Assembly (NCBI GenBank): GCA_017396945.1 | Contig: JAFQKI010000002.1 | Coordinates: forward strand, 50,531-114,530 | Reading direction: 5' to 3' | DNA length: 64,000 nt | Origin: Muribaculaceae bacterium | GTDB lineage: Bacteria > Bacteroidota > Bacteroidia > Bacteroidales > Muribaculaceae | In this document: piece after piece, positions 1-64,000 of the stretch | How positions within the stretch are numbered: the first letter of the stretch is position 1 | Layout of the letters: every line of letters begins with the position of its first letter | The notes under the pieces: generated by a model | Database searches by the model: none | What the model saw: only the letters and a program-made list of their open reading frames with translations | What the model was told of the DNA's origin: nothing | Made by a program: the position numbers and the translations under genes

Positions 1-975
1 ATCAATATCCTTACGTGTCAACTTAAACACGTTGATTGGATAGTAGATTGTAGCCAATGGCGCAGGCTCCTCTTCAACAACAACTTCTGCGGGGCGATTG
101 AGACAATCATTAAGTTGTTGTTCAAGATCAGCAATACGAGCATCTGCAACTTGGAGACGAGCACGAAGCGGTTCGCAGTCCTCGGGTTCGGGGCATACAG
201 GAACGATAGGAGCATTCCATTCGCGTTTCTTGAATAAATAAGTCACACCAAGATATGCCTGAATGTCATGAGAAGTTTTATTCCATCCTTCTCCGGCTTC
301 ATCTTTATGGTTGTCAATACCGCTATAACGAATATCAAGAGACAATTGTACTTGTTTGCTAATGTTGAACGAGTTAATGATACCTGCGCGGAATGTGATT
401 ACACGGTCATCATTAAGTTCCCAACCATCTTTATCAAAACCATACATACTGTTATCATCTTCAACATACGCTTTTGACATTGACCAATAACCTCCGGCAC
501 CGGCATATGCGGTCAAGTTATACCAACGACCCGGTTTATAACCACACACCCAATTGGTCAAATTAAACATTACATCGAAGACCGGACCGATTTCTGAAAA
601 CTTCTGTTTATAGTATTTTCCATCAACCAATGGTTGATCCCACTCGATACCGGCTCCACTTGGCGCATCAGATAGACCTTTAGTTTGCAACCAGTTTACG
701 CCAAGACGCACTCCGATAAGCGGAGAAAACCATTTACCAACATAGATTGACGCAGCAGGCGACATACGGTCACTCCATTTACGTTCGCTATCACCAGGAG
801 ACAAGTAGAAACCTACGCCACCCTCACCGGTAATAAACCAATTGTCTTTCATTCTGTTGAAGAGATAGCCTTGAGACGGATCTTCAACATAAGTAATCTC
901 TTGATTGTCTTGAGCAAACGCATCTTGACCAATAAAGAGAACACATAATAATGCTAAAATCGCACTCTTTTTCAT
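1..975 (-). CDS. OmpA-family outer membrane beta-barrel protein, C-terminus cut by window edge
   Basis: The reading frame starts at ATG 973-975 and stays open to base 1, so about 325 residues are visible and the C-terminus is missing. It opens with a signal peptide (MKKSAILALLCVLFIGQDAFA) followed by an outer membrane barrel with many alternating aromatic residues. Around residue 285 there is a Pro/Cys-rich linker (PVCPEPEDCEP), then a coiled stretch and the start of a Val/Glu-rich segment, which in this family leads into a peptidoglycan-binding OmpA domain. It is a paralogue of the complete 401-residue protein at 26634-27839, which has the same order: barrel, Cys-Pro linker, OmpA domain. It probably anchors the outer membrane to peptidoglycan; the OmpA domain itself lies outside the window. 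Confidence 0.8.
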   Translation of the reverse strand, partial: MKKSAILALLCVLFIGQDAFAQDNQEITYVEDPSQGYLFNRMKDNWFITGEGGVGFYLSPGDSERKWSDRMSPAASIYVGKWFSPLIGVRLGVNWLQTKGLSDAPSGAGIEWDQPLVDGKYYKQKFSEIGPVFDVMFNLTNWVCGYKPGRWYNLTAYAGAGGYWSMSKAYVEDDNSMYGFDKDGWELNDDRVITFRAGIINSFNISKQVQLSLDIRYSGIDNHKDEAGEGWNKTSHDIQAYLGVTYLFKKREWNAPIVPVCPEPEDCEPLRARLQVADARIADLEQQLNDCLNRPAEVVVEEEPAPLATIYYPINVFKLTRKDID

Positions 976-1115
976 AGAATTTAATATGAATTATTGTTTA
1001 ATTATTAATTCTTAGTTAAAAATCGGCTACTAAGTTAGCGTTTTTTTTTTTTTCGCGCTAATAAATTCAAAAAAATCAACAAAATAATCGAAGTATTGTT
1101 GTCTTTTTTAGATTT

Positions 1116-1146
1116 TTTCAGACTTCACCAAAAAGGAAGTCTGAAA
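1116..1146 (-). other. Stem-loop downstream of transketolase
   Basis: Arms TTCAGACTTC and GAAGTCTGAA can form a strong hairpin just past the transketolase stop. The minus strand after it is A-rich rather than T-rich, so it is a poor intrinsic terminator. It may be an RNA-stabilising 3' hairpin. Confidence 0.4.
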
Positions 1147-1156
1147 ATACCATATC

Positions 1157-3187
1157 TTATTGAGCAATATAACGTTTAACTTCATTAAGGATATTAGCCG
1201 CAGTAAAACCAAATTTTTCATCAAGCACCTTAAATGGGGCTGACGCGCCAAAACGATTTAACCCATACACCTTAGCATTGGCACCAACGACACCACGCAA
1301 TGTTGATGGCAATCCGGCAGTTAAACCAAACACAGGTTTATCGGTTGGTATAACAGAGGTTTTATACTCTTTGTCTTGAACATTAAACAAGCCTAACGAT
1401 GGGACAGATACCACTCTTGAAGAAATCCCTTCAGCCTCTAAAAGTGTAGATACTTCCCAAAGCAAAGAAACTTCAGATCCATTGGCGACTAAAACAACCT
1501 TGGGATCAACCGCATCTTTTACTACATAACCTCCTCGACGCACACCTTGCGCATCGGCATATCTGTCACCGGTAGTTGATGGTATATCTTTAACATCTTG
1601 GCGTGTAAGAATCAATGCTGTAGGAGTAAGGTTATTTTCCATTGCCATTTCCCATGCGATAGTTGTCTCGGCACTATCGGCAGGGCGAAGCACAAGCATA
1701 CTCGGACGTCCACTGAGGTTGTTAACCTCTTCAAGCAAGCGTATTTGAGCTTCTTGCTCTATTGGCTCATGTGTAGGACCATCTTCACCAACACGGAACG
1801 CATCGTGAGACCACACATATTTCACCGGAAGTTCCATCAACGCAGCCATGCGAGCAGCCGGCTTCATATAGTCAGAGAACACAAAGAATGTCCCACAAGC
1901 GGCGTGCATACCTCCATGCAAAATAATACCATTCATAATTGACGCCATTGTCAACTCAGCAACACCGGCGTGCAAGAATGCGCCTGAGAAGTCACCTCTT
2001 ACCAATGCGCCGGTCTTTTTCAAGAAAGCTTCAGTTTTATCTGAATTGGCAAGGTCAGCAGAAGAAACAATCATATTTTTCACTTTTTCACCAAGCACAG
2101 AGATCACATTTGCCGAAGCTGTACGAGTTGCGATATCGGGTTTGTGTGCGATTGCAGCATAATCAATTTCAGGCAACTTGCCATCAATAAAATCTCGAAG
2201 CTGTGCCGCAAGTTCCGGATTTGCGTCAGCCCATGCTTTTTCTTCGGCACGACGTTGTTTAACGATTTTGCGAAGTTCCTCTTTGCGTTGCGCATACAAT
2301 TCAGCGACTTCATCCCATACAACCCACGGATTTTCGGGATTTCCGCCCAAATTCTCTATTGTTTTATTGATGTCGGCACCTGATTTACTCAATGGTTGAC
2401 CATGAGTGCTGCATTGCCCCTCAAAGTTCTCGCCGGTAGCGGTTACACAACCACGTCCCATGATTGTATTACCAATAATCAAAGTTGGACGAGCGGTTTC
2501 GGCTTGAGCCGCATCTATCGCATTTGCAATATCAATAGGATTGCAACCATCAATTTCTATAACATTCCAACCCCATGCACGATATTTAGCGGCATAATCT
2601 TCTTCAGTAACCGCATCAACATCGGTTGAAAGTTGCACTTTATTGCTATCAAAAAACATAATAAGATTACTCAATCCAAGATAGCCGGCAATACGCCCGG
2701 CTCCTTGCGCAATCTCCTCTTGGATACCACCATCAGAGATAAATGTATATGTCTTGTGGCTAATCCATTCACCAAAACGAGCCGCGAAGAATCGTTCAGC
2801 AATCGCAGCGCCAACAGCCATTGTATGACCTTGACCGAGCGGACCTGAAGTATTTTCAATACCACGTTCTGGGTCCAACTCAGGGTGACCTGGTGTTACA
2901 CTACCCCATTGGCGGAATTGTTGCAACTCCTCAATAGTAAATTTCCCGGTCAAAGCCAATACACTATAAAGCATAGGAGACATGTGCCCCGGATCCAAGA
3001 AGAAACGGTCACGAGCTATCCACTTAGCATCATCGGGATCGGTTATCAGATACTTGGAATAAAGTACGTTTATAAAATCAGCGCCACCCATGGCACCTCC
3101 GGGGTGACCTGACTTAGCTTTCTCTACCATTGAAGCCGCGAGAATACGTATATTATCGGCTGCTCTATCCAATACCTTTGTGTTCAT
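1157..3187 (-). CDS. tkt: Transketolase
   Basis: This 676-residue protein is a full-length transketolase, the thiamine diphosphate enzyme that moves two-carbon units between sugar phosphates in the non-oxidative pentose phosphate pathway. Visible signatures are SGHPGGAMGGADF near residue 27, the GPLGQG loop near 117, and SDGGIQEEIAQGAG near 153 in the ThDP/metal site, which departs from the usual GDG but is the form I know from Bacteroidota. The pyrimidine-binding region with THEPIEQ lies near 470, and a C-terminal domain follows. It is monocistronic by context, with its own promoter at 3229-3260 and a gap before the sugar transporter gene. The ATG start leaves a leader of about 35 bases. Confidence 0.95.
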   Translation of the reverse strand: MNTKVLDRAADNIRILAASMVEKAKSGHPGGAMGGADFINVLYSKYLITDPDDAKWIARDRFFLDPGHMSPMLYSVLALTGKFTIEELQQFRQWGSVTPGHPELDPERGIENTSGPLGQGHTMAVGAAIAERFFAARFGEWISHKTYTFISDGGIQEEIAQGAGRIAGYLGLSNLIMFFDSNKVQLSTDVDAVTEEDYAAKYRAWGWNVIEIDGCNPIDIANAIDAAQAETARPTLIIGNTIMGRGCVTATGENFEGQCSTHGQPLSKSGADINKTIENLGGNPENPWVVWDEVAELYAQRKEELRKIVKQRRAEEKAWADANPELAAQLRDFIDGKLPEIDYAAIAHKPDIATRTASANVISVLGEKVKNMIVSSADLANSDKTEAFLKKTGALVRGDFSGAFLHAGVAELTMASIMNGIILHGGMHAACGTFFVFSDYMKPAARMAALMELPVKYVWSHDAFRVGEDGPTHEPIEQEAQIRLLEEVNNLSGRPSMLVLRPADSAETTIAWEMAMENNLTPTALILTRQDVKDIPSTTGDRYADAQGVRRGGYVVKDAVDPKVVLVANGSEVSLLWEVSTLLEAEGISSRVVSVPSLGLFNVQDKEYKTSVIPTDKPVFGLTAGLPSTLRGVVGANAKVYGLNRFGASAPFKVLDEKFGFTAANILNEVKRYIAQ

Positions 3188-3228
3188 GTTATATTATGTT
3201 TAATATCTTACGTTATAGTTTCAATCTA

Positions 3229-3260
3229 CGAAAGTACAATAAAACTTCCATTTAGACAAA
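3229..3260 (-). promoter_or_regulatory. Promoter of transketolase
   Basis: On the minus strand TTTG (3260-3257) is followed after 20 bases by TACTTTCG (3236-3229), one mismatch from the Bacteroidota -7 consensus TAnnTTTG. Transcription would begin about 35-40 bases before the tkt ATG. Confidence 0.6.
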
Positions 3261-3341
3261 TTCATATTTATTAAATAGTCTTTCATTTTCCACTACTATA
3301 AACATCCATTTTAGCCAAACGCCTATAAATGTGAAAAATAA

Positions 3342-3369
3342 AGGCGAATTGAGACAACCCAATTCGCCT
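3342..3369 (-). terminator. Intrinsic terminator after the sugar MFS transporter gene
   Basis: Inverted arms AGGCGAATTG and CAATTCGCCT with an 8-base loop lie 21 bases past the transporter stop. On the minus strand the hairpin is followed by TTATTTTTC. Confidence 0.75.
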
Positions 3370-3390
3370 GATTATTTTTTAACCGTTTTG

Positions 3391-4668
3391 TTATTTTTTT
3401 GGCTTAGACCCAACCATTGCATAGAACAACAGATAAGCGAGCAATCCAAACACAAGCCAAAAACTTGTTAAAACTGATGTCATATCGGCAATCCATCCTT
3501 GCAGTGCAGGCAAAATTCCGCCACCACACACCAAACACATAAATACGCCAGATGCTACAGCAGTATATTTGCCAAGTCCATTAACCGATAGATTAAATAT
3601 AGCACCCCACATGACCGAAGTACAAAGACCGCAAGCAATTAAGAACAATACATTTATCGGCAGTTGCACGATTGTAATTTCAAATCCGCCTGAATTATCT
3701 ACACCAAGCATAGGCACGATTGTGTCTTGAGGAGAAATCACCGCCATGGCAACCAATATCATTCCAATCGCAGAAACCGTAGCCAACATAGCGCGACTTG
3801 AGACCTTAGCACCAACAGCACCTCCAATTAATCGTCCCACCAACATCAATAACCAATATACACCAACCACAGCACCGGCAATAGCCGTTACACTTCCCAC
3901 ATTAAGACTTGCGATGCTTTCACTGCTTGAGATATACTGATATGTGATATTTGCTATGCCCACTTCAATACCAACATAAAAGAATATAGCAATTACCCCA
4001 AGTGTAAAATTACGATAACGGAATGCGCCAGATGCTTTTATCGGTTCTTTTACCTTACCCAAATCGGGTGATTCAGGAAGTTTTGACAAATACAACACAG
4101 CAAATGCCACCGCAAAGATAGCCATCGCCATATAGAACACCGGATTAGCAGATGCGATACCTGTCGCTTGACCACCAAGCAAGTAGCCCACGATTACCGG
4201 AGCAAGAGTCGCACCAAGCGAATTACAGGAACCGCCAAATTGAATAAGCATATTACCCTTATTGGGAGTTGAGCCAAGCGAGTTGAGCAACGGATTTACA
4301 ACTGTGTTGAGCATACACATTGAAAAGCCTGCGACAAACGCACCAATTATGTATATAACCACATTGTCGTTAAATCCCGATAAATAGGTAATCAGCACAC
4401 CTGTAAAGCCAACGGCAACAGCCGAAAGCGCAGTAATGCGATAACCATATTTCTCCAATAGTTTGCCGGCAGGCAAACCCATCACAGCGTATGCGATAAA
4501 GTTGGCGAGATTGCCAAGTTGCGACATCAAAGTGTTACCTTTAGTCAAACCTTTAATTACGTCACCCAACGGATTTTGATATCCGGTTACAAACGCTATC
4601 ATAAAAAATAGCGAAAACATGATAATAATCGGCAACGTGTAATTTTTTCTTGTAGTGGTTGCGTCCAT
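3391..4668 (-). CDS. FucP/GlcP-type sugar MFS transporter
   Basis: A 425-residue inner membrane protein with about twelve hydrophobic segments. It resembles the FucP/GluP proton-sugar symporter branch of the major facilitator superfamily: an early FxTGYQNPLGD segment, a GLPAGKLLEKYG loop between helices 2 and 3, and a PNKGNMLIQFGGSCNSLGATLAP stretch around residues 135-157 like the conserved helix 5 of that branch. It should import a hexose or deoxyhexose; the substrate cannot be read from sequence. It stands between transketolase and the yggS gene with a terminator behind it. The start ATG at 4666-4668 gives a hydrophilic N-terminus before the first helix. Confidence 0.85.
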   Translation of the reverse strand: MDATTTRKNYTLPIIIMFSLFFMIAFVTGYQNPLGDVIKGLTKGNTLMSQLGNLANFIAYAVMGLPAGKLLEKYGYRITALSAVAVGFTGVLITYLSGFNDNVVIYIIGAFVAGFSMCMLNTVVNPLLNSLGSTPNKGNMLIQFGGSCNSLGATLAPVIVGYLLGGQATGIASANPVFYMAMAIFAVAFAVLYLSKLPESPDLGKVKEPIKASGAFRYRNFTLGVIAIFFYVGIEVGIANITYQYISSSESIASLNVGSVTAIAGAVVGVYWLLMLVGRLIGGAVGAKVSSRAMLATVSAIGMILVAMAVISPQDTIVPMLGVDNSGGFEITIVQLPINVLFLIACGLCTSVMWGAIFNLSVNGLGKYTAVASGVFMCLVCGGGILPALQGWIADMTSVLTSFWLVFGLLAYLLFYAMVGSKPKK

Positions 4669-4719
4669 TTTATTATGATTTTAGTTAAGGGAATTTATAC
4701 GTTTTTAATAACAACCAAA

Positions 4720-5391
4720 TTAATAATTGCGTTCACCAAAAATATCGGAACCTATTCTCACCATCGTGCTTCCACACTCTATCGCATCAAGATAATCGCC
4801 ACTCATGCCCATGCTTATTACCTTAAAACTTTCATTTCCGACCATAATTCCGGTGGCGAGTCGGTCAAAAGCATTTTTTATTGAGTTGAAATCTTCAATA
4901 ATTCGAGCAGTATCATCGGTATTTGAAGCCATACCCATAACACCAATGATATTTACATTTTGCAGTTCATTAAAAATACCCATATCCGAAAGTTGAATTA
5001 ACTCGTCGGGTGTAAAGCCAAATTTTGTTTCCTCCTGTGCGACATGCAATTGCAACAAAACATCAGTCACTCGATTAATGCGTTTTGACTCAGCATCAAC
5101 CATTCGCAGCAATCGTTCAGAATCAACACTATGGATTAATGAGACATAAGGTAAAATCTGGCGCACTTTGTTAGTTTGCAGATGCCCTATAAAATGCCAT
5201 TTAATATCATCAGGCAACGATGTAGCTTTAGCGACTAATTCATTGGCGCGACTTTCCCCAAACGCTCTCTGACCGGCCTCGTATGCCTCCAAAATCGATT
5301 CATTTGGATGAAATTTAGACACCGCCACCAACTCCACATCGGTAGGGATTGTTGATTTATAATATCTTATGCGATCGGCAATATATCCCAT
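4720..5391 (-). CDS. YggS/PLPBP-family pyridoxal phosphate homeostasis protein
   Basis: This 223-residue protein matches the YggS/PROSC family, which binds pyridoxal 5'-phosphate and buffers it in the cytoplasm without a known catalytic activity. The PLP lysine is K26 in VAVSKFHPN, followed by FGESRANEL near residue 43 and the conserved WHFIGHLQTNK motif near 65. The C-terminal GMSGDYLDAIECGSTMVRIGS binds the phosphate. Length matches the family. It heads a dense minus-strand run and is 12 bases from the DUF4494 gene upstream, so they are likely co-transcribed. Confidence 0.9.
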   Translation of the reverse strand: MGYIADRIRYYKSTIPTDVELVAVSKFHPNESILEAYEAGQRAFGESRANELVAKATSLPDDIKWHFIGHLQTNKVRQILPYVSLIHSVDSERLLRMVDAESKRINRVTDVLLQLHVAQEETKFGFTPDELIQLSDMGIFNELQNVNIIGVMGMASNTDDTARIIEDFNSIKNAFDRLATGIMVGNESFKVISMGMSGDYLDAIECGSTMVRIGSDIFGERNY

Positions 5392-5403
5392 TTTCAGAGT
5401 ATA

Positions 5404-5856
5404 TTATTCTTCGGCGGGTTTTGGTGCATTTAATTTCACTTTATAAACATCCATTATCGGAGTTTCGGTAATCGATACAATGTCAAAATCGGCCATTGTG
5501 CCTTTCATTCCTTCCATGAAATTATCGTATGCACCTTTAAAATCACTTGCAGCGACAAGTATTAACGATGTAGTTTTTTTCTCTACGGCAGTTTTTTCAT
5601 CGATAGTGATAAATGCGACTTTCACGAGATACCATTTGTCGGCACTATCATCCCAAAATATCTCACTTATTTTTGTACGCTTTACAGCCGAAACCGAAAA
5701 TTCACCTGAGATAAACGGAGTTATTTCCTCTATGATGCGCGCTTCAGCCTCAGTAAAAGAGAGAGCGTCGATAAGGTATGGTTCATTTACTTTTTTTTGT
5801 GCACCGTTCTCCATCATCTTGTCATAACGCACTTTACATTCAAACCAATTTGCCAT
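5404..5856 (-). CDS. DUF4494 domain-containing protein
   Basis: A 150-residue soluble protein recognised as DUF4494, a family essentially confined to Bacteroidota. It begins MANWFECKVRYDKMMENG and contains the family pattern of an acidic EAEARIIEE segment near residue 36 and KWYLVKVAFITIDE near 74. No catalytic residues or membrane segments are evident and the function is unknown. It lies just upstream of the PLP homeostasis gene, an arrangement I associate with Bacteroidales genomes. Confidence 0.8.
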   Translation of the reverse strand: MANWFECKVRYDKMMENGAQKKVNEPYLIDALSFTEAEARIIEEITPFISGEFSVSAVKRTKISEIFWDDSADKWYLVKVAFITIDEKTAVEKKTTSLILVAASDFKGAYDNFMEGMKGTMADFDIVSITETPIMDVYKVKLNAPKPAEE

Positions 5857-5936
5857 AGTTAGTTTTATAATTTTTATTTGTTATTTATATTCTTGAAATT
5901 TCATTGCAAACTTACTCAAAAAATCTGCAACACGCA

Positions 5937-6785
5937 TTATTTTTCCTTAAAAACTTTCACCTGAGCCGGCGTTGCTCCAAGTTGCATCGCTCGCTTGAAA
6001 TCCTCCTCGGCATCATCATTGCGAAAATACAACCGATTGAGCCAACCACGCAACAAATACAACTCCATATCATCGGGGTATAGTTTCATCGCATCGGCAA
6101 TGTCGGCCGACGCATCCGACAGATACTGCAACTCCAAATAGCAATTAATCCGACCGGTGTAATACTCTATCACAGGGGCTTTTTCTATCAATTTGGAATA
6201 ATATGGAATAGCTTCTTTAAATTGATTTAGCGATGTGTGAAACATCGCCATACCGATTGACGCCTCTTCGCTATCAGGAGCTACACGTTGCAACATTTTG
6301 AAATCACGTTCTGCGACATCTATCATTCCATTATACAATGCGATAATGCCGTGACTCAATCGCGGAGCGATAACCATTGAGTCAAGTTGTAATATCAAGT
6401 CATAATCGCTATAAGCTTTTTCGACCTCTCCCATTGCGCTATATATCCTGGCTCGATTGCTTAATATCGTAACTGATGCCGGCGCAAGTTGGTGAGCATC
6501 ATTTATCGTTGCAAGAGCAAGCGAGTCCTGCCCCATATAGAACCGCACCATCGCAAGGTTTGACATCAGCAACACGTTAGACGGATTTGAAGGTTGCACT
6601 CTCATTGCCTCAAGCAACAAATTCTCCGCATCTTGAAATCTATTTTCATTTATCGCACTATCGGCACTTCCCACTAATTCAAAATACCGGTTTTCGCCAT
6701 TTTCTGCGGCTATTTCGCATCGCAAAAACGCCACTGCAATAACCAACAACAATATATTTTTCACCGTATTAAATACCATACTCAT
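5937..6785 (-). CDS. Exported TPR-repeat protein
   Basis: The 282-residue product has an N-terminal hydrophobic signal segment (about residues 8-22) with a Cys shortly after it, so it could be secreted or a lipoprotein, although the lipobox is not canonical. The rest is helical repeats with the TPR pattern of small and aromatic residues: for example ALATINDAHQLAPASVTILSNRARIY near 90 (quoted in pieces of the 34-residue unit) and EAIPYYSKLIEK near 195. Roughly six to seven repeats are visible. It probably scaffolds envelope protein contacts; partners are unknown. It lies 13 bases downstream of maf. Confidence 0.75.
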   Translation of the reverse strand: MSMVFNTVKNILLLVIAVAFLRCEIAAENGENRYFELVGSADSAINENRFQDAENLLLEAMRVQPSNPSNVLLMSNLAMVRFYMGQDSLALATINDAHQLAPASVTILSNRARIYSAMGEVEKAYSDYDLILQLDSMVIAPRLSHGIIALYNGMIDVAERDFKMLQRVAPDSEEASIGMAMFHTSLNQFKEAIPYYSKLIEKAPVIEYYTGRINCYLELQYLSDASADIADAMKLYPDDMELYLLRGWLNRLYFRNDDAEEDFKRAMQLGATPAQVKVFKEK

Positions 6786-6798
6786 AATTTATATTATA

Positions 6799-7398
6799 TC
6801 AAAAAGATTTCAATTCTGAATAGAGACGGTGCAATGGCAATCCCATTACATTATAAAAACTGCCATTGATGTTTTTCACGCCGATGCATCCAATCCACTC
6901 TTGTATGCCATAGGCACCGGCTTTATCCAATGGTTTGAATGTTTCGACATAATCGGCAATCTCAATATCATCAAGTGTCGCAAATTCCACTTCGGTAACA
7001 GCTGAGAAAGTTACTTGTTTCTGTCGTGTCGTAATCGTAACACCTGTTATCACCTTGTGGGTATGCCCCGACAATGAGCGCAGCATTTCAATAGCCTCAG
7101 TCGCTGATTGCGGTTTGCCAAGCACCGCTCCGTTATTTATCACAACCGTGTCGGCGGTTATTACCAACTCATCGTCGGCTATATCAATTTTATAGGCATC
7201 GGCTTTCTTGCGAGATAGATATGCAGCCACATCATCAACCGGCATTTCATCGGGATAACTCTCATCAACCTCCCACCAGACGGCAATCTCAAAATCAACA
7301 GACAACCGCTCCAATAATTCACGACGGCGAGGCGACGCGCTTGCCAACAATATGCGATATCTTCTCAAATGACTTAATGATTTCATATTATCGCGCAT
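6799..7398 (-). CDS. maf: Maf-family nucleoside triphosphate pyrophosphatase
   Basis: A Maf/YhdE-type house-cleaning pyrophosphatase that hydrolyses non-canonical or excess nucleoside triphosphates. The signature LASASPRRRELLERL lies near residue 14, with the conserved D/E residues in VITADTVVINNGAVLGKP near 80 and LSGHTHKVITGV near 110. I choose the ATG at 7396-7398 (199 residues) because it overlaps the stop of the upstream kdsC gene as TAATG, which suggests translational coupling. An in-frame TTG two codons earlier and an ATG at 7384-7386 are possible alternatives. Confidence 0.9.
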   Translation of the reverse strand: MRDNMKSLSHLRRYRILLASASPRRRELLERLSVDFEIAVWWEVDESYPDEMPVDDVAAYLSRKKADAYKIDIADDELVITADTVVINNGAVLGKPQSATEAIEMLRSLSGHTHKVITGVTITTRQKQVTFSAVTEVEFATLDDIEIADYVETFKPLDKAGAYGIQEWIGCIGVKNINGSFYNVMGLPLHRLYSELKSF

Positions 7399-7922
7399 TA
7401 CCAACCAAAAGCCTTAGCATTTTTCATCCACAATCCTTGTGCTTTCATAATCTGCTCAAGCAGGTCGCGCCCTACCCCTTCGCCTCCTCTGAATTGAGAT
7501 ACCGAAGTCGCTATTGATTTTATCTCTACAGCAGCATCGGCGGGAGCGACAGCCAGCCCGACAACTTTCATCGGTTCATAATCGGGAATATCATCACCGA
7601 CATAGGCTACTTCCTCTGGTCGCAGATTATATTTCTTCATCCACTGTTGCAAGCATGGCAACTTGGTAGCGACTTTCAAATATACGTCGGAAACACCTAA
7701 ACCCTCAAAGCGTTTTCTCACCGCCTCACTATCGGCTCCGGTGATAATAGCAATCTGCAACCCCATTTTGACCGCAAGTTGTAGCGCATAACCATCTTTA
7801 ATGTTAACCATACGCATAGGAGTACCGTCGGGATGCAATGGGATCATCGACGGAGACAACACACCATCGACATCAAAGGCGACAGCTTTAATTCGAGTCA
7901 AATCATAATTTATACTACTCAT
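7398..7922 (-). CDS. KdsC-like HAD phosphatase (KDO 8-phosphate phosphatase family)
   Basis: A 174-residue class C0 HAD phosphatase. It shows FDVDGVLS near residue 16 with the nucleophile Asp, then ITGADSEAVRKR, and YVGDDIPDYEPM near 113 carrying the metal-binding aspartates. Length and lack of a cap domain fit 3-deoxy-D-manno-octulosonate 8-phosphate phosphatase, the step before KDO activation for lipopolysaccharide. I start at ATG 7920-7922, which overlaps the end of the DUF2520 gene by 8 bases; an open frame extends upstream but lies entirely inside that gene. Assignment to KDO itself is by family, not from linked kds genes. Confidence 0.85.
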   Translation of the reverse strand: MSSINYDLTRIKAVAFDVDGVLSPSMIPLHPDGTPMRMVNIKDGYALQLAVKMGLQIAIITGADSEAVRKRFEGLGVSDVYLKVATKLPCLQQWMKKYNLRPEEVAYVGDDIPDYEPMKVVGLAVAPADAAVEIKSIATSVSQFRGGEGVGRDLLEQIMKAQGLWMKNAKAFGW

Positions 7923-8691
7923 CTTTCTCTGCTTTATATTGATTGATAATGCTTTGAGATAACATCTTATATAATATCGCACGCTCTTGCGACAACATAG
8001 CGCAATGACTTGTAATTATATCGGTATCACCACGACGAGCGGGACCTGTCTGTCCTTGTAACGGCGAAATATCTACCGCCTTTGCCAACGTCGCCTCAAT
8101 TAGCGGCACAAGCACATCAAAAGAATAGCCCGCGTCGGCAAGGACTTCATCAGCCACAGCCCAAAGATGATTTGCAAAATTGCAAGCAAAGACAGCCGCA
8201 ACATGAAGCATTTTACGTTGCCTACTATCTGCCGCACTGACTTTTGAAGATAGCAAATGCGCCAAATCCGTAATTTCGGCAGTCACGGCATCTACGCTTC
8301 CCTCTACAAAAAACGGCACATGCGACACATCGACAGCAACAGCCTTTGAAAAAGTCTGCAACGGATACAACACACCATAATTGCTGCGCTTCCCCTCAAA
8401 GACCGACATTGGCACACTTCCTGAGGTGTGAAGCCACAAGCCGTTCGAAACCGAAATATCGACAATGATTTTAGCGACCGCATCGTCACTTGCCGAAATA
8501 ATATAAATGTCGGCATCGGGCGTCACTTGCGATGGATTATCAATCGCTTGGCATGCTCGCAAACGCACAGCCAATTCATTTGCCGATGATAAATGTTGGG
8601 AATATACTTGCACAACATCAGCCACTTTATCAAGCGCAAGCGCAAGATGAGTGGCGACATTGCCCGATCCTATAAATACAATACGTTTCAC
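7915..8691 (-). CDS. NAD(P)-binding Rossmann and DUF2520 domain protein
   Basis: The protein begins with KRIVFIGSGNVATHLALAL, a Rossmann GxGNxA nucleotide loop, and continues into a C-terminal all-helical DUF2520 domain from about residue 120 with LHVAAVFACNFANHLWAVADE. The architecture resembles ketopantoate reductase and pyrroline-5-carboxylate reductase, so a small-substrate oxidoreductase is likely, but the substrate is unknown. I favour the GTG at 8689-8691 (258 residues): it places the Rossmann loop at the usual distance and forms a GTGA overlap with the nitroreductase stop. An ATG at 8704-8706 would add five residues. Confidence 0.8.
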   Translation of the reverse strand: MKRIVFIGSGNVATHLALALDKVADVVQVYSQHLSSANELAVRLRACQAIDNPSQVTPDADIYIISASDDAVAKIIVDISVSNGLWLHTSGSVPMSVFEGKRSNYGVLYPLQTFSKAVAVDVSHVPFFVEGSVDAVTAEITDLAHLLSSKVSAADSRQRKMLHVAAVFACNFANHLWAVADEVLADAGYSFDVLVPLIEATLAKAVDISPLQGQTGPARRGDTDIITSHCAMLSQERAILYKMLSQSIINQYKAEKDE

Positions 8692-9227
8692 TCCACGTCT
8701 TTCCATGTGCCGATGTGAACTTTCTTCCACAACAATTTAGAGGTATCGCACGCGCGACGCTCTTCATCTTTGTGTCCGAAAGTCATGATACACACAACCG
8801 GAAGAGTCTCAGGCATATTGAGTAACTCTTGCACATACTCCTCTGATGGGGTTCCGTCATGAGCAAAACGCCCGCGTACCTGTATCCAACAAGAGCCTAA
8901 GCCCAAATCGGCGGCTTGAAGTTGCATATATGCCGCGGCAATAGAGGCATCCTCAACCCAAGGGTCAGACAATTGAGGGTCGGCAGCAACTACAATGGCA
9001 AACGCCGCCTTTGCAATAGGGGTAGCTCCGGCAGGCTTACATTCACTGAGACGTTGTAACATATCTTTATCCTCGACTACGACAAACTGCCAAGGACGAC
9101 TGCTTTTGGATGTTGGAGCCATCAAAGCCGCTTCAAGAATAAGTTTGACCGCTTCGGGTTCAACCGGCTCAGAAGTATAACGACGTATGCTGCGACGATT
9201 CACGAGCAGCTCATGTAGATTTTCCAT
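8688..9227 (-). CDS. Nitroreductase-family flavoprotein
   Basis: A 179-residue FMN-dependent nitroreductase-fold protein. The hallmark RRSIRRYTSEPVEPE near residue 11, the MAPTSKSSRPWQFVVVED segment near 36 and the C-terminal LGLGSCWIQVRGR near 107 are all in place. Members of this family reduce nitroaromatics, quinones or flavins with NAD(P)H; the physiological substrate here is unknown. The short length fits the Bacteroidales subgroup. It ends overlapping the DUF2520 gene by 4 bases and so probably shares its mRNA. Confidence 0.85.
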   Translation of the reverse strand: MENLHELLVNRRSIRRYTSEPVEPEAVKLILEAALMAPTSKSSRPWQFVVVEDKDMLQRLSECKPAGATPIAKAAFAIVVAADPQLSDPWVEDASIAAAYMQLQAADLGLGSCWIQVRGRFAHDGTPSEEYVQELLNMPETLPVVCIMTFGHKDEERRACDTSKLLWKKVHIGTWKDVE

Positions 9228-9263
9228 AACGATATATTTGAATTGTATTTTTATAATGGTATC

Positions 9264-10295
9264 TTATCGGCAACAAACCCACGCGCCTTCATATCGGGCC
9301 GAAATCACCTCATTATCTTTTGCCTTCAATGCTTGTGACGCACTCTCTCCCGTAGCGGCATATATGCGATAACGCCCATCTTTTTCAAGAATGCCCAAGC
9401 GACAATGATTAGAGTTTTGCGCCACATATTTTTCCGCATCAGCCATAGTGGTTAGCGACGCTACAACAAGGCAATATCGGTCATTTTCATCAAAACGTAT
9501 CGTTGCAGACTCAACATCTGTTGCAATCTCAGGCTTCGCAATCGGAGTTATAGTAGCCGTCGATGCGGGACTGTTTTTCTTTTCCTCTTCTGTAGATATT
9601 TCTGCCACAATGGGTTGTTGAACTTGATTTATATCCACCACCTCTACCATTGGCTGTGTCGCAACCGGAGCTTTAATTTCGGGAGCCGAAAGCGATGCGT
9701 AAGTTGTGGCTTCGTCAACAATCATTGGCGTAGAGAAAACGAAGCCCAAACCTAAGAATACAGCCACCGAAGCCGCGACTTTGAAGAAATTGCGACTAAG
9801 TGGCACGTAAACCACATCTTTTTTGCGTGGTTGCTCACCCTCAGCAGTCAATCCGGCATCAAGACGTGCTTGAGTGAGAAGCGGCACGATATTTAACGTT
9901 TTTAATGCTCTAAATTCTGAAGAAAGAGCAGTTGATGTGAATGGCTCGAAAATTGTTGTTCCGCCCATATTGCGACGGAATACGCCTAATTTCCCGATTG
10001 CAATCTCACCGCAATCTTCAACCTGATGACGCAAAGCATTAACCTCGTTATTAACGATGGCAACAGCTTTATCGTATGAAATTTTATCGCGACGAGCAAT
10101 CGAGGCGGCAATCAACCCATCGTTGTGAACCAAAGAGGGATTAAACGAGAGCGAACGAGAGGGAGGCATAAGCATTCCGGTAGCCTCGTCAAGCATAGCC
10201 GCTTGATATTGCGCCACCAATGCACCCCACCCCGGCACAATGACACAATCATTGACACGCACAAGGTATTCAATATGTTCGCTTAACAGATTCAC
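9264..10295 (-). CDS. Membrane HU-CCDC81/SPOR domain protein
   Basis: A 343-residue protein in three parts. Residues 1-130 resemble the HU-like CCDC81 domains of Bacteroidota (EHIEYLVRVNDCVIVPGWGALVAQ, ISYDKAVAIVNNEVNALR). A single transmembrane helix lies near 170-188 (FFKVAASVAVFLGLGFVF). After a Pro/Thr/Glu-rich periplasmic linker, residues about 265-343 form a SPOR domain, a fold that binds peptidoglycan stripped of stem peptides. The start is GTG at 10293-10295; no ATG lies close enough to keep the HU domain whole. It is divergent from the LysM protein at 10573, pairing two probable cell wall-binding proteins. Confidence 0.8.
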   Translation of the reverse strand: MNLLSEHIEYLVRVNDCVIVPGWGALVAQYQAAMLDEATGMLMPPSRSLSFNPSLVHNDGLIAASIARRDKISYDKAVAIVNNEVNALRHQVEDCGEIAIGKLGVFRRNMGGTTIFEPFTSTALSSEFRALKTLNIVPLLTQARLDAGLTAEGEQPRKKDVVYVPLSRNFFKVAASVAVFLGLGFVFSTPMIVDEATTYASLSAPEIKAPVATQPMVEVVDINQVQQPIVAEISTEEEKKNSPASTATITPIAKPEIATDVESATIRFDENDRYCLVVASLTTMADAEKYVAQNSNHCRLGILEKDGRYRIYAATGESASQALKAKDNEVISARYEGAWVCCR

Positions 10296-10299
10296 ACGG

Positions 10300-10330
10300 C
10301 AAAATTAATCAACTTCATTCAAGTAATCAA
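10300..10330 (-). promoter_or_regulatory. Candidate promoter of the HU/SPOR gene, unusually close to its start codon
   Basis: Minus-strand TTG (10330-10328), 20 bases, TAATTTTG (10307-10300) matches the Bacteroidota pattern. It ends only 4 bases before the GTG start, so use of this promoter would give a nearly leaderless mRNA. Chance occurrence in AT-rich DNA is possible. Confidence 0.4.
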
Positions 10331-10496
10331 GAATTTTAATGTTAAAATCCAAAATTTGTTGATAAGTCTAAGGTTATTAACATTGCTGTTCTTTTGCTGT
10401 CAACGATTTATTTTTAGGTTTTGTGATGTACATTGTAATGTTTTTTTGATATACTGTTAATTTATCTGTGACAAACAACCATGAATGATAAAAAAA

Positions 10497-10527
10497 TTGC
10501 ATAATTGAGGTAAAGGGCTTAACTTTG
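10497..10527 (+). promoter_or_regulatory. Promoter of the LysM/PBP1 gene
   Basis: TTG (10497-10499), 20 bases, TAACTTTG (10520-10527): a full match to the Bacteroidota vegetative promoter, 45 bases upstream of the ATG at 10573. Confidence 0.65.
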
Positions 10528-10572
10528 TGTCAATTATTAAATAGTTTGATTAAATAAATCCACATTACGCTG

Positions 10573-12024
10573 ATGCTTAAACATCTCAAACTCATAATGG
10601 TCACATTGATGATATTATTATCAATGCCCGCAATTACAGCGCTTGACCTACCTACAAAGAACATTAATGGCGAAACTTATCACTATTATGTAGTAAAGCA
10701 AAAAGAAACCGTTTACTCACTCTGCAAACGCTTTGGCATCAGCAAGGATGAGATGGTGAAATACAATCCGGCAGTAGCCGACGGACTAAAAACCGGAATG
10801 ACTCTATATTTTCCGGCAGAAAACAATGTTGGCTCTGAAGTTGACATTGAGGTTGAAACAATGGCAACTCCGGCAGTTTCAACTCAAGTAGACCAACCGA
10901 CAGTTCCGACTATTACTCCACAAACAGTAAACGACGTCCAACCTGCCACCATCTCTACATCCAACGATAAACTAAGCATTGTTGTAATGTTGCCTTTCAT
11001 GCTCAACGAAAGAAAACCATCACAAAACGCATTAAAATACACCGAATTTTACAAAGGGATATTACTTGCAGCCAATGAGCAAAAGAGCAATGGGCAACCA
11101 ATCACAATATACGCCTATGATACAGCCGATAGCCTTGACCGAGTAAAAAACATTTTGACTTATCCGGAGTTAAAATCGGCAGACATAATCATCGCGCCAA
11201 GCGATAACAGGCAATATGTCGTAATCACAGAATTTGCGAAAGAGCATGGCAATTATGTATTGAACGCCTTTTCGGCAAACGACAAGACATACACCCGCAA
11301 CAGCCAAATTTTACATGCCAACATTCCTCGTGACATGATGTATGCCAAAGCATTTGAATATCTTTGCAATACATACAACGACTACACATTTGTATTCCTA
11401 ATAAGCGAAGGTGGCAAAAACGACAAAGGGGAATTTGCCATAGAACTACAAGCGACACTCGGCAAGCACAACATAAAATACAGCGAAATCCTTTATGCCG
11501 GCGAACTTGAGAACAAACATCTGACAAAACTAAAAAAAGGTGGTAAATATCTATTCATACCATTGACATCAAGTGGTAGCGAGTTTCGCAAAATCGCACC
11601 TCAAATAATCGCGATGCAAGAAAGCGCAAGCAATAAAAACGACATTCGATTGTTTGGGTTCCCCGAATGGGTTACATTCAAAGGAGAGAACCTCAACAAT
11701 CTCCATCGCATAAACGCAACAATATATTCTCGTTTTTTCAACGACAACAATGCGCCATCAAGCCGTGCGATTAGCGAAGCTTTTAATCAATGGTTTGGCA
11801 TCCAAATGATCGAAAGCTATCCAATACAAGGCATCTTGGGATATGATTTAGGTACGCTACTAATAAAGTCACTCAGGAACAATAGTACTTTTGGCAAACA
11901 ATATGATGGCGTACAGAGCGCTTTTGAGTTTATTTCGGCAAGCGAAACCGGTGGATACGTCAACAACTCACTCTACATCATCAATTATAATGCCGACGGC
12001 TCAATAGATCGCAAACTATATTAA
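10573..12024 (+). CDS. LysM domain protein fused to a periplasmic-binding-protein type 1 fold
   Basis: A 483-residue secreted protein. A signal peptide (residues 1-23) precedes a LysM peptidoglycan-binding domain at about 38-82 (YVVKQKETVYSLCKRFGI, LKTGMTLYFP). A Thr/Pro/Val linker runs to about 130. The rest resembles the type 1 periplasmic binding fold used by amino-acid ABC receptors: LSIVVMLPFM, FYKGILLAANE and IIIAPSDNRQ alternate strands and helices as expected. No ABC transporter genes are nearby, so a ligand-sensing or wall-anchored receptor is as likely as transport. It is followed after 14 bases by a beta-barrel gene and probably co-transcribed with it. Confidence 0.75.
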   Translation: MLKHLKLIMVTLMILLSMPAITALDLPTKNINGETYHYYVVKQKETVYSLCKRFGISKDEMVKYNPAVADGLKTGMTLYFPAENNVGSEVDIEVETMATPAVSTQVDQPTVPTITPQTVNDVQPATISTSNDKLSIVVMLPFMLNERKPSQNALKYTEFYKGILLAANEQKSNGQPITIYAYDTADSLDRVKNILTYPELKSADIIIAPSDNRQYVVITEFAKEHGNYVLNAFSANDKTYTRNSQILHANIPRDMMYAKAFEYLCNTYNDYTFVFLISEGGKNDKGEFAIELQATLGKHNIKYSEILYAGELENKHLTKLKKGGKYLFIPLTSSGSEFRKIAPQIIAMQESASNKNDIRLFGFPEWVTFKGENLNNLHRINATIYSRFFNDNNAPSSRAISEAFNQWFGIQMIESYPIQGILGYDLGTLLIKSLRNNSTFGKQYDGVQSAFEFISASETGGYVNNSLYIINYNADGSIDRKLY

Positions 12025-12038
12025 AACAGCGACACACG

Positions 12039-12722
12039 ATGAAACGAGTTCTTAGCTTAGTAACCGCATTTTTTTTTGTAGCCACATTGTCGGCACAAAC
12101 TCATTATAAACCTAAAATTTATATCGGGGGAAAAGCCGGAGCGACACTGTCAAAGATGTCGTTTTCTCCGGGTGTTGAACAATCATGGCTTCCGGGGATC
12201 GCCGCAGGAGTACAATTTCGCTACACCGAAGAGAAGCATTTCGGGCTTATCGCAGAGTTAAACATTGAGCAACGCGGGTGGCAGGAAAACTTCAAAGATG
12301 ACGCACCGGAATTATCATACAAGCGCACTCTTACCTATTTACAACTCCCATTAATGACACATCTCTATTTTGGCAGTCGTTCATTCAAAGGGTTTGTAAA
12401 TCTTGGTCCTGAATTTGGCTATATGATAGGCAATAGCATAAATTCCAATTTTGATTATGCTAATACATCAACCATTGCCAATTTCCCTAAAAATCGCATG
12501 ACCGACCAAATGTCAATGGAAATCAAAAACCGTTTTGACTATGGTATTTCAGGAGGTCTCGGCATGGAGTATTTCATGTCTCGTCGCAACTCTATAAACC
12601 TCGAAGCAAGGTTTTATTATGGATTGGGTAATATCTATCCGGCAAGCAAACGAGATGTTTTCGGCGCATCTCGCGGGATGTCACTTGAAGTGACACTTGG
12701 CTATTTTTTCAGAATAAAATAA
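12039..12722 (+). CDS. PorT-family outer membrane beta-barrel protein
   Basis: A 227-residue protein with a signal peptide (MKRVLSLVTAFFFVATLSAQ) followed by a small outer membrane barrel. The pattern YIGGKAGATLSKM, GIAAGVQFRY, FGLIAELNIEQRGW, YLQLPLMTHLYFG, GFVNLGPEFGYMIG and a terminal strand ending in GYFFRIK is typical of the PorT-like outer-membrane protein family. These eight-stranded barrels are abundant in Bacteroidota and most have no known function. It follows the LysM gene closely. Only a decayed remnant of another gene lies beyond it. Confidence 0.8.
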   Translation: MKRVLSLVTAFFFVATLSAQTHYKPKIYIGGKAGATLSKMSFSPGVEQSWLPGIAAGVQFRYTEEKHFGLIAELNIEQRGWQENFKDDAPELSYKRTLTYLQLPLMTHLYFGSRSFKGFVNLGPEFGYMIGNSINSNFDYANTSTIANFPKNRMTDQMSMEIKNRFDYGISGGLGMEYFMSRRNSINLEARFYYGLGNIYPASKRDVFGASRGMSLEVTLGYFFRIK

Positions 12723-12728
12723 CGCAAA

Positions 12729-12806
12729 TCAGTTTGAGTCTTTATTGGGACGCAGATAGCGCAATCAACAAACGCCCCTAACAACTTATCTGCCAAAAAC
12801 CGGATA
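12729..12806 (-). pseudogene. Decayed 3' remnant of an aspartyl-protease gene
   Basis: Read on the minus strand this stretch encodes KLLGAFVDCAI and, after a 4-base deletion that shifts frame, LRPNKDSN and a stop. The intact aspartyl protease at 13591-14550 ends with closely related residues (CDFVDCAIYLRPNNTSK). At DNA level GATAGCGCAATCAACAAA is identical in both places, and the stop codon and flanking positions also align. About 15 bases are missing further in. It is therefore a fragment of a second copy, about 860 bases from the intact gene and in the same orientation. Confidence 0.7.
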
Positions 12807-12833
12807 TTTTTTTTATTAATTAGTCATTATTCT

Positions 12834-12841
12834 TATATTTG
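12834..12841 (+). promoter_or_regulatory. Candidate -7 element for the barrel protein gene at 12876
   Basis: TATATTTG fits the TAnnTTTG element 34 bases before the ATG. No clear TTG is present at the right distance upstream, so only half of the promoter pattern is seen. Confidence 0.4.
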
Positions 12842-12875
12842 TGACATTATTCACAAACCTATAATCAAATGAGCC

Positions 12876-13508
12876 ATGAAACAATTTAAAAGACAAATTC
12901 TACTCCTTATCGTATTCCTATCGTTTACATTCGTAGCAAAAGCACAATTCTATGAAATTGCAAACCAAGTACCTCAACTTTTATCTCCAGCATTATCTGG
13001 TAGTTTTAATTACAAAGGCTACATTGAAGCATCATACATCAAAGGTATTGGAGATGAAAGAATCGATTTTGTGGACATATCAACCACTCAAGGGTTCAAA
13101 TACGCCAACTGGCTTTTTATGGGAGTCGGTGCAGGTGTCGATATGATGCTTCCAAGCGTTGACATTGACCACCACAGCTATGACCCAGCTGTTATGGTGC
13201 CTTTATATGCCGACTTTCGCTTTCTTATTGGCAACCAAAATAAAATAGGTATCAACCTTGATCTCCGCTTTGGCGCAGCGTTTTTATTTGACAGCTTCCC
13301 TACCAACAATGGTTGGCTCGTGAGCGAAGAAAACTTCTATCTCCGTCCATCACTCAGTATGAGAATACCTATCAACAAAAACAAGCCAAAACAAGCGTTC
13401 AATATCGGATTTGCATACCAACTCATAGTAGGAGACTTTTCAGGTTATCATTGGGATTCCAACAAAGGCTTCAATAGTCTCGGTGCAACTATTGGCTTTG
13501 AGTGGTAA
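12876..13508 (+). CDS. Probable outer membrane beta-barrel protein of unknown function
   Basis: A 210-residue protein with a signal peptide (MKQFKRQILLLIVFLSFTFVAKAQ). The mature part alternates polar and aromatic residues as in a barrel, for example FNYKGYIEASYIKGIG, NWLFMGVGAGVDMML, PLYADFRFLIG, NKIGINLDLRFGAAF and QAFNIGFAYQLIVG. It ends in an aromatic residue (TIGFEW), the usual outer membrane sorting signature. I do not recognise a named family. It sits between the decayed and intact copies of the aspartyl-protease 3' end, which may mark an insertion or duplication around it. Confidence 0.65.
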   Translation: MKQFKRQILLLIVFLSFTFVAKAQFYEIANQVPQLLSPALSGSFNYKGYIEASYIKGIGDERIDFVDISTTQGFKYANWLFMGVGAGVDMMLPSVDIDHHSYDPAVMVPLYADFRFLIGNQNKIGINLDLRFGAAFLFDSFPTNNGWLVSEENFYLRPSLSMRIPINKNKPKQAFNIGFAYQLIVGDFSGYHWDSNKGFNSLGATIGFEW

Positions 13509-13590
13509 AAAACAAATACATTAAATTTCTCCGAGATTAGTATTAATAACATAGCAATAGAACTAGCTCCTTACAAAGCACTTCCATAAA

Positions 13591-14550
13591 TCATTTGGAG
13601 GTGTTATTAGGACGCAAATAGATAGCGCAATCAACAAAATCGCATATCACATCAAATCTATCAAGCAATTCATTGCCAACGAGACCATCATACCCCATGT
13701 CGGCTAAAGCACCCTGTTTGTTTCCCGACCATGAAGCCTGTACATCCTTGATTGTATAACCTCCTATTGTAATCTGCGAAACATTAAACAGATATTCCTC
13801 ACTTGAGCCACCAACGCCACCAATTGCATTAATCTCTTTACGAGCATCAGAGAGATGTTGCTGTGCCTTAAGAGTATTGGCAGTTGTATTGTTCAACATC
13901 AACGTGCCGGGCATACCGGTGTCAACCAAGTAGTTTCCTTCAAAGACATATCCATCGCTTAATGCTATTGACAATGGCAACAGAATACGCATCTTAGTAT
14001 TGTCGAGCCAGTTACATTGTATGCGAATAAAATCGTCATCTATTTTCTCTTCTATCGGCAAGAAACGCATATAGTTGTCGGCATAATTAAGTTCAACTCG
14101 CTTACCCTGCATAAATATCATACCAAACATCCCATCGACACCATCTCCTACAATTTTACGAAGATTAAGTACCGTCGCGACATCTTCGGTATTGGTTTCT
14201 GACCCCACGTTGTACCACCAACCGCTCGCATCTATATTTGCCAATTCCATGCCTCCACCCGCTCCGCTAAGCATCGCTCTTCTCAAATTTCCACTGTCGC
14301 CAAATTTATCGGCATAGAATGTTGAGTCCAGCAATAGATTTGTACAACCTGTATCAAATATCATACGCGCCGGAATAGAGTCTCGCAACATTACATCACA
14401 ATATAGATGACGTTGATATTTTATGAGAATAGCATCAGCCGGAAGTCCTGGTTTCTCCTCAGTTTGTTGTTTATTTTGAGTCGCATTGGAACAGGCGGAA
14501 ATCATTACGGCAAAAACCGCCACTACAAGGTAAATAAATATCTTCTTCAT
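13591..14550 (-). CDS. Aspartyl protease-like lipoprotein (two DTG motifs)
   Basis: A 319-residue exported protein. The N-terminus is a lipoprotein signal ending in a lipobox (MISAC, Cys20), so it is likely anchored in the membrane on the periplasmic side or outside. Two aspartyl protease motifs are present: FDTGCTNLLLD with D66 and VDTGMPGTLML with D210. Each precedes a hydrophobic strand, giving the two-lobed arrangement of pepsin-like or retropepsin-like enzymes in one chain. The flap regions are not obvious to me. It lies 10 bases downstream of holA on the same strand. A decayed copy of its 3' end is found at 12729-12806. Confidence 0.8.
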   Translation of the reverse strand: MKKIFIYLVVAVFAVMISACSNATQNKQQTEEKPGLPADAILIKYQRHLYCDVMLRDSIPARMIFDTGCTNLLLDSTFYADKFGDSGNLRRAMLSGAGGGMELANIDASGWWYNVGSETNTEDVATVLNLRKIVGDGVDGMFGMIFMQGKRVELNYADNYMRFLPIEEKIDDDFIRIQCNWLDNTKMRILLPLSIALSDGYVFEGNYLVDTGMPGTLMLNNTTANTLKAQQHLSDARKEINAIGGVGGSSEEYLFNVSQITIGGYTIKDVQASWSGNKQGALADMGYDGLVGNELLDRFDVICDFVDCAIYLRPNNTSK

Positions 14551-14560
14551 AAAGCTAAAA

Positions 14561-15601
14561 CTATATGTTTATGTGACCGGGGGCTGTGAGTATATGAAAC
14601 ATGAGATCTTTTAGTAGGAGATACTCATTTTGGCGGCTCCCGATACCTTTACTTTTTCGGTCAAAATCGCGGATTGCCGCAATTATTTCTATCACCTGGA
14701 AGGCATTATAATTTCTCATGCCATTGCGAAACTTCTTATATTGGACTTCCCATTTTGCGCCAACTTCTGCCATCAACGCCGGTTCGCTCTTATCCTTGGC
14801 AAAATAGGTCATCATCAAGTCGGCGAAATATGAAAACACCGCCGAAACAGTAAGCACTGTCGGATTATTTTTAGGATTATTGCGAAAATACTCAATTATG
14901 GCATATACTTTCTTCGCGTCTTTTACCGACAAAGCGTCAACAAGTTCAAAGTTATTGTAATCCTTGCTTATACCTATATTGCGTTCGATACTCTCAGGAG
15001 TAATCATCGCTCCTTTGCCAAGGATTAATGCCAACTTGCTTATTTCGTTATATAGTCGGGAAATGTCAGCACCTATGTAATCACGCAACATCTCCAATGC
15101 TTTATCCTCAACATTAAGTCCCTCGTTTTTTATTAATTCCCGCAACAAAGGCAAGACCGCATTGTCTTTCAAACGTTTTGACTCAAATATGACACCTCCG
15201 CATGATTTCACTGCCGCGACGAGGTCTTTACCCTTAGCATTGGCTCCGCGACTACATATTGCAAGAATAGTTGTTGGAGACGGATGTGAAACATAAGGTT
15301 CCAATTTATTCAACCACTTTGCATCGACCGACTGAGCCTCTTTAAGAATAACCACCTGATATTCCGACATCATAGGGTAACGACGACAAGCATCCATAAC
15401 AGTGTCAGGTGTCACCTCCGGAGCATACAACGTATATAGATTAAAATCACGTTCTTCTACAGGTAGTATTTCCTCAAAACATTTAACTAATTCATCAATA
15501 TAATACCCCTCTTCACCATGCAATAGATAAACGGGGGCGAATTGACGCTTTGCGAGTTGTGATTTCAAACTATCGTATGTCACAGCAGCCGGTGCAGCCA
15601 T
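14561..15601 (-). CDS. holA: DNA polymerase III subunit delta
   Basis: A 346-residue protein matching the clamp-loader delta subunit, which opens the beta sliding clamp during replication. It has the family N-terminal pattern PVYLLHGEEGYYIDELV near residue 22, followed by the domain with QVVILKEAQSVDAKWLNKLEPY near 84, then a helical region KALEMLRDYIGADISRLYNEISKL near 172 (quoted in part). Length is normal. It is divergent from the HsdR-N-like gene at 15693, a pairing that I associate with Bacteroidales genomes. Confidence 0.9.
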   Translation of the reverse strand: MAAPAAVTYDSLKSQLAKRQFAPVYLLHGEEGYYIDELVKCFEEILPVEERDFNLYTLYAPEVTPDTVMDACRRYPMMSEYQVVILKEAQSVDAKWLNKLEPYVSHPSPTTILAICSRGANAKGKDLVAAVKSCGGVIFESKRLKDNAVLPLLRELIKNEGLNVEDKALEMLRDYIGADISRLYNEISKLALILGKGAMITPESIERNIGISKDYNNFELVDALSVKDAKKVYAIIEYFRNNPKNNPTVLTVSAVFSYFADLMMTYFAKDKSEPALMAEVGAKWEVQYKKFRNGMRNYNAFQVIEIIAAIRDFDRKSKGIGSRQNEYLLLKDLMFHILTAPGHINI

Positions 15602-15692
15602 ATCGTAATGTCATAAAATAGGTTATACAGAATTTATTTTGTAAATTTACACAAAATTTCAACTCTCACCAAATTAAGAGCTGGTTTTAACC

Positions 15693-16142
15693 ATGACACC
15701 GTTAAATTTGCCAACATACAATCACCAAATAATAAAATCGCCTGAAGGGGACAAGATATTTGACCCTCTCAGACGAAAATATATAATTCTTACACCAGAA
15801 GAATGGGTCAGACAGAATTTCACCGCATATCTTATCAATGAGCTAAAATTTCCGGTGTCTTTAATGGCAAACGAAGTGTCGATAAAACTCAACAAAACGG
15901 CTCGCCGATGTGATACAATCGTTTATGGGAGCAAAGGAGAGCCACTTGTAATTATCGAATACAAAGCGCCAACAATAAATATCACACAAAAGACATTTGA
16001 CCAAATCGTTCGATACAATATGGTATTAAAAGCGAAATACCTGGTTGTGTCAAATGGGTTGACGCATTATTGTTGTATCATAGATTATGAGCAACACAGC
16101 TATATATTTATACCTGTGTTACCGAGCTACAAGGAATTATAA
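15693..16142 (+). CDS. HsdR N-terminal domain (PD-(D/E)XK nuclease-like) small protein
   Basis: A 149-residue protein made only of the domain found at the N-terminus of type I restriction subunit R. The core shows RRCDTIVYG followed by PLVIIEYKAP, giving the Asp and Glu-x-Lys of a PD-(D/E)XK nuclease site. FDQIVRYNMVLKAKYLVVSNG follows, as in the family. There are no hsdM or hsdS genes or motor domains around, so it is not part of a restriction system here. This orphan form is widespread in Bacteroidota and its role is unknown. It is transcribed divergently from holA. Confidence 0.8.
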   Translation: MTPLNLPTYNHQIIKSPEGDKIFDPLRRKYIILTPEEWVRQNFTAYLINELKFPVSLMANEVSIKLNKTARRCDTIVYGSKGEPLVIIEYKAPTINITQKTFDQIVRYNMVLKAKYLVVSNGLTHYCCIIDYEQHSYIFIPVLPSYKEL

Positions 16143-16149
16143 CAGCGGC

Positions 16150-16767
16150 TTAAAAGAAATAAGTAACAGCGATTTTCCACGTGCGATTTTGCGCGCTGAA
16201 GTCCTGAAGTTTTACGGTTTTTAGCGCATAAGTCACCCCCCAAGTATAGCTACCTGAAAGTTGCCAATTGCGGAACAATTCCGCACCAATACCGGCAGTC
16301 AAACCAAATTCAGCACCGGCATATTCCAATGCCTCTATTTTGTTATGCGCAATCAAAATCGACATTGACGGTCCGCCAAACACAAATGGAGCGACATAAT
16401 CTTCAAATCCGGCAAGATTAGTGTATTTAAACTTTAAATGCAAAGGTATTTCGATATAATGCAAGTATGAACGCTCTTTGCTATAGCCATCAGAAGCCCA
16501 AATCTCTTGCTCACCAAGATTGAGAGTCGCACCTCGTTGAGTGTACTGCAATCCAAGATCAATACCAAATCCTATTCCGGGAAACATAACTTCAGATGTC
16601 ACCCCTGCCATATATCCGACAGATTGCTCAATGGCAATAAGGTCTTGTTTAAATCTCAAATCGGTAATATCTGCACCGGCAACAACACCATATCGTGTTT
16701 CCGCCGCAGCATTAGCACTAAACAATATAGCGCACAAAACGACTATTGACGATATAATTTTTCTCAT
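16150..16767 (-). CDS. PorT-family outer membrane beta-barrel protein
   Basis: A 205-residue outer membrane protein when started at ATG 16765-16767, which gives a clean signal peptide (MRKIISSIVVLCAILFSANAAA); an upstream in-frame ATG would add ten residues in front of it. The mature chain has barrel strands such as YGVVAGADITDLRF, GIGFGIDLGLQYTQRGATL, YIEIPLHLKFKY and FGLTAGIGAEL, and ends in an aromatic pair (IAVTYFF). It is the same family as the 12039-12722 protein. It starts 46 bases before hisS ends. Confidence 0.8.
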   Translation of the reverse strand: MRKIISSIVVLCAILFSANAAAETRYGVVAGADITDLRFKQDLIAIEQSVGYMAGVTSEVMFPGIGFGIDLGLQYTQRGATLNLGEQEIWASDGYSKERSYLHYIEIPLHLKFKYTNLAGFEDYVAPFVFGGPSMSILIAHNKIEALEYAGAEFGLTAGIGAELFRNWQLSGSYTWGVTYALKTVKLQDFSAQNRTWKIAVTYFF

Positions 16768-16812
16768 AGACTTTTCAGAATATATAATGTGAGACATTTT
16801 TTACTTCCACAA

Positions 16813-18174
16813 TCATTTCAACATATCAATCACCTCATCTACCGATAACAATGATTGCTCTCCGGTAGTCATGTTTTTCAACATCATTTTCCCTTGAGCC
16901 ATCTCTGTTTCCCCAACAATAGCGACATAGGGGATCGAAAGAGCGTCGGCATAAGCCATCTGCTTTTTCATTTTTGAGGCATCGGGATAAATCTCGGCAG
17001 CGATACCGGCACGACGCATTTCAAAAAGATACTTCATTGATGCCGCAGCCTCTGATGCGCCAAAATTTGTAAACATCACTTGTGTAGATTGACGAGCATT
17101 ATCGGGATATAAGTCAAGAGCATTAAGCACATCATAAATGCGATCGGCGCCAAATGAGATACCTACGCCTGAAACGCCCGGCAAACCAAATACCCCGGTG
17201 AGATTATCATAACGTCCGCCACCGGTAATACTACCGATTTCCACATCTTGAGCTTTCACCTCAATGATTGTACCGGTATAATAGTTCAATCCGCGAGCCA
17301 ATGACACATCAAGGTCGAGTGTCGCGCGAAGTCCAATAGCCTCTACCCCGCTTATAACCTCACGAAGTTCGGCAACACCAAGCATACCGGTTTCAGACGA
17401 CGCAAGCACCGAAGCCAACTTATCAATGCGCTCAGCAACAGTTCCGTCAATTTGAAGTATCGGTTGCAATGTCGCAATAGCCTCATCTGAAAGTCCACGT
17501 TCACGCAACTCGGCATTTACATTATCAATACCGATTTTATCAATTTTATCGATAGCGACTGTAATATCTACAATTTTTTCAGGTGCGCCAATCAATTCAG
17601 CGATACCGGCAAGCACTTTGCGGTTATTGAGTTTAATTGTGATATTAATTCCCAATCGAGAAAACACCTCATCGATGAGTTGAAGCAACTCTATCTCATT
17701 TACAAGCGAGTCACTACCCACGACATCGGCATCACATTGATAAAACTCACGATAACGTCCTTTTTGAGGACGGTCGGCACGCCAAACCGGCTGTATCTGG
17801 AAACGCTTAAAGGGGAATTGCAACTCATTGCGATGTTGCACCACATAACGAGCAAAAGGCACTGTAAGGTCATAACGCAAACCCTTTTCACAGATTTGCG
17901 ATGTGAGATGTACATAATCACCGGCATCAACCAATGCACGATCGGCTTTACTCAAAAAGTCTCCTGAATTAAGAATTTTGAACAACAATTTATCTCCCTC
18001 TTCGCCATATTTACCCATGAGAGTTGAAAGATTTTCCATCGCAGGAGTTTCAATCTGACGGAAACCATAAAGTTTAAACACTTCACGAATTGTGTCAAAG
18101 ATATAATTGCGTTTAGCCATTTCGGCAGGGGAAAAATCGCGTGTCCCCTTTGGTATAGAGGGCTTTTGTGCCAT
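16813..18174 (-). CDS. hisS: Histidine--tRNA ligase
   Basis: A 453-residue class II aminoacyl-tRNA synthetase that charges tRNA-His. Motif 1 and 2 regions are visible as [11 protein letters not shown] near residue 9 and [15 protein letters not shown] near 138. The histidine-specific [13 protein letters not shown] is near 295 and motif 3 GGGRYDNL near 317. A C-terminal anticodon-binding domain of about 95 residues follows, beginning around TQVMFTNFG. Length and order are normal. Confidence 0.95.
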
Positions 18175-18228
18175 TATCGTTTATCGTTTATTATTATTTG
18201 AGGTGCAAAGTTACAAAAATATAATCGG

Positions 18229-18924
18229 TTAATCACGACGTCCCATAAATATAATGATATAATATATGAGAGTTGCCAATGAACTTAATGCCGCGACCAC
18301 ATAAGTATAAGCAGCCGCACGCAAGGCATCTTTGGCATCATCATGAGTAGCCACGTCGGTAATACCGGCACGATTAAGCCATGCGATAGCTCTGCGAGAA
18401 GCATCAATTTCAACAGGAAGTGTCACAAAACTAAACAATGTTGTGCATGCAAATAAAACAATCCCGGCAAGCATCAAAAATGGGAAAACCTCTATCGTAA
18501 GAATACCACCAAGCAACAACCATGGCATTACCTTTGACGCAAGACTCACGACCGGAACCAAATCGGAACGCATCTTCAAAAAAGAATAAGCCGTCGCATG
18601 CTGAATTGCATGACCACACTCATGAGCCGCAACCGAGACAGCAGCTACATTATTTCCATAATATACATCCTTACTTAGATTTACCGTACGGTTTGCCGGG
18701 TTATAGTGATCGGTCAATACCCCATCGATTTGAGTAATTTTCACATCAGACAACCCATTTTGAGCCAACATGCGCGCAGCTACATCACAACCACGCAAAC
18801 CTGAGGGCAATCTCTCTTTGCTATAACGCTCGATCTTTCGTTTTAAATTGAGTTGCACGATATAGCTCACAAGTGCTATCGCTCCGAAAAGCACTAAATA
18901 TCCATAATTCATTGTCATTTCCAT
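18229..18924 (-). CDS. YugP-like membrane zinc metallopeptidase
   Basis: A 231-residue membrane protein of the Zn_peptidase_2 family. A transmembrane helix lies at residues 5-24. The zinc site AAHECGHAIQHA is near 100, preceded by DHYNPANRTVNLSKDVYYGNN. Further helices follow at about 130-170 and 205-225. The HExxH-type motif (HECGH) is intact, so it is probably active. Substrates are unknown; membrane protein quality control is the usual suggestion. It is downstream of cdaA on the same strand with a 49-base gap. Confidence 0.85.
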   Translation of the reverse strand: MEMTMNYGYLVLFGAIALVSYIVQLNLKRKIERYSKERLPSGLRGCDVAARMLAQNGLSDVKITQIDGVLTDHYNPANRTVNLSKDVYYGNNVAAVSVAAHECGHAIQHATAYSFLKMRSDLVPVVSLASKVMPWLLLGGILTIEVFPFLMLAGIVLFACTTLFSFVTLPVEIDASRRAIAWLNRAGITDVATHDDAKDALRAAAYTYVVAALSSLATLIYYIIIFMGRRD

Positions 18925-18973
18925 AGTTCAAAATACTTGTTGTCAATTCATAACATCAAACAACGTGCCACGT

Positions 18974-19756
18974 TTACTGTTCAGCCACAATTTGGCTTAA
19001 AATGCGTTCAAGCTCAGTTGATGTCAATTTTGTTTTCAATTTTCCTCGATGAGCGACAGATATATTTCCGGTCTCTTCCGATACTACTATAGCAAGAGCA
19101 TCAGTAGCCTGGGCAATACCTAACGCCGACCGGTGGCGAAGCCCCAACGCACGAGGGATATTGGAATCATGGCTCACCGGAAGAATGCAACCCGCCGACA
19201 TAATTCTATTTTTAGCAATAATCATCGCACCGTCATGAAGCGGAGAGTTTTTGAAAAATATATTTTCAATCAATCGTGTATTAATCTGAGCGTCAATAAT
19301 ATCACCGGTCTTCTCATAATTTTCAAGTGGAACCGATTGCTCAACGACAATCAACGCTCCGGTTTTGCTTTTAGCCAAACTCATACACGCATAGACTATC
19401 GGCATAACCCACTTTTGACTCTCATGCTCTTCCCCTTCTTTATTGTGAGAAAACATATCACGAAGAAAGTGCCACCTTTTTTTCGAACCGATTTCTACAA
19501 GGAAGCGTTTTATCTGCTCTTGAAACAAAATAACAAGAATGAGCAAACCGATACCCATAAACTTGTCTAAGATCGCACCCGTCAATCTCATTTCGAGCAA
19601 TTCAGACGCTATGAGCCACACGACAATAAACGCCATCACACCGATAAAAACGCTTATCGTCCCCGACTCTTTCATTATGCGATAAATATAATACAGCAAT
19701 AACGCAACAATGACTATATCAAACAGGTCTTTTATTCCAAACGCATCTATCAACAT
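18974..19756 (-). CDS. cdaA: Diadenylate cyclase CdaA
   Basis: A 260-residue membrane enzyme that makes cyclic di-AMP from two ATP. Three transmembrane helices occupy about residues 10-85, ending in GLLILVILFQEQIKRFL. The DAC domain follows, with the catalytic NSPLHDGAMIIAKNRIMSAGCILP near 165-190 and RHRSALGIAQATDALAIVVSEETG near 205, containing the DGA and RHR motifs. Length matches CdaA. It lies 12 bases downstream of folP, an arrangement I associate with Bacteroidota genomes, so the two are probably one transcript. Confidence 0.93.
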   Translation of the reverse strand: MLIDAFGIKDLFDIVIVALLLYYIYRIMKESGTISVFIGVMAFIVVWLIASELLEMRLTGAILDKFMGIGLLILVILFQEQIKRFLVEIGSKKRWHFLRDMFSHNKEGEEHESQKWVMPIVYACMSLAKSKTGALIVVEQSVPLENYEKTGDIIDAQINTRLIENIFFKNSPLHDGAMIIAKNRIMSAGCILPVSHDSNIPRALGLRHRSALGIAQATDALAIVVSEETGNISVAHRGKLKTKLTSTELERILSQIVAEQ

Positions 19757-19767
19757 ATCTTGTTATC

Positions 19768-20613
19768 TTATTTTTTATTGTAACATCGCACTAATTTTAC
19801 CGCTTGCACAGCTTCCAACACATCATGGACTCGCAATATAGACGCACCGGCAAGCAATGAGATTGTATTGATTACGGTAGTGCCATTTAAAGCATTTTCA
19901 GGCTCTATATCAAGCACACGAGTTATAATGGATTTACGTGAAACGCCCACCAAAATAGGTTTGTTAAAACAATTGAGCGCATGTAAGTTTAGCAACAGGT
20001 CATAATTCTGCTCAAGCGTTTTAGAAAAACCAAATCCGGGATCAATAATGACATCACTCACGCCCAACAGTGATAATTTAGCCACCTTTTCACTCAACTC
20101 GGTTATAACATCGGCAGTGACATCTACATAGTCAACTTGATCCATCGCCAAGCGAGAGTGAGTCAACACATAAGGCACTCGCAACTCGGCAACAGTTTCA
20201 AACATATTGTCGTCAAGTTGTCCACCTGAAATGTCATTGACAATATCGACTTTAAATTTTTGCACCGCCTCACGAGCCACTTCAGCTCGGAATGTATCTA
20301 CCGACACTATAACATCAGGGGCAATATCCCTTATCACTTCTAACGCGGGGGCAAGGCGTCCCAATTCCTCATCGACAGAGACATCTGACGCTCCCGGTCT
20401 TGTTGAATAGGCACCGACATCTATCATATCAACCCCTTGCGATAGCATCAATTTCAGCCGTTGAGATAATGCGTCTTTTTGGGGCAAACGCGATTTTGAA
20501 TAAAAAGAATCGGGAGTAACATTTATTATGCCCATAACCTGAGGGCGGTCAAACTCGACCAACCGACCTCTGAGATTTAAAGAAAAGGGCATAAATAAAT
20601 TCGCAGTCATCAT
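19768..20613 (-). CDS. folP: Dihydropteroate synthase
   Basis: A 281-residue TIM-barrel enzyme that joins p-aminobenzoate to dihydropterin pyrophosphate in folate synthesis and is the target of sulfonamides. Visible signatures are VMGIINVTPDSFYSKSR near residue 26, VDMIDVGAYSTRPGA near 57, DVIIDPGFGFSK near 190 and VGVSRKSII near 225. I start at the ATG 20611-20613; an open frame continues two codons upstream to a TTG. It is followed by cdaA after 12 bases. Confidence 0.93.
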   Translation of the reverse strand: MMTANLFMPFSLNLRGRLVEFDRPQVMGIINVTPDSFYSKSRLPQKDALSQRLKLMLSQGVDMIDVGAYSTRPGASDVSVDEELGRLAPALEVIRDIAPDVIVSVDTFRAEVAREAVQKFKVDIVNDISGGQLDDNMFETVAELRVPYVLTHSRLAMDQVDYVDVTADVITELSEKVAKLSLLGVSDVIIDPGFGFSKTLEQNYDLLLNLHALNCFNKPILVGVSRKSIITRVLDIEPENALNGTTVINTISLLAGASILRVHDVLEAVQAVKLVRCYNKK

Positions 20614-20699
20614 TACCAAATTGGTTTTGTGACTGCGAATTTAGCCATTATCCCGCATTTAATCAATTATAATGCGGAAAAAAACCTTAAATTGTCATC

Positions 20700-21398
20700 T
20701 TATTGAAGTGTTCCGGCTTCAGCTTGTTGTATCATTGTCTCATTGGCAGTGATATAAACTTCCACACGACGATTTTGAGCACGACCTTCAGGAGTGTCGT
20801 TTGACGCTACATAATCATCCATAGGGATACCCATTGCTGTGATGCGATCGGGAGCTACACCGCTATTAATCAAATAAGTCTTAACGGCATCGGCACGTTG
20901 GTTTGACAACTTTTCGTTAACTGAGAACGAACCGGTGTTGTCGGTAAACCCAAACACTTGGATATTTGTTTCGGGATTAGAGTTAAGAGAAGTTGCAAAT
21001 GCTGTCAAATCATTTTTTGCAGTAGCATTGAGTGTATATTTTCCGGTTGGGAATAAGATACCGCCGCTAAATGTAACTTTAATAGCTTGCAAACCATTTT
21101 GGTCGGTCACTTTTTCCACTTCGGCAGCCTCAGCAAGTTGCGCTTCCAATTCGGCTTGTTGCTTATCCATGTTGCGACCAATCAATGCTCCAGCTCCCGC
21201 GCCAACTGCAGCACCAATACCGGCACCAATCGCAGCACCTTTTCCACCTCCGATCAACGCGCCAATACCGGCTCCGACAGCGCCACCGCCACCGCCACCG
21301 ATTAACGCACCTTTACCCATGTTGGTCATAGACGAACAACTTGCCAACAACAAAGAACCTGAAATGAGCGCAACGCTCGCGATTTTAAAAATTTTCAT
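20700..21398 (-). CDS. OmpA-family lipoprotein with glycine-zipper region
   Basis: A 232-residue lipoprotein started at ATG 21396-21398, giving the signal MKIFKIASVALISGSLLLASC with a perfect lipobox. Residues about 25-75 are a glycine zipper (repeats of GAxIGGGxGAAIGAGIGA type) that can insert in membranes. The C-terminal part from about 100 is an OmpA peptidoglycan-binding domain with IQVFGFTDNTGSFSVNEKLS and AQNRRVEVYI. It resembles the Pal/YiaD class, which link the outer membrane to the cell wall. It has its own promoter. Confidence 0.85.
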   Translation of the reverse strand: MKIFKIASVALISGSLLLASCSSMTNMGKGALIGGGGGGAVGAGIGALIGGGKGAAIGAGIGAAVGAGAGALIGRNMDKQQAELEAQLAEAAEVEKVTDQNGLQAIKVTFSGGILFPTGKYTLNATAKNDLTAFATSLNSNPETNIQVFGFTDNTGSFSVNEKLSNQRADAVKTYLINSGVAPDRITAMGIPMDDYVASNDTPEGRAQNRRVEVYITANETMIQQAEAGTLQ

Positions 21399-21438
21399 AA
21401 ATCTATCTTTTATTAAAATTAAATTTCTTTTCAATTCA

Positions 21439-21471
21439 CAAAGGTAATAAACTTCTTTTTAATTCAGCCAA
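21439..21471 (-). promoter_or_regulatory. Promoter of the OmpA lipoprotein gene
   Basis: Minus-strand TTG (21471-21469), 22 bases, TACCTTTG (21446-21439). The -7 element is a full match. It lies 40 bases before the chosen ATG and overlaps nothing coding, which supports that start. Confidence 0.6.
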
Positions 21472-21516
21472 TAAATAGAGTCACATTTATTATTACAAAA
21501 TAATCTTATCTAAAGT

Positions 21517-21562
21517 TTTGCAATAGAATGAGATTTTTTCATTAAGTTTGCACCTAAATTTG
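21517..21562 (+). promoter_or_regulatory. Promoter region of the EamA transporter gene
   Basis: TTTG (21517-21520), 22 bases and TAAGTTTG (21543-21550) form one candidate; TAAATTTG (21555-21562) is a second -7 element just upstream of the ATG at 21574. The first pair leaves the better 5' leader. Confidence 0.45.
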
Positions 21563-21573
21563 TTAGACTACAA

Positions 21574-22491
21574 ATGACAAACAATATAAAACATAGTCAA
21601 AGTAATTTTTGGTTTCACCTTGGAGCGATACTCACCGTAACCGCTTGGGGGATATCATTTGTATCTACCAAAGTTTTGTTGGATCATGGATTGCGTCCAG
21701 CCGAGATTTACATCTATCGCTTCGTCCTCGCCTATATTATGGTACTATTTGCCTCTCACAAACGCTTATGGGCCAATTCTGCGAGAGATGAGTTTTTATT
21801 TGCTATCTGCGGGCTATGTGCAGGCTCGATATATTTCATCGCCGAAAACACAGCAATCGAATACACCTATGTATCCAACGTGTCATTGATTGTCACCACA
21901 TCTCCGCTGATAACCACGTTATTAGTAGGCTTAATCTACAAAAACGAGCGTCCGGGATTCGGAGCCGTAATCGGCTCAATAATAGCATTTCTCGGCGTTG
22001 GGTGCGTCATTTTCAATAGTAGTTTTTCAGGCATAAACATCAGTCCCATTGGAGACATTTTATCACTTTCAGCAGCCACAAGTTGGGCTGTTTACAGCTT
22101 GGTATTGCGCAAGCTCAATGCCTTATATGACGTGATGTTTATCTCCCGCAAAACGTTTTTCTATGGTGTCCTCACCGCCTTGCCATTTATGGCGTTTGAA
22201 CCGGCAATGAGTTCGCCACTTGTCTTATTAAATCTTGAAGTATTACCCCACCTGCTATTCCTCGGCATATTTGCGTCAATGGTGGCATACATCGTGTGGG
22301 CACAAGCCGTAAAACGGCTTGGAGCCGTGAAGGCATCAAATTATCTATATTTCACCCCAATCGTAACCCTTGTAGCGTCGGTATTTCTTTTAAAAGAAAA
22401 CATTACCATAGTAGGATACATCGGGTGTGCGCTAATACTTGGTGGTGTATGGCTTGGAGACTATATCTCTCAGAGACAAATGCGCAATTAA
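21574..22491 (+). CDS. EamA/DMT-family transporter
   Basis: A 305-residue inner membrane protein with ten predicted helices in two homologous halves, the architecture of EamA drug/metabolite exporters. Examples are LTVTAWGISFVSTKVLLD in helix 1 and LGIFASMVAYIVWAQAVK near 230, which ends in the conserved helix 8 to 9 pattern, followed by YLYFTPIVTLVASVFLLKE. Members export amino acids or other small metabolites; the substrate here is unknown. Its stop overlaps the stop of the convergent AlkD-like gene by two bases, so neither has room for a separate terminator. Confidence 0.85.
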   Translation: MTNNIKHSQSNFWFHLGAILTVTAWGISFVSTKVLLDHGLRPAEIYIYRFVLAYIMVLFASHKRLWANSARDEFLFAICGLCAGSIYFIAENTAIEYTYVSNVSLIVTTSPLITTLLVGLIYKNERPGFGAVIGSIIAFLGVGCVIFNSSFSGINISPIGDILSLSAATSWAVYSLVLRKLNALYDVMFISRKTFFYGVLTALPFMAFEPAMSSPLVLLNLEVLPHLLFLGIFASMVAYIVWAQAVKRLGAVKASNYLYFTPIVTLVASVFLLKENITIVGYIGCALILGGVWLGDYISQRQMRN

Positions 22492-23036
22492 TCCACCTCT
22501 TGGATAAACTCAATCTCATCCAACAGCATGCGACAAAGCATTTTTGTTAATTGACAATTTTGTGCCAATTCTTTATCGGCATACCCTTTCATGTCATCAA
22601 TCCGAGCCGGCAACAAATTGAAAAATAGACGAAAAGCGACATATCTCTCCATATCAGACTCAGAGGTCACAAATTCCTCGGCAAGAGCATAGGCAAAATT
22701 CATGTGACGCAATAAGCGATGACACAAAATATCGGCGACCTCGGCAGTCGGGACCTCCGAGACCCATCGGCGGGCAGTCTCAACCGAGTATTGCTCGCGG
22801 GGATACAACATCGGGGCGATCAACATACTTTCGCGTGTCGTGCGATTTTGCCACAAACGTTCAGCCAAATCGGCTGTATGAGGAGTCTCACTTGCGATCT
22901 CGACAAGTTGAGGCAGATTTACGCCAAAAATAATGCGATAATCGGCACCTTGACGACGCATATTATCGGCAATCGCGCCATTTCTCATCGCAAAAAGACG
23001 GCGTTTCAACGTCTGCATCTCATTAAACTCAGTCAT
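22488..23036 (-). CDS. AlkD-like HEAT-repeat DNA alkylation repair protein
   Basis: A 182-residue all-helical protein. Its pattern (LKRRLFAMRNGAIADNMRRQG, RIIFGVNLPQLVEIA, LAERLWQNRTTRESMLIAPML) is like the helix pairs of AlkD-type glycosylases, which remove N3/N7-alkylpurines. The WVSEVPTAEVADILCHRLLR stretch near 95 fits the same fold. I cannot confirm the catalytic residues, so repair function is an inference. I start at ATG 23034-23036, because a promoter at 23065-23094 lies over the longer open frame that would begin at 23087. It converges on the EamA gene with overlapping stops. Confidence 0.65.
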   Translation of the reverse strand: MTEFNEMQTLKRRLFAMRNGAIADNMRRQGADYRIIFGVNLPQLVEIASETPHTADLAERLWQNRTTRESMLIAPMLYPREQYSVETARRWVSEVPTAEVADILCHRLLRHMNFAYALAEEFVTSESDMERYVAFRLFFNLLPARIDDMKGYADKELAQNCQLTKMLCRMLLDEIEFIQEVD

Positions 23037-23064
23037 ATCAATTGGTCTTAAAACATTTGCGACA

Positions 23065-23094
23065 CAAAGGTAATCAATCAATCTCATTTCACAA
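23065..23094 (-). promoter_or_regulatory. Promoter of the AlkD-like gene
   Basis: Minus-strand TTG (23094-23092), 19 bases, TACCTTTG (23072-23065). It lies inside the longest open frame of the gene, indicating that translation begins at 23036. Confidence 0.65.
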
Positions 23095-23121
23095 AATTAT
23101 ATTAACAACCACCCTATCGGC

Positions 23122-23152
23122 TTGCATATCTGCGACAAACCGCTTACCTTTG
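23122..23152 (+). promoter_or_regulatory. Promoter of the PBP1A gene
   Basis: TTG (23122-23124), 20 bases, TACCTTTG (23145-23152), a full match to the vegetative pattern, 34 bases before the ATG at 23187. It is divergent from and close to the AlkD-like gene promoter. Confidence 0.7.
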
Positions 23153-23186
23153 TAAAGTGAAATAGAATGCACTTTTCAAATCTATT

Positions 23187-25550
23187 ATGAAAACAAAAGA
23201 GAATAAGCCCAAACCCGACAGAAGCCGTCGCAACAGCATTATCATCACAACAATGTGGACGGTATTCAGCGCAATCATATTGTTTGTCTTCACATTCTTT
23301 ATTTTGGTATATAACGGCATCATCGGTTACATGCCTCCCATCGAAGACTTAAAGAACCCTATTGACAGCTATGCCTCAGTGATATACAGCTCCGATGGTG
23401 TAGAAATGGGACGCTACTATCGTCAAGGAAATCGTGTCTCAGCCGACTATGACGAGATTTCACAACATGTGATTGACGCGCTTATCGCAACCGAAGACGC
23501 ACGATTTTATGACCACTCAGGCATCGACATGAGAGCGGTAATGCGTGTGCTTTTCAAAACCGGACTAATGGGCAACGAAAACTCAGGCGGTGGCTCAACC
23601 ATCTCCCAACAATTGGCAAAACAGCTCTATTCTCCCACATCAAGCGGGCTATTGGAAAGAGCTATGCAAAAACCCATTGAATGGATGATCGCCGTTAAAT
23701 TGGAGCGTTTTTACTCCAAAGATGAGATTATCAGAATGTATCTCAACCAATTTGACTTCTTAAACAATGCCGTAGGCATCAAAACCGCGGCAAAAGTTTA
23801 TTTCAATAAAGATGTCAAAGAGTTGACAATCGAAGAGGCGGCAACACTCGTCGGCATGGTTAAGAATCCGGCGTTATACAACCCTGTGAGATTTAACGAG
23901 CGCACTCGCGAACGTCGCAACGTGGTGTTGGATCAAATGTATAAAGCCGACATGCTTTCATACTCCGAAGTTGACTCGCTAAAACAATTACCACTCACGC
24001 TCAAGTTTAATCGTGTCGATCACAAATCGGGTCCGGCGCCCTATTTCCGTGAGGAATTGCGTCGCTATCTCACCGCGAAAAAACCCATAAGGAGCGAATA
24101 TCCAAGTTGGGACTACCAACGCTACAGAACCGACTCTACCGAATGGGAAATCAATCCGCTCTATGGCTGGGTTGAAAAAAATCCCAAGCCCGACGGCTCA
24201 AAATGGGACATCTACAATGATGGGTTGTGCATATACACAACTATCGACTCTCGCATGCAACAATATGCCGAGGAAGCGGTAGATGAACACATCCAAGACC
24301 TTCAAGCCCGCTTTTTTAGAGAAAAACGCAAAAACAAACGCGGCCCCTACACCTCCAACAGCACCGAGCTTTCCAACGCCACTTGGGAACGTCTCGTGAA
24401 TACAGCGATTTCACACAGCGACCGTTATCGCATCGCCAAGGCCGCAGGAAAAAGCAAAGAAGAGATCAATGCCGAGTTTAACACTCCTGTGGAAATGACC
24501 ATATTCAGCTATTCAGGATTGATCGACACAGTAATGACTCCTCGCGATTCGATTTTGTATCACAAACATTTCTTGCGCACCGGCTTCATGTCAATGGACC
24601 CCAAAACCGGCTTTGTGAAAGCCTATGTCGGAGGTCCCAACTTCAATTTCTTCCAGTATGACATGGTGTCAACCGGTCGCCGACAAATCGGTTCGACCAT
24701 AAAACCGTTCCTTTACACCTACGCAATGGAAGAAGGTTTTACCCCTTGCTCTCAACTGCTCAACGAGCAACCCACGATATATGACGACAACGGACGCCCA
24801 TGGCAACCACGCAACGCCGGTTCGGCTCGAGTGGGAGAAATGGTAGATCTCCGCTGGGCTTTGACCAATTCAAACAACTGGATCTCGGCTCGATTAATGT
24901 CACAATTATCGCCCAACCAGCTTGTCACAAATATGCACAACTTAGGGATAACCAGCACTCTTGACCCTGTTGTCTCAATTTGCTTAGGGTCATGTGAGGT
25001 TTCGGTAAAAGAGATGGTAACAGCCTACTCGGCATTTGCCAATGGAGGTATGCGCGTCGATCCTATATTTGTCACAGCCATAGCCGACGCCAACGGCAAT
25101 ATAATCTCACAATTTTCTCCACGCAACACACTCGTCATCGGGGAGGAAGGATATTACCGCATATTATCTATATTGCTTAACGTAGTTGACGCCGGAACCG
25201 GTAATCGCTTGCGTCGCATCTATGGCATCAAAGCACAAACCGGAGGTAAAACCGGAACAACCAACTACAATGCCGACGGTTGGTTTATGGCACTAACCCC
25301 CGACTTGGTTTCAGGCACATGGGTTGGTGGCGAGGAGCGCTACATCCACTTCAACTCCATAGCCGACGGTCAAGGTGCCGAAATGGCTCTACCGATTTAT
25401 GGCAAGTACATAAAGAAAGTATATGCCGACAAAACTCTGCCCTATTCTCAAGAAAGCACATTCACGTTCCCCAACGGCTGGGATCCATGTGACGAGGAAT
25501 TGTCAGGCGAAGAGATCTGCATCGAAAGCATTGACGGCGCATTTGATTAA
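23187..25550 (+). CDS. Penicillin-binding protein 1A (bifunctional transglycosylase/transpeptidase)
   Basis: A 787-residue class A PBP that polymerises and cross-links peptidoglycan. A transmembrane helix lies at residues 18-43. The GT51 transglycosylase domain has its catalytic E103 in ATEDARFYDH and GGSTISQQLAKQLY at 135-148. The transpeptidase domain carries S503 in GSTIKPF, S562-x-N564 in TNSNNW and K688-TG in GGKTGTTNYNADGWF. All active site motifs are intact. It is transcribed alone from the promoter at 23122-23152. The start gives a basic cytoplasmic tail before the membrane helix, as usual. Confidence 0.93.
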   Translation: MKTKENKPKPDRSRRNSIIITTMWTVFSAIILFVFTFFILVYNGIIGYMPPIEDLKNPIDSYASVIYSSDGVEMGRYYRQGNRVSADYDEISQHVIDALIATEDARFYDHSGIDMRAVMRVLFKTGLMGNENSGGGSTISQQLAKQLYSPTSSGLLERAMQKPIEWMIAVKLERFYSKDEIIRMYLNQFDFLNNAVGIKTAAKVYFNKDVKELTIEEAATLVGMVKNPALYNPVRFNERTRERRNVVLDQMYKADMLSYSEVDSLKQLPLTLKFNRVDHKSGPAPYFREELRRYLTAKKPIRSEYPSWDYQRYRTDSTEWEINPLYGWVEKNPKPDGSKWDIYNDGLCIYTTIDSRMQQYAEEAVDEHIQDLQARFFREKRKNKRGPYTSNSTELSNATWERLVNTAISHSDRYRIAKAAGKSKEEINAEFNTPVEMTIFSYSGLIDTVMTPRDSILYHKHFLRTGFMSMDPKTGFVKAYVGGPNFNFFQYDMVSTGRRQIGSTIKPFLYTYAMEEGFTPCSQLLNEQPTIYDDNGRPWQPRNAGSARVGEMVDLRWALTNSNNWISARLMSQLSPNQLVTNMHNLGITSTLDPVVSICLGSCEVSVKEMVTAYSAFANGGMRVDPIFVTAIADANGNIISQFSPRNTLVIGEEGYYRILSILLNVVDAGTGNRLRRIYGIKAQTGGKTGTTNYNADGWFMALTPDLVSGTWVGGEERYIHFNSIADGQGAEMALPIYGKYIKKVYADKTLPYSQESTFTFPNGWDPCDEELSGEEICIESIDGAFD

Positions 25551-25605
25551 TGTTCCATAATTATTGTGGCATTTTGTGTATTTCTCGATCAATAGAATAA
25601 CGTGC

Positions 25606-25926
25606 TTAAAGAATTGTAAGGCTTACCCGACGACCTAAGCCCTCGAAGATACGGAAAAGCGTGCTTAATTGAATATCGGCTTTGCCATTTTCAAGTCGAG
25701 AGATGTAAGTTTTCTTTGTGCCAATTCTGTCGGCAAGTTCTTGTTGAGTAAGTCCGGCTCGTTTACGCTCTTCTTTAAGTGTCTGAGCAAGACAAAATGC
25801 CTCTGTTTCTATATCAAACAGTTCACGTGAATCTGTACCAATCTCACCAAATTCCACATTCAGTAGTTCTTCAAGATTTTCACAATTCATCAAGGCGTCC
25901 TTTTTTGTTTTTTCCATAGCTCTCAT
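25606..25926 (-). CDS. XRE-family antitoxin (intact second antitoxin of a tandem locus)
   Basis: A 106-residue protein with an N-terminal acidic segment and a C-terminal helix-turn-helix at about residues 52-102 (RAGLTQQELADRIGTKK, YISRLENGKADIQLSTLFRI), like HigA-type antitoxins that follow their toxin gene. Its ATG at 25924-25926 overlaps, as TAATG, the stop of a short remnant of a HigB-like toxin. The partner toxin was therefore lost by deletion; see 25926-25994. It may still bind the palindrome at 26512-26537 or neutralise the toxin at 26154-26471, which has not been shown. Confidence 0.8.
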   Translation of the reverse strand: MRAMEKTKKDALMNCENLEELLNVEFGEIGTDSRELFDIETEAFCLAQTLKEERKRAGLTQQELADRIGTKKTYISRLENGKADIQLSTLFRIFEGLGRRVSLTIL

Positions 25927-25994
25927 TATTTTGATTCAAAATACTCTTTCATTAATTTTTCAGCTTTTTCAATTTCTCCTATAGGCGTTTTTTG
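25926..25994 (-). pseudogene. C-terminal remnant of a second HigB/RelE-like toxin gene
   Basis: In a frame different from the truncated antitoxin, this stretch encodes QKTPIGEIEKAEKLMKEYFE plus two residues and a stop. The intact toxin at 26154-26471 has QKTPQGEIDRAVKLMN near its C-terminus, 11 of 16 residues identical. The stop overlaps the start of the intact antitoxin, as expected for a toxin-antitoxin pair. The first three quarters of the toxin gene are missing. Confidence 0.75.
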
Positions 25995-26167
25995 TTAATC
26001 CGGCGAGCCACCTCTTCTTGTGTCAGACTCTGACGCTCCCTTGCCGAACGAAGTTTAAATCCTATTTGCAACGCCTCCAATTCACGTTCTATTCTATCCC
26101 TTTCAGGGGTTCCAACTTCTCCATAGTACTGAGTTTTAAGTTGGTCTAATGACTTAGTATTTTTCAT
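25979..26167 (-). pseudogene. Truncated XRE antitoxin, cut inside the helix-turn-helix
   Basis: The frame starts at ATG 26165-26167, overlapping the toxin stop by 14 bases as in intact HigBA pairs. It encodes 62 residues: an N-terminal helix region (LDQLKTQYYGEVGTPERDRI) and the first half of a helix-turn-helix (RERQSLTQEEVARRINKK), then stops at RL. The recognition helix present in the neighbouring antitoxin (YISRLENGK) is absent. It runs directly into the end of a second toxin gene in another frame, so the truncation looks like a deletion between two tandem modules. Confidence 0.75.
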
Positions 26168-26471
26168 CGTTCTTTCTCCTTTTCTTTATAGTATTCATTA
26201 ATTTTACAGCTCTATCGATTTCTCCCTGAGGTGTTTTCTGTGTTTTCTTCTGAAATCCTGATAATAAAACAACAAATTTATTACCATCAAAGAAACAAAA
26301 AATCCTGAAAATGTTGGATGCAGGTTGCACTCTCACCTCAAAAAGCCCATTTGTTCCCTCTATAAATTTAAGATACTGAGTAGGTACACGATTAATAGTT
26401 TCAATTATACTCAAAATTTTGATTATTTTGTCGCGAACCTTTTGGTTTTGTGCAACAAAAAAACTTCTCAT
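26154..26471 (-). CDS. HigB/RelE-superfamily toxin
   Basis: A 105-residue protein of the phage-derived Gp49/HigB-like branch of the RelE superfamily, ribosome-dependent mRNA endonucleases. Visible are VRDKIIKILSIIETINRVP, LFEVRVQPASNIFRIFCFFDGNKFVVLLSGFQKKTQKTP and GEIDRAVKLM, the ordinary order with basic residues after the central sheet. It appears full length. Its own antitoxin downstream is truncated, so its control is open to question. The promoter and palindromic operator lie immediately upstream. Confidence 0.85.
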   Translation of the reverse strand: MRSFFVAQNQKVRDKIIKILSIIETINRVPTQYLKFIEGTNGLFEVRVQPASNIFRIFCFFDGNKFVVLLSGFQKKTQKTPQGEIDRAVKLMNTIKKRRKNDEKY

Positions 26472-26511
26472 AATAATGTTTATATGCTATAACTTCTCTG
26501 ACTTTCACTCC

Positions 26512-26537
26512 ACAAATGTAATTTAAATTACATTTGT
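26512..26537. promoter_or_regulatory. 26-bp perfect palindrome, probable toxin-antitoxin operator
   Basis: Each half is ACAAATGTAATTT or its exact reverse complement, with no spacer. The minus-strand half contains TACATTTG, the -7 element of the toxin promoter, and TTG follows 18 bases upstream (26541-26539). A repressor dimer bound here would block the promoter, as in autoregulated toxin-antitoxin operons. The mirror TACATTTG on the plus strand could also drive divergent transcription. Confidence 0.7.
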
Positions 26538-26573
26538 CCAAATTTTTCTTACTAATTTTACTCTCAAAATACG

Positions 26574-26612
26574 ATCAAAAAAATGGGGCTGTGAAGCGAT
26601 GTCCACAGCCCC
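26574..26612 (-). terminator. Intrinsic terminator after the OmpA gene
   Basis: Arms GGGGCTGTG (26585-26593) and CACAGCCCC (26604-26612) with a 10-base loop, followed on the minus strand by ATTTTTTTG. It lies 22 bases past the OmpA stop. Confidence 0.85.
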
Positions 26613-26633
26613 GGTCGGTTTATTATCTTATTA

Positions 26634-27839
26634 TCACTTTGTCGGAGAGAATATAACTATTCGGTTCCAATCATTGGTGCTATAAGGTTGAGTGTCGCTA
26701 CCCATTGCCTTTATTGACAATCGAGACGCCTTAATGCCATAGGTCTTAACAAGGATGTCATACACTTGTTGAGCGCGCTTCTTTGACAACTCCATGTTGT
26801 AGGTGCTTGAGCCGGTATTTTTATCGGCATAGCCCATAATCACCACTTTTTCATCGGGATTGGCCTTGAGCCATTGTGCCACGTTATAGACATTGACCAT
26901 CTCGGCATCGGTAATCATATAGGAGTCTATCGCGAAATGAACGGTTGACATCATTACTGCCCCGTCGGTCTCAGGACAATCAGGAATTACGATGTCGGGG
27001 CATGGCAACTGAGACTCAGCCTTTGCAAGAGCGGCGGCACACAACGCCAATTCACCTCTCATTTCATTTACCTGATTGTTAAGGGTGTTGATATACCCTA
27101 CATAATCACATGGATTGCAGTTTTTGAAATCAGAGCCGCCAATGTTATAAGTGATGCCACCGATTGCGGTTATATTAACATCAATAGGTTCGCCATAGGC
27201 ATAATTATTGAAATTATCGCCATAGAATTGGGCACGACCTTCGGCAAAGAAATCAACATACTTGGATAGCCTAAAACGGAATTGCAAACCGGCAGATACA
27301 GGCATCGTCCATGTATTTGGTTTATCGCCATAAGAGGTTCTTATGGCAGGTGTCCCATGATTAAAATCCCATGTATATGTAGCACCAAGCCCAACAAACG
27401 GCACGATGCTGAACACGCGATCGGTGTTTACACCACCAACAGAGTTAAACATATCCCACATCAAGTCAAAGTTGGCATTGACATATTTTGCTTTGCTATA
27501 CACCTGATTATCCCAATGTATCGCGCCATAAAGTCCACTGATGCGCCAACCCAAATAGGGAGACATCCACTTACCAAACCCGACATTATAGGCGGCTGTT
27601 ATGTGACGCTTGGCATCACCATCAGGGAGATAATTCTCAAGCATGGGTAAATTCATACCCGCCCCTATCTGGAGAAACCAATTATCACCACTTGTTGAGT
27701 AATAATGGTTATCACATGGCACAACCTCTGTGACAACCACATCCTCTTCCACATAATAAGTTTCCTGAGCTGACAATTCAGTGGCATAAAACATCCCTGT
27801 ACCACCAACAGCAACAATTGATAATAAAAACTTTTTCAT
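26634..27839 (-). CDS. OmpA-family outer membrane protein
   Basis: A 401-residue protein. A signal peptide (residues 1-24) is followed by an outer membrane barrel to about 240 (for example NWFLQIGAGMNLPM, WMSPYLGWRISGLYGAI, VDFFAEGRAQFYGDNF). A CNPCDYV linker and coiled region follow, then PCPDIVIPDCPE, and from about 290 an OmpA domain (VVIMGYADKNTGSSTYNMELSKKRAQ in part, with the peptidoglycan-binding Asp and Arg). It ties the outer membrane to the wall. It is a paralogue of the truncated protein at 1-975. A strong terminator follows. Confidence 0.9.
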   Translation of the reverse strand: MKKFLLSIVAVGGTGMFYATELSAQETYYVEEDVVVTEVVPCDNHYYSTSGDNWFLQIGAGMNLPMLENYLPDGDAKRHITAAYNVGFGKWMSPYLGWRISGLYGAIHWDNQVYSKAKYVNANFDLMWDMFNSVGGVNTDRVFSIVPFVGLGATYTWDFNHGTPAIRTSYGDKPNTWTMPVSAGLQFRFRLSKYVDFFAEGRAQFYGDNFNNYAYGEPIDVNITAIGGITYNIGGSDFKNCNPCDYVGYINTLNNQVNEMRGELALCAAALAKAESQLPCPDIVIPDCPETDGAVMMSTVHFAIDSYMITDAEMVNVYNVAQWLKANPDEKVVIMGYADKNTGSSTYNMELSKKRAQQVYDILVKTYGIKASRLSIKAMGSDTQPYSTNDWNRIVIFSPTK

Positions 27840-27950
27840 CTTGTCAGAAAATTTAATTAAACAAATTACTAATTATTCAATATATTCACATTATTCAATA
27901 GTTTTATCATCTTTATAACACAAGCATTATCGGCTTTGTTCAGCTTATTG

Positions 27951-27981
27951 TTGACTTTAATTTCAAGAATTATTATCTTTG
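27951..27981 (+). promoter_or_regulatory. Promoter of the LytM-like gene (28002)
   Basis: TTG (27951-27953), 20 bases, TATCTTTG (27974-27981). It lies inside the longest open frame but only 21 bases before the ATG at 28002, so that ATG is the likely start. Confidence 0.65.
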
Positions 27982-28001
27982 CATATCAAAAAAACGACAA
28001 G

Positions 28002-28817
28002 ATGCCAAAGTCACAATTCAAAACGCCCAAACGATTCCGATTAATGTTTGTCAACGACAACACATTTAACTCGGTATGGGAAATCAAAATGTCGCAAACC
28101 CGCGTTGTCATATCGATCATCGCAATCATTGTGGCAATCATAGGCATACTGACGGCACTATTTATGTACACCCCCATCAGAACTCTCCTACCCGGATATC
28201 TCGAAGGTGATTTAAGACAACAATATCAAAACGCCACAATGCGCATCGACAGTCTCACCACCTCAATGAATATCCATAATGCCTACCTCGACAATATCGT
28301 TGACATCATGAACGACGACATCGACACCGCGACTGTCAAGCATCAGGCATTAACATCAACGACCTCAATCGACTCAATTATTGGGGCAAGCGAACAAGAA
28401 AATCAATTTGCACGGCAGTTCAAAGAACGTGAGCGTTTCAACATCTCTGTGCTTTCTCCAATTGCGGCTGAAGGGATGACATTTTTCCCGCCCGCCAAGG
28501 ATGTTAAAACCTCATCAAGCAACGATGGCGTGACATTGACGTTAACCACCACATCCGACACCCCGATTTCAGCCACCTACCGCGGCATAGTAATAGATTG
28601 TTACCACACGCTCGAAAACGGATATACAATCATAATCCAACACCCCAACAATTTCATATCCCGATATTCAGGATTAAGCACATCGTTCACCCGCAAAGGC
28701 GCGACAGTCAACACCGGCAGTCGCATTGGCATGACCTATCAATCAAGCTACCCCATAACCTTTGAATTGTGGCACAACGGGACTCCTATCAACCCCACCA
28801 ACTATGTGGCATTTTAA
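28002..28817 (+). CDS. Degenerate LytM (M23-like) membrane protein, probably non-catalytic
   Basis: A 271-residue protein when started at ATG 28002. A basic cytoplasmic N-terminus precedes one transmembrane helix (about residues 35-58, VVISIIAIIVAIIGILTALF), then a coiled region and a C-terminal LytM fold from about 180 (YTIIIQHPNNFISRYSGLS, VNTGSRIGMT, ITFELWHNGTPINPTNYVAF). The zinc-site residues are lost: the His of the YAHLS-type motif is Gly (RYSGLS) and the HxH of HLHFE is Pro-x-Thr. It may act as a regulator like EnvC/NlpD-type LytM factors. The dxr promoter follows at once. Confidence 0.75.
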   Translation: MPKSQFKTPKRFRLMFVNDNTFNSVWEIKMSQTRVVISIIAIIVAIIGILTALFMYTPIRTLLPGYLEGDLRQQYQNATMRIDSLTTSMNIHNAYLDNIVDIMNDDIDTATVKHQALTSTTSIDSIIGASEQENQFARQFKERERFNISVLSPIAAEGMTFFPPAKDVKTSSSNDGVTLTLTTTSDTPISATYRGIVIDCYHTLENGYTIIIQHPNNFISRYSGLSTSFTRKGATVNTGSRIGMTYQSSYPITFELWHNGTPINPTNYVAF

Positions 28818-28837
28818 GCAATGTTAAGGTGATATTC

Positions 28838-28868
28838 TTGAATGAATAAAGAATTTACACTAATTTTG
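28838..28868 (+). promoter_or_regulatory. Promoter of dxr
   Basis: TTG (28838-28840), 20 bases, TAATTTTG (28861-28868). It overlaps the first codons of the longest dxr frame (ATG at 28842), indicating that translation begins downstream at the GTG 28902. Confidence 0.6.
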
Positions 28869-28901
28869 CACTTTAAATCTATAATCGACAGCAATCACAT
28901 T

Positions 28902-30068
28902 GTGAATCAGATAAAACAGATAGCCGTCTTAGGATCTACCGGGTCTATCGGAACTCAAACACTTGATATTATCGCACGCAATCCCGAACGATATCGTGCG
29001 AGCGTGCTTGTCGCAGGCTCTAACGTCGAGCAATTGATTGAGCAATCGTTGCGTTTCAAACCCGACTATGCCATCATAGCCGATGAGTCAAAATATCTTC
29101 AGTTAAAGGAGGCATTACAGCCAACCGGCATTAAAACCGCAAGCGGAAGCAAAGCCATAATCGACGCTATGACATTGCCACAAATCGACACTGTCGTCAC
29201 GGCAACGGTTGGATATAGCGGTTTGGAGCCATCAATAAGCGCAATCAAAGCGGGAAAAGATATTGCTCTCGCCAATAAAGAGACACTTGTTGTTGCTGGG
29301 GAATTAATCAACGGATTACTTGCCAAATCGGCATCAAAAGTAATTCCGGTTGACTCTGAACACTCGGCAATCTATCAGTGCTTAGTAGGCGAAGATCCCG
29401 ACACGATAAACCGCCTGATCATTACGGCATCGGGAGGTCCGTTCCGCACATTCTCAGCAGAGCAATTGGCACACGTGACCGCCAAAGACGCATTGCGACA
29501 CCCCAATTGGGACATGGGAGCAAAAATAACCATCGACTCAGCCACAATGCTTAACAAAGCGTTTGAAATAATTGAAGCCCGATGGCTGTTTAACATCGCA
29601 CCCGAAAAGATTGAAGCGGTAGTGCACCCCCAATCGATAGTACACTCAATGGTAGAGTTTACCGATGGTGCCATAAAAGCCCAACTCGGACTACCCGACA
29701 TGCACCTACCCATCAGCTATGCGTTGGGCAACGCCACTCGCATTCCCACCGGAGAACCGGCAATGTCACTCACAGACTATGCCTCACTCACATTTGAGAA
29801 ACCCGATGAAAATAAATTCCCTTGCATCACACTTGCCCAATATGCGCTCAAGCGAGGGGGCAATGCCGCTTGCATAATAAATGCCGCAAACGAAATCGCT
29901 GTTGACGCATTTTTGCACGACCGCATCGGATTTCTTGACATACATAGAATTATTTGTCAGTCACTTGATAAAATTGAGTTTATCTCGACTCCATCTTATG
30001 AAGACTACGTCAATACTAACACCGCGACACGCCAATATGCCATGTCGCTAATTAACAAAATCAATTAA
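28902..30068 (+). CDS. dxr: 1-deoxy-D-xylulose 5-phosphate reductoisomerase
   Basis: The second enzyme of the MEP isoprenoid pathway, converting DXP to 2-C-methylerythritol 4-phosphate with NADPH; target of fosmidomycin. The Rossmann loop GSTGSIGTQTLD opens the protein, LANKETLVVAGE lies near 125, and the metal and substrate residues are in PVDSEHSAIYQ and SGGPFR (about 148-190). I start at GTG 28902 (388 residues, the usual length), since a promoter covers the ATG at 28842. Its TAA overlaps the ATG of rseP (TAATG), so the two are translationally coupled. Confidence 0.92.
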   Translation: MNQIKQIAVLGSTGSIGTQTLDIIARNPERYRASVLVAGSNVEQLIEQSLRFKPDYAIIADESKYLQLKEALQPTGIKTASGSKAIIDAMTLPQIDTVVTATVGYSGLEPSISAIKAGKDIALANKETLVVAGELINGLLAKSASKVIPVDSEHSAIYQCLVGEDPDTINRLIITASGGPFRTFSAEQLAHVTAKDALRHPNWDMGAKITIDSATMLNKAFEIIEARWLFNIAPEKIEAVVHPQSIVHSMVEFTDGAIKAQLGLPDMHLPISYALGNATRIPTGEPAMSLTDYASLTFEKPDENKFPCITLAQYALKRGGNAACIINAANEIAVDAFLHDRIGFLDIHRIICQSLDKIEFISTPSYEDYVNTNTATRQYAMSLINKIN

Positions 30069-31522
30069 TGGAAGTATTTTTTCTCAAAGCCGGTCAACTT
30101 GTTGCCGCACTATCACTCCTGGTTGTCATTCACGAATTTGGGCACTACTTGTTTGCCCGCATCTTTGGCATCAGAGTCAATAAGTTCTTTTTATTTTTCA
30201 ACCCATGGTTTTATCTTGTAAAATATAACCCCAAGACCCGAAAATGGTCTTTCTTCAAAGATAAAACCGATAAAAAAGTCGGCATCGAAGAAGCCGCAAA
30301 AAATTCAAATGTAGAGGATGTTATCACAGAGACATCAACAAAAGAGCCTATTACAGTCGAAAAAGCGACTTGGCGCGATACCGAATATGGCGTAGGTTGG
30401 TTGCCTCTCGGCGGATATGTACAAATAGCCGGGATGATTGATGAGACCCAAGACGCATCACAACTCTCAAAAGAACCGCAATCGTGGGAGTTCCGCGCCA
30501 AACCGGCATGGCAACGATTACTTGTCATGGTGGGCGGTGTACTTTTCAATTTCATTCTCGCCATTCTCATTTATGCAGGCATTGTATTCTGTTGGGGAGA
30601 ACAGACAATCCAATATGAGAACGCTACTGCCGGAGTAGAATTTGTTGACACTGCCAAGAAAGTCGGATTTCAAGATGGCGACATTCCATTATATGCCGAC
30701 GGACAAAAAATCTACGCAGCCAATCGCAACCACCGCATGATGATGGTAAATGCCGACACAGTAACCGTGTTGCGAAATGGCGAACAGGTCAACATCGCAA
30801 TCCCCGACAACTTTATGACTCAACTCAACGAGGAAGAAGGGTTCTTTGGATACCGACTACCTGTTTATGTTGCGACCTTAAGCCCCGGAGAGCCTGCCGA
30901 AAAAGCTGGGCTAAAAGAAGGGGATCACCTTATAGCCGTTGGAGAGGTTGCCACTCCATCTTTCACCCAATTTGCTCCTGAATTAGAGAAATATAAAAAT
31001 CAAGAGGTAACACTGACTATAGTCAGAGGCAATGACACAATTCAAACAAATGTCACCCCAAACGGAAGCGGAAAAATCGGAATAGGTTTAGCTCCCATTA
31101 CCGACATCTACCCTGTTGAGAACATCGAATATGGTTTCTTTGAATCATTTCCCAAGGGTTGGGAAGTCGGCACCGAAACGCTCGTAAGCTATGTGACGTC
31201 ATTAAAAGCGTTGTTTGAACCGGAAGGCGCACAACAACTTGGCGGTTTTGGCGCAATCGGCAGCATATTCCCCGAAAGTTGGAATTGGCGAGCATTCTGG
31301 GAAATAACCGCACTACTATCGGTGATACTCGCATTCATGAACATCTTACCGATTCCGGCACTTGATGGCGGTCATGTATTATTCTTGTTATATGAGATAA
31401 TCACTCGTCGCAAACCAAATGAAAAATTCCTTGAGCGTGCCCAAATGATTGGTATGTTCTTGCTATTTGCGTTGCTGATTTATGCCAACGCCAACGACAT
31501 CTATCGTTTCTTTTTTAAATAA
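30068..31522 (+). CDS. rseP: Site-2 intramembrane protease RseP
   Basis: A 484-residue inner membrane metalloprotease of family M50, which cleaves anti-sigma factors or signal peptides within the membrane. The zinc site H22-EFG-H26 lies in the first helix (VVIHEFGHYLFA) and the third ligand Asp is in ILPIPALDGGHVLF near 430. PDZ-like domains fill about 170-340, with LSPGEPAEKAGLKEGDHLIAV the clearest one. An insertion of about 45 residues after residue 50 (KTRKWSFFKDKTDKK) is, as far as I know, usual in Bacteroidota. Coupled to dxr by TAATG overlap. Confidence 0.92.
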   Translation: MEVFFLKAGQLVAALSLLVVIHEFGHYLFARIFGIRVNKFFLFFNPWFYLVKYNPKTRKWSFFKDKTDKKVGIEEAAKNSNVEDVITETSTKEPITVEKATWRDTEYGVGWLPLGGYVQIAGMIDETQDASQLSKEPQSWEFRAKPAWQRLLVMVGGVLFNFILAILIYAGIVFCWGEQTIQYENATAGVEFVDTAKKVGFQDGDIPLYADGQKIYAANRNHRMMMVNADTVTVLRNGEQVNIAIPDNFMTQLNEEEGFFGYRLPVYVATLSPGEPAEKAGLKEGDHLIAVGEVATPSFTQFAPELEKYKNQEVTLTIVRGNDTIQTNVTPNGSGKIGIGLAPITDIYPVENIEYGFFESFPKGWEVGTETLVSYVTSLKALFEPEGAQQLGGFGAIGSIFPESWNWRAFWEITALLSVILAFMNILPIPALDGGHVLFLLYEIITRRKPNEKFLERAQMIGMFLLFALLIYANANDIYRFFFK

Positions 31523-31530
31523 TCAACACA

Positions 31531-32715
31531 ATGAGCTATCCCAATATAATACTACGCCGAGGCAAAGAAGAGTCATTGGACCGTTTCCACCCATGGGTAT
31601 TTTCAGGTGCGATATACTCATTGCCTGAGAATTTAGAGGAAGGAGACATCGTCAATGTTATAACACATGACGGACGGCACATAGGCGTTGGGCACTATCA
31701 AATAGGCAGCATTGCCGTGCGTTTACTTCATTTTGGAGAAACCACTATCAACGAGCAATTTTTCAATGACCGCTTGACTCAAGCACTCAAATTGCGCAAA
31801 GCCTTAAACCTCGACAGAGACGATAATACCGCATATCGCCTTGTACATGGCGAAGGGGACTTCCTACCCGGACTTATTGTTGACATCTATGGCAACACAG
31901 CCGTAGTTCAAGCCCACTCACCCGGTATGCACTTCGCTCGCGAAACAATCGCCAACGCACTCGTTAAGCTATCGGATATTGAGATTAAAAACGTATATTA
32001 TAAATCGGAAACGACTTTACCTTATAAGGCTCAACTTGACCCTCAAAATCAATACTTGATTGGAGGATTTGAGACAAACATAGCTATCGAAAACGGGTTG
32101 AAATTCCATGTAGATTGGCTTAAAGGTCAAAAAACCGGTTTCTTTGTCGATCAACGCGACAACCGCTCTCTGTTGGAGCACTACTCCAAAGGTCGTAAAG
32201 TATTAAACATGTTTTGCTATACAGGCGGGTTCTCGTTTTATGCAATGAGAGGCGGAGCCGAGTTGGTTCACTCTGTTGATAGTTCGGCAAAAGCAATCAC
32301 ACTCACAAATGCCAATGTTGAGTTGAATTTTCCCGGCGATAATCGCCACCAAGCATTTGCCCAAGACGCATTTAAATTCCTTGATGGCATAGGCAACAAC
32401 GACTATGACTTAATCATTCTCGACCCGCCGGCATTTGCCAAACATCGCAGTGCGTTGAAAAATGCCTTACGTGGATATCAACGATTAAACGCCAAAGCGT
32501 TTGAAAAAATCTCATCGGGAGGATTGCTATTCACATTCTCATGCTCACAAGCCGTCAATAAAGACCAATTCCGTCTTGCGGTATTCTCTGCCGCAGCACA
32601 AACAGGTCGCAAAGTGAGGATTTTACATCAACTCACCCAACCATCAGATCACCCGATAAACATTTATCATCCCGAAGGCGAATATCTGAAAGGATTAATT
32701 CTATATGTTGAATAA
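31531..32715 (+). CDS. RlmI-like class I SAM-dependent rRNA methyltransferase
   Basis: A 394-residue protein. An N-terminal PUA domain (about 1-80, HPWVFSGAIYSLP and GDIVNVI) binds RNA. The methyltransferase part has FFVDQRDNR near 200, the SAM loop LNMFCYTGGFSFYAMRGGA near 225, acidic VDSS and the catalytic-region motif LILDPPAFAKH near 295. The layout matches RlmI, which methylates 23S rRNA cytosine C5; the exact target nucleotide in this lineage is not known. It lies 8 bases after rseP and 17 bases before the DPP III gene. Confidence 0.87.
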   Translation: MSYPNIILRRGKEESLDRFHPWVFSGAIYSLPENLEEGDIVNVITHDGRHIGVGHYQIGSIAVRLLHFGETTINEQFFNDRLTQALKLRKALNLDRDDNTAYRLVHGEGDFLPGLIVDIYGNTAVVQAHSPGMHFARETIANALVKLSDIEIKNVYYKSETTLPYKAQLDPQNQYLIGGFETNIAIENGLKFHVDWLKGQKTGFFVDQRDNRSLLEHYSKGRKVLNMFCYTGGFSFYAMRGGAELVHSVDSSAKAITLTNANVELNFPGDNRHQAFAQDAFKFLDGIGNNDYDLIILDPPAFAKHRSALKNALRGYQRLNAKAFEKISSGGLLFTFSCSQAVNKDQFRLAVFSAAAQTGRKVRILHQLTQPSDHPINIYHPEGEYLKGLILYVE

Positions 32716-32732
32716 TATAATATCTATACATC

Positions 32733-34754
32733 ATGTCTATTATATCTAAAATTTTGCCAAGTGCTGTAATAGCACTTACGTTATCATCAAACGCCATGGC
32801 TACAAATCAAAACGACAATTTCAATTACGTGGTTGACCGCTTCGCCGATATCGAAGTGCTACGCTACAAAGTTCCCGGATTTGAACAACTCTCACTCCAA
32901 CAAAAGCAACTCATTTATCATCTCACAGAAGCGGCAATCACCGGTCGCGACATCATTTGGGATCAAAACTGCAAGTACAATCTTGAGTTACGCTCATTGC
33001 TTGAAAATATCTACCTTAACTATAAGGGAGATCGCGACAATGACGATTTTAAAGCATTTGAGACATACTTGAAACAAGTGTGGTTTGCCAACGGGGTACA
33101 TCACCACTATTCAATGGACAAATTCCGTCCTGCGTTTTCTCAAAAATTCTTCAAAAAACAAGTTGAGGCATTGCCCGAAGCACAACAACCTCAAAACATC
33201 GAAGTCTTGACTCAACTCATTTTCGATCCGGAGTTTATGCCTAAACGCGTAAACCAAGCCGAAGGCGAAGACCTTATAGTGACATCGGCTTGCAACCTCT
33301 ATGACGGCGTTACCCAAGCTGAAGTCGAAGAATACTATGCAAAGTTGAAATCGCCTAATGACACTACACCCATATCTTATGGTCTAAACACTCGTTTGAC
33401 CAAAATCGATGGTGTTGTAACAGAACAAACATACGAGCTCGGCGGATTATATTCCGATGCCATTCAACGAATAATCAATCACCTATTCCAAGCATCACAC
33501 CTTGCCGAAAATGAGCATCAAAAAAAGGTTATCATGTCGTTAATTGAATACTACAAGTCTGGTAACCTACGCACTTTTGATGAATACTCAATTCTATGGG
33601 TAAACGATACTCAATCCCAAGTTGACTTCATCAATGGTTTTATTGAGAGCTATGGCGACCCACTCGGCATGACCGGAGCATGGGAATCTATAGTAAACTT
33701 CAAAAACATTGAAGCGTCACAACGCACCGAGATTATAAGTGACAACGCACAATGGTTTGAAGACAACTCCCCTATCGACCCACGCTTCCGCAAAGCCGAA
33801 GTTAAAGGAGTTTCTGCCAAAGTAATCACAGCCGCAATCCTTGCCGGTGACGCCTATCCCGCTACTCCTATCGGCATCAACCTACCCAACGCCAACTGGA
33901 TACGCGCTCAACATGGCTCTAAATCAGTAACAATTGAAAATATCACCCAAGCCTATGACGAAGCATCGCATGGCAACGGCTTTAATGAAGAGTTTGTGAT
34001 TGATGACTATACTCGCGACTTGATGAACCGCTACTTGTTCATCACCGATAATCTTCATACCGACCTTCACGAGTGTCTTGGACATGGTTCCGGCCAATTA
34101 CTCCCCGGTGTTGATCCCGATGCCCTCAAAGCCCATGGCTCAACTCTTGAAGAAACTCGCGCCGACCTCTTTGCTCTCTACTATCTTGCCGACCCCAAAT
34201 TGGTAGAACTCGGTTTGCTCGATAATCCCGATGCCTATAAAGCCGAATACTATAAATACATCCTCAACGGCATGATGACACAACTCATGCGCATCGAACC
34301 CGGCAAAGATGTAGAAGAAGCCCACATGCGCAACCGCAAGTTGATCGCAGAATGGGCATACGAAATGGGTAAAGCTGAAAACGTAATCGAACTTGTTGAA
34401 ATCAACGGCAAACATTTCATCAAAATCAACGATTACGACAAGTTGCGTGACATTTTTGCTCAACAGCTTTTTGAAATTCAACGCATCAAGAGCGAAGGTG
34501 ATTATGAAGCCGGACGTGAACTTGTGGAAAAATATGCGGTGAAAGTTGACCCAGCCATTCACAATGAAGTGCTTGAAAGATACTCACATCTTAACATCGC
34601 ACCTTACAAAGGATTTGTAAATCCTACATATACACTTGTGATTGAAGAAAAAGATGATGAAGCTGTTGTTGTTGATGTAAAAATAACTCATGGAGAAGAC
34701 TTTATCAACCAAATGCTACGTTATTCTCGTGACTATTCACCATTGACAAAGTAA
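32733..34754 (+). CDS. Dipeptidyl peptidase III (family M49)
   Basis: A 673-residue zinc metallopeptidase that removes dipeptides from the N-terminus of oligopeptides. The zinc site H446-ECLG-H451 (LHECLGHGSG) is followed by EETRAD at 473-478, whose second Glu (E474) supplies the third ligand; both match the M49 pattern. Length is near the characterised Bacteroides thetaiotaomicron enzyme. An N-terminal hydrophobic segment (SAVIALTLSSNAMA) looks like a signal peptide, suggesting a periplasmic location. Some databases label such proteins dihydrofolate reductase, which the sequence does not support. A terminator follows. Confidence 0.9.
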   Translation: MSIISKILPSAVIALTLSSNAMATNQNDNFNYVVDRFADIEVLRYKVPGFEQLSLQQKQLIYHLTEAAITGRDIIWDQNCKYNLELRSLLENIYLNYKGDRDNDDFKAFETYLKQVWFANGVHHHYSMDKFRPAFSQKFFKKQVEALPEAQQPQNIEVLTQLIFDPEFMPKRVNQAEGEDLIVTSACNLYDGVTQAEVEEYYAKLKSPNDTTPISYGLNTRLTKIDGVVTEQTYELGGLYSDAIQRIINHLFQASHLAENEHQKKVIMSLIEYYKSGNLRTFDEYSILWVNDTQSQVDFINGFIESYGDPLGMTGAWESIVNFKNIEASQRTEIISDNAQWFEDNSPIDPRFRKAEVKGVSAKVITAAILAGDAYPATPIGINLPNANWIRAQHGSKSVTIENITQAYDEASHGNGFNEEFVIDDYTRDLMNRYLFITDNLHTDLHECLGHGSGQLLPGVDPDALKAHGSTLEETRADLFALYYLADPKLVELGLLDNPDAYKAEYYKYILNGMMTQLMRIEPGKDVEEAHMRNRKLIAEWAYEMGKAENVIELVEINGKHFIKINDYDKLRDIFAQQLFEIQRIKSEGDYEAGRELVEKYAVKVDPAIHNEVLERYSHLNIAPYKGFVNPTYTLVIEEKDDEAVVVDVKITHGEDFINQMLRYSRDYSPLTK

Positions 34755-34791
34755 GACAAATTTACTTTTTAATTGCAATTTGTCATTTTTT
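34755..34791 (+). terminator. Intrinsic terminator after the DPP III gene
   Basis: Arms GACAAATT (34755-34762) and AATTTGTC (34777-34784) followed by ATTTTTT. It begins right after the DPP III stop and separates that transcription unit from the aromatic operon. Confidence 0.7.
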
Positions 34792-34803
34792 CAATGATTT
34801 TCA

Positions 34804-34833
34804 TTGTAAATTAAAAACAAATTACTACTTTTG
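34804..34833 (+). promoter_or_regulatory. Promoter of the aromatic amino acid operon
   Basis: TTG (34804-34806), 19 bases, TACTTTTG (34826-34833). Transcription would begin near 34840, about 14 bases before the leader peptide ATG. Confidence 0.7.
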
Positions 34834-34853
34834 CAACACAATAGTAAAAAGCT

Positions 34854-34931
34854 ATGACTCGATTTTACGCATATTATTATTTCTTTTATTTTTATTTTGC
34901 AAAGAATAAAAACGGGATTTTGTGTGCGTAA
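34854..34931 (+). CDS. Phe/Tyr leader peptide (attenuation control)
   Basis: A 25-codon open frame from ATG 34854 to TAA 34929-34931. Residues 1-15 read MTRFYAYYYFFYFYF and residues 16-25 AKNKNGILCA. Eleven of the twelve codons 4-15 encode Phe (5) or Tyr (6). A ribosome short of charged tRNA-Phe or tRNA-Tyr would stall here. The last codons contain RNA segment 1 (34912-34923), which pairs with segment 2 (34960-34971) and so prevents the terminator. A promoter lies just upstream and the genes for Phe and Tyr synthesis follow. Homology to a named leader is not claimed; the call rests on sequence logic. Confidence 0.88.
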   Translation: MTRFYAYYYFFYFYFAKNKNGILCA

Positions 34932-34971
34932 CATATAAAGTTGAATGATTAACAAAAATATAAAATCCCGT
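34912..34971 (+). promoter_or_regulatory. Antiterminator hairpin of the aromatic operon leader
   Basis: Segment 1, ACGGGATTTTGT at 34912-34923, can pair over 12 bases (one G-U) with ATAAAATCCCGT at 34960-34971. Segment 2 is also the left arm of the terminator, so the two structures exclude each other. A ribosome held at the aromatic codons leaves segment 1 free; one that reaches the leader stop covers it. Confidence 0.8.
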
Positions 34972-34993
34972 ATTACAAGATACGGGATTTTTT
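34962..34993 (+). terminator. Attenuator (intrinsic terminator) of the aromatic operon
   Basis: A perfect 12-bp stem, AAAATCCCGTAT (34962-34973) with ATACGGGATTTT (34980-34991), a 6-base loop and a run of six T ending at 34993. It ends 18 bases before the pheA ATG, with no gene between it and the leader, so it serves to stop transcription before the operon. Confidence 0.9.
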
Positions 34994-35011
34994 ATTAAAC
35001 AGATTTATGAT

Positions 35012-35860
35012 ATGAACAAACGAGTAACAATTCAAGGTGTAGCCGGATGCTTCCACGATGCAGCAGCCCGCGGATACTTTAAAGATGAGACAATCGACAT
35101 TATAGAATGTGACTCATTCCCCGAATTATTTGATACACTATCAACCGACGCATCTCTAATGGGAATAGTTGCCATTGAAAACACCATAGCCGGGAGCATA
35201 CTTTCAAATCACGAATTGTTGCGCCAAAGCAACCTCCAGATTATTGGGGAATACAAAATGCGCATTTCTCATGTACTTGCCGCATTAGAGGGGCAAACTA
35301 TTGACACCCTTACCGAAGTAAACTCCCACCCAATGGCATTAATGCAATGTGAACAATATCTGCGTCGTCACCCAAATCTCAAAATGATTGAGAAATTTGA
35401 CACTGCCGGTTCCGCCAAGGAGATAGCAGAGCAAAAATTAATGAGACACGCAGCGGTATGTGGTGAATACGCCGCCAACCTTTATGGACTAAATATCCTT
35501 GAACGAGGCATCGAAACCAACAAACGCAATTTCACACGTTTTCTCATTATTGCCGACCCATTGACCGCCGGCGAGATGCGTCCAAGAGATGAGTATATCA
35601 ATAAAGCGTCAATCGAGTTTACCCTACCCCACACTCATGGCGCTCTATCTAAAGTTTTAACAATTTTCTCTTTTTATGATATTAATCTATCCAAGATACA
35701 ATCGTTGCCGATTGTAGGACGCGAGTGGGAATATCGTTTCTATGTCGATTTGACTTTTGACAGCTATGTGCGCTATCATCAATCTATCGATGCTGTGCGC
35801 CCCCTTATCAAAGACTTCAAAATACTTGGTGAATATATAGAATGTAAATATGAAATTTGA
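35012..35860 (+). CDS. pheA: Prephenate dehydratase with ACT domain
   Basis: A 282-residue enzyme converting prephenate to phenylpyruvate in phenylalanine synthesis. The catalytic domain (1-about 185) begins VTIQGVAGCFHDAAA, has IVAIENTIAGSI near 50, and contains the conserved Thr-Arg-Phe in KRNFTRFLII near 172. A C-terminal ACT domain follows with HGALSKVLTIFSFYDINLSK near 210. The Phe-binding ESRP motif of E. coli-type P-proteins reads QSLP here. There is no fused chorismate mutase, which is instead on the DAHP synthase downstream. First gene of the attenuated operon; it overlaps the next gene by 11 bases. Confidence 0.92.
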   Translation: MNKRVTIQGVAGCFHDAAARGYFKDETIDIIECDSFPELFDTLSTDASLMGIVAIENTIAGSILSNHELLRQSNLQIIGEYKMRISHVLAALEGQTIDTLTEVNSHPMALMQCEQYLRRHPNLKMIEKFDTAGSAKEIAEQKLMRHAAVCGEYAANLYGLNILERGIETNKRNFTRFLIIADPLTAGEMRPRDEYINKASIEFTLPHTHGALSKVLTIFSFYDINLSKIQSLPIVGREWEYRFYVDLTFDSYVRYHQSIDAVRPLIKDFKILGEYIECKYEI

Positions 35861-37028
35861 ACTAAACATAACTCCGGCTCAGCGAGTGTCTGAGATACAA
35901 GAATACTATTTCTCAAAAAAATTGCGTGAAGTAGCACAACTCAACGCTCAAGGGGCCGACATAATATCTCTTGGCATCGGAGGTCCCGACCGCCAACCGG
36001 GACAAGATGTAATCGACACACTTTGTGCCGAAGCCAACGTCGCAAGCAATCATAGCTACCAACCCTATGTTGGGATACCACAACTACGCCAAGCATTTGC
36101 CCAATGGTATAAACAATGGTATGGCGTGGAACTTAATGCCGACAAAGAGATACAACCGCTCATTGGCTCCAAAGAGGGGATTTTACATGTTTCTCTCGCA
36201 TTTCTTAATCCTGGTGACGGAGTACTTGTACCCAATCCCGGATATCCCACCTATACATCGGTGAGCCGTTTAGCTCAAGCCGAGATATTTACCTATGACC
36301 TCACAGAGGAAAATGGTTGGTATCCCGACTTTGACGCACTCGAACGCCTCCCTCTCGACCGCATAAAACTCATGTGGATTAACTATCCTCACATGCCAAC
36401 AGGTACACCTGCCACTCTTGAACTATTTCAAAAAATCATAGACTTCGGTCGTCGCCACAACATTGTTATCGCTCATGACAATCCCTATAGTTTTATTTTA
36501 AACGACAACCCTATGAGTCTATTGCAAATCGAAGGAGCTCGCGACATCGCTATCGAGATGAACTCCCTCAGCAAGTCTCACAACATGGCAGGCTGGCGCG
36601 TAGGAATGTTGGCGTCCAATCCTACATTCATAAATTGGATACTCAAAGTAAAATCCAATATCGACTCAGGTCAATTCAAGCCACTGATGCTTGCAGCAGT
36701 TAAAGCTCTAAATGCCGATGCAGAATGGTATCAGACCCTCAACGAGGTATATCGCTCACGCCGAGCTGTCGCTGAAAAAATTATGCTTGCACTTGGATGC
36801 ACATTCGACCCCAGCCAACGTGGCCTGTTCCTTTGGGGGCGCATCCCCGATGATGTCCCATCGAGCGAGGCTCTTGCCGATAACATACTTTACAACGCAA
36901 GAGTATTTATCACTCCCGGATTTATATTTGGCAGTAACGGCAACAGATATGTACGCATTTCACTATGTGCCACAGAAGAGAATATGCGCCGTGCACTTGA
37001 TCGCATAAACAACATGAATAATAACTAA
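35850..37028 (+). CDS. Class I/II PLP-dependent aminotransferase, probably aromatic
   Basis: A 392-residue fold type I aminotransferase. It has SYQPYVGIPQLRQAFAQWY near 71, GSKEGILHVSLAFLNPGD near 109, NYPHMPTGTPAT near 175, the PLP lysine in EMNSLSKSHNMAGWRVGM near 234 and the C-terminal RYVRISLC with the carboxylate-binding Arg. Its place between prephenate dehydratase and DAHP synthase, overlapping pheA by 11 bases, suggests it transaminates phenylpyruvate and 4-hydroxyphenylpyruvate to Phe and Tyr. Prephenate as substrate cannot be excluded. Confidence 0.85.
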   Translation: MKFELNITPAQRVSEIQEYYFSKKLREVAQLNAQGADIISLGIGGPDRQPGQDVIDTLCAEANVASNHSYQPYVGIPQLRQAFAQWYKQWYGVELNADKEIQPLIGSKEGILHVSLAFLNPGDGVLVPNPGYPTYTSVSRLAQAEIFTYDLTEENGWYPDFDALERLPLDRIKLMWINYPHMPTGTPATLELFQKIIDFGRRHNIVIAHDNPYSFILNDNPMSLLQIEGARDIAIEMNSLSKSHNMAGWRVGMLASNPTFINWILKVKSNIDSGQFKPLMLAAVKALNADAEWYQTLNEVYRSRRAVAEKIMLALGCTFDPSQRGLFLWGRIPDDVPSSEALADNILYNARVFITPGFIFGSNGNRYVRISLCATEENMRRALDRINNMNNN

Positions 37029-37045
37029 AAAACATATATAACATT

Positions 37046-38119
37046 ATGGAAAATCTACAACCCATAGCACTTGAAGGCATCAACCCTCAGAAGCCATTGA
37101 TTATCGCCGGTCCATGTAGCGCAGAGACCGAGGAACAAGTAATACGCACCGCTACCGAACTTGCAGCCAACGGCATAAAGATATTCCGTGCCGGGATATG
37201 GAAACCTCGCACCAAGCCCGGAGGTTTTGAAGGCGTGGGCGTTGAAGGTCTCCAATGGATGAAAAAAGTAAAAGAGCTCACCGGCATGTACACCGGCACT
37301 GAAGTCGCCACCAAGCAACACGTTGACGCGGCTCTTGAAGCAGGCATCGACATTCTTTGGATTGGGGCTCGCACATCAGCCAACCCCTTTGCTATGCAGG
37401 AAATAGCCAACGCACTCCAAGAAGCCGGTGCCGACGTACCTGTTTTGGTGAAAAACCCCGTTAACCCCGACCTTGAATTGTGGATTGGAGCAATGCAACG
37501 CATCTACAACGCCGGGATACGTCGTATCGGTGCTATACACCGCGGGTTCAGTGCCTATGGCAAACACCTCTATCGCAACCTACCTCAATGGCATATACCC
37601 ATCGAATTGCGTCGCCGCATGCCCAACCTCCCTATCATTTGCGATCCAAGCCACATCGGAGGGAAACGAGAACTCGTGGCTTCAATCTCCCAACAAGCTC
37701 TTGATATGGGGTTCGATGGTCTTATCATAGAAAGTCACTGTGATCCCGATTGCGCATGGAGCGACAAGAGCCAACAAGTTACTCCTGATGTGCTTAACTA
37801 CATACTCAACACCCTTGTACATCGCGAAGAAACCAGTTCAACCGAAAGCCTCACACTACTTCGTCAACAAATTGACACCATCGACAACGAATTGCTTGAA
37901 ACACTCAACAAACGCATGCGTGTATCTCGAGAAATCGGTCTATACAAAAAAGAACATCGTATGCCGGTCGTTCAAGCGGGTCGTTATGGCGACATCATGC
38001 AATCGCGCGTGAAACTCGCCGAAGAAATGGGCATGAGTGGAGACTTCATGAAAGCAGTACTCACTGCCATTCACGAGGAAAGTGTGCGTCAACAAATTGA
38101 GATTTTAAACCGCCGATAA
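37046..38119 (+). CDS. Bifunctional DAHP synthase / chorismate mutase type II
   Basis: A 357-residue fusion. Residues 1 to about 255 are a short type I-beta 3-deoxy-D-arabino-heptulosonate 7-phosphate synthase (PLIIAGPCSAETEEQV, FRAGIWKPRTKPGGFEG, AIHRGFSAYG, CDPSHIGGKR). After a short linker, residues 265-357 are an AroQ chorismate mutase (LLRQQIDTIDNELLETLNKR, REIGLYKKEH). This is the first and a later step of aromatic synthesis in one chain. The Porphyromonas gingivalis homologue has the same order, and its mutase domain also serves as an allosteric domain responding to prephenate. Third gene of the attenuated operon. Confidence 0.92.
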   Translation: MENLQPIALEGINPQKPLIIAGPCSAETEEQVIRTATELAANGIKIFRAGIWKPRTKPGGFEGVGVEGLQWMKKVKELTGMYTGTEVATKQHVDAALEAGIDILWIGARTSANPFAMQEIANALQEAGADVPVLVKNPVNPDLELWIGAMQRIYNAGIRRIGAIHRGFSAYGKHLYRNLPQWHIPIELRRRMPNLPIICDPSHIGGKRELVASISQQALDMGFDGLIIESHCDPDCAWSDKSQQVTPDVLNYILNTLVHREETSSTESLTLLRQQIDTIDNELLETLNKRMRVSREIGLYKKEHRMPVVQAGRYGDIMQSRVKLAEEMGMSGDFMKAVLTAIHEESVRQQIEILNRR

Positions 38120-38131
38120 TTTCGTTTGGAC

Positions 38132-38905
38132 ATGAAAATTCTTATTATCGGAGCCGGCAAAATGGGGTCGTTCTTCTGCGACATCCTCTCTTTCAACCAC
38201 GATGTGGCGATATATGACACCGACCCCCAACGTTTGCGTTTTACATTTAACTGCCGCCGTTTTTCAGCACTTGAAGAGATTGACGAGTTTGCTCCCGACC
38301 TTGTGATAAATGCAGCAACAGTAAAATACACAATCGAAGCATTTCGCACCGTTATTCCACATCTTCCCTCAAGATGTATCCTCAGCGATATCGCATCGGT
38401 AAAAACCGGCTTGCCAGAGTTCTATGCCGAGTGTGGACACCCATTTGTCTCAACCCACCCCATGTTTGGACCTACATTTGCCTCGCTAAGTAACCTCAGT
38501 AATGAGAACGCCATTATCATTGCCGAGAGCGACCACCTTGGTAAAGTGTTTTTTAAAGACCTCTACAACAGTCTGCACCTTCACATCGAGGAATACACCT
38601 TTACCCAACATGATGAGACTATCGCCTACTCGCTATCAATCCCGTTTGCCTCAACTCTTGTGTTTGCCTCAATCATGAAACATCAAGATGCTCCGGGAAC
38701 AACATTCAAGCGTCACATGGCTATAGCTCATGGATTGATGTCGGAAGATGACTTCCTATTAAGCGAAATCCTCTTCAATCCAAACACTCCTGCCCAACTT
38801 GAACGGATACAACAACAACTTTCAGAACTTCAATCAATAGTCAACTCCCATGACTCTGAAGCGATGAAAGCCTATCTTGCCCGCGTAAGAGAAAATTTAA
38901 AATAA
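38132..38905 (+). CDS. tyrA: Prephenate dehydrogenase
   Basis: A 257-residue NAD(P)-dependent enzyme that oxidises prephenate to 4-hydroxyphenylpyruvate for tyrosine synthesis. It opens with KILIIGAGKMGSFFCDIL, a Rossmann GxGxxG, followed by SDIASVKTGLPEF near 88 and HPFVSTHPMFGPTFAS near 105, the conserved catalytic His region. The C-terminal helical dimerisation domain ends near 255 with no ACT domain. I start at ATG 38132; a TTG two codons earlier is in frame. Last gene of the operon, with 164 bases of convergent spacer after it. Confidence 0.88.
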   Translation: MKILIIGAGKMGSFFCDILSFNHDVAIYDTDPQRLRFTFNCRRFSALEEIDEFAPDLVINAATVKYTIEAFRTVIPHLPSRCILSDIASVKTGLPEFYAECGHPFVSTHPMFGPTFASLSNLSNENAIIIAESDHLGKVFFKDLYNSLHLHIEEYTFTQHDETIAYSLSIPFASTLVFASIMKHQDAPGTTFKRHMAIAHGLMSEDDFLLSEILFNPNTPAQLERIQQQLSELQSIVNSHDSEAMKAYLARVRENLK

Positions 38906-39069
38906 CATAAGTAAATAGTCATTTTCTTTTCGCAATTCTTGTTTCGCACAAAGATGAGTCTGAACGATTGAAATCCGATGCAAAAACATCAGAGTCGCGA
39001 CTAAAAATACCGCTGTGTTTTGCAAACTGCCAACGCGGCGGTATATATTTACAAATTATTGCATTTCAA

Positions 39070-40203
39070 TTATTCTACTTCTATGGTGATGAAAAATTGT
39101 GGATTGGGGGGAATGAGCGAAATTGTACCACACTTCAATTTGCCGTTTACCACCACAGGTGCGACATCAGAGGCTGTACACTCTCGATATTCCACCCTCA
39201 GTATTGCATCGCAACCCTCCGCTAAATATCGTTTGCGCCATAACCAAGCCACAACGCCCATAGTCATGCGTAAATTCACCTCTACACACGGAGCGATAGA
39301 CATACAACCATCAGCATCACGATATATCATCATATCCACTCCAAAATACCCTTGATAATCAGCCGCAAAGATAGTTGTCAAAATAGACTCCAACGCCACT
39401 GAAACTTGTTGCAACTGCGCCAGGTTGATCCATTGAGAAAGATACTCAATGATTTTTTCATCCGACATTATGCGATTGCCGACATATGCCGATGTCGCTG
39501 CATTAAAAAACAATGAATACCCTATATGCTTAACCTTTGCGCCATCGCTATAAAACAGCATCGCAAAGTCGGCAACTTTATCCAGTTCCACTTCACACAT
39601 TACCGAGCCTTGACGGCGAATGATACCACCTATGCGTCGCGACAATTCCTCATCGGGCATCGCAATTGTTGAAAACACTCCCCGCCCACTGCTTGACCAG
39701 GGGGACTTAACATAACAACTTCGATGTTGAGCTATAAAATCCATTGCCTCATCAGTTGATTTTGCCTCTATCGGTAATGGGACTTTTATGAAATCGCATA
39801 GCTTTCGGAGTTGTCGCATCACGTCAATTGTCAAACGGCGATGGCTCAACTCCCGCAAACGTTCAATTACTTTATCATCAGGCAATATCGAAGCATCAAC
39901 TCCCTCTTTGACAAACTGACATTTTGCATCGAGCGACCACCCCCAAGGACAAGCGACATGCCCCATAACGTCTGACTCTCGTTGAAAAATATCAGCATTT
40001 AGGGCAAATGTCTGTTTCATCTGTTCAAACCATTCGGCAGATAAATTGGAGGCGATAACCCTATCCCCATCTTCTGCCCACCAAAAAGGTAAAGCCGCAC
40101 CGGCATCGTGTAGAGCACGCGCATTAGGGCGAGCAGTATAAAACGGCATACCACTCGCAAGGGCAAGGTCATTTTCGGGATTAAAAAGGTGTATCGCAGG
40201 CAT
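39070..40203 (-). CDS. ATP-grasp-like protein of unknown function
   Basis: A 377-residue protein when started at ATG 40201-40203 (MPAIHLFNPENDLALASG); the open frame extends upstream only into manA. A central YVKSPWSSSGRGVFSTIA near 160 resembles the ATP-binding loop of ATP-grasp ligases. CVEVNLRMTMGVVAWLW near 315 supplies the Glu and Asn expected for metal-ATP binding. ATP-grasp enzymes join a carboxylate to an amine or thiol; the substrates here are unknown. It overlaps no gene but lies 5 bases downstream of manA on the same strand. Confidence 0.7.
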   Translation of the reverse strand: MPAIHLFNPENDLALASGMPFYTARPNARALHDAGAALPFWWAEDGDRVIASNLSAEWFEQMKQTFALNADIFQRESDVMGHVACPWGWSLDAKCQFVKEGVDASILPDDKVIERLRELSHRRLTIDVMRQLRKLCDFIKVPLPIEAKSTDEAMDFIAQHRSCYVKSPWSSSGRGVFSTIAMPDEELSRRIGGIIRRQGSVMCEVELDKVADFAMLFYSDGAKVKHIGYSLFFNAATSAYVGNRIMSDEKIIEYLSQWINLAQLQQVSVALESILTTIFAADYQGYFGVDMMIYRDADGCMSIAPCVEVNLRMTMGVVAWLWRKRYLAEGCDAILRVEYRECTASDVAPVVVNGKLKCGTISLIPPNPQFFITIEVE

Positions 40204-40208
40204 AAAGA

Positions 40209-41195
40209 TTACTGCACATAGACCGATACAATCTCTAACCGAGAGTCTTCTGCAGGCGTTATATCCACCCACTTTGTTTCGGCAGGGACAAGAATTGTAT
40301 CACCTTGCAAAATAGTTGTAACATTGCCGTCATTGTCAATAATTTTACCATTACCTGATGTAGCTGTAACAATGCGGAACGAATCATAACGAGCAATCTG
40401 CAATCTGAATGTAGTAGTCACTGAAATCAAAGTCGTTGTGAAAAAAGGGCATTCTTTCAAAACAACCTCACGATTATCTTTAGACTCAACATGACGCATA
40501 TAATCTTCATGCACACGAAAATCTATGGCGTCAAGCGCAAGATCTATATGTAAGTCGCGTTTCTTCCCATTTTTGTCGGTACGGTTATAATCATATACAC
40601 GATAGGTAATATCTGATGCTTGTTGCACCTCCAATATCAAATTTCCGGCACCGATGCAATGGATACGTCCGGCAGGCAGATAAAACAAATCGCCACGCTG
40701 CGGAGTAAATCGGGCAAGCACCTCGCCAAAAGTGTTATTGGCAATATGCTCCTTTAATTCCTCAGGAGTTATGCTCTCCTGTAATCCGGAATAAATATAT
40801 GCTCCGGGGCGAGATTCAAGCGTGTACCACAACTCAGTTTTTCCCCAGCAGTTATGACGTTCCTCTGCAAGATTATCATCGGGGTGCACTTGTATAGACA
40901 AGTCTTTATCGGCATCAATAAATTTCACCAATAAAGGGAATTTATGACCATAACGGCGATGCAAACGACGCCCCATTATCTTGTCGCCAAACTCCAAAAG
41001 AAGCGATTGGATACCCTCTCCTTCATAACACCCCTCGGCAATTGTTGACTCACAGCCTTCAAGACCTGATATCTCCCAACTCTCGCCAATCGGCTCATCC
41101 ATTGGGGGCAACCCTTTTAATTGGGCTATGCGATTTCCACCCCACAACACCGTTTTATAATATGGTGTAAATTTCAATAATCCTATTTTGCTCAT
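40209..41195 (-). CDS. manA: Mannose-6-phosphate isomerase, class I
   Basis: A 328-residue cupin enzyme interconverting mannose 6-phosphate and fructose 6-phosphate, the entry to GDP-mannose and GDP-fucose. The metal site is in LSIQVHPDDNLAEERH near 99 and GKTELWYTLES near 117, and FYLPAGRIHCIGAGNLILEVQQ near 172 carries the further ligand His and the active-site region (quoted in part). LEVVWGG-like N-terminal residues appear as YKTVLWGGNRIAQLKG. Length is of the shorter Bacteroidetes/Firmicutes type. Closely spaced with murF-alr (20 bases). Confidence 0.9.
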   Translation of the reverse strand: MSKIGLLKFTPYYKTVLWGGNRIAQLKGLPPMDEPIGESWEISGLEGCESTIAEGCYEGEGIQSLLLEFGDKIMGRRLHRRYGHKFPLLVKFIDADKDLSIQVHPDDNLAEERHNCWGKTELWYTLESRPGAYIYSGLQESITPEELKEHIANNTFGEVLARFTPQRGDLFYLPAGRIHCIGAGNLILEVQQASDITYRVYDYNRTDKNGKKRDLHIDLALDAIDFRVHEDYMRHVESKDNREVVLKECPFFTTTLISVTTTFRLQIARYDSFRIVTATSGNGKIIDNDGNVTTILQGDTILVPAETKWVDITPAEDSRLEIVSVYVQ

Positions 41196-41215
41196 ACAAT
41201 CTATGTATTAGGCTT

Positions 41216-43612
41216 TTACTCTCTATAATAAATGCGTTTCACTCGCATTGATACAGATGTCAATATCTCGTAAGGGATAGTATCAAGTCGCTCAGCCACC
41301 TCGGTTACCGGGATATTGGGTCCAAATATCTCCACTTGATCACCTACATGGCAATCAACATCAGTTACATCAATCATACAAATATCCATGCAAATGTTTC
41401 CAACCGTAGGGCAACGTTTTCCGTTAACGACAAACTCGGCACGTCCATTACCTAAATGACGATCTATACCATCGGCATAACCGATAGGGACAGTCGCAAT
41501 GCGACTATGACGATACAATACACCTCGACGGCTATAGCCTACTGCCTCAGACTCATCCCACTCCTTGATTGAGATAATAGTAGAATATAGCGCCGAAATT
41601 GGTTTTAAATGGCGTTGCACTTCGTCATCAAGCGTCGGCACTCCATAAAGGCATATTCCAAGGCGCACCATGTCGTGTTGATGTTCCGGGAAACGAATTA
41701 TTCCGGTAGAATTTAATATATGACGCATTATATGGTAGTCAAAACCTTGCTGCAACTTATCGCAACAGCGGTCGAAATAGTCAAATTGACGAAGCGTATA
41801 TTCGTCCATATCAGGACAATCGGCAGTCGCAAGATGAGAGAAGACCGAACGTGGCTTTATCGCACTCTGTGATGCTATAACCTCAACAAGTCGAGCCATA
41901 TCCTCCTCTCGGAAGCCTAAACGATGCATACCGGTATCAAGTTTTATATGAACCGGATAGTCGGTAATGCCACACTTTTGAGCCTCACTGATAATCTCAT
42001 CAAGTACCTCAAAGCTATATATTTCAGGTTCAAGATGATAGGAGAACAATGTTTTATAGTTGACCATACGTGGATTAAGCACCATTATCGGCATTGTAAT
42101 CCCGGCACGACGTAAATCTACCCCCTCATCAACCGCCGCCACAGCAAGATAAGCTGCACCTTGTGATTGCAAAGTCTTGGCAAGTTCATAGGACCCGGCT
42201 CCATATCCCGACGCCTTTACCATACACACAATTCCGGTCTCAGGCTTAACCATTGAGCGGAACATATTATAATTATGCAACATCGCATCAAGATTTACCT
42301 CAAGTACAGTTTCGTGCAAACGAGATTCAAGCATGTCGCTGATTTTTTCAAATCGAGCATCGGCAGTGCCTTTCAACAAAATCAACTCGCTATCAAAATC
42401 GCTCGTTGTCACACTACTCAAAAACTCCTCGATTGAGGCATAAAACTTAGCATTACCTCCAAACTCTCCTCCATGAGCCTTTATCTCCTCACCGATACCA
42501 ATTACTCGATTAATACCCTTACGCTGAAGTAAGCGAGCTATTGAACGATAAAGCGTCAATGCATCCATCGACTCATGAGTGACATCACTCAGAATGACTG
42601 TTGCTGTGCGTTGGGCTGCGAGACGGCGTAACATAAAATCCAGAGCCGGAATAAGTGAATGAAAATCGGCAGTGTAGGCGTCTTTTATCAGCATGCAATT
42701 ATTGACACCCTCAATCACATTCAATCGTGTGCCGGTCGGTGTCAATCGTTTCATGCGTGCATTAATCACATCGCTATCATAACCCAATCGCAACATCACC
42801 TCAAGACAGCGATACACACTATCGAGATATTGCTCACAACTCATAGGGATAGTAATACCCTCTTGTTTATTTTTGTTATAGCTATACTCTATTTTTATTC
42901 CCGATGAAATAGCCGACACATTCTCAATGTGTAATAACGATTGCTCGTCAGAAATTACGACATCGCAATCATTAAAGAGCGACATTTTCTCTCTATACTT
43001 ATCTTGCCTTGAGGCAAAGCCATCGCCATGTTCATCGGTCAAAGTTGTGAATACACCCATAGTGGGTGCTATCATTCTTTTTAATTTTGCCATTTCACCA
43101 CTACGAGATACCCCCGCTTCAATTAATGCCAGAGTTGTATTTTCGTCAATCTCCCAAAGTGATAATGGCACTCCTATCTGAGAGTTATAACTACGCGGAC
43201 TGCGCACTATATTGTAATCATCTCTCAACAACTCATACAACCACTCTTTTACAATGGTTTTTCCTCGGCTGCCGGTTATAGCGACCACCGGAATTGCAAA
43301 TCGACTACGATGATAGGTTGCAAGAGACTGCAAAGCATCTTTTGTATTGCCTACCTCCAAAAAATTGGCATCGGCATAATCACATGCTTCAATCGGAATA
43401 TATTCGACTACAAAATTTCTAACACCCTGGCTATATAATTCGGGGATATATCGATGTCCATCATTATTACTCGTTTTCAACGCAAAAAACAATGTTTGCT
43501 CGGCAAATGTCAATGAACGGCTATCAGTGAGCAATATCTCCACCTCGGCATCTATCTTCTGAGCAGATTTTGCGCCAACGATCTCTGCGATATGAGAAAT
43601 TTTATATATCAT
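41216..43612 (-). CDS. Bifunctional MurF-type ligase / alanine racemase
   Basis: A 798-residue fusion characteristic of Bacteroidota. Residues 1 to about 430 are a Mur ligase resembling MurF, which adds D-Ala-D-Ala to the UDP-MurNAc-tripeptide; its ATP loop is G114SRGKT. Residues 435-798 are alanine racemase: PLP lysine K466 in CMVKASGYGAG, the catalytic tyrosine region EAVGYSRRGVLYR and NICMDICMIDV. The product of the racemase is the raw material for the ligase. Whether the ligase half is active, or a separate MurF exists elsewhere, cannot be told from this window. Confidence 0.92.
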   Translation of the reverse strand: MIYKISHIAEIVGAKSAQKIDAEVEILLTDSRSLTFAEQTLFFALKTSNNDGHRYIPELYSQGVRNFVVEYIPIEACDYADANFLEVGNTKDALQSLATYHRSRFAIPVVAITGSRGKTIVKEWLYELLRDDYNIVRSPRSYNSQIGVPLSLWEIDENTTLALIEAGVSRSGEMAKLKRMIAPTMGVFTTLTDEHGDGFASRQDKYREKMSLFNDCDVVISDEQSLLHIENVSAISSGIKIEYSYNKNKQEGITIPMSCEQYLDSVYRCLEVMLRLGYDSDVINARMKRLTPTGTRLNVIEGVNNCMLIKDAYTADFHSLIPALDFMLRRLAAQRTATVILSDVTHESMDALTLYRSIARLLQRKGINRVIGIGEEIKAHGGEFGGNAKFYASIEEFLSSVTTSDFDSELILLKGTADARFEKISDMLESRLHETVLEVNLDAMLHNYNMFRSMVKPETGIVCMVKASGYGAGSYELAKTLQSQGAAYLAVAAVDEGVDLRRAGITMPIMVLNPRMVNYKTLFSYHLEPEIYSFEVLDEIISEAQKCGITDYPVHIKLDTGMHRLGFREEDMARLVEVIASQSAIKPRSVFSHLATADCPDMDEYTLRQFDYFDRCCDKLQQGFDYHIMRHILNSTGIIRFPEHQHDMVRLGICLYGVPTLDDEVQRHLKPISALYSTIISIKEWDESEAVGYSRRGVLYRHSRIATVPIGYADGIDRHLGNGRAEFVVNGKRCPTVGNICMDICMIDVTDVDCHVGDQVEIFGPNIPVTEVAERLDTIPYEILTSVSMRVKRIYYRE

Positions 43613-43629
43613 AATTTATGGCTTGCCTT

Positions 43630-44397
43630 TTAGGCTTTTTCTAACTTTTCACTAATTTCTGGAATTGTATCAATAGCTGACTGATCAGGTCGAGATGGAA
43701 CTACTGATACATAACTACGACTCAACCAATAATGGTCGGTATCATCGGCATCAGGCTCCTCATTTACAAATGCTCCGGTGAGCCAATAAAATGGTTTGCC
43801 ATGTGGATCAATATATTCTTTGTACTCCTCCGACCAATGACCATGAGCTGCACGCAAGACCTTCAATCCTTTAAGTTCACCTTTTGGGAAATTCACATTT
43901 AAACATATATCCTTGGGCAAACCGTTATTTATCACTTCACGAGTAATCAATTCAATATACGGCTTTGTATATGTAAAATCGGCCGACGGCGAATGGCTTA
44001 GATAGCTATAACCAATCGAGGGGATGCCAAGCATACATGTTTCAAGTACTGCCCCCATTGTACCTGAATATATGATGCAGTTACCGGCATTGCTACCATG
44101 GTTTATACCACTCAACAAAATATCCGGACGACGTGGCAAAATTGCGTGTAATGCCAATTTCACACAATCCACCGGAGTGCCATTAACGGTAAAAGCCTTT
44201 GCGCTCGCATATCCTGCAATCTCTTTTATGCGCAACGGTTTGTTGACCGACATCGCTGATGATTGCCCCGATTGAGGTGACTCAGGAGCAACAACATAGA
44301 CATCGCCCATATCCTTCACACAATCTACAAGAAAGTGGATACCACGAGCTTCTATGCTATCATCATTTGTAATCAGTATTATCTTTTTATCTGACAT
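43630..44397 (-). CDS. surE: 5'/3'-nucleotidase SurE
   Basis: A 255-residue metal-dependent phosphatase acting on nucleoside monophosphates. The metal-binding ITNDDSIEARGIH opens the protein (usually NDDG), with YVVAPESPQSGQSSAM near 34, NGTPVDCVKLAL near 73 and LLSGINHGSNAG near 93 carrying the further ligand Asn. Length is normal. It lies between murF-alr and the GSCFA gene, all on the minus strand with short gaps. Confidence 0.92.
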   Translation of the reverse strand: MSDKKIILITNDDSIEARGIHFLVDCVKDMGDVYVVAPESPQSGQSSAMSVNKPLRIKEIAGYASAKAFTVNGTPVDCVKLALHAILPRRPDILLSGINHGSNAGNCIIYSGTMGAVLETCMLGIPSIGYSYLSHSPSADFTYTKPYIELITREVINNGLPKDICLNVNFPKGELKGLKVLRAAHGHWSEEYKEYIDPHGKPFYWLTGAFVNEEPDADDTDHYWLSRSYVSVVPSRPDQSAIDTIPEISEKLEKA

Positions 44398-44407
44398 AAC
44401 ATTCTTA

Positions 44408-45400
44408 TTAAATTCCTATTTTCTTTATTTCCACATCACAACGATGAGACAATTCAGGGTGTTCTCGTTTCAATTGTTCTAATATCTCTACTGTACCCCT
44501 ATTAAATCGAGCAATTGTTTCGGTATCATCGGTGCGATGTCGATGATGAAGTCTCCGCGATGCTTTCTCGCAACTGGCAGATAATAATTGTGTCGCATCG
44601 TCATAAAATGACCTTCCGAATATATCATAAATATAATCAATCGCGACATCGGTTGGGTGTGCCATATCGGTTGCATAAAAACGATAATCTCGCAGGTCAT
44701 CATTCATAATCTCATAGGCAGGAAAATATATCAACCCTTCACACCGTTTAACCAATCGGTCTATTGCCAAATGCAATGTGGATTTGCTCAACTGATTATC
44801 ATGTGCTCCATCGGCAAGATGACGGATTGGACTCACCGTAAAAATAATTTTCAATTCGGAATTTTGTTGTCTCAATCGATCTATCAATGGCAACCACTCC
44901 GCAACTATATCATCAACTTCAAGGAGTTGGCGACTAAACATAGCCGATGGTTGTTTATGGCAATTAGCTACAACATTACCACTATTGTTCAATCTATAGA
45001 CATAAGCTGTACCAAATGTCACAATCAATAGATTTCCACCAATTAAATAGTCGTGCGCAACAGTCAGTCGCTCATTCATCAATTCAAGCATTTCACTTGC
45101 ATCACAACAAGAAAAATCAGAATGATGACTGAAACTATAATATCGGTTATCCTGACTTGCCTGAAACAAATCTTCTTGGGTAAAAACTCGATGAGATAAT
45201 ATATCACTAATCCCACGAGCGATGCTCGCAGGATTATAAAGCGTTCCAAATGGATTTATATTCACATCAAAAAAAGCGTTGACCAATCGCTGTCCGATAT
45301 TGTCGCTAAAACACGACCCAATCATCATCAATCGTTTGCGATGATTAATCAAACCCCTATAATTCAGAGGTTTTTGTATCGTGCGAAATTCAGTGGTCAT
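44408..45400 (-). CDS. GSCFA domain protein
   Basis: A 330-residue protein recognised by its name-giving motif, here LMMIGSCFSDNIGQRL near residue 25, with the following NPFGTLYNPASIARGI and SHHSDF. TVSPIRHLADGAHDNQLSKSTL lies near 200. The fold is related to SGNH hydrolases, so an esterase or acyltransferase activity is possible but untested. The ATG at 45398-45400 overlaps the stop of the PorE-like gene (TGATG), which suggests coupling. The family is mostly Bacteroidota and Alphaproteobacteria. Confidence 0.85.
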   Translation of the reverse strand: MTTEFRTIQKPLNYRGLINHRKRLMMIGSCFSDNIGQRLVNAFFDVNINPFGTLYNPASIARGISDILSHRVFTQEDLFQASQDNRYYSFSHHSDFSCCDASEMLELMNERLTVAHDYLIGGNLLIVTFGTAYVYRLNNSGNVVANCHKQPSAMFSRQLLEVDDIVAEWLPLIDRLRQQNSELKIIFTVSPIRHLADGAHDNQLSKSTLHLAIDRLVKRCEGLIYFPAYEIMNDDLRDYRFYATDMAHPTDVAIDYIYDIFGRSFYDDATQLLSASCEKASRRLHHRHRTDDTETIARFNRGTVEILEQLKREHPELSHRCDVEIKKIGI

Positions 45401-47367
45401 CAATACATCTGATAATCAATAGACAATACTTGGAACTCTGTGCGACGATTTATCTGATCGGCAATATCCTGATCTTCATGAGGCAATGCGAGAATATAGT
45501 CTTCGTTCAACACATCACCCTCTTTAAACTGCGGGAACTGACGTGCAAGTTTCTTTGTTATAGTTTTGGGACGAGATTCGCCATAACCTTGGTGTTGTAG
45601 ACGATCGGCACTTATACCCACTGAAATCAGATAATCAATAACCGACTTGGCTCGACGATGAGACAAATCCATATTGTAATTATCATTACCATGACGATCG
45701 GTGTGTGACGCCATCTCGATTGTCACATTGGGGTTATCTCGCAACACTTGAGCCAATGAGTCGAGAGCTACTTTTGACTCAGGACGCAATGTCGCCTTAT
45801 CAAAATCATAAAATATATTATCAATTACTACAGGCTTATTGATTGAAGCCAATAAGAAATCGACTCCATACTCGGCATCAACCTCGGCAGAGTCGGCCGT
45901 AAATTCTTGTCGAGCGTTCAAGTAACCCTTTGCTCCGGCAAGCATCACATAGCTCACACCTCGTTGCAATGGGAAACTCCATGAGCCATCATCGCGAGCC
46001 ACCGCCTTTTGATTTGAGCCATCGTTACCTACGATGCGTATAACCGCATTGGGAATAGGCTCTTCGTCTTTATCAAGCACCCAACCCGAAATCAAGATAT
46101 TAAGGTCGGGTAACTCAAATGAATATATGTGATCATAGCCACGACCATCTCCACGATTTGAACTGAAATATCCTTGTTCTCCTTCGCCAAATGTAATACC
46201 AAAATCATCGGCAGAAGAGTTTACCGGACTACCCATATTGACCACGCTCCAACCTCCTGAGGGTGTCAACTCGGCACGAAACAAGTCCAATCCTCCAAAT
46301 CCGGGATGACCATTTGACGCAAAATACATCACACTGTCACTCCTGAAATATGGGAACATTTCATCACCGGGTGTATTAATAAACTCTCCGAGATTTTCAA
46401 GTGTACCAACACGCTCTTTCAAATTCACTCTCCATATATCACGACCACCCGATCCACCGGGCATATCTGACACAAAATAAAGATATTCGCCATCAGGCGA
46501 CACAGCCGGATGTCCATAGCTTGACAACGTGTCGGCTGTAATTTCATATTTTACCGGAGTGCTCCATTGCGCATCGGAGCGTTGTGATGTAAATATCTCC
46601 ACTCCCGTATTGGCATTTGGCTCACGACGAGCTTTGGTGAGATACATAGTTGAGCCATCGGGTGAGAATGAAACGATACCTTCATCAAGTTCAGAGTTTA
46701 ATTCCCCCTCAATTGGTTCAGGGCGTTGCCATACCCCTTGCTCATTTTTTTTCACAACCCATATATCACCTTTTTTCATCCCGGTAATCTCGCTTCGTTT
46801 ATTTCCCATCACCTTTTCATTGGTGGTTGTGAAATACAACATATCAAACGAACCGGGGAAATACATCGGGGCAAAATCGCTACGACGTGAATTAAATATT
46901 TTGGCATCTTTCACGACATAACGAGTTGATTTCTTCCCAAGCCGCAAAGCCATTTCACATCCAGCCAATCCATTTTGCGCAATTACTGATTGTGGATTTC
47001 GAGCAAGAAATTCCCGGTATGATGAAATAGCCTCTTTATAACGACCTTCGGCATGAAGCATCTCAGCAAGATGAAGCGTCGCCATAGAGTCGGGATAGCC
47101 ATAACGTATCGCATTTTGATATGCAGCTGCCGCACGTGCGCTTTGATTCAACATGCGATGACACTCAGCCATTTTAAAAGCAACGACTCCTCGTTCGGGA
47201 CGTTGCTCTCGTTTGGTCATCTTGTTATATACCTTACGATAGGTCTTTGCCGCATCAAAATACTCTCCGCGCTCCATCTGTTCATCGGCAACCGAGAGTT
47301 TTGCGCCACCGCAACCCGTAGCAAGTACCGCAATCAATATCGCTGAAAATAATAATATCCGTTTCAT
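45400..47367 (-). CDS. PorE-like OmpA lipoprotein (TPR, beta-propeller, CRD, OmpA)
   Basis: A 655-residue lipoprotein started at ATG 47365-47367, with lipobox LATGC. Domains in order: TPR repeats at about 25-140, a PD40/WD40-like beta-propeller at 150-420 (GIVSFSPDGSTMYLT, GHPAVSPDGEYLYFVSD, YFSSNRGDGRGYDHIYSF), a carboxypeptidase regulatory-like domain at about 430-520 (SGWVLDKDEEPIPNAVIRIV) and an OmpA domain to the end (IEMASHTDRHGNDNYN). This is the order of PorE from the Porphyromonas gingivalis type IX secretion system. Similar proteins also occur in Bacteroidales without that system, so secretion function is unproven. Followed by a GSCFA gene overlapping its stop. Confidence 0.88.
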   Translation of the reverse strand: MKRILLFSAILIAVLATGCGGAKLSVADEQMERGEYFDAAKTYRKVYNKMTKREQRPERGVVAFKMAECHRMLNQSARAAAAYQNAIRYGYPDSMATLHLAEMLHAEGRYKEAISSYREFLARNPQSVIAQNGLAGCEMALRLGKKSTRYVVKDAKIFNSRRSDFAPMYFPGSFDMLYFTTTNEKVMGNKRSEITGMKKGDIWVVKKNEQGVWQRPEPIEGELNSELDEGIVSFSPDGSTMYLTKARREPNANTGVEIFTSQRSDAQWSTPVKYEITADTLSSYGHPAVSPDGEYLYFVSDMPGGSGGRDIWRVNLKERVGTLENLGEFINTPGDEMFPYFRSDSVMYFASNGHPGFGGLDLFRAELTPSGGWSVVNMGSPVNSSADDFGITFGEGEQGYFSSNRGDGRGYDHIYSFELPDLNILISGWVLDKDEEPIPNAVIRIVGNDGSNQKAVARDDGSWSFPLQRGVSYVMLAGAKGYLNARQEFTADSAEVDAEYGVDFLLASINKPVVIDNIFYDFDKATLRPESKVALDSLAQVLRDNPNVTIEMASHTDRHGNDNYNMDLSHRRAKSVIDYLISVGISADRLQHQGYGESRPKTITKKLARQFPQFKEGDVLNEDYILALPHEDQDIADQINRRTEFQVLSIDYQMY

Positions 47368-47446
47368 ATTTAAGACGTTTTTATTACCCGGTGCAACAAG
47401 CACCTAAGTATTATAACGTAACTCGTAAGCAACTTATTTTATCAAT

Positions 47447-47782
47447 CTATTGTGGTCGGGAAAGAATGTCAAAAGCCTCCACATATATTTCGGTAACAGT
47501 GCGTTTTATCGTGTTGCGGTCTTCCCACGTGCGCGTGCGCAACTTTCCCTCAATATAGAGTTTTGTTCCTTTTCTGATGTATTTTTCGGCGGTTTCGGCA
47601 GCGCGGTCCCACATCACGATATTATGCCACTCGGTTCGTTCGGGAATTTGCGCTCCCGATGAAGTTGTGTAGGCTCTCTCGGTTGTAGCAAGCGAAAACG
47701 ATGCTACAGGACGAGTTTCCACATATCTGATTTCAGGGTCACGCCCCACATTTCCCACCAAAATCACTTTATTTACCGACAT
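47447..47782 (-). CDS. ssb: Single-stranded DNA-binding protein without acidic tail
   Basis: A 111-residue OB-fold protein. It has the SSB pattern SVNKVILVGNVGRDPEIRY at the start, WHNIVMWDRAAETAEKYIRKG near 52 and LYIEGKLRTRTW near 74. It ends at ILSRPQ, directly after the OB-fold. The flexible linker and acidic DDDIPF-like tip that recruit repair and replication proteins are absent. It may be an accessory SSB, with the main one elsewhere. It lies 24 bases after proC on the same strand. Confidence 0.88.
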   Translation of the reverse strand: MSVNKVILVGNVGRDPEIRYVETRPVASFSLATTERAYTTSSGAQIPERTEWHNIVMWDRAAETAEKYIRKGTKLYIEGKLRTRTWEDRNTIKRTVTEIYVEAFDILSRPQ

Positions 47783-47806
47783 ACATTATGTTTTATTCTT
47801 ATGTTC

Positions 47807-48586
47807 CTATCTACTTGCTTTCAGCCCTTCGATTACCGCAGTAGTGAAGCCGTTAGCTTCCATCGCATTTAGTCCTTTGATTGTAATTCCTCCTGGAGTA
47901 GTGACCTTGTCAATCTCCACTTCGGGATTATTACCGGTAGCCTCAAGCAACTCAATCGCCCCACGCAAAGTTTGTAACACATATTGTTTTGCGTCGTTGG
48001 GATAAATACCAAGTTCTACCCCTCCCTCCGTTGCCGCACGAACATAACGCATTGCGTATGCAATGCCACACGAGCAGAGCGATGTTGCCGCTCCCATCAA
48101 CCGCTCCTCTATCACAGCAGCTTTACCAAGAGTGTTAAATATCGACTCTATTTGTGCTACTTGTTGAGACTCTGCATTTTTGCTATGACTCACAAACGTC
48201 ATGCTTTGGTGTATTGAAATAGCGGTATTGGGAATAGCGCGGAACACTATGGCATTTTCGTCACCAAGCCATTCGGTTATTGTTGCGATATCAACTCCGG
48301 CAGCTATCGAAAGTATGATTTGACGTTTAAGGTCAAGCAAAGGCAACGCGCCTTTCAACACCGGCTCTACAAGCCAAGGTTTCACTGCGACCAACACGAC
48401 ATCGGCATCAGCTACAATTGCGTTGCTATCGGTTGATGTTTCTACACAATTACACTCCACATTCAACTCTGCGAGTTTATCTTGAGCGAGGTCGGCTACT
48501 GCGATTTTCACATCAAGATTGCCGTGGGCAAGACCGCGAGCTATCGCTCCGCCCATATTTCCTGCTCCTATAATTGCAATTTTCAT
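47807..48586 (-). CDS. proC: Pyrroline-5-carboxylate reductase
   Basis: A 259-residue NAD(P)H enzyme making proline from pyrroline-5-carboxylate. It begins KIAIIGAGNMGGAIARGLAHG, the Rossmann loop, followed by VAVKPWLVEPVL near 70 and the highly conserved C-terminal signature VDKVTTPGGITIKGLNAME (residues about 225-244). Length is normal. It follows argD after 11 bases. Both enzymes handle glutamate-derived semialdehyde intermediates, so co-transcription is sensible. Confidence 0.93.
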   Translation of the reverse strand: MKIAIIGAGNMGGAIARGLAHGNLDVKIAVADLAQDKLAELNVECNCVETSTDSNAIVADADVVLVAVKPWLVEPVLKGALPLLDLKRQIILSIAAGVDIATITEWLGDENAIVFRAIPNTAISIHQSMTFVSHSKNAESQQVAQIESIFNTLGKAAVIEERLMGAATSLCSCGIAYAMRYVRAATEGGVELGIYPNDAKQYVLQTLRGAIELLEATGNNPEVEIDKVTTPGGITIKGLNAMEANGFTTAVIEGLKASR

Positions 48587-48597
48587 TTCTATATTTT

Positions 48598-49731
48598 TTA
48601 TGCTTGCTTGGCAAGCGCGTTTTTGAAACGGTTGATAAAATCTTGTGCTTGCTCAATTGTCAATACAAGCGGTGGCAACAAACGTATCATATTGGTTCCC
48701 GTTGCACCGGTAAACACTCGTTCTTCTTTAATTAATCGTGTGCGAAGTTCTTTCACCGGATAATCAAATTCCATACCAATCATCAGGCCTCGACCGCGCA
48801 CCTCCTTAATACCTGGAATTTGCTTCAACTCCGTCATGAGATACTCACCCACTTTGCGTGCATTTTCCACAAGGTTTTCTTGCTCAAAAATCTCAAGTAC
48901 AGCAATCGCGGCGGCACATGCAAGGTGGTTCCCACCAAATGTAGTACCGAGTTGGCCATATATTGGCGTAAACTTAGGACTGATTAATACGCCACCCATA
49001 GGAAATCCGTTAGCAATACCCTTGGCAACGGTAATGATGTCGGGACGTACATCGGTATATTGATGTGCGAAAAATTTTCCTGAGCGACCATATCCCGACT
49101 GTATTTCATCGGCAATAAGCACTACATCATGCTTGTCACATTCTTCTCGCAATGCTTTCATAAAATCGGCATCGGGAATACGAATACCTCCGACTCCTTG
49201 AATACCCTCGATAATCACCGCACTCACATCTCCTTTTGCCAACTCGGCTTTCACCGCCTCAATATCATTGAGTGGAACAAATGTAATATGCCCATTGGCA
49301 TTGATAGGTGCTACGATTTTAGGGTTATCGGTAGCCTCTACCGCAAGAGAAGTGCGACCATGAAATGCCTTACCAAATGCTATTACTCTCTTCTTACCAT
49401 TATAAAACGATGCAAGTTTCAACGCATTTTCATTAGCCTCTGCGCCTGAGTTAATCAAAAACAATTGGTAATCATCATAACCTGAGATTTTACCAAGTTT
49501 ATCGGCCAATTTTTGTTGCAATGAATTGATTACCGAGTTGGAGTAAAACACCAACTTTGAAGCCTGCTCGTTGATAGCTTTCAAATAATGTGGGTGAGAG
49601 TGCCCTACCGATATAACCGCATGACCGCCATAGAGGTCAAGATACTTGTTTCCTTCAGCATCGTAGGTGTTACAACCTTCACCTTTTACGATTTCAATGT
49701 CAAACAATGGATAAACATCAAATAATTTCAT
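48598..49731 (-). CDS. argD: Acetylornithine/succinylornithine aminotransferase
   Basis: A 377-residue class III PLP aminotransferase for arginine synthesis, transferring an amino group to N-acyl-glutamate semialdehyde. Visible are LDLYGGHAVISVGHSHP near 33, NSGAEANENALKLAS near 92, VIIEGIQGVGGI near 173, the PLP lysine in ITVAKGIANGFPMGG near 235, and GTTFGGNHLACAAA near 263. Bacteroides fragilis is known to use N-succinylated intermediates in this pathway, so succinylornithine may be the real substrate. It is the promoter-proximal gene of argD-proC, possibly with ssb. Confidence 0.85.
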   Translation of the reverse strand: MKLFDVYPLFDIEIVKGEGCNTYDAEGNKYLDLYGGHAVISVGHSHPHYLKAINEQASKLVFYSNSVINSLQQKLADKLGKISGYDDYQLFLINSGAEANENALKLASFYNGKKRVIAFGKAFHGRTSLAVEATDNPKIVAPINANGHITFVPLNDIEAVKAELAKGDVSAVIIEGIQGVGGIRIPDADFMKALREECDKHDVVLIADEIQSGYGRSGKFFAHQYTDVRPDIITVAKGIANGFPMGGVLISPKFTPIYGQLGTTFGGNHLACAAAIAVLEIFEQENLVENARKVGEYLMTELKQIPGIKEVRGRGLMIGMEFDYPVKELRTRLIKEERVFTGATGTNMIRLLPPLVLTIEQAQDFINRFKNALAKQA

Positions 49732-49763
49732 TGTCTTATATTTTTACATTTATGAATAATCCA

Positions 49764-49794
49764 CAAATTTACGCATATTTATCGACAATGGCAA
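49764..49794 (-). promoter_or_regulatory. Promoter of the argD-proC unit
   Basis: Minus-strand TTG (49794-49792), 20 bases, TAAATTTG (49771-49764). It is 33 bases before the argD ATG. No attenuator or ARG-box-like repeat is apparent in the leader. Confidence 0.6.
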
Positions 49795-49859
49795 ACTCGG
49801 TGTTCCTACACACAAGCCTTGACCAGTACACCTCGTTTTTCTACGCGCCCTATTGTCTT

Positions 49860-50390
49860 TTAGTTTTTCGCTTTTACCAAGCGAACCGACTGAGCATCAT
49901 CAAGTGTCATACTATTGATATAGTACCCATCTTTATTGAAATCAAGAAACCATTTTGCATCATCTTCCTGCGAGGAAGTCCAATAGTTCCCAATCTCTCC
50001 AACCTTAAACAATTCGCCATCAGTTTTAAACCCGGCAGCAGGAAAGAAAATCGAATTTCCGTTTGAGCCAATAACATTATATCCATAGCATCCATCTATC
50101 GCCACCCATTGCCAATCACACTCACTCGACAACTCTTCCAACTCCTCTTTGGTCGGCAATCTCCAACCACCTACATTCAATGTCAACGCGTCATTAAATG
50201 TATAATAATCACCATACTCACTAATAGCCGTCGCATTTAAGTTACAATCAGCCCAAAGAACCGACAAACCAAGGTCAACGGCCTTCACTTCCGACATATC
50301 GCAATCCTCTACCACATTTCCCTTTTCGCTTTTGGTTCCACAAGAGACTACCAGCAATACCATTATTAAAAAAATCACCTGTTTCTTCAT
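49860..50390 (-). CDS. Fibrobacter-major-paralogous-domain-like lipoprotein
   Basis: A 176-residue lipoprotein started at ATG 50388-50390; the signal MKKQVIFLIMVLLVVSC ends in a lipobox. The mature part has VDLGLSVLWADCNLNATAISEYGDYYTFNDA near 45 (quoted in pieces), GGWRLPTKEELEELSS near 80 and NYWTSSQEDDAKWFLDF near 135. These are the hallmarks of the FISUMP/DUF1566-like domain common in exported proteins of Bacteroidota and Fibrobacter. The function is unknown. Divergent from the SPFH gene, sharing a 96-base intergenic region with -7-like elements on both strands. Confidence 0.7.
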   Translation of the reverse strand: MKKQVIFLIMVLLVVSCGTKSEKGNVVEDCDMSEVKAVDLGLSVLWADCNLNATAISEYGDYYTFNDALTLNVGGWRLPTKEELEELSSECDWQWVAIDGCYGYNVIGSNGNSIFFPAAGFKTDGELFKVGEIGNYWTSSQEDDAKWFLDFNKDGYYINSMTLDDAQSVRLVKAKN

Positions 50391-50417
50391 TGGATAACTT
50401 GTTTTATGAATAATACG

Positions 50418-50455
50418 CAAATTTAAGCATATTAAGCCGAAATTCATTAACTTTG
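50418..50455. promoter_or_regulatory. Divergent -7 elements between lipoprotein and SPFH genes
   Basis: Minus-strand TAAATTTG (50425-50418) points to the lipoprotein gene and plus-strand TAACTTTG (50448-50455) points to the SPFH gene. Neither has a clear TTG at the usual distance, so both are half-matches. Confidence 0.4.
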
Positions 50456-50486
50456 CGCTTATAATTATTATCAAATCAAAATAATC

Positions 50487-51434
50487 ATGGAAGTTAAAAA
50501 GAACGAAACTGCATATAGCGGTTTCAAAATGAATGGTTTTGTAGCATTAATTCTCTTTTTGGCATTAATGGCTGCATCTATCTATACTATCGTTATTGGT
50601 GGGATAGACGAATGTGGTTTACTTATTGGCGGTGGCATTGCTACCCTTATTCTTTCTTTCATCGCTCTAATTGGATTGTTCACACTTGAGCCTAATGAAG
50701 CGGCCGTAATGGTTTTCTTCGGGAAATACAAAGGAACGTTTAACCAACATGGCTTCTTCTGGGTAAATCCGTTTATGGCTCGCAAACGGTTAACCATGCG
50801 CGCTCGCAATCTTGATGCCGAGCCGATCAAAGTCAACGACAAAGAGGGCAACCCCATTCTCATCGGCATGGTCATAGTGTGGAAACTGAGCGACACCTAC
50901 AAAGCCATGTTTGAGATCGACGCTCAAAGCATTGCCGGTGGCGCGACAGGAGCCAACGCAACAACTCGCATGAATGCGTTTGAAAAATATGTGCGCATTC
51001 AAGGCGATGCCGCTCTTCGTGAAGTTGCCGGATGCTATGCTTATGATGACAACAAAGACACAACTGCCGACGATGATGAATTGACACTCCGCTCAGGTGG
51101 CGCAGAAATTAATGAATTGCTTGTAGAGAAACTCAACGAACGATTAGCATTTGCGGGTATCGAAGTGCAAGAGGCGCGCATCAACTATCTCACTTATGCT
51201 CCCGAAATCGCAGCCGTTATGTTACGCCGTCAACAAGCTACTGCCGTCATTGCCGCTCGTGAAAAAATTGTGGAAGGTGCGGTTTCAATGGTAAAACTTG
51301 CGCTTGACAAACTGGAGAATGAAGGCATCGAACTCAGCGAAGAAAAACGAGCCTCAATGGTAGGCAACCTACTCGTAGTGCTTTGCGCCGATGAATCAGC
51401 ACAACCGGTAATCAACACCGACACCTCCAAGTAA
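50487..51434 (+). CDS. SPFH (band 7) domain membrane protein
   Basis: A 315-residue protein with two adjacent transmembrane segments near residues 15-37 and 43-65, followed by the SPFH fold: LEPNEAAVMVFFGKYKGTF, GFFWVNPFMARKRLTMRARNLDAEP (quoted in part), ILIGMVIVWKLSDTYKAMFEID. A helical region with EVQEARINYLTYAPEIAAVMLRRQQA near 230 is typical of stomatin/flotillin-like oligomerising proteins. Such proteins form membrane microdomain scaffolds and often regulate proteases or transporters; its partner is unknown. Its terminator at 51448-51485 is shared with serB. Confidence 0.88.
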   Translation: MEVKKNETAYSGFKMNGFVALILFLALMAASIYTIVIGGIDECGLLIGGGIATLILSFIALIGLFTLEPNEAAVMVFFGKYKGTFNQHGFFWVNPFMARKRLTMRARNLDAEPIKVNDKEGNPILIGMVIVWKLSDTYKAMFEIDAQSIAGGATGANATTRMNAFEKYVRIQGDAALREVAGCYAYDDNKDTTADDDELTLRSGGAEINELLVEKLNERLAFAGIEVQEARINYLTYAPEIAAVMLRRQQATAVIAAREKIVEGAVSMVKLALDKLENEGIELSEEKRASMVGNLLVVLCADESAQPVINTDTSK

Positions 51435-51447
51435 CAACCCACCAAAC

Positions 51448-51485
51448 AAAAAACGCTCCAATCAACTTGATTTGGAGCGTTTTTT
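51448..51485. terminator. Bidirectional terminator between SPFH and serB genes
   Basis: Arms AAAAAACGCTCCAA (51448-51461) and TTGGAGCGTTTTTT (51472-51485). The A-run on the left and T-run on the right make it usable on both strands, 13 bases after the SPFH stop and 20 bases after the serB stop on the other strand. Confidence 0.85.
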
Positions 51486-51505
51486 CTACACCTTTATAAT
51501 CACAA

Positions 51506-52732
51506 TTACGAGATAAATGAGTCTTTGAAGCCAAGGAAATAGAGAATTCCGTCAAGCCCTATGGTGGATAGCGATTGCTCTGCCGTCTGCTTCACCTTTG
51601 GTTTGGCATGGAATGCAATACCAAGACCCGCGGTAGCAAGCATCGGCAAGTCATTAGCACCATCGCCCACCGCAATCGTTTGAGCGATATTCACATTTTC
51701 CACTTGCGCAATCAGACGCAACAACTCAGCCTTGCGTTTGCCATCAACAATATCGCCAAGGTGACGACCGGTGAGCTTACCATCAACTATTTCAAGCTCG
51801 TTGGCATACACATAGTCAAATCCGAAACGTTGCTTGAGATAATTTCCGAAATAAGTGAAACCGCCAGACAAAATCGCGGTCTTATACCCTACTCGTTTAA
51901 GCACCTGCATCAAGCGGTCAAGCCCTTCGGTAATCGGGAGATTTTCTGCAATATCTTTCATCACACTCTCATCAAGACCTTTAAGCAATGTAACTCGCTC
52001 GGCAAACGACTCACAGAAATCTATCTCACCACGCATCGCGCGCTCGGTAATTTCCTTCACTTTATCGCCTACGCCAGCCCTTATCGCCAATTCATCAATA
52101 ACCTCAGTCTCTATCAACGTCGAGTCCATATCAAAACATATCAATCGACGTGATCGGCGATACATCGTGTCTTCTTGCAACGAGATATCCACACCCTCAT
52201 TGGCCGACATCTCCATAAACCTTGACTGCATCTCGGCTCGATCACGAGGAGTTCCGCGCACTGAAAACTCTACACAAGCCTTTGACAACGGATTTTCTTT
52301 CTCTTCCAATGGCATGCGACCGGTTAATCGGCGTATGCTATCGATATTGAGATTTTGTGCACTTATCACCTCCGACACCAATGCGATATGACGCGATGTC
52401 AACTCTCTACCAAGCGTCGTAATAATCCAACGCTGTTTTCCTTGACGCCCCACCCAATCGGTATATTCTTCAACCGAAATCGGGGTGAAATGTATCTGAA
52501 AGTTCATTTCTGAGGCTTTAAACAGCAACTCCTTCATTATATCGCCCGACACCGTGCTATCGGTCTTAAACAATATCCCGAGTGAGAGATAATGATGAAT
52601 GTCGGCCTGACCAATGTCCAATATATCCGCATTATATTTCGCGAGTATTGAAGTTAAAGCCGATGTCACCCCGGGACGGTCATACCCGGAGATATTTACC
52701 ATTATTAGTTCCAATGTCTTATCAGAGTTCAT
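51506..52732 (-). CDS. serB: Phosphoserine phosphatase with N-terminal ACT domains
   Basis: A 408-residue enzyme completing serine synthesis. The first 180 residues look like two ACT domains (MVNISGYDRPGVTSALTSILAKY, IITTLGRELTSRHIALVSEV), which in this family sense serine. The HAD phosphatase part has the nucleophile in ICFDMDSTLIETEVIDELA near 195, KTAILSGGFTYFGNYL near 295 and VGDGANDLPMLATAGLGIAF near 357. All catalytic motifs are intact. It is transcribed alone. Confidence 0.93.
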   Translation of the reverse strand: MNSDKTLELIMVNISGYDRPGVTSALTSILAKYNADILDIGQADIHHYLSLGILFKTDSTVSGDIMKELLFKASEMNFQIHFTPISVEEYTDWVGRQGKQRWIITTLGRELTSRHIALVSEVISAQNLNIDSIRRLTGRMPLEEKENPLSKACVEFSVRGTPRDRAEMQSRFMEMSANEGVDISLQEDTMYRRSRRLICFDMDSTLIETEVIDELAIRAGVGDKVKEITERAMRGEIDFCESFAERVTLLKGLDESVMKDIAENLPITEGLDRLMQVLKRVGYKTAILSGGFTYFGNYLKQRFGFDYVYANELEIVDGKLTGRHLGDIVDGKRKAELLRLIAQVENVNIAQTIAVGDGANDLPMLATAGLGIAFHAKPKVKQTAEQSLSTIGLDGILYFLGFKDSFIS

Positions 52733-52754
52733 AGCGTTATACTTTTATCTACTC

Positions 52755-52784
52755 CAAAATTACAAATAAATTCATTACCCACAA
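52755..52784 (-). promoter_or_regulatory. Promoter of serB
   Basis: Minus-strand TTG (52784-52782), 19 bases, TAATTTTG (52762-52755). It is 23 bases before the serB ATG. Confidence 0.55.
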
Positions 52785-52915
52785 ACTCTATATCAAAAAA
52801 ACTCTCAGAATGACTACAATCCTAAAAATTGGTTACTCCTACAACATTAACCATTTACAATTATATACTACACACCTCAAAAAGGTAAATCAAAATTGCA
52901 TTGCGCCATAAAGAA

Positions 52916-52947
52916 ATGAGAGAAGCCGTTGTAGCGACTTCTCTCAT
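52916..52947 (-). terminator. Probable terminator after murQ
   Basis: Arms ATGAGAGAAG (52916-52925) and CTTCTCTCAT (52938-52947) with a 12-base loop, 31 bases past the murQ stop. On the minus strand it is followed by TTCTTTATGG, only moderately T-rich. It ends the long minus-strand cluster. Confidence 0.6.
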
Positions 52948-52977
52948 CGTAAATAACTATTTTTTATTGAAAAACTA

Positions 52978-53799
52978 CTATGCGTTTTCGGCACGGTAAG
53001 CGTCACAAGCGCGTTTCACTTCGCCGTGAAGGAGAAGAAGACGTTTTGCTTCTTCATAAGGCAAACCAAGTTCCTCAACCACCATGCGAGTACCGCGGTC
53101 AACGAGTTTCGCATTAGAAAGTTGCATGTTTACCATCTTGTTACCTTTCACACGACCCATTTGAATCATAACCGAGGTAGTAATCATGTTACAAATCATC
53201 TTTTGACCTGTACCTGATTTCATACGAGAGCTACCGGTTACATACTCAGGACCAACGATCATTTCGATAGCGATGTCAGCAGCTTGTGAGATAGGAGCAT
53301 CGGGGTTAGAAGTGATAGCAGCGGTCAAAATGCCACGCTCACGACAAGCGTTGAGCGCACCGATAACGTAAGGAGTTGTACCTGACGCAGCGATACCGAT
53401 AACGGTGTCTTTCTCGTTGATGTTGAATGCTTCGAGGTCTTTCCAACCTTGGAGTGTGTCATCTTCGGCATTTTCAACCGGGTTGCGGAGCGCAGTATCA
53501 CCACCGGCGATAAGACCGATAACCCATGATGGATCCATACCGTATGTAGGAGGAATTTCAGAAGCGTCGAGTACACCAAGACGGCCTGAAGTACCCGCAC
53601 CCATGTAGAAGATGCGACCACCTTTTTTCATGCGGCTAACGATACCGGTAACGAGTTTTTCGATTTGAGGGATAGCTTTTTCTACTGCGAGAGCTACTTT
53701 TTTGTCCTCATTGTTAATATCGGTGAGGAGTTCCAATACCGACTTCTTTTCCAAGTCATTGTAAAGTGAAGGTTGTTCACTGATTTTTACAAATGCCAT
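52978..53799 (-). CDS. murQ: N-acetylmuramic acid 6-phosphate etherase
   Basis: A 273-residue SIS-fold enzyme that splits MurNAc 6-phosphate into GlcNAc 6-phosphate and D-lactate in peptidoglycan recycling. The signature FYMGAGTSGRLGVLDASEIPP lies near residues 64-84 (quoted in part), with the catalytic Glu in ASEIPPTYG, and VENAEDDTLQGW with a second acidic site near 115. TSNPDAPISQAAD and SGTGQKMICNMIT follow. Somewhat shorter than E. coli MurQ at the C-terminus. It is the last gene of the minus-strand cluster, 43 bases after the MurK-like kinase. Confidence 0.93.
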   Translation of the reverse strand: MAFVKISEQPSLYNDLEKKSVLELLTDINNEDKKVALAVEKAIPQIEKLVTGIVSRMKKGGRIFYMGAGTSGRLGVLDASEIPPTYGMDPSWVIGLIAGGDTALRNPVENAEDDTLQGWKDLEAFNINEKDTVIGIAASGTTPYVIGALNACRERGILTAAITSNPDAPISQAADIAIEMIVGPEYVTGSSRMKSGTGQKMICNMITTSVMIQMGRVKGNKMVNMQLSNAKLVDRGTRMVVEELGLPYEEAKRLLLLHGEVKRACDAYRAENA

Positions 53800-53842
53800 T
53801 TTATCTAAATTTTTTGATTATAAATTATGCATTATGAATTAA

Positions 53843-54679
53843 TTATGCGTGGTAAGCAATCAAGCCTTCCATTGGAGCTTGAAGGATTTTACCAATTTTG
53901 CAATCTACAGCAGAAGCAGCTTCTTCAAGAACTTCGCGATAGTAGTGAGCGATTGAACCTACGAAGTTGATGCTATAATTTTTATAGTTATCGTAGTTAG
54001 CAATATTGCGTACGAAGAATGCTTTGAATGCGTTCAACACGAGACGATGCACAGCGGGTTCCTCGATGTTTTGGATAAGGAATGGAGTCACTGATGCGAG
54101 GAAGCGGTTAGCGGGGTGCTCACGATAAACCTTTTGAATGATTTTCATGCGGTCAAGGTCATATTGAGCAAGGAATTTTTCGCAAAGCGCTTCGGGGAGT
54201 TGTTTTTTTAACACGTCGCCCACAAGCAATTTACCGAGAACGGCACCACTACCCTCGTCACCAAGGATGTAACCGAGTGGAGACACATTGTCAACGATTT
54301 TTTCACCATCGTAGTAGCAAGAGTTAGAACCTGTACCCAAGATACATGCGATACCGGCTTCACGACCGAAGAGAGCGCGAGCAGCAGCAAGAAGGTCGGT
54401 GTAAACCTCAATTACAGGAGCGGGAACGTGAGCAGCGATAGCACGACGCACATTGCCACACACATCATCGTTGATACAACCTGCACCATAGAAATAGATG
54501 CTGTCAAAGGTCATACCTTCAACTTCGGGTTTCAACTCGTTGCCCATACGCTCAGCCATCTCAGCCTCAGTGAGCATAATAGCATTCATACCTGGAGTGA
54601 AAAACTCCTTAACTACTTTTCCATCTTCAACGGCACACCATTGGATTTTGGTAGAGCCACAATCTGCAATTAATTTCAT
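53843..54679 (-). CDS. MurK/NagK-like amino sugar kinase (BadF/BcrA ATPase family)
   Basis: A 278-residue kinase of the actin-like ASKHA fold. The phosphate loop is ADCGSTKIQWCAVEDGKV at the start, followed by FYGAGC near 65, a TDLLAAARALFGREAGIACILGTGSN segment near 93 (quoted in part) with the catalytic Asp, and GYILGDEGSGAVLGKLL near 136. The family includes GlcNAc kinases and MurK, which phosphorylates MurNAc. Sitting next to murQ, which needs MurNAc 6-phosphate, argues for MurNAc as substrate; GlcNAc may also be used. The start overlaps the acetyltransferase stop as ATGA. Confidence 0.85.
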   Translation of the reverse strand: MKLIADCGSTKIQWCAVEDGKVVKEFFTPGMNAIMLTEAEMAERMGNELKPEVEGMTFDSIYFYGAGCINDDVCGNVRRAIAAHVPAPVIEVYTDLLAAARALFGREAGIACILGTGSNSCYYDGEKIVDNVSPLGYILGDEGSGAVLGKLLVGDVLKKQLPEALCEKFLAQYDLDRMKIIQKVYREHPANRFLASVTPFLIQNIEEPAVHRLVLNAFKAFFVRNIANYDNYKNYSINFVGSIAHYYREVLEEAASAVDCKIGKILQAPMEGLIAYHA

Positions 54680-55833
54680 ATCTTAATATATATTTTCTTT
54701 TTATACAATATGTATCCAATACTCCAGTTAAGGGCGATAAACAATACCGCATAGATGCATGATGCCAATGTCGGGTCGTTGGTCATAGGCACAAGGCAAT
54801 CATTATATATATATCCCTTGATTGATATATCGCCACAAGGGATAGTGCTAAACAACACGCCAAGCACCCCGCCAAGCACATATAGGAACAACGGATTTAT
54901 ACCAAACGCCTCAAAGAAACGGCACCATTTTTTGTAGCCTTTAATATCGATAATCCATATCAACAAACCGAGGAATGTCGCGGCAAGACCGCAAGTGGTC
55001 ATCACGTATGTGGGCGACCAGATTTTTTTGTTGATAGGCATACCATAATCGAGTAAGAAACCTGAGAATGTGAGGATAGCGCCAATGATAAACAATTTGT
55101 TGATGCGCTCGCTGTTATCCTTTGTTCCCATGATAAGCATACCACACCACAACCCTATCAACACATGAGCGATAGAGGGGATAGTGCTCAACAATCCTTC
55201 GGGATCAAATTTGAGTTTAACGCCATCGATCGTGTCGGCATACATATGGTCGGCACCAAGCACTTTGTGGTCAACTATTGAGATTATATTTTCATTAGAA
55301 AATTCCCAACCACGACCGGCAAGCAACACAATTGCATATAGAGTCAAAACACCGATTATGAAATGAGGCAGATATTTATGACGCAACAATATAGCGACAA
55401 TAGAAGCAACACCATAACACAATGCCAAGCGCGGCATAACACCGAGAATGCGCAACTCTCCAAACGAGTTCATCGCCTCAAGCACGCTCTTACCATCCTT
55501 CAATCCAAAACACAATTTGCTAAACCAAGCAATTGAGATACCAATGGCAAAGATAACGACTGTGCGTTTCAATATCTTCCACAACAATGATGTAGAATAC
55601 TTAAATTCAAACTTTCTTAATGAAATATAGGTAGAAATACCCATAATAAACATAAAGAACGGAAACACAAGGTCGGTAGGAGTCAATCCGTTCCAACTTG
55701 CATGAGCAAGCGGAGCATAAATGTTGCTCCACGACCCCGGATTATTCACAAGGATCATTCCGGCGACAGTGATACCGCGCAAAATGTCCAGTGCGAGAAG
55801 TCTTTGTTTCTGTTTTGGCTGTAACTGAGTCAT
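54676..55833 (-). CDS. HGSNAT/NagX-like membrane acetyltransferase (DUF5009 type)
   Basis: A 385-residue protein with about ten transmembrane helices. It opens RLLALDILRGITVAGMILVNNPG and continues WNGLTPTDLVFPFFMFIMG, the pattern of the heparan-alpha-glucosaminide N-acetyltransferase family, with the conserved Asp-Leu and Arg-Gly. In bacteria such proteins are called NagX or DUF5009 and are found with amino-sugar uptake genes. It may acetylate glucosamine or muramic acid units across the inner membrane so that they enter the pathway as N-acetyl sugars. It overlaps the kinase by 4 bases, so translation is probably coupled. Confidence 0.75.
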   Translation of the reverse strand: MTQLQPKQKQRLLALDILRGITVAGMILVNNPGSWSNIYAPLAHASWNGLTPTDLVFPFFMFIMGISTYISLRKFEFKYSTSLLWKILKRTVVIFAIGISIAWFSKLCFGLKDGKSVLEAMNSFGELRILGVMPRLALCYGVASIVAILLRHKYLPHFIIGVLTLYAIVLLAGRGWEFSNENIISIVDHKVLGADHMYADTIDGVKLKFDPEGLLSTIPSIAHVLIGLWCGMLIMGTKDNSERINKLFIIGAILTFSGFLLDYGMPINKKIWSPTYVMTTCGLAATFLGLLIWIIDIKGYKKWCRFFEAFGINPLFLYVLGGVLGVLFSTIPCGDISIKGYIYNDCLVPMTNDPTLASCIYAVLFIALNWSIGYILYKKKIYIKI

Positions 55834-55844
55834 TTACTATTCTT

Positions 55845-58640
55845 TTATTTTGATTTTGTACAACTATCTACTAAGTATGCTATTGATTTATAAGGGATAC
55901 CACTATTTGATGTCAAACCGATTTCACAAGTACGGCTATTTGAGTAACCATGAGTAGCTCCCGATTTCTCGATTTGCGGACGCAATTTGCGCAACGCATA
56001 TTTATTTAACTCAGGCAATGTAAACCCTTTATCGCCGGCAAAACCACAACAACCGATTTCAGTAGGCACAACAACATTGCGAGAACACATGCGCGCCAAT
56101 GCAATGATTTTATCGGCAAGACCCATACGACGAGATGAACATGTCACATGCACTGCGATAGTCTCATCGGTTGGTGTAAATTCGAGGTTGGGAACAAGGT
56201 AGTCATGGATAAACTCGGCGGGTTCATGTAATGTCAACGTCTTGATGTGATCACGCATGCGATGCAAACATGGACTTTGATCACACATCACAGGATATTT
56301 GCCACCTTCCGATGCCACGAGCAATGCCGCTTCAAGCTCTGCGGTCTTGCGGTCGGCAATATCGGGCATACCCTTACTTTCCCAAATCATACCGCAACAA
56401 AGATTTTTCATTCCGGCGGGGAAAATAACCTCATATCCGGCTTTTTGACAAAGTGACACTATTGTATCAACCAACGGAGCGATTTTAGCACCTTTCTCAC
56501 GAGTGACACCCATAGTCTGATTTATACAGCTTGGGAAATAAACCACCTTGCGAGGTTGTTGCTCTTGCTGGAATTTGTGCTTATATGAATAATATGCACC
56601 GGGAAGAGCCGGAGTCCATAATGGCATACCGATTTTATTTATCGCGCCACCTATTGCGTTAACGGCTTTATCACCCATCACCGCACCGGCTACATTAGCT
56701 ACCGACAATGCAGGACGAAGCACGCCTTTTATCGCTCTTAAATGGTTGGCGGCAAAATCACCTACTTTGTATCCAAATCCACCCTTGGGCAAGTTGGCTT
56801 GACGCAAGTCGTGAATCATCTCGCCGGTGTTAATTCCCATCGGACAAGATGTGCTACACAATCCGTCGCCGGCACAAGTAGCGTCACCAAGTTTCGCAAA
56901 TTGTTTCACCAAGCGTTTCAATCGTTCGGGGTCTTCACCGGTCTTTCTCAAACGTGATATTTCACGTTGGATGACAGTGCGTTGGCGAGCCGACAATGAG
57001 AAGCCACAAGATACACAATTCACCTCACAGAAACCACACTCGATGCAACGGTCAACGTGTTTATTGGTGAGTGGCATCGGCTTCATTCCCTTAACGTAAC
57101 ATTCAGGATCATCATTGAAGATTACACCGGGATTGAGGATATTTTCAGGGTCAAACAATTCTTTGAGACGTTTCATCATCTTCCATGCAGCTTCACCCCA
57201 CTCTTTCTTAACAAATGGAGCCATGTTGCGACCGGTTCCATGCTCAGCTTTCAACGAGCCGTCATAACGATCCACAACAAGTTTCTCAACCGCAAGCATC
57301 AAGTCTTTATATCTTTGAACCTCCTCTTCTTTATCAAAAGATTGAGATATAATGAAGTGATAGTTACCTTCAAGGGCATGACCATAGATGCAAGCATCGG
57401 TATAACCACAATCTTGCAACAATTGTTGCAATTCCACTGTCGCATTGGGCAGATCCTCTATGTGGAACGCAACGTCTTCAATAAGCACTGTTGTTCCAAG
57501 AGGACGAGTACCACCTACCGAGGGGAATATACCAGAACGTATTTTCCAATACTCTGAATACTCCTCAGGCTTATCAGTGAAATAAGCAGGCTTGTAAAGA
57601 TTAAACGGTTTAAGGATTTCAAGAATTTCATTGATATTCTTTTGCAATTCCTCAGGAGTGTCAGCCTTAGTTTCGGTGAGAACCGCAGTCAAACCCTCGC
57701 CGGTTGTATCATTAACTGCCGACAATGATTTCTTGTCGAGCAACTCGGCACCAAATACCGGGCCTTTTTTCATTGCCACTACCGCCTCACATGCTTCTTT
57801 CAAATCGCTGAAATAAAGCATCGCACTTGCCGAGCAAGGATAAAGGTGTGAAGAATTTACTGTAATCTCACTCATAAACGCAAGCGTACCCTCTGACCCA
57901 ACCATACAGTGAGCGATAATCTCAAATGGGTCATCAAACATTACAAACGGCAACAGGTTTAACCCGGTAACGTTTTTAATGCTGTATTTGTAATTTATGC
58001 GCTTTACAAGTTCCTCATCGGCACGAATATCATCACGCAACTTAACGATATTGGCGATAAACTCAGGTTTAGCGAGTTTAAACGCTTCTTGCGATTGTTT
58101 GTCGGCAGTGTCAAGGATTGTACCGTCGGCAAACACAAGACGCACCGATTTCATCACCTTGTCACTATTGGCGTGAGTACCACAGTTCATACCCGAAGCA
58201 TTGTTTATCACAATACCACCCACCATCGCTGAGTTTTTAGATGCGGGGTCGGGAGCAAACATTCTGCCGTAAGGCTTGAGATATTCATTTACGCGCGAGC
58301 CAATGATACCCGGTTGCATCGTGATTGTTGAGCCATCGGGAGCGATTGAGTAATCTTCCCAATTTTTTCCTGCGACAATCAAGATTGAATCACTGATGGC
58401 TTGTCCTGAAAGGCTCGTACCGGCTGCACGGAATGTCACAGGAAGCTTCAAGTTTGAAGCGATTTTCATTAATTTTGATACTTCAGCCTCATCTTTTGAG
58501 CGCACCACAATTTGTGGTATCATGCGATAAAAGCCGGCATCAGTACCCCATGCAAGACAACGCAAGTCGTCGGTATATATGCGGTCGGCAGGTATAAAAC
58601 CGCTAATTTCTTCAACAAATTTTTGATACAACGGGTTCAT
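55845..58640 (-). CDS. FAD and Fe-S D-lactate dehydrogenase (GlcD-GlcF-type fusion)
   Basis: A 931-residue oxidoreductase. Residues about 35-260 are an FAD_binding_4 domain (TFRAAGTSLSGQAISD, GGIVINNASGMNCGTHANSD), then a FAD-linked oxidase C domain to about 520 (LKAEHGTGRNMAPFVKKEWG). A 4Fe-4S dicluster region has CIECGFCEVNCVSCG and CAGDGLCSTSCPMG, and two C-terminal CCG motifs (NLCCGMIWESKG, GCCGFAGDKGF) bind another cluster. Length and layout match the quinone-dependent D-lactate dehydrogenase of Pseudomonas; 2-hydroxyglutarate is another substrate of this group. Because MurQ releases D-lactate, oxidation of that product is the natural reading. Confidence 0.82.
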   Translation of the reverse strand: MNPLYQKFVEEISGFIPADRIYTDDLRCLAWGTDAGFYRMIPQIVVRSKDEAEVSKLMKIASNLKLPVTFRAAGTSLSGQAISDSILIVAGKNWEDYSIAPDGSTITMQPGIIGSRVNEYLKPYGRMFAPDPASKNSAMVGGIVINNASGMNCGTHANSDKVMKSVRLVFADGTILDTADKQSQEAFKLAKPEFIANIVKLRDDIRADEELVKRINYKYSIKNVTGLNLLPFVMFDDPFEIIAHCMVGSEGTLAFMSEITVNSSHLYPCSASAMLYFSDLKEACEAVVAMKKGPVFGAELLDKKSLSAVNDTTGEGLTAVLTETKADTPEELQKNINEILEILKPFNLYKPAYFTDKPEEYSEYWKIRSGIFPSVGGTRPLGTTVLIEDVAFHIEDLPNATVELQQLLQDCGYTDACIYGHALEGNYHFIISQSFDKEEEVQRYKDLMLAVEKLVVDRYDGSLKAEHGTGRNMAPFVKKEWGEAAWKMMKRLKELFDPENILNPGVIFNDDPECYVKGMKPMPLTNKHVDRCIECGFCEVNCVSCGFSLSARQRTVIQREISRLRKTGEDPERLKRLVKQFAKLGDATCAGDGLCSTSCPMGINTGEMIHDLRQANLPKGGFGYKVGDFAANHLRAIKGVLRPALSVANVAGAVMGDKAVNAIGGAINKIGMPLWTPALPGAYYSYKHKFQQEQQPRKVVYFPSCINQTMGVTREKGAKIAPLVDTIVSLCQKAGYEVIFPAGMKNLCCGMIWESKGMPDIADRKTAELEAALLVASEGGKYPVMCDQSPCLHRMRDHIKTLTLHEPAEFIHDYLVPNLEFTPTDETIAVHVTCSSRRMGLADKIIALARMCSRNVVVPTEIGCCGFAGDKGFTLPELNKYALRKLRPQIEKSGATHGYSNSRTCEIGLTSNSGIPYKSIAYLVDSCTKSK

Positions 58641-58659
58641 AGGTCGTAACTATAATAGT

Positions 58660-59901
58660 TTAATTATATAAATAATACTTTGCTGATTTGGCTTTGAAAG
58701 CCTCAACATCCTTGTTCCAATAGTCGAGGATATCGGCTACCTTGTAATTTTTTGAGAAAAGCAAGCGTATTTGGTCAGAGCCACACACTTTGTCAAACAT
58801 GTTCCAACGATTGCCCAATGTTCCGTCGCCATTCTCATCAAGAAGACGGTGATCGGGATACATCTCTGCCAATATCTCCATTGCGTGGAATTGAACCATT
58901 GTCAACTCACAATCAAGCACATCGGTGACATAAAGTTGAACACCTTGAATATGCTCACCCTTGCCAAAACTGTAGAATGGCTTAATGTGGATCGGACGGA
59001 AAGTTATACCCTTAAGATTTAACGCATTGAGACGTTTGCAGAACTCATCGGCATCAATCCAAGACGCACATATCAATTGGAATGGCATTGTGTAACCAAC
59101 ACCGATTGAGATATTATACAACTCACCGATTATACCGGTAGTAGGATAATAAATCGCTGATTGTGGATAGGGTTGGTGAGGTGAAGGAAGAATCCAAGGC
59201 ATACCGGTCTGGTCAAATGTCATATAACGATGCCATCCCTCCATAGGCACAACTGTCAATTTGGTTTTTACACCACCCTTCAACATGCCGTCGTTAAGCA
59301 TCAAAGCCAACTCGCCGGGAGTCAAGCCATAAAGATAAGGTATGGGGAATTGGCTTACCAATGAATAGAAACCATCTTCAACCAAGTTACCTTCCACTTT
59401 TAAGCCTGAAAGTGGATTGGGACGGTCAAGCACCATAAATTCCTTACCATTCTCGGCACAAGCTTCCATACACAAGCCCATTGTGCTTATATAGGTAAAC
59501 GAGCGACAACCATTATCTTGAATGTCATAAACAAGCACATCTACATCAGCAAGCATTTCAGCCGATGGTTTCTTGTTTTTGCCATACAATGAATATACCT
59601 TCACTCCTGTTTTTTCATCAACGTATGTCGCTACATGATCACCTGCGTGAACATCGCCACGCACGCCATGTTCAGGGCTATAAAGAGCAACAAGCTTAAC
59701 GCCGGGAGCTTGAGCAAGAATATCGATTGTTGACACAAGGCTGTTATCAACACCACTGGGATTGGTAATCAACCCTACGCGTTTTCCTTTCAACTGCTCA
59801 AAGCCACCGTCACGAAGTACTTCAACGCCTGGTTTAACTTGAGCCATAGCCCCCACCATAGTGAGAGCTATCGCAACAAGTGAAAATAATATCTTTTTCA
59901 T
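58660..59901 (-). CDS. namZ: NamZ-type exo-beta-N-acetylmuramidase (DUF1343)
   Basis: A 413-residue secreted glycosidase. Signal peptide: MKKILFSLVAIALTMVGAMAQ. The DUF1343 pattern follows: KRVGLITNPSGVDNSLVSTID, LVALYSPEHGVRGDVHAG near 75-92, VYSLYGKNKKPSAEML, VDVLVYDIQDNGCRSFTYIS near 128 and LDRPNPLSGLKVEG near 163. The Bacillus subtilis and Tannerella members are NamZ, which removes MurNAc from the non-reducing end of peptidoglycan fragments. I use ATG 59899-59901; an ATG at 59914-59916 overlapping the transporter stop (TAATG) would add five residues. It supplies MurNAc to the genes around it. Confidence 0.87.
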   Translation of the reverse strand: MKKILFSLVAIALTMVGAMAQVKPGVEVLRDGGFEQLKGKRVGLITNPSGVDNSLVSTIDILAQAPGVKLVALYSPEHGVRGDVHAGDHVATYVDEKTGVKVYSLYGKNKKPSAEMLADVDVLVYDIQDNGCRSFTYISTMGLCMEACAENGKEFMVLDRPNPLSGLKVEGNLVEDGFYSLVSQFPIPYLYGLTPGELALMLNDGMLKGGVKTKLTVVPMEGWHRYMTFDQTGMPWILPSPHQPYPQSAIYYPTTGIIGELYNISIGVGYTMPFQLICASWIDADEFCKRLNALNLKGITFRPIHIKPFYSFGKGEHIQGVQLYVTDVLDCELTMVQFHAMEILAEMYPDHRLLDENGDGTLGNRWNMFDKVCGSDQIRLLFSKNYKVADILDYWNKDVEAFKAKSAKYYLYN

Positions 59902-59915
59902 ACTATTTAATCTCA

Positions 59916-61289
59916 TTATTTCTTTTCCTCTTTGGCTTCGACTTCTTTTGCGCCATATTTAGGATCAATGTGACGGCGAACCAATGCTGTTACCGCCCAT
60001 GTTGCAAAGTTACATGCAAGTACCCACCAGAAGAAATTAATGTAAGAGTTGCCCAACATTTCTTCTTTAATAAAACCGGCAGCCATACCGGGAAGCATCA
60101 TACCAAGAGCCATAAATGCTGTACAGATTGCATAGTGAGAGGTTTTGTATGGACCGTCAGCAAAATACATCATATAAAGCATAAATGCAGTGAAACCAAA
60201 ACCATAAGCAAACTGTTCTAAGACAATCGCGCTATAAATAAGCATTTGTCCGGCAAAATCGCCATAAGAAGGTTGTACATTTGAAAGAATGATGTAAGCT
60301 ACACAGTTAAGCGATGTAGCAAGAGCCATTGGCCAAATCCATTTTCTAAGACCACCTCTTGATGCGCAAATACCACCAATGATACCACCAATGGTAAGAC
60401 CGATAATAGCAAGTGTACCATAAGCAAAACCTACCTCAGTTTGTGTCATTCCCAAACCACCGGCATCACGAGAAGCGAGGAGGAATGGTTGACAAAGTTT
60501 CACAACTTGAGCTTCAGGAAGACGATAAAGAAGCATAAACAACATTGCAAGTAATACATGCTTCTTTTGGAAGAAAGTTACAAATGAACCTGAAAATTCT
60601 TTAACAATATCACCAACGCTTTTCTTTTTAGCATCACCACCTACTGCTTTATCTGCTGCTGGTGTTGGAAGTATAAATGCGTGATAAATTGAAACAATCG
60701 CAAAGAATACAGCACAAATGATTACAGTATATTTCCATCCGAGAGCTACATCTCCGGTTTGAGTTTGGATGATACCTGCAAGAATAACAAGACCACCTTG
60801 ACCAAACACATTTGCACAACGGTAGAATGTAGAACGGATACCGACAAACATACTTTGTTCCGATGTGTTAAGCGCAATCATATAAAAACCATCTGATGCG
60901 ATATCATGAGTCGCAGAACAGAATGCAGTGATAAAATAGAAGAAAAGACAAAGCATAAATGCGTTTACAGGAAGACCATTTGCAATTTCTTCTTTATTAG
61001 GTAATGGAAGAGTAAATGCAATTGCAGCAAGACCTACTGCTACACAAATCTGCATTGTTACTGTCCACCAACGTTTTGTACGCACAATATCCACAATTGG
61101 ACCCCAGAAAGGCTTAATTACCCATGGCAAATAAAGCCAACCGGTATAAAGAGTGGCATCAGTCTCTGACATACCCAACTGGGTAAAGAGTACCATGGTC
61201 ACCATATTGATAAAGATGAATGGAATACCCTGTGCAAAATAGAGCGAAGGAATCCAAGCCCACGGATTGCGTTTAGTTTCTGTTTTCAT
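59916..61289 (-). CDS. AmpG/MurT-like MFS transporter
   Basis: A 457-residue inner membrane protein with about twelve helices. WIPSLYFAQGIPFIFINMVT at the start, LYLPWVIKPFWGPIVDIVRTKR near 50 and the HDIASDGFYMIALNTSEQSMFVGIRSTFYR region near 130 (quoted in part) resemble AmpG, the muropeptide permease. The same family contains MurT, the MurNAc transporter of Tannerella forsythia. Being between namZ and the SpoIID-like gene supports import of MurNAc or muropeptides. Which one is not decidable here. It overlaps namZ if the longer namZ start is used. Confidence 0.82.
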   Translation of the reverse strand: MKTETKRNPWAWIPSLYFAQGIPFIFINMVTMVLFTQLGMSETDATLYTGWLYLPWVIKPFWGPIVDIVRTKRWWTVTMQICVAVGLAAIAFTLPLPNKEEIANGLPVNAFMLCLFFYFITAFCSATHDIASDGFYMIALNTSEQSMFVGIRSTFYRCANVFGQGGLVILAGIIQTQTGDVALGWKYTVIICAVFFAIVSIYHAFILPTPAADKAVGGDAKKKSVGDIVKEFSGSFVTFFQKKHVLLAMLFMLLYRLPEAQVVKLCQPFLLASRDAGGLGMTQTEVGFAYGTLAIIGLTIGGIIGGICASRGGLRKWIWPMALATSLNCVAYIILSNVQPSYGDFAGQMLIYSAIVLEQFAYGFGFTAFMLYMMYFADGPYKTSHYAICTAFMALGMMLPGMAAGFIKEEMLGNSYINFFWWVLACNFATWAVTALVRRHIDPKYGAKEVEAKEEKK

Positions 61290-61314
61290 TATCTAAATTA
61301 TGATTTTTTATTTG

Positions 61315-62631
61315 TTAATATAGTTCTTTAATTTCGGCATCAACAAAGTAGTGCAACAATATCTCATTGTATGAGTAACCTTTGGCACCCATTACGGCAG
61401 CGCCGATTTGACACAAGCCTACACCATGTCCCCAACCGGCACCTTTGAGTGTGAATGTCGAAGGAAGTCCGGCGGCATTGTTTTCACCTTTCTCTACAAC
61501 AAAAGCCGAGCTATAGAGGTGAGACGGAGAAAGAGTGCGACGGATTTCAAGCTCTTTACCGATTACAAGAGTTTTCTTGCTACCTACGATTTTGAGTTTA
61601 TACAATCTTCCGGAAGTACCGCGAGCAACAGGGATAAGATCGAGAATATCGCCATAATCCATACCTGAACGCTCTTTCACCAATTTTGAAATTTCCTCTT
61701 GGGTATATTTCACTTCCCAACGGTAAAAATCGGTAGTTTCCTGATCATAATTGTTAAGAACCTGAGAAAGGATTTCGGCATCAGAAGTGTTACAATGAGC
61801 CTCAGGACGAGTCAAGATCCACTCACGAGCATTTTCCTCGATTGTCAAATCGGGGAAATCGGTTTCATTTTCTCCATCACGACGAGCGGCAAGATAATTG
61901 TAATGAACAGGTTCCCAGCAATTCTCAAATTCCTCATACACGCCACCACAGCATTTAGAGAAACGAGCATCACAGAGATTTTCTCCATCCATCAACACTT
62001 GTCCGCGAGTAGCCTCGATAGCCTTAGCTACTTGAGGAGTTGACGCGCGAGTTATACCTTGATAACGTTGACAATGGTCGTCGGCACACACATCAAAATT
62101 GATGTGGTCTTCGCGGTCATACCATTTAATCATTTCGCCCTCAGCATTTTCAGCGGCAACATATTTTTCACCCGATGACTCGATGCGTTTGTTTTTATCG
62201 ATTTGAGCGAGCAACCAGCTACGAGAAATCACAGCATGAGCCTTGAGCAATTCAAGTGACGCGGTCGCACTCATTTCCGATGAAATCACACTAAGCAAAT
62301 AATCCTCAACACCAAGAATGTTTACAGGGGTGATTTTGCCATGCTCGATAATCAATTTCAAAGCACCTTTGAAGCGTTGATTTTCTTTGCGCTCCCAGTG
62401 GAAATTCACACCGATGGTTACATCTTCGAGCCAGAAAGATGCTTCCGACTCGTTTTCGGGTTGAAATAGTAACTCATTGTATTCCTTGCCATTCCATGCA
62501 ATTGTATTTCCGTCGGTAGTGGCAATTTGATTGCCTGTTGCACCTTCCCCATTAACATGGAAGTTGCCGTCGAGGATAAATTTCACCTCGGCGGCACTCA
62601 TAATGCCTACCTTAATTTTAGGTTCTTCCAT
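61315..62631 (-). CDS. SpoIID/LytB-domain protein lacking a signal peptide
   Basis: A 438-residue protein. The SpoIID fold lies from about 95 to the end, with VEDYLLSVISSEMSATASLELLKAHAVISRSW near 108 (quoted in part), where E119 of the SEM tripeptide matches the catalytic Glu of SpoIID, a lytic transglycosylase of denuded glycan. RGQVLMDGENLCDARFSKCCGG near 204, and GAGWGHGVGLCQIGAAVMG near the end, are conserved. Unusually it begins MEEPKIKVGIMSAAEVKFIL, with no hydrophobic leader, and the preceding gene ends 8 bases before the ATG, leaving no room for one. Its location may therefore be cytoplasmic. Confidence 0.8.
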   Translation of the reverse strand: MEEPKIKVGIMSAAEVKFILDGNFHVNGEGATGNQIATTDGNTIAWNGKEYNELLFQPENESEASFWLEDVTIGVNFHWERKENQRFKGALKLIIEHGKITPVNILGVEDYLLSVISSEMSATASLELLKAHAVISRSWLLAQIDKNKRIESSGEKYVAAENAEGEMIKWYDREDHINFDVCADDHCQRYQGITRASTPQVAKAIEATRGQVLMDGENLCDARFSKCCGGVYEEFENCWEPVHYNYLAARRDGENETDFPDLTIEENAREWILTRPEAHCNTSDAEILSQVLNNYDQETTDFYRWEVKYTQEEISKLVKERSGMDYGDILDLIPVARGTSGRLYKLKIVGSKKTLVIGKELEIRRTLSPSHLYSSAFVVEKGENNAAGLPSTFTLKGAGWGHGVGLCQIGAAVMGAKGYSYNEILLHYFVDAEIKELY

Positions 62632-62639
62632 TAAAGAAA

Positions 62640-63569
62640 TTATTTAATCTTGTTTACAATTTCTTCTACAGCCGCGCCATCAAGGCACAACTCGTCGAAA
62701 ATAGTCTTTACAATCTCGGCATCGAGTTTGTTAAAGTCTTTTTCAAGTGGAGTAATAAATACACCACCCATATCCACTGATGCAGGGCTAAGCAACATCT
62801 TGTCATCACCTTCAGTTCCATAGAAAGAAGGACGATGTTTCTTGCGAGGAATCACGACAAGACGTACACCCGCAGGAGTCGCATAGCAAAGAAGATTCAT
62901 CATAGGTTCTGCCTCACCCTCCGGAACAGGGATTGCATCATAAAGACGAGAGAACAAACGTTGACCGGCCTCAGCGTCTTCGGCATCAATCACAAACACG
63001 TTCAATGGAAGGGTGTCACACACAGCAAGCACAGCATCGCCGTCGGTAGCAACAGTCTTTAACTCAGCGTTTTCAACGGCTTCGCTGATAGTAAGGAAGT
63101 CACTGTTACCGGCTTGGAAGTGCATGTGGTCAGGCGCAGATGCGCCACATTTAGGACCATTGTAGAAGACTGTATAACCATCGAGATCACGAGCAAGATT
63201 CATCATGTCGGCAATGCGACCTTTAATCAATTGATCAACGTGATTAACATCGGGGATAGTCAAGTGACGAGGGAAAATAGGGAATGGGTTGATAAGGATA
63301 ATATAACCATTGCCCCACTCGATTCCTCGTTGGACCGATGGACGGTTAGCGGCACAAAGGAAGCACTTGCGCTCAGCGAGCGATTTAGCGTCAACCTTAG
63401 CAGCTGATGACACAATGCGTGCAGGGTTAAACTGCACTTTTATTTTCATTCCATCGACGTCAAGTTCTTTAACTTTAACGCCTTTGAGTGCTTCAAAATT
63501 ATCGGCGGCAGTTTGCCACTCAGCAAGCTGCTCACCGATAAATTTATTTACTATTTCTGAATTTACCAC
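62640..63569 (-). CDS. DUF4922 HIT-superfamily nucleotidyltransferase-like protein
   Basis: A 309-residue soluble protein. It has CFLCAANRPSVQRGIEWGNGY near 71 and INPFPIFPRHLTIPDVNHVDQ near 94, the pattern of galactose-1-phosphate uridylyltransferase and ATP adenylyltransferase relatives. APDHMHFQAG near 148 gives the His-x-His-x-Gln of the HIT superfamily, with the nucleophile His intact. Such enzymes transfer nucleotides to or from sugar phosphates. In this cluster a sugar-1-phosphate nucleotidyltransferase or phosphorylase role in amino-sugar salvage is an inference. It ends 8 bases before the SpoIID-like gene. Confidence 0.75.
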   Translation of the reverse strand: MVNSEIVNKFIGEQLAEWQTAADNFEALKGVKVKELDVDGMKIKVQFNPARIVSSAAKVDAKSLAERKCFLCAANRPSVQRGIEWGNGYIILINPFPIFPRHLTIPDVNHVDQLIKGRIADMMNLARDLDGYTVFYNGPKCGASAPDHMHFQAGNSDFLTISEAVENAELKTVATDGDAVLAVCDTLPLNVFVIDAEDAEAGQRLFSRLYDAIPVPEGEAEPMMNLLCYATPAGVRLVVIPRKKHRPSFYGTEGDDKMLLSPASVDMGGVFITPLEKDFNKLDAEIVKTIFDELCLDGAAVEEIVNKIK

Positions 63570-63581
63570 GACCGTAGGGAA

Positions 63582-64000
63582 TTATTTATTTTTGTTTAAT
63601 TCTACACGAGCTTGAAGTTCCCAAGTACGGATACGATCCTTGTAAAGGTTGTTGGCGTTAGTTTTGTTAATATCCAAAGCGTGGTCAGAGTTATCTTCCC
63701 AACGACGGCAGTAGTAAACTACGTCATAAACGCGACCGATTTGATAATGACGAGAGAATGCAAGACCAAGTGCATAGTCTTCACCATAACTTGTGTTAGG
63801 TACATTGATTTCACGAAGCATTGGAGTATAGAATGCACGAGGAGCACCAAGACCATTGATGCGAAGTGCATTGTTGCGACCGTTTTCAGGAGTCCATTCT
63901 TTGTGGTCGATTACACCGGGAGGTATCATTTGCATGTTGATGTCGGTGAGCATATAAGTACCTACTACCATTGAGCAATTTTGTTCGTAGAATGCGCCAA
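63582..64000 (-). CDS. Family 2-like glycosyltransferase, N-terminus beyond window
   Basis: The frame is open through base 64000, so the gene starts outside the window; about 139 C-terminal residues are seen. They contain MLTDINMQMIPPGVIDHKEW, LGAPRAFYTPMLREI and NTSYGEDYALGLAFSRHYQIG (quoted in part), where the GED acidic group is like the catalytic acceptor region of GT-A family 2 enzymes. The end RRWEDNSDHALDINKTN also fits. The sugar donor and acceptor are unknown. It is 12 bases upstream of the DUF4922 gene, so probably the same transcript. Confidence 0.7.
   Translation of the reverse strand, partial: GAFYEQNCSMVVGTYMLTDINMQMIPPGVIDHKEWTPENGRNNALRINGLGAPRAFYTPMLREINVPNTSYGEDYALGLAFSRHYQIGRVYDVVYYCRRWEDNSDHALDINKTNANNLYKDRIRTWELQARVELNKNK

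Follow-up and report, generated by a model that had tools for sequence, protein, structure and literature searches.

In Escherichia coli, the pheL-pheA attenuator consists of a Phe-rich leader peptide without Tyr, followed by an antiterminator and a terminator ahead of pheA. Some leaders are multivalent, one leader serving several amino acids, as in thrL (Thr and Ile) and ilvL (Ile, Val and Leu). Additionally, a leader-peptide role for trp genes is known for the Bacteroid-trp RNA. The element analysed here lies in a stretch of 64,000 nucleotides from a Muribaculaceae bacterium (hereafter the window). Unlike pheL, its leader contains Phe and Tyr codons together, ahead of an operon predicted to make both amino acids, and the Rfam model of the E. 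coli attenuator (Phe_leader, RF01859) scores 16.1 bits in the window, below its cut-off of 55. It resembles thrL and ilvL in its apparent reading of more than one amino acid, and differs from them in amino acids, operons and phylum.

Partial precedents exist. Bacteroid-trp (RF01692) is listed as a Bacteroidetes cis-regulatory motif (Weinberg 2010, PMC2864571). In our search of 41 genomes it matched two, with one score above the cut-off, and in both the gene for anthranilate synthase component I follows in the same orientation, 1.3 or 1.5 kb further on; the window and its own genome gave no match. A 2021 study of Flavobacterium psychrophilum (PMC9723704) flagged a conserved 5' element before pheA and, in general terms, clues to leader-peptide attenuation before amino-acid operons; the portions of that paper available to us give no peptide, pairing or amino acids for the pheA element, no range beyond the family and no link to operon content. 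Upstream open reading frame (uORF) candidates coding for Phe or for Phe and Tyr before shikimate or aromatic genes appear in the Fig. 6 legend of PMC6429828 and as uORFC-13-1 in PMC8632094, the latter, in the available part of that source, drawn from Acholeplasma and environmental sequences. Searched for the term 'Bacteroid', the main text of PMC6429828 has a single instance, naming an endosymbiont's partner, and that of PMC8632094 has none. A Bacteroides thetaiotaomicron map describes, in its accessible text, small open reading frames reminiscent of leader peptides; its main text mentions neither pheA nor phenylalanine, its 2024 sequel makes no mention of attenuation, leader peptide or pheA, and Naville and Gautheret 2010, in its main text, uses no word starting with 'Bacteroid'. 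Within the open-access main texts consulted, a Phe/Tyr leader in Bacteroidota goes undescribed. A preliminary description of this DNA had called such a leader little described; that judgement holds for the leader itself and needs qualifying for the pheA 5' element and the leader-peptide clues, which PMC9723704 had already flagged in its available portions.

Leader, alternative hairpins and operon

The coordinates of the element and its operon are collected in Table 1. A promoter-like site, already noticed in the preliminary description, sits between the leader and the upstream gene, and direct reading of its -7 box, TACTTTTG, gives a match to TAnnTTTG, the -7 consensus as given in PMC9723704. 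The leader frame encodes MTRFYAYYYFFYFYFAKNKNGILCA and then a stop. Between codons 4 and 15, every position except Ala6 encodes Phe or Tyr (11 in all), as described earlier. No other ATG frame of 8-60 codons, on either strand of the window, has 8 or more Phe/Tyr within 10 codons.

Table 1. Features of the proposed attenuator and the operon downstream (positions in the window)
Feature	Position	Strand	Basis
Promoter: TTG (34804-34806) and -7 box TACTTTTG (34826-34833)	34804..34833	+	Sequence
Leader peptide frame, 25 codons and TAA	34854..34931	+	Sequence; Phe/Tyr run frame-specific
Segment 1, within leader codons 4-7; partner 34922-34931	34865..34874	+	Fold, covariation
Segment 2, antiterminator 5' arm	34912..34925	+	Folding energy, pairing survey, covariation
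1:2 helix 3' arm; overlaps the end of segment 2 and the stop codon	34922..34931	+	Fold, covariation
Segment 3, antiterminator form	34958..34971	+	Folding energy, pairing survey, covariation
Intrinsic terminator, 34962-34973 with 34980-34991, six T	34962..34993	+	Folding energy, covariation
pheA, prephenate dehydratase	35012..35860	+	Best NCBIfam matches prephenate dehydratases, 185 bits; curated cut-off 219
Class I aminotransferase, LL-diaminopimelate aminotransferase-like	35850..37028	+	NCBIfam match under curated cut-offs
DAHP synthase with C-terminal chorismate mutase domain	37046..38119	+	NCBIfam match under curated cut-offs
tyrA, prephenate dehydrogenase-like	38126..38905	+	Best NCBIfam match 62 bits; cut-off 310

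Two hairpins share segment 3 and are thus mutually exclusive. The antiterminator (-17.0 kcal/mol, z -3.9) comprises 14 pairs; the pairing noticed earlier is real, and its length had been put at 12. The predicted intrinsic terminator, which precedes the first structural gene, pheA, folds at -18.3 kcal/mol (z -6.2) and ends in six T at 34988-34993; the 12-bp stem sharing an arm with the antiterminator is borne out by sequence, energy and covariation. The gap between the last aromatic codon (ending at 34898) and the antiterminator arm measures 13 nt, close to the 14 first estimated. Additionally, the whole-leader fold (z -5.2, with none of 200 shuffles as low) joins codons 4-7 to the frame's own 3' end. 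This 1:2 helix was missing from the three-segment scheme of the preliminary description, whose 2:3 and 3:4 pairings are retained here.

All four downstream genes score under NCBIfam curated cut-offs and are therefore named from their best match and their place in the gene order. The order pheA-aminotransferase-DAHP synthase/chorismate mutase-tyrA recurs at 65 of 80 named loci.

Conservation and covariation across Bacteroidia

The order-level set comprised 61 genomes, the window's own included, of which 40 carry pheA and yield 37 loci with at least 300 bases upstream. The element is present at 35 of these 37, the window among them (32 by rule, 3 by eye), that is, at 34 of 36 usable relatives; the search of Bacteroidales pheA upstream regions suggested earlier thus recovers both leader and pairing. 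No leader was found at the other two loci, L022 having a terminator only and L023 nothing. At L022, the promoter-like site and terminator are retained and the leader frame is gone; a terminator of this kind may be unregulated.

Across the phylum set, pheA is found in 215 of 247 genomes, and we took the best 69 of the 214 pheA genomes besides the window's own. Among these best 69, the element occurs in 52 of 52 members of the same class or order: 48 by rule, one with a non-ATG start (L090) and three at the head of the operon. In all, 56 such members have pheA, the four with weaker matches (G072, G155, G250 and G270) falling outside this count. At L066, L079 and L081, pheA lies behind an aroA-like sequence, and our covariance model (R1) places the element about 3.5 kb further up, before DAHP synthase. 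One such arrangement, when read through, is a DAHP synthase-aroB-aroA-pheA unit (aroB and aroA named by eye); at L237 (G171:C6) the attenuator heads an operon of this order and does not directly precede pheA. Outside the class, still among the best 69 of 214, 4 of 17 genomes carry the element (L047, L048, L078 and L087) and 13 examined do not. The R1 model is less sensitive at distance; with a limit of E 0.01 it matches 51 of the 198 genomes searched in the phylum. Among the covariance-model matches away from pheA that were read, those at L231 and L232 proved to be real elements; those at L233-L236 and L239 (E 6e-5 to 2e-3) were rejected as plain terminators.

The named set held 80 loci, 77 with at least 200 bases upstream. 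The rule called 58 of the 77, including those of Bacteroides fragilis, B. xylanisolvens and Phocaeicola vulgatus ATCC 8482; six more have a Phe/Tyr leader and fail the terminator rule, and two (L118 and L186) have leaders with non-ATG starts. A leader was not found at 11 of the 77 (L112, L113, L123, L125, L126, L133, L134, L147, L148, L152 and L187). Likewise, in the order sample described below, no leader was found at L280 and L314, where the operon is full or nearly so. From these sequence surveys we conclude that the element is conserved through the class Bacteroidia and is seen in few genomes examined outside it; absence from close relatives, which would have told against the preliminary description, is not the pattern observed.

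Of 106 upstream regions, 84 are scored by the detector as holding both leader and terminator, against none of 1,060 dinucleotide shuffles of them. Of 1,818 overlapping tiles of the window, four are positive, all four being this element. The rule misses leaders with non-ATG starts, such as those at L090, L118 and L186. In all 87 leaders surveyed (84 by rule, 3 by eye), segments 2 and 3 pair with an energy of at most -10.8 kcal/mol; the median is -17.6 against a shuffle mean of -8.3. Segment 2 also pairs better with its own partner (mean -18.0) than with those of other species (-11.6), the own partner falling in the best tenth for 63 of the 87.

Compensatory changes were counted in 34 Bacteroidales sequences from 40 loci, leaving out a near copy (L003), three loci cut by contig ends (L005, L017 and L036) and the two without a leader (L022 and L023). 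In these counts, which are somewhat biased toward the structures of the window on which they were defined and are set against shuffles that ignore relatedness, the terminator 3:4 is paired in 88.4% of cells, with 9 of 12 pairs double-changed (0 of 500 shuffles as many). On the same footing, the antiterminator 2:3 is paired in 79.8% of cells with 9 of 14 pairs double-changed (6 of 500 shuffles as many), and its covariation score is matched by 30 of 500 shuffles. The 10-pair 1:2 helix is paired in 79.4% of cells, falling to 21.5-51.5% in slid versions, and has 25 cells with both sides changed (shuffle mean 11.8, 0 of 500 as many); one of its pairs is C-G in 14 sequences, U-A in 10 and U-G in 3. 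Six of its 10 pairs are double-changed, but 127 of 500 shuffles equal that number. Covariation of the stems, proposed earlier as a check, thus supports all three helices, with some measures weak.

Leader codons, operon content and tandem copies

An order sample of 157 genomes, 69 of them with pheA at E 1e-15, gave 60 loci for analysis; pheA loci in G000, G023, G042, G044, G050, G402, G417, G432 and G454 lie outside this sample. Codon counts omit L322, which is cut, and seven uncut loci without a called leader (L280, L314, L318, L320, L321, L325 and L326), although at L321 a leader is visible by eye. Where pheA and tyrA occur together, tyrA being scored within about 3.5 kb downstream, 34 leaders hold 166 Phe and 130 Tyr codons with a median Tyr share of 0.44 (three further loci have no called leader). 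Loci with DAHP synthase or aminotransferase and no tyrA found give 14 leaders with a median Tyr share of 0.35 (one more lacks a called leader). Where pheA stands alone, four leaders from four families hold 26 Phe codons and 1 Tyr codon, and no leader was called at three of the seven such loci.

The opposite case, tyrA without pheA, was drawn from covariance-model matches and a TyrA search. Of 18 units examined, 15 have a leader (L334 has none; L335 and L339 are cut by contig ends), a set that leaves out a G451 fragment and G333, G417 and G432:C27, where a contig end hides the next gene. These 15 units, in 13 families, have a median Tyr share of 0.67, and 13 of them exceed the joint-operon median. 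Leaders in G341 and G450 are purely Tyr; in G339 and G371, contrary to the trend, Phe lies slightly above Tyr. Rank tests that treat loci as independent, with no tree, place the Tyr share of tyrA-only units above that of joint operons (p 2.9e-5) and joint operons above pheA-only loci (p 7.6e-4). Two genomes, G054 and G329, hold both halves of a split operon; the run before pheA is Phe-only, and that before the tyrA unit is mixed, with Tyr slightly in excess. These comparisons support the view that the Phe:Tyr mix of the leader follows the genes downstream. This is the strongest evidence for the reading that one peptide senses two amino acids ahead of an operon predicted to make both, and it lends weight to what the preliminary description had suggested.

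Some loci carry two copies in series. Among 51 order-sample loci passing the check, six have two complete copies, both of which possess a leader, a terminator and a segment 2-3 pairing of their own. Eight further loci, picked from elsewhere, bring the total to 14 (L044, L084, L232, L238, L264, L266, L272-L274, L301, L316, L319, L333 and L336). A tandem at L269 (G402) lies outside the loci put through this check. Most copies are mixed, so that separate Phe and Tyr sensors are not supported; in G341 both are purely Tyr. We think it reasonably probable, if well short of certain, that one ancestral Bacteroidia attenuator stayed with the Phe/Tyr pathway while selection rewrote its codons on operon splitting or pheA loss, giving Phe-only runs before pheA, mixed runs before the joint operon and Tyr-rich to purely Tyr runs before tyrA. 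Two copies one after the other, as some lineages have, would give a read-through equal to the product of the two probabilities and so a sharper response.

Leaders of other kinds were also seen. Seventeen of 87 leaders (L039, L050 and L083 among them) have a Trp codon within or just after the Phe/Tyr run; Trp may be read too, because the operon also feeds the common pathway. Upstream of hisG in the window's own genome (L368, G000:C2), a His-run leader, MRSNFTHSHHHHTTF, is followed by a terminator-like hairpin, and a His-rich leader precedes hisG at 15 of 29 loci by a loose rule and at 5 of 7 others by eye, L368 included. A Trp-rich leader and terminator precede trpE at 6 of 15 loci by a loose rule (L371, L373, L374, L376, L377 and L383), with WWW in five of the six. 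In a genome outside the class, the leader MHWHHIITFELAGG stands before hisG- and hisD-like frames named by eye (L240, G126:C121), and this covariance-model match was set aside as a His leader, not a Phe/Tyr element.

A probable ribosome-controlled switch and its alternatives

We put the probability at roughly 93% that the pheA-aminotransferase-DAHP synthase/chorismate mutase-tyrA operon is under the control of a transcription attenuator in which the ribosome reports on the charging of tRNA-Phe and tRNA-Tyr. In favour of this reading, besides the evidence above, the element keeps to the head of the operon where pheA follows aro genes, and the window's own genome has a His-run leader before hisG. 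Under shortage of either amino acid, the leading ribosome would stall in the Phe/Tyr run and leave segment 2 free, so that 2:3 could form and RNA polymerase read through. With both plentiful, a ribosome at the stop codon would cover segment 2, 3:4 would form and transcription would end ahead of pheA. In the absence of a ribosome, segment 2 may be kept paired by the 1:2 helix. The scheme assumes that transcription and translation are coupled, and we infer that the leader frame is translated and how large the response may be. It is very likely that the leader lets the cell measure both Phe and Tyr, a physiological step drawn from the codon and operon comparisons.

A simple ribosome-masking model of the 87 leaders gave median antiterminator probabilities of 1.00 for stalled ribosomes (averaged over Phe/Tyr codons), 0.00 at the stop and 0.96 ribosome-free; the window itself gave 1.00, 0.00 and 0.94. 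The stalled value exceeds the stop value in 82 of 87 leaders, and the antiterminator still exceeds 0.5 at the stop in 18 of 87. The model therefore fits a switch between stalled and finished ribosomes in the window and in most leaders, and does not support a strong ribosome-free block. The 1:2 helix was accordingly dropped in that role, its competition with 2:3 being weak in the thermodynamic model.

A terminator and an antiterminator do not by themselves name the sensor, and a ligand-binding RNA, an RNA-binding protein or a T-box could work the terminator with the short frame incidental. We regard this as very improbable, though the least so of the alternatives. Within the window, every Rfam family, T-box and Bacteroid-trp included, stays below its gathering score; in 20 relatives only a Flavo-1 RNA and a tRNA attain theirs, both away from the element; low-score matches to ohsC and Thr_leader rest on the terminator stem and were rejected. 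Moreover, across 87 leaders Phe and Tyr make up 0.83 of the run when it is read in the leader frame, as against 0.26 and 0.27 when it is read in the other two, and all four codons are used (TTT 279, TAT 215, TAC 110, TTC 96). Thus, selection bears on the amino acids themselves and not on T-rich composition alone, and a ligand or protein would not need codons that track operon content. Slighter still is the chance that the nascent peptide arrests the ribosome on free Phe or Tyr, in the style of TnaC with Trp, in place of stalling at starved codons. So strongly aromatic a peptide could contact the exit tunnel, but the peptides of different loci differ widely in residue order, length and C-terminus, and a ribosome arrested when the amino acid is abundant would act in the wrong direction for biosynthetic genes. 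Least credible is a plain terminator of the upstream gene beside a chance frame: T-rich DNA readily gives Phe/Tyr codons, and a leader without terminator arises in 12 of 1,060 dinucleotide shuffles, but a promoter-like site separates leader from upstream gene, the full element arises in no shuffle, and the idea is contradicted by compensatory changes and by conservation in all 52 further class or order members examined among the best 69 of 214.

Attenuation by a stalled ribosome is a mechanism already known; the predicted class-wide member is, as far as the open-access texts consulted show, new. It would add a switch unmatched by Rfam cut-offs to aromatic amino acid control in dominant gut and environmental bacteria. 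Split operons offer a natural experiment that connects the codons of a leader with what its operon makes. The double attenuators represent a testable circuit design. If the single-ancestor history is true, transcription-translation coupling would be required in a phylum whose ribosomes mostly lack Shine-Dalgarno use. The switch, if working, would be direct evidence of such coupling in Bacteroidota.
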